Below are positions 1-5,587 of a DNA stretch of 5,587 bases, piece by piece. The DNA lies in contig JAJZOM010000069.1 of assembly GCA_021811505.1 (NCBI GenBank), positions 1 through 5,587 of the forward strand, given 5' to 3'. The position numbers and the translations under genes were made by a program. Within the stretch, counting starts at the first letter, position 1, and each line of letters starts with the position of its first letter. Below the pieces are notes generated by a model. It was not told the origin of the DNA, did no database searches, and saw nothing but the letters and a program-made list of their open reading frames with translations. The stretch is from Thermoplasmata archaeon (GTDB lineage: Archaea > Thermoplasmatota > Thermoplasmata > Thermoplasmatales > Thermoplasmataceae).

Positions 1-882
1 ATAGGGGCCGTAATATGATCCAACACCGGCATGATCTCTTCCTATTATGAAATGTGTGCAACCGAAATTCTTGCGCATTATTGCGTGTATAACGGCTTCT
101 CTTGGACCAGCATACATCATTTCGTAGTTAATCGGAGATAGGAGAACACTACCATTGGGAAAGTAATTGTCTATCAGTGTTCTGTACCCTTTGATTATGG
201 CTTCGTCGCTGTAATCTCCGTTTTTTTTCTTTCCAATCACAGGGTTGATGAAGAGGCCATCCGTGCTCTGCAAAGCCATTTTCTGAATGTATTCGTGTCC
301 GCGATGCGGGATATTCCTTGTTTGAAATGCGGAAATAGTTTTCCAGCTTTTCTGCTTGAAGATTTTTCTGGTTGCATTCGGAGTCATTACAAGTTCGCTG
401 AAAGGTAATTCAGGTGATATTGACCATAGAAGCTTGCCCGAGATAATTTTTCTGGGTTTGACTGCGATTTTTGCTACTCCGGGATGTTCCAGAGAATCTG
501 TTCCAAACACCGCTCTACCGTACATTCTCCAATCTATTCTGAATATTTCTTCAGCCTTGACACAGCCCACGGATTTTCCTTGGAAATTAAGGATTACATT
601 ATCACCCTCCCTTATGATTTCATTAGTTTTGTCCTCAACATGCAATAAGTATGGGATACTCCATGGAATGCCGTTTTCAAGTCTCTGGCTTTCAAGAATT
701 GATAGATAATCGTTCTGCCCTACAAATCCATGTAGAGGGCTGAATATTCCATCTTTTATATTGGAAATTGTGGATGCAGCTTCTGAATCGACCTCAATTC
801 TGAAAAGCCCTTTTACGTCAAGTTCTGATCCTTCCGGGTCTTTTATTGATACGAGGTTTCCACCATGTGGTTCAGAAAACAT
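1..882 (-). CDS. sat: ATP sulfurylase (sulfate adenylyltransferase), C-terminus cut by window edge
   Basis: Catalyses ATP + sulfate to adenylylsulfate (APS) + pyrophosphate, the activating step of sulfate assimilation in the cytoplasm. The 294 residues visible show the family's motifs in order: GIFSPLHGF (about 45-53), QTRN (187-190) followed by the nucleotide-binding HRGH (193-196), GPREAVIHA (259-267) and GRDHAG (281-286). The reading frame is open to base 1; archaeal Sat proteins are usually some 380-450 residues, so about a quarter is missing. Two in-frame ATGs exist, at 888 and 882. I chose 882 because the GGAGG at 891-895 is 8 bases from it but only 2 bases from 888. It overlaps the end of cysH by 11 bases, so the two are surely one transcript and probably translationally coupled. 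No APS kinase domain is seen in the visible part. Identification is firm from the motifs; the exact start is an inference. Confidence 0.95.
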   Translation of the reverse strand, partial: MFSEPHGGNLVSIKDPEGSELDVKGLFRIEVDSEAASTISNIKDGIFSPLHGFVGQNDYLSILESQRLENGIPWSIPYLLHVEDKTNEIIREGDNVILNFQGKSVGCVKAEEIFRIDWRMYGRAVFGTDSLEHPGVAKIAVKPRKIISGKLLWSISPELPFSELVMTPNATRKIFKQKSWKTISAFQTRNIPHRGHEYIQKMALQSTDGLFINPVIGKKKNGDYSDEAIIKGYRTLIDNYFPNGSVLLSPINYEMMYAGPREAVIHAIMRKNFGCTHFIIGRDHAGVGSYYGPY

Positions 883-1660
883 TGTCATTTCCTCCGTTGT
901 TTGAACCTTTTTCCCGTTTTCCAGAAATGCGTATAAAGTCCGGAGTGGAAAGAAGCTTTTCAGAGCCTTCGGTGTGCAGTCCGCATTCCTTCTGGCCATC
1001 TTCCCACCACCAGCGTCCGGATCGCTGGTCATCTCCCTGCCGCACCGCCCTTGTGCAAGGCTCACAGCCAATGCTCGGATATCCCAGGTCATGCAGTTTA
1101 TTGTACGGGACATTATTCTGTTTTATATAGTCCCAGACCTGATCAGATTTCCACTCTATTATTGGATTAACTTTGACTATGTCCTTTTCCTTGTCGTATT
1201 CCACCAATTTCGATCCTGATCGAAATATAGTCTGTTCCCTTCTGATGCCGGTTATCCATATCTCGTGGTTTTTTAGGATTCTCCGCAACGGTTCAACTTT
1301 CCTCACATTGCAGCAGAGTGCCCTGTTTTCCCTGGATTTGTAAAATAGGTTGAGGCCGTATTCATCGACCATTTTCTGAACTTCCTCTTTATCCGGGAAG
1401 AAGGTACGAAAGGAGATTCCGTAACCATTTCTTACCGTATCCATAATCTGATAGGTTTCCTCGGGTAAGCGTCCCGTGTCAATGGAAGCGATCTCGATCC
1501 GGTTTCCATGTTTCTTAATCAGGTTCATCATGACCATGTCCTCTGCGCCGAAGCTTGAGGTAAATACAGCCCGGTTTCCAAACTCCTGAGATATATAGCC
1601 CAAAAATTTCGCTGGATCTCTGCTATGTTTCTCAAGATTGACCATTTCTTCCGGATTCAT
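872..1660 (-). CDS. cysH: APS/PAPS reductase of the iron-sulfur type (CysH family)
   Basis: Reduces the activated sulfate made by Sat to sulfite plus AMP (or PAP) using a thiol donor such as thioredoxin. The 262 residues show SSFGAED (35-41, phosphate-binding loop), DTGRLPEET (61-69), the cysteine pair C116-C117, GIRREQ (138-143), C199-x-x-C202, and the C-terminal ECGLH (225-229) with the catalytic Cys226. The CC plus CxxC set ligates a [4Fe-4S] cluster in APS-using enzymes, and no APS kinase is visible here, so APS is the likelier substrate; this remains an inference. The length is normal for the family. The ATG at 1660 has no ribosome-binding site but lies about 26 bases from the centre of a TATA box (1683-1690), which fits a leaderless first gene. 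A perfect palindrome lies just before the start. Its stop overlaps the sat start. Confidence 0.95.
   Translation of the reverse strand: MNPEEMVNLEKHSRDPAKFLGYISQEFGNRAVFTSSFGAEDMVMMNLIKKHGNRIEIASIDTGRLPEETYQIMDTVRNGYGISFRTFFPDKEEVQKMVDEYGLNLFYKSRENRALCCNVRKVEPLRRILKNHEIWITGIRREQTIFRSGSKLVEYDKEKDIVKVNPIIEWKSDQVWDYIKQNNVPYNKLHDLGYPSIGCEPCTRAVRQGDDQRSGRWWWEDGQKECGLHTEGSEKLLSTPDFIRISGKREKGSNNGGNDNVF
891..895 (-). promoter_or_regulatory. Ribosome binding site of sat, inside the end of cysH
   Basis: GGAGG on the minus strand lies within the last codons of cysH, 8 bases before the ATG at 882. It decides between the two candidate sat starts and explains how the downstream gene of the operon is translated although the upstream gene appears leaderless. 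Confidence 0.7.
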
Positions 1661-1661
1661 C

Positions 1662-1676
1662 GGGGAAAATTTCCCC
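1662..1676. promoter_or_regulatory. Perfect palindrome, probable operator of cysH-sat
   Basis: The 15 bases read GGGGAAA-A-TTTCCCC, two 7-base arms around one central base. The palindrome sits between the cysH TATA box and the cysH start codon, ending one base short of the ATG. For a leaderless transcript this is positions -2 to -16, where a bound dimeric regulator would block polymerase. A one-base loop cannot form an RNA hairpin, so a DNA site is the better reading. A single half-site-like GGGAAAT lies at 1693-1699 on the other side of the TATA box. The regulator is not known; the winged-helix protein encoded divergently is a candidate. Confidence 0.6.
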
Positions 1677-1682
1677 TGACGC

Positions 1683-1690
1683 TATTAAAT
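1683..1690 (-). promoter_or_regulatory. TATA box of the cysH-sat operon
   Basis: The minus strand reads ATTTAATA here, in an AT-rich block flanked by GC-richer sequence. Its centre is about 26 bases before the A of the cysH ATG, the normal archaeal TATA-to-start-site distance. This predicts a transcript starting at or next to the start codon. Confidence 0.55.
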
Positions 1691-1733
1691 TAGGGAAATG
1701 AGACATTTTGAAAGGATATGCGCAATTTTTGCT

Positions 1734-1762
1734 TTTAAAGTGTCCATTATATCTTTAAAGCG
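1734..1762 (+). repeat. Direct repeat TTTAAAG(T/C)G, 20 bases apart
   Basis: TTTAAAGTG at 1734-1742 and TTTAAAGCG at 1754-1762 differ at one base and are offset by 20 bases, close to two helical turns. The second copy is the proposed comA TATA box. The first could be a duplicate promoter element or part of a binding site. The motif is AT-rich, so chance is quite possible. Confidence 0.25.
1753..1760 (+). promoter_or_regulatory. TATA box of the comA-HTH gene
   Basis: CTTTAAAG, within a longer AT-rich stretch from 1746, is centred about 25.5 bases before the ATG at 1782. No ribosome-binding site precedes that ATG, so a leaderless transcript is predicted. This also supports starting the protein at 1782 and not at the in-frame ATG at 1698. 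Confidence 0.55.
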
Positions 1763-1781
1763 AATAGAGTCGTGTACTAAC

Positions 1782-2759
1782 ATGGAATCATTCTTATCTG
1801 ACATAATCCAGAAAGATGGTGAAAAGATGGGCCGCACTATGGTAATAGACCGACTGGCCTTCGGAAATTATGAAGACATGTCTTTTCTGTCCCCTTATTT
1901 CAACATACTAAAAATAGGATGGACTCTCCCCAATTTACTCGATGAGCAAACGTTGAGAAGCAGAGTTTCAAAGTTTAGGGAACATAGCCTTCATGTCTCG
2001 AATGGAGGTACTTTGCTCGAAGTGGCTGTATCCAGAATGAGACATATTGATGCCATCAGGAAACTCATAGACACTGGATTCGACACAATTGAACTCAGCG
2101 AAGGTACAATCGATATTCCGGACAGAATAAAAATGGAAATAGCTGAATTTGTACATTCCAATGGACTGAAACTGAATTTTGAGGTCGGTAAAAAGAATCC
2201 GAGAAATCAGTTAAGCCTCACCGAGACCATAGAGAGGGCGAATGCAGCTATGGACCTTGAACCTGACCTCATAATTATCGAGGGCAGGGAATCCGGAAGG
2301 AGCGTTGAAATATATGACGATAATGGTGAGATAAAATGGGACTGGGTCACTTCAATTCTGGAATCTGTTTCACTGGAGAAAATCATGTTCGAAGCTCCCA
2401 TGGAAAAACAACAGATAGAATTCGTGATAAGGCTGGGATATGAGGTTAATCTCGGGAATGTTGACATTAGGAGTGTTGCAGCCCTTGAAACCCAGAGGAG
2501 GGGACTCAGGGGAGATACGTTTGGAATTTTCAGAGATTCATCAAATGTTACAGGTGCTCCAGCCACCAAGTTCGTATATTATGTAATTTCCAACCGCGGT
2601 CCCATAGATCAGAATTCTATAATACAGATAACAGGTTTAAAGAGAAAGACTGTTCAGAACTCAATCAAGATCCTTATAGAAAATGGCCTGATAAGAGAAA
2701 CCGTTGACCGGAACGACCTCCGCAAAAAAGTATATTTATTGAATCTTCTCAGGAAATGA
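1782..2759 (+). CDS. comA: Phosphosulfolactate synthase (ComA family) fused to a C-terminal winged HTH domain
   Basis: Residues 1-255 of 325 match ComA, a TIM-barrel enzyme that adds sulfite to phosphoenolpyruvate to give (2R)-phospho-3-sulfolactate, the first step of one coenzyme M route. Motifs seen: TMVID (19-23), LKIGWT (43-48), NGGTLLE (74-80), IELSEGT (103-109), EVGKK (134-138), IEGRESG (166-172), FEAP (203-206), NLGNV (223-227) and LETQRRGLRGDT (235-246). Most residues conserved in the family are kept, but the usual DKG near the N-terminus reads DRL. ComA normally ends near 250 residues. Here residues about 260-320 form a winged helix-turn-helix, with a recognition-helix-like GLKRKTVQNSIKIL followed by GLIRE and a basic wing. 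The gene is divergent from cysH-sat, whose product sulfite is the ComA substrate. The in-frame ATG at 1698 would add 28 residues lacking family similarity; the TATA spacing favours 1782. Enzyme, regulator or both is open. Confidence 0.85.
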   Translation: MESFLSDIIQKDGEKMGRTMVIDRLAFGNYEDMSFLSPYFNILKIGWTLPNLLDEQTLRSRVSKFREHSLHVSNGGTLLEVAVSRMRHIDAIRKLIDTGFDTIELSEGTIDIPDRIKMEIAEFVHSNGLKLNFEVGKKNPRNQLSLTETIERANAAMDLEPDLIIIEGRESGRSVEIYDDNGEIKWDWVTSILESVSLEKIMFEAPMEKQQIEFVIRLGYEVNLGNVDIRSVAALETQRRGLRGDTFGIFRDSSNVTGAPATKFVYYVISNRGPIDQNSIIQITGLKRKTVQNSIKILIENGLIRETVDRNDLRKKVYLLNLLRK

Positions 2760-2838
2760 ATTATCGCAGTTTCTCACAAATTTCTGTTGAATGTGGGCAA
2801 AGATTAAATTCTTAACTTTAATGGTGACATAAATAGGG
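2760..2838. other. Intergenic stretch without a recognised gene
   Basis: Between the comA-HTH stop and the structured leader the sequence is AT-rich. Apart from the weak inverted repeat at 2803-2822 and the possible TATA box at 2829-2836, nothing was found: no RNA gene, no convincing poly-T terminator and no plausible long reading frame. Confidence 0.5.
2829..2836 (+). promoter_or_regulatory. Possible TATA box of the MutS-like gene pair
   Basis: ATAAATA with a preceding C lies in the 173-base gap before the MutS-like genes and predicts a transcription start near 2858, giving a leader of about 75 bases. Another AT-rich stretch at 2803-2822, itself a weak inverted repeat (ATTAAA/TTTAAT), could serve instead and would start the transcript near 2835-2840. 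No clear terminator for the upstream gene is seen in 2760-2800. Confidence 0.35.
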
Positions 2839-2840
2839 AT

Positions 2841-2924
2841 GGAGTTCCCGGATAAGTGTCTGAATAAGACTGATAACTCCTGCTGGCAGCCTATCTGAAG
2901 ATAGTTGCTGTAAAAATGTAGGAG
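2841..2924 (+). promoter_or_regulatory. Structured 5' leader that can hide the ribosome-binding site
   Basis: Three pairings are visible. A hairpin at 2887-2910 pairs CAGC with GCTG and CTATC with GATAG around a TGAA loop, with a two-base bulge. Around it, CTCCTGC (2877-2883) can pair with GTAGGAG (2918-2924), which contains the ribosome-binding site of the next gene; one pair is a G-U wobble. Further upstream, GGAGTT (2841-2846) is exactly complementary to AACTCC (2875-2880) and would compete for the same anti-ribosome-binding-site bases. This is the layout of a translational on/off switch. It matches no riboswitch class that I recognise, and the upstream arm is transcribed only if the start site lies before 2841. 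Confidence 0.35.
2920..2924 (+). promoter_or_regulatory. Ribosome binding site deciding a GTG start
   Basis: AGGAG lies 5 bases before a TTG (2930) and 8 bases before the next codon, GTG (2933). The 8-base gap is the same as that of sat in this window, so GTG is preferred. Confidence 0.6.
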
Positions 2925-2932
2925 CTGATTTG

Positions 2933-4456
2933 GTGGTCTTCAGGAGCATACTGATAAAGGATTCAGACAGAAGGACAGATACTGCACGGGAAGAACCGGA
3001 ATTTTTTGTGGACCTTAATCTTGGTCAGATTGTGGACGGCATATCATCTTTGGCTAAGGAATATGACGTGAAGCCTTTCTTCATGAATCCGCTAGACAGT
3101 GAAGATGAACTCATCTACAGGCAAGAGATCTTTTCTGATCTGGAAAACCCTAGGCTTTTCGAACACGTAAAATCGTTTTCAATGGAGTTGAAGCGGGTTA
3201 ATAACTATCTTTCTGGAATCGACCGCATGTATGAATACCAGAGAGAAGGATGGTTCGCCGATGCAATTGAGATTTACTGCAATGCCGTCAGGAATTTTGC
3301 AGAGAACCTTTCTGATGAACCCATTCACTCTCTTGGAATGTCTGAACTTAGGGAATACCTGGATCAATACATAAAATCTGAGAATTTCTCGAAGCTTGTC
3401 AGCGATTTGCAAAGGATCAGATCAGAACTGTCTGAAGTTAGGTACGTTATGACCTTCGGATCGGACCGAATATCTGTTCAAAGGCGCGAGGCAGGCGAAG
3501 ATTATAGCCTGGAAGTGAAGAAGGTCTTCCGGAAATTCCAGGAAGGTGAGAAACAGGTGAGTAAAATTCCATTGAAAGAGCCCCTGGGTATGAGTCACGT
3601 TGAGGCTGCAGTGCTGGGTCTGGTTGCAAAACTCTATCCTGAAACCTTCAGAAACCTCACGGACTTCTGCTCAATGCACAGAGATTTTTTTGACGCCAGT
3701 ATATCGCGTTTTCATAGGGAAGTTCAGTTCTATGTCGCCTACCTTGAATACATCGCTCCAATAAAATCAAGAGGCCTCAGCTTCTGCATACCGAAAGTTT
3801 CCGCCGACAAAAATATCTCTGGAAAGAATATCTTTGATATTGCACTGGCAGCAAAGCTTGCCAAGAAAAGTGTCAATGTTGTTCCCAATGATTTTTACCT
3901 CTTAAACGGAGAACGCATAATTGTGGTCACCGGCCCAAACAATGGAGGAAAAACCACATTTGCCAGGGCATTCGGGCAGTCACACTACCTTGCAAGCCTT
4001 GGTTTACCTGTATCAGGTACTGAAGCACACCTGTTCCTGTTCGATAGAATATTTACCCATTTTGAAAAATCTGAGGACCTGGAAAATCTGAGAGGCAAAT
4101 TGGAAGATGATCTGGTAAGAATAAGGAGAATCTTCGATGATAGCACTTCCAGAAGCATAATCATCATAAACGAGATGCTAAGCTCAACGACAATAAGTGA
4201 CGCAGTATTCATTGGCAGGAAGATAATCGATATCATCCGGGGTTTGGATTGCCTCTGTATCTTTGTCACATTTCTTGACGAGATAACTGAACTGGATGGG
4301 ACTGTTAGTATGGTCAGTGAGGTTGATACGATGAATCCGGAAATTCGAACTTACAGGATTTTGAGACGCCCATCGGACGGTCTTGCCTATGCTATGGCAC
4401 TTTCCAGAAAATATGGAGTGACCTATGACAGCATAATGGAGAGGATCAAAGAATGA
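2933..4456 (+). CDS. MutS-related ATPase, first of a tandem pair
   Basis: A 507-residue protein with a helical N-terminal part and a MutS-type ATPase domain from about residue 325 to the end. Walker A is GPNNGGKT (334-341). The Walker B region reads IIIINEM (409-415) then LSSTT, where classical MutS has a D-E pair followed by GRGT; the Asp is Asn here. The histidine of the classical TH(Y/F) switch is replaced in VTFLDE (about 445-450). The FTHFEKSEDLENL stretch after Walker A is shared with the next protein. No room or motif exists for the N-terminal mismatch-recognition domain (no FxE motif seen), so mismatch repair should not be assumed. MutS-related proteins of this kind with NE at Walker B are known to me as a distinct subgroup. 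The next gene overlaps its stop by 4 bases (ATGA), suggesting coupled translation and a protein pair. TTG at 2930 is an alternative start. Confidence 0.85.
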   Translation: MVFRSILIKDSDRRTDTAREEPEFFVDLNLGQIVDGISSLAKEYDVKPFFMNPLDSEDELIYRQEIFSDLENPRLFEHVKSFSMELKRVNNYLSGIDRMYEYQREGWFADAIEIYCNAVRNFAENLSDEPIHSLGMSELREYLDQYIKSENFSKLVSDLQRIRSELSEVRYVMTFGSDRISVQRREAGEDYSLEVKKVFRKFQEGEKQVSKIPLKEPLGMSHVEAAVLGLVAKLYPETFRNLTDFCSMHRDFFDASISRFHREVQFYVAYLEYIAPIKSRGLSFCIPKVSADKNISGKNIFDIALAAKLAKKSVNVVPNDFYLLNGERIIVVTGPNNGGKTTFARAFGQSHYLASLGLPVSGTEAHLFLFDRIFTHFEKSEDLENLRGKLEDDLVRIRRIFDDSTSRSIIIINEMLSSTTISDAVFIGRKIIDIIRGLDCLCIFVTFLDEITELDGTVSMVSEVDTMNPEIRTYRILRRPSDGLAYAMALSRKYGVTYDSIMERIKE

Positions 4457-5587
4457 AAGCCTTTCTGATGTTCAGAGACAAAAATTTTGACGTAAATATG
4501 AAACTCCCATGGAATGCAGAACATCTTTTGAAGGACCTGGAGCTGGATACGATACTGGACAGCATGTCCATGGGTGATAAGTTCATCAGGGAAGTGTCAT
4601 CAAAGGTTCTACTGTCGGGTTCGAAGGATATGAGAACTATCCTGTATCGTCAGGATGTCTTGAAAGATGCTCTAAAAAATGCAGGAATTGTAAGGAAGAT
4701 CTATGGAATTCTGGTAAACGCCATCTTAGAGGCCAAGAAGCAATATTTCTGGATCAGCCATTCCAATCCGGAGTTTATCCTGCGTGAATCGATTGCCATA
4801 TTGACTATTTACCTGAATGCCCTGCAAAGGCTCAGAGACTTGGCGATCCAAATCTCAGGAAACTTTCAGTCAGAAGGATTCGTGTCCTTGCTATCCCTGA
4901 TGCAGGAAGAATTCAACGAGCAATACGTTGAAACTGTCAGGAAGCACCTTGCCAGCCTGAGGTTCACTAACGGAGTAATTGTCAGGGGCGGGCTGGGGAA
5001 AGGGAACGGATTGACGAATTACATGCTTCTGAAGCCTACGGGCAGAAAGTGGAGGTTGCCCAGTGTCCTTAATCCAAGAAATGGCCACCATTATACTTAC
5101 ATTCTTCCGGAACGGGATGAAACTGGCGCGCAATCGCTTACCGAAATGCGAATCAGAGGTATATTGTCGGTTTCTAGCATTCTAGGGGATTCTGCTGAAA
5201 ATGTTCTTAACTTCCTCAATGGACTCAAAGCTGAACTGGCTTTTTACATAGGTTGCATTAACCTGCACGATCAGATTAGTCAGATAGGGTCTCCGCTATG
5301 CTTCCCTCAGCCAGGGGAGACCGGCGATTCCAATTTGAAATTCCAGGAACTCTATGACTTGTCTTTAAGCTTGAAACTGAAAGGAAAGGTGGTTGGGAAT
5401 AATATTGACTCAAACGAGGCCGATCTCATAATCATAACGGGTGCAAACCGCGGAGGGAAATCTACCTTTCTGCGCAGTCTCGGCCAGGCCCAATTATTGA
5501 TGCAGTGTGGGGCGTTCGTACCTGCAGAGTCTTTCCAATATGGAATCTGCAATGATTTGTTCACACATTTCAAGAAAGAGGAAGACC
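4453..5587 (+). CDS. MutS-related ATPase, second of the pair, C-terminus cut by window edge
   Basis: The 378 residues visible run off the right edge in an open frame. The N-terminal part resembles that of the preceding protein (ILYRQDVLKDAL at 63-74 matches LIYRQEIFSDLE in the first). The ATPase domain starts near residue 323, with Walker A GANRGGKST (330-338) and LFTHFKKEED (369-378) at the edge. Walker B and the switch region lie outside the window, so it cannot be told whether this partner keeps the classical acidic pair. From the first protein's length, about 130-150 residues are missing. The ATG is within the ATGA overlap with the upstream stop and has no strong ribosome-binding site of its own, which fits translation by coupling. 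Sequence differs clearly from its neighbour, so this is an old duplication and not a recent repeat. The two probably form a heterodimer with two unequal ATP sites (inference). Confidence 0.85.
   Translation, partial: MKAFLMFRDKNFDVNMKLPWNAEHLLKDLELDTILDSMSMGDKFIREVSSKVLLSGSKDMRTILYRQDVLKDALKNAGIVRKIYGILVNAILEAKKQYFWISHSNPEFILRESIAILTIYLNALQRLRDLAIQISGNFQSEGFVSLLSLMQEEFNEQYVETVRKHLASLRFTNGVIVRGGLGKGNGLTNYMLLKPTGRKWRLPSVLNPRNGHHYTYILPERDETGAQSLTEMRIRGILSVSSILGDSAENVLNFLNGLKAELAFYIGCINLHDQISQIGSPLCFPQPGETGDSNLKFQELYDLSLSLKLKGKVVGNNIDSNEADLIIITGANRGGKSTFLRSLGQAQLLMQCGAFVPAESFQYGICNDLFTHFKKEED

Follow-up and report, generated by a model that had tools for sequence, protein, structure and literature searches.

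What does a protein built like the sulfite-using enzyme ComA do with a predicted DNA-binding domain: is it an enzyme, a regulator or both? The question is raised by one gene in the window, the whole stretch of 5,587 bp of Thermoplasmata DNA analysed here. To our knowledge, little is known about archaeal regulation of sulfate reduction or about the control of toxic sulfite.

The fused protein and its family

The fused comA-winged-helix gene is found at positions 1782..2759 (+ strand) and encodes 325 amino acids; the assignment uses the open reading frame, Pfam and relatives of equal length. A start codon at 1698 was tried and rejected because the candidate operator described below would then lie inside the gene, and because relatives align from about 1782. 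The ComA barrel covers residues 15-248 (1824..2525, +). It matches PF02679 with an E-value of 5e-61, above the curated cut-off of the Pfam profile search, and alignment with 1qwg (Methanocaldococcus jannaschii ComA) identifies the ComA barrel fold; the fold-search alignments cover residues ~15-244. Against the NCBIfam ComA equivalog TIGR03849 the protein scores 209 bits, which is below the cut-off of 280. A winged helix is confidently predicted at residues 260-320 (2559..2741, +) from AlphaFold2 secondary structure, together with MarR_2-type profiles. The original prediction, in which a ComA barrel runs on into a winged helix at about these residues, is thus upheld by the PF02679 match and the modelled helices and wing. 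The extension is also atypical of ComA, as had been claimed; it is absent from the solved M. jannaschii and Bacillus subtilis proteins.

Within Thermoplasmata, the extension is a family trait. Protein search yielded 662 relatives; among the best 120 listed, all but P0108 (247 aa) are 301-353 aa long. Among 300 genomes sampled from the class, 65 have PF02679 and 59 the fused gene. A tree was made with the window, with L001 and L002, and with 67 further regions; it excludes two fragments in G085 and one in G288. Its 71 rows are M. jannaschii, five unextended proteins and 65 fused proteins, and the winged-helix extension is present in all 65. The fused rows form two sister clades, A (33 rows, including the window) and B (32 rows). 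Support is 97/97 for clade B and modest both for clade A (91/67) and for the node uniting A with B (93/46). Some clade-A rows are near-duplicates, and G262 alone supplies three rows (L080, L091 and L098); mixed bins are possible in that genome. Multiple fused copies are also present in G280 (L063, L101) and in G190 and G258 (clades A and B). Five genomes (L035-L038, L079) contain a divergent PF02679 protein which lacks the winged helix and several active-site residues.

Conservation of the C-terminus was counted over 43 pieces out of the 65. P260, F264, Q277, R288, T290, Q292, L298, D312, R314 and Y318 (window numbering) are invariant; R288, T290, Q292 and L298 fall within residues 288-300 (RKTVQNSIKILIE; 2643..2681, +), the presumed recognition helix, which was placed using the AlphaFold2 model and the C-terminal conservation and owes its presumed role to the fold. 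The helix-turn-helix (HTH) of the window is below all Pfam cut-offs (MarR_2 21.9 bits against 27). A profile search of the C-terminal piece alone had been proposed as a check, and it agrees with the assignment: MarR_2 scores 25.7 bits, still below 27, and 40 of the 43 family pieces match it at E <= 0.01. Against the PDB, the winged-helix family profile has MerB2 as its best match (4e-4), followed by MarR proteins (7e-4 and weaker, ~1e-3).

The active site of the barrel is well preserved. Identical in 65/65 fused rows and in M. jannaschii are K44, G46, W47, G76, T77, E80, E104, S106, E134, G136, K138, E167, G172, D179, E204, P206 and N226; these 17 tested positions confirm the claim that most conserved ComA motifs are retained. 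K138 corresponds to K137 of M. jannaschii ComA, a catalytic candidate. R169, R239 and R243 are kept in 63/65 fused rows, and Q210 and Q211 in 64/65. Some positions vary: M. jannaschii and four rows have K in place of R24, 14 rows have E in place of D245, and 61/65 fused rows have R where M. jannaschii has K21. The five unextended rows retain G76, E80, E104, S106, E134, E167, E204 and R239, and are without equivalents of T77, K138, R169, E170, Q210, Q211 and N226. Judged by its residues, the fused barrel most likely still condenses sulfite and phosphoenolpyruvate (PEP) to phosphosulfolactate.

Sulfite-producing neighbours and the shared promoter region

Divergent from the fused gene lies cysH (872..1660, -), which encodes an APS/PAPS reductase (open reading frame, Pfam and NCBIfam profiles). 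It is followed by the ATP sulfurylase gene sat (1..888, -; open reading frame and profiles), which is cut by the window end; its start was set at 888 by eye because the listed reading frame (1-1113) is too long at the N-terminus. Both genes make sulfite, the substrate of ComA. Listing the extended homologues and their neighbours, a further check proposed with the original prediction, gave the 65 fused rows and a conserved arrangement: cysH is adjacent and divergent in 30/33 clade-A rows (hand count; exceptions L078, L085 and L101). Among these 30 pairs, sat follows cysH in 21, cysH goes off the contig in 3, and there is no adjoining sat in 6. The same divergent pair is found in 3/32 clade-B rows (L071, L076 and L082). 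According to neighbour clusters, no other gene recurs beside the comA-cysH pair across clade A. With a threshold of 195 bits, cysH is found in 39/300 genomes, 37 of which carry the fused gene (Fisher 2e-29, kinship ignored); 22 of the 59 fused-gene genomes have no cysH at this threshold. At E <= 1e-20, cysH is found in 28/29 clade-A genomes and in 10/30 clade-B-only genomes.

Other neighbours were also noted. After the fused gene, the window has two consecutive, mutually related MutS domain V ATPase-like genes (2930-4456 and 4453-5586, +). Both are weakly similar to KamC and MutS/MutS2 (NCBIfam), and none of the other loci read has them next to the fused gene. In clade B, a type I phosphodiesterase gene lies upstream of the fused gene in L061, L070, L074 and (further up) L072, and a short-chain dehydrogenase gene lies downstream in L046, L061, L072, L074 and L097; these neighbours perhaps belong to a sulfonate pathway. 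ATP sulfurylase is encoded upstream of some clade-B fused genes.

The region between comA and cysH contains a candidate operator. The motif input was the 160 bp preceding the fused gene in 26 clade-A loci with cysH; near-duplicates (L090, L092, L099 and L100) were dropped. A palindrome-constrained mixture model gave the 19-bp palindrome ATATGnAAAnTTTnCATAT, in which position 5 is G and position 15 is C at 94%. Its likelihood ratio is 100.6, compared with a mean of 38.1 (s.d. 3.2, maximum 45.9) for 40 dinucleotide shuffles; at width 21 the ratio is 114.4 and the shuffle maximum 47.1. Held-out scoring of the first members of 15 groups gave a Fisher p of 5.6e-10 against shuffles, and of 7e-14 when the controls were taken from elsewhere in the same loci; the loci are related, so these p-values overstate independence beyond the grouping. 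Held-out p is <= 0.05 in 17/26 loci; the other nine (L001, L067, L069, L075, L083, L084, L086, L093 and L094) have no significant held-out site.

In the window, the candidate operator is the imperfect palindrome ATGCGCAATTTTTGCTTTT at 1718..1736 (held-out p 0.007 against shuffles; 0/126 control windows equal). It is located between two TATA-like stretches found by eye, one for the fused gene (1750..1758, +) and one for cysH (1682..1690, -), each ~25 bases ahead of a start codon. Leaderless archaeal genes have their TATA box about 25 bases before the start codon. This position is compatible with a repressor or an activator and does not decide between them. Second copies of the palindrome cluster at a distance of 32-33 bp (z 4.7 at 33; 100 controls reach at most 4.1 at any distance) and also at 20-22 bp (z 3.4-4.0), the spacing one would expect if the sites share a helix face. 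A second copy scoring at least 3.7 at 32-33 bp is present in 10/26 loci; the window is without one.

A strict operator pattern has 28 matches in 29 genomes, 7 of them at the comA-cysH promoter region, compared with 13 for a reversed control pattern; the count is partly circular because the pattern was drawn from the same loci. Thirteen of the 21 outside matches were read by eye; 13/13 overlap predicted open frames and none is at a sulfur gene. In L133, a pattern match (2464-2482) lies over the start of a gene which by eye resembles the archaeal riboflavin kinase-regulator RbkR. Also by eye, RRTVQK in the recognition helix (L048, L065, L096 and L060) tends to go with CGTAT half-sites, and rows with RRTVQN or RRTTQN (L063, L064, L002 and L098) mostly with CATAT half-sites; L087 is an exception.

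Three clade-A fused genes without a cysH neighbour, all outside the training set, have the palindrome at p < 0.004 (L085), 0.03 (L101) and 0.053 (L078), with a combined p of 5e-4. The sole unlinked cysH of this kind in clade A, that of G167 (fused gene L078 elsewhere), has no palindrome (p 0.70), and the clade-A motif is likewise not found at the cysH of G270, a genome without the fused gene (p 0.41). The palindrome thus stays with the fused gene and is absent at the unlinked cysH, which, with small numbers, suggests that in clade A the fused protein regulates its own gene.

Clade B differs. At its comA promoters the clade-A motif shows no excess (Fisher 0.15; 31/32 scored, L040 being too short). 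Six unlinked clade-B cysH genes have weak matches (0.007 to 0.39, combined p 0.0015); the cysH promoter of L153 lies beyond the contig end, and its score is without meaning. Clade B may therefore have a different site, or its action on cysH may be in trans. A clade-B motif search in trimmed sequence from 28 loci gave tTCCtGCGCaGGAa (z 7.6, 16 shuffles). This was set aside because it lies at a fixed distance in several close relatives and overlaps a likely ribosome-binding sequence. GC-rich palindromes such as GCACGCATATCTTGCGTGC are located upstream of cysH genes unlinked to the clade-B fused gene in L147, L148 and L149, and could be a clade-B operator.

Proposed function and alternatives

Other sulfur genes were surveyed in the same genomes. 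Sulfite/nitrite reductases (PF01077) are found in 7/65 PF02679 genomes, with 3 among 29 clade-A genomes; within PF02679 genomes, the set tested, most of those with cysH are without a PF01077 sulfite reductase. A sulfite sink into sulfolactate is plausible. A coenzyme M pathway was considered for clade A and rejected: ComC (PF02615) is found in 0/29 genomes and ComD (TIGR03845) in 0/29 over the cut-off, with one weak match; the absences in this survey are soft because genome completeness is not given. The ComB family PF04029 is present in 26/29 clade-A genomes and also in 37/235 genomes without PF02679, and may therefore only mark lineage. Of 31 comB loci, 29 were scored for the clade-A motif (two are without a found start). 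None of 24 clade-A comB promoters has p below 0.11, and 1/5 in genomes without PF02679 is at p 0.050. ComB was rejected as a co-regulated partner on both counts. A survey of archaeal fusions describes a cysH-threonine synthase fusion in three Thermoplasmata assemblies (PMC11237513), the product of which might be cysteate; the words 'ComA' and 'phosphosulfolactate' are absent from its main text. An account of Methanomassiliicoccales describes three genomes lacking comABC (PMC4153887).

Our preferred reading, to which we give a probability of about 0.65, is that the fused protein is a bifunctional enzyme-regulator of BirA/RbkR type which controls itself and sulfite production and uses the ComA pocket as sensor. 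The original prediction of a regulator or bifunctional enzyme-regulator is supported by the conserved divergent cysH(-sat) and the palindrome. The arrangement suggests that the fused protein may switch its own gene and the adjoining sulfite-making genes via the palindrome between them, and the kept active-site residues appear to favour the bifunctional version over a regulator alone. The ComA barrel would bind sulfite and PEP and join both to phosphosulfolactate. The winged helices, presumably paired by oligomerisation, would bind the palindrome in the promoter region common to comA and cysH(-sat), and barrel occupancy by substrate (the sulfite made by the CysH step) or product would set DNA binding. 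The making and fixing of sulfite would thereby be tuned together. We infer a catalytically active protein that binds the palindrome in response to sulfite, PEP or the product. Repression is our guess for the sign of control, because a palindrome copy in some species sits at the place expected for a leaderless gene's TATA box.

A more specific reading is tentative, and we give it somewhat less than an even chance. These proteins could be trigger enzymes: live phosphosulfolactate synthases whose turnover state gates the winged helix on operators that are tandem and helically phased. In archaea which make sulfite and are mostly without a visible siroheme sulfite reductase, they would sense sulfite by catalysis and couple sulfate reduction to sulfonate synthesis.

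Alternatives give the protein a single role or the palindrome another owner. We think it unlikely that it is purely an enzyme, taking Sat-CysH sulfite to phosphosulfolactate and on to sulfolactate through a ComB-type phosphatase, with the winged helix used for assembly or something else. The kept active site, the presence of PF04029 in clade A and the few PF01077 genomes agree with this, but the invariant R, T and Q of the presumed recognition helix, the D, R and Y of the wing and the conserved palindrome at the fused gene's own promoter speak against it, and PF04029 is perhaps a lineage marker only. To be doubted slightly more is a pure sensor, in which the barrel binds sulfite, PEP or product without catalysis, like regulators derived from dead enzymes. 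Such a barrel would fit the score under the ComA equivalog cut-off, the replacement of K21 by R and the lack of a visible coenzyme M pathway in clade A; however, a dead enzyme would be expected to lose some active-site residues, and K138 and the acidic E and D positions are the same throughout the 65 fused rows. The least probable alternative is that the palindrome is the site of another, unlinked regulator of sulfate reduction and that the winged helix has its targets elsewhere. The weak matches at six unlinked clade-B cysH promoters and the missing excess at clade-B comA promoters would be explained, but in clade A the site follows comA and is missing at the sole unlinked cysH (small numbers), and no other gene recurs beside the pair.

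If the bifunctional reading is true, the fused protein would represent a new kind of sulfite-responsive regulator and would add a new enzyme fold to the few enzyme-regulators. A candidate regulator, a candidate operator and a likely effector class are given together here. The reading also raises the question of why phosphosulfolactate would be made from sulfate by archaea in which no coenzyme M pathway is visible.

Comparison with known systems

ComA, the (2R)-phospho-3-sulfolactate synthase (PF02679; M. jannaschii 1qwg, B. subtilis 1u83), has the same barrel fold and active-site residues. The fused protein differs from it by ~75 extra C-terminal residues, which form the winged helix, and by its pairing with cysH; unlike ComA of the coenzyme M pathway, it occurs in clade-A genomes in which the later genes of that pathway are not seen. 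Plant Hsa32 is a PF02679 protein without the extension. Such unextended ComA-like proteins have PF02679 in common with the fused protein, whereas the five unextended rows are without a winged helix. The C-terminus has the helices and wing of MarR-type proteins. MarR proteins dimerise through extra helices; the fused protein has the winged helix only, without extra dimerisation helices, and in the window this domain does not reach the Pfam cut-offs.

The original prediction knew of no described regulator of this form, and in open-licence PMC literature we likewise found no description of ComA fused to a DNA-binding domain. Enzyme-HTH regulators as such have precedents, and the ComA-based form appears to be new. 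BirA, archaeal RbkR and ThiR each have an enzyme or enzyme-derived domain and an HTH in one chain, with a site at pathway genes. The fused protein shares with them the predicted combination of an enzyme fold and a winged helix or HTH in one chain. A conserved site at own or pathway promoters, as for BirA and RbkR, is found in clade A and is unseen at clade-B comA promoters. The fused protein differs from all three in enzyme fold and substrate and in the C-terminal position of its HTH; ligand-coupled DNA binding, the property that would place it beside them, is our proposal.
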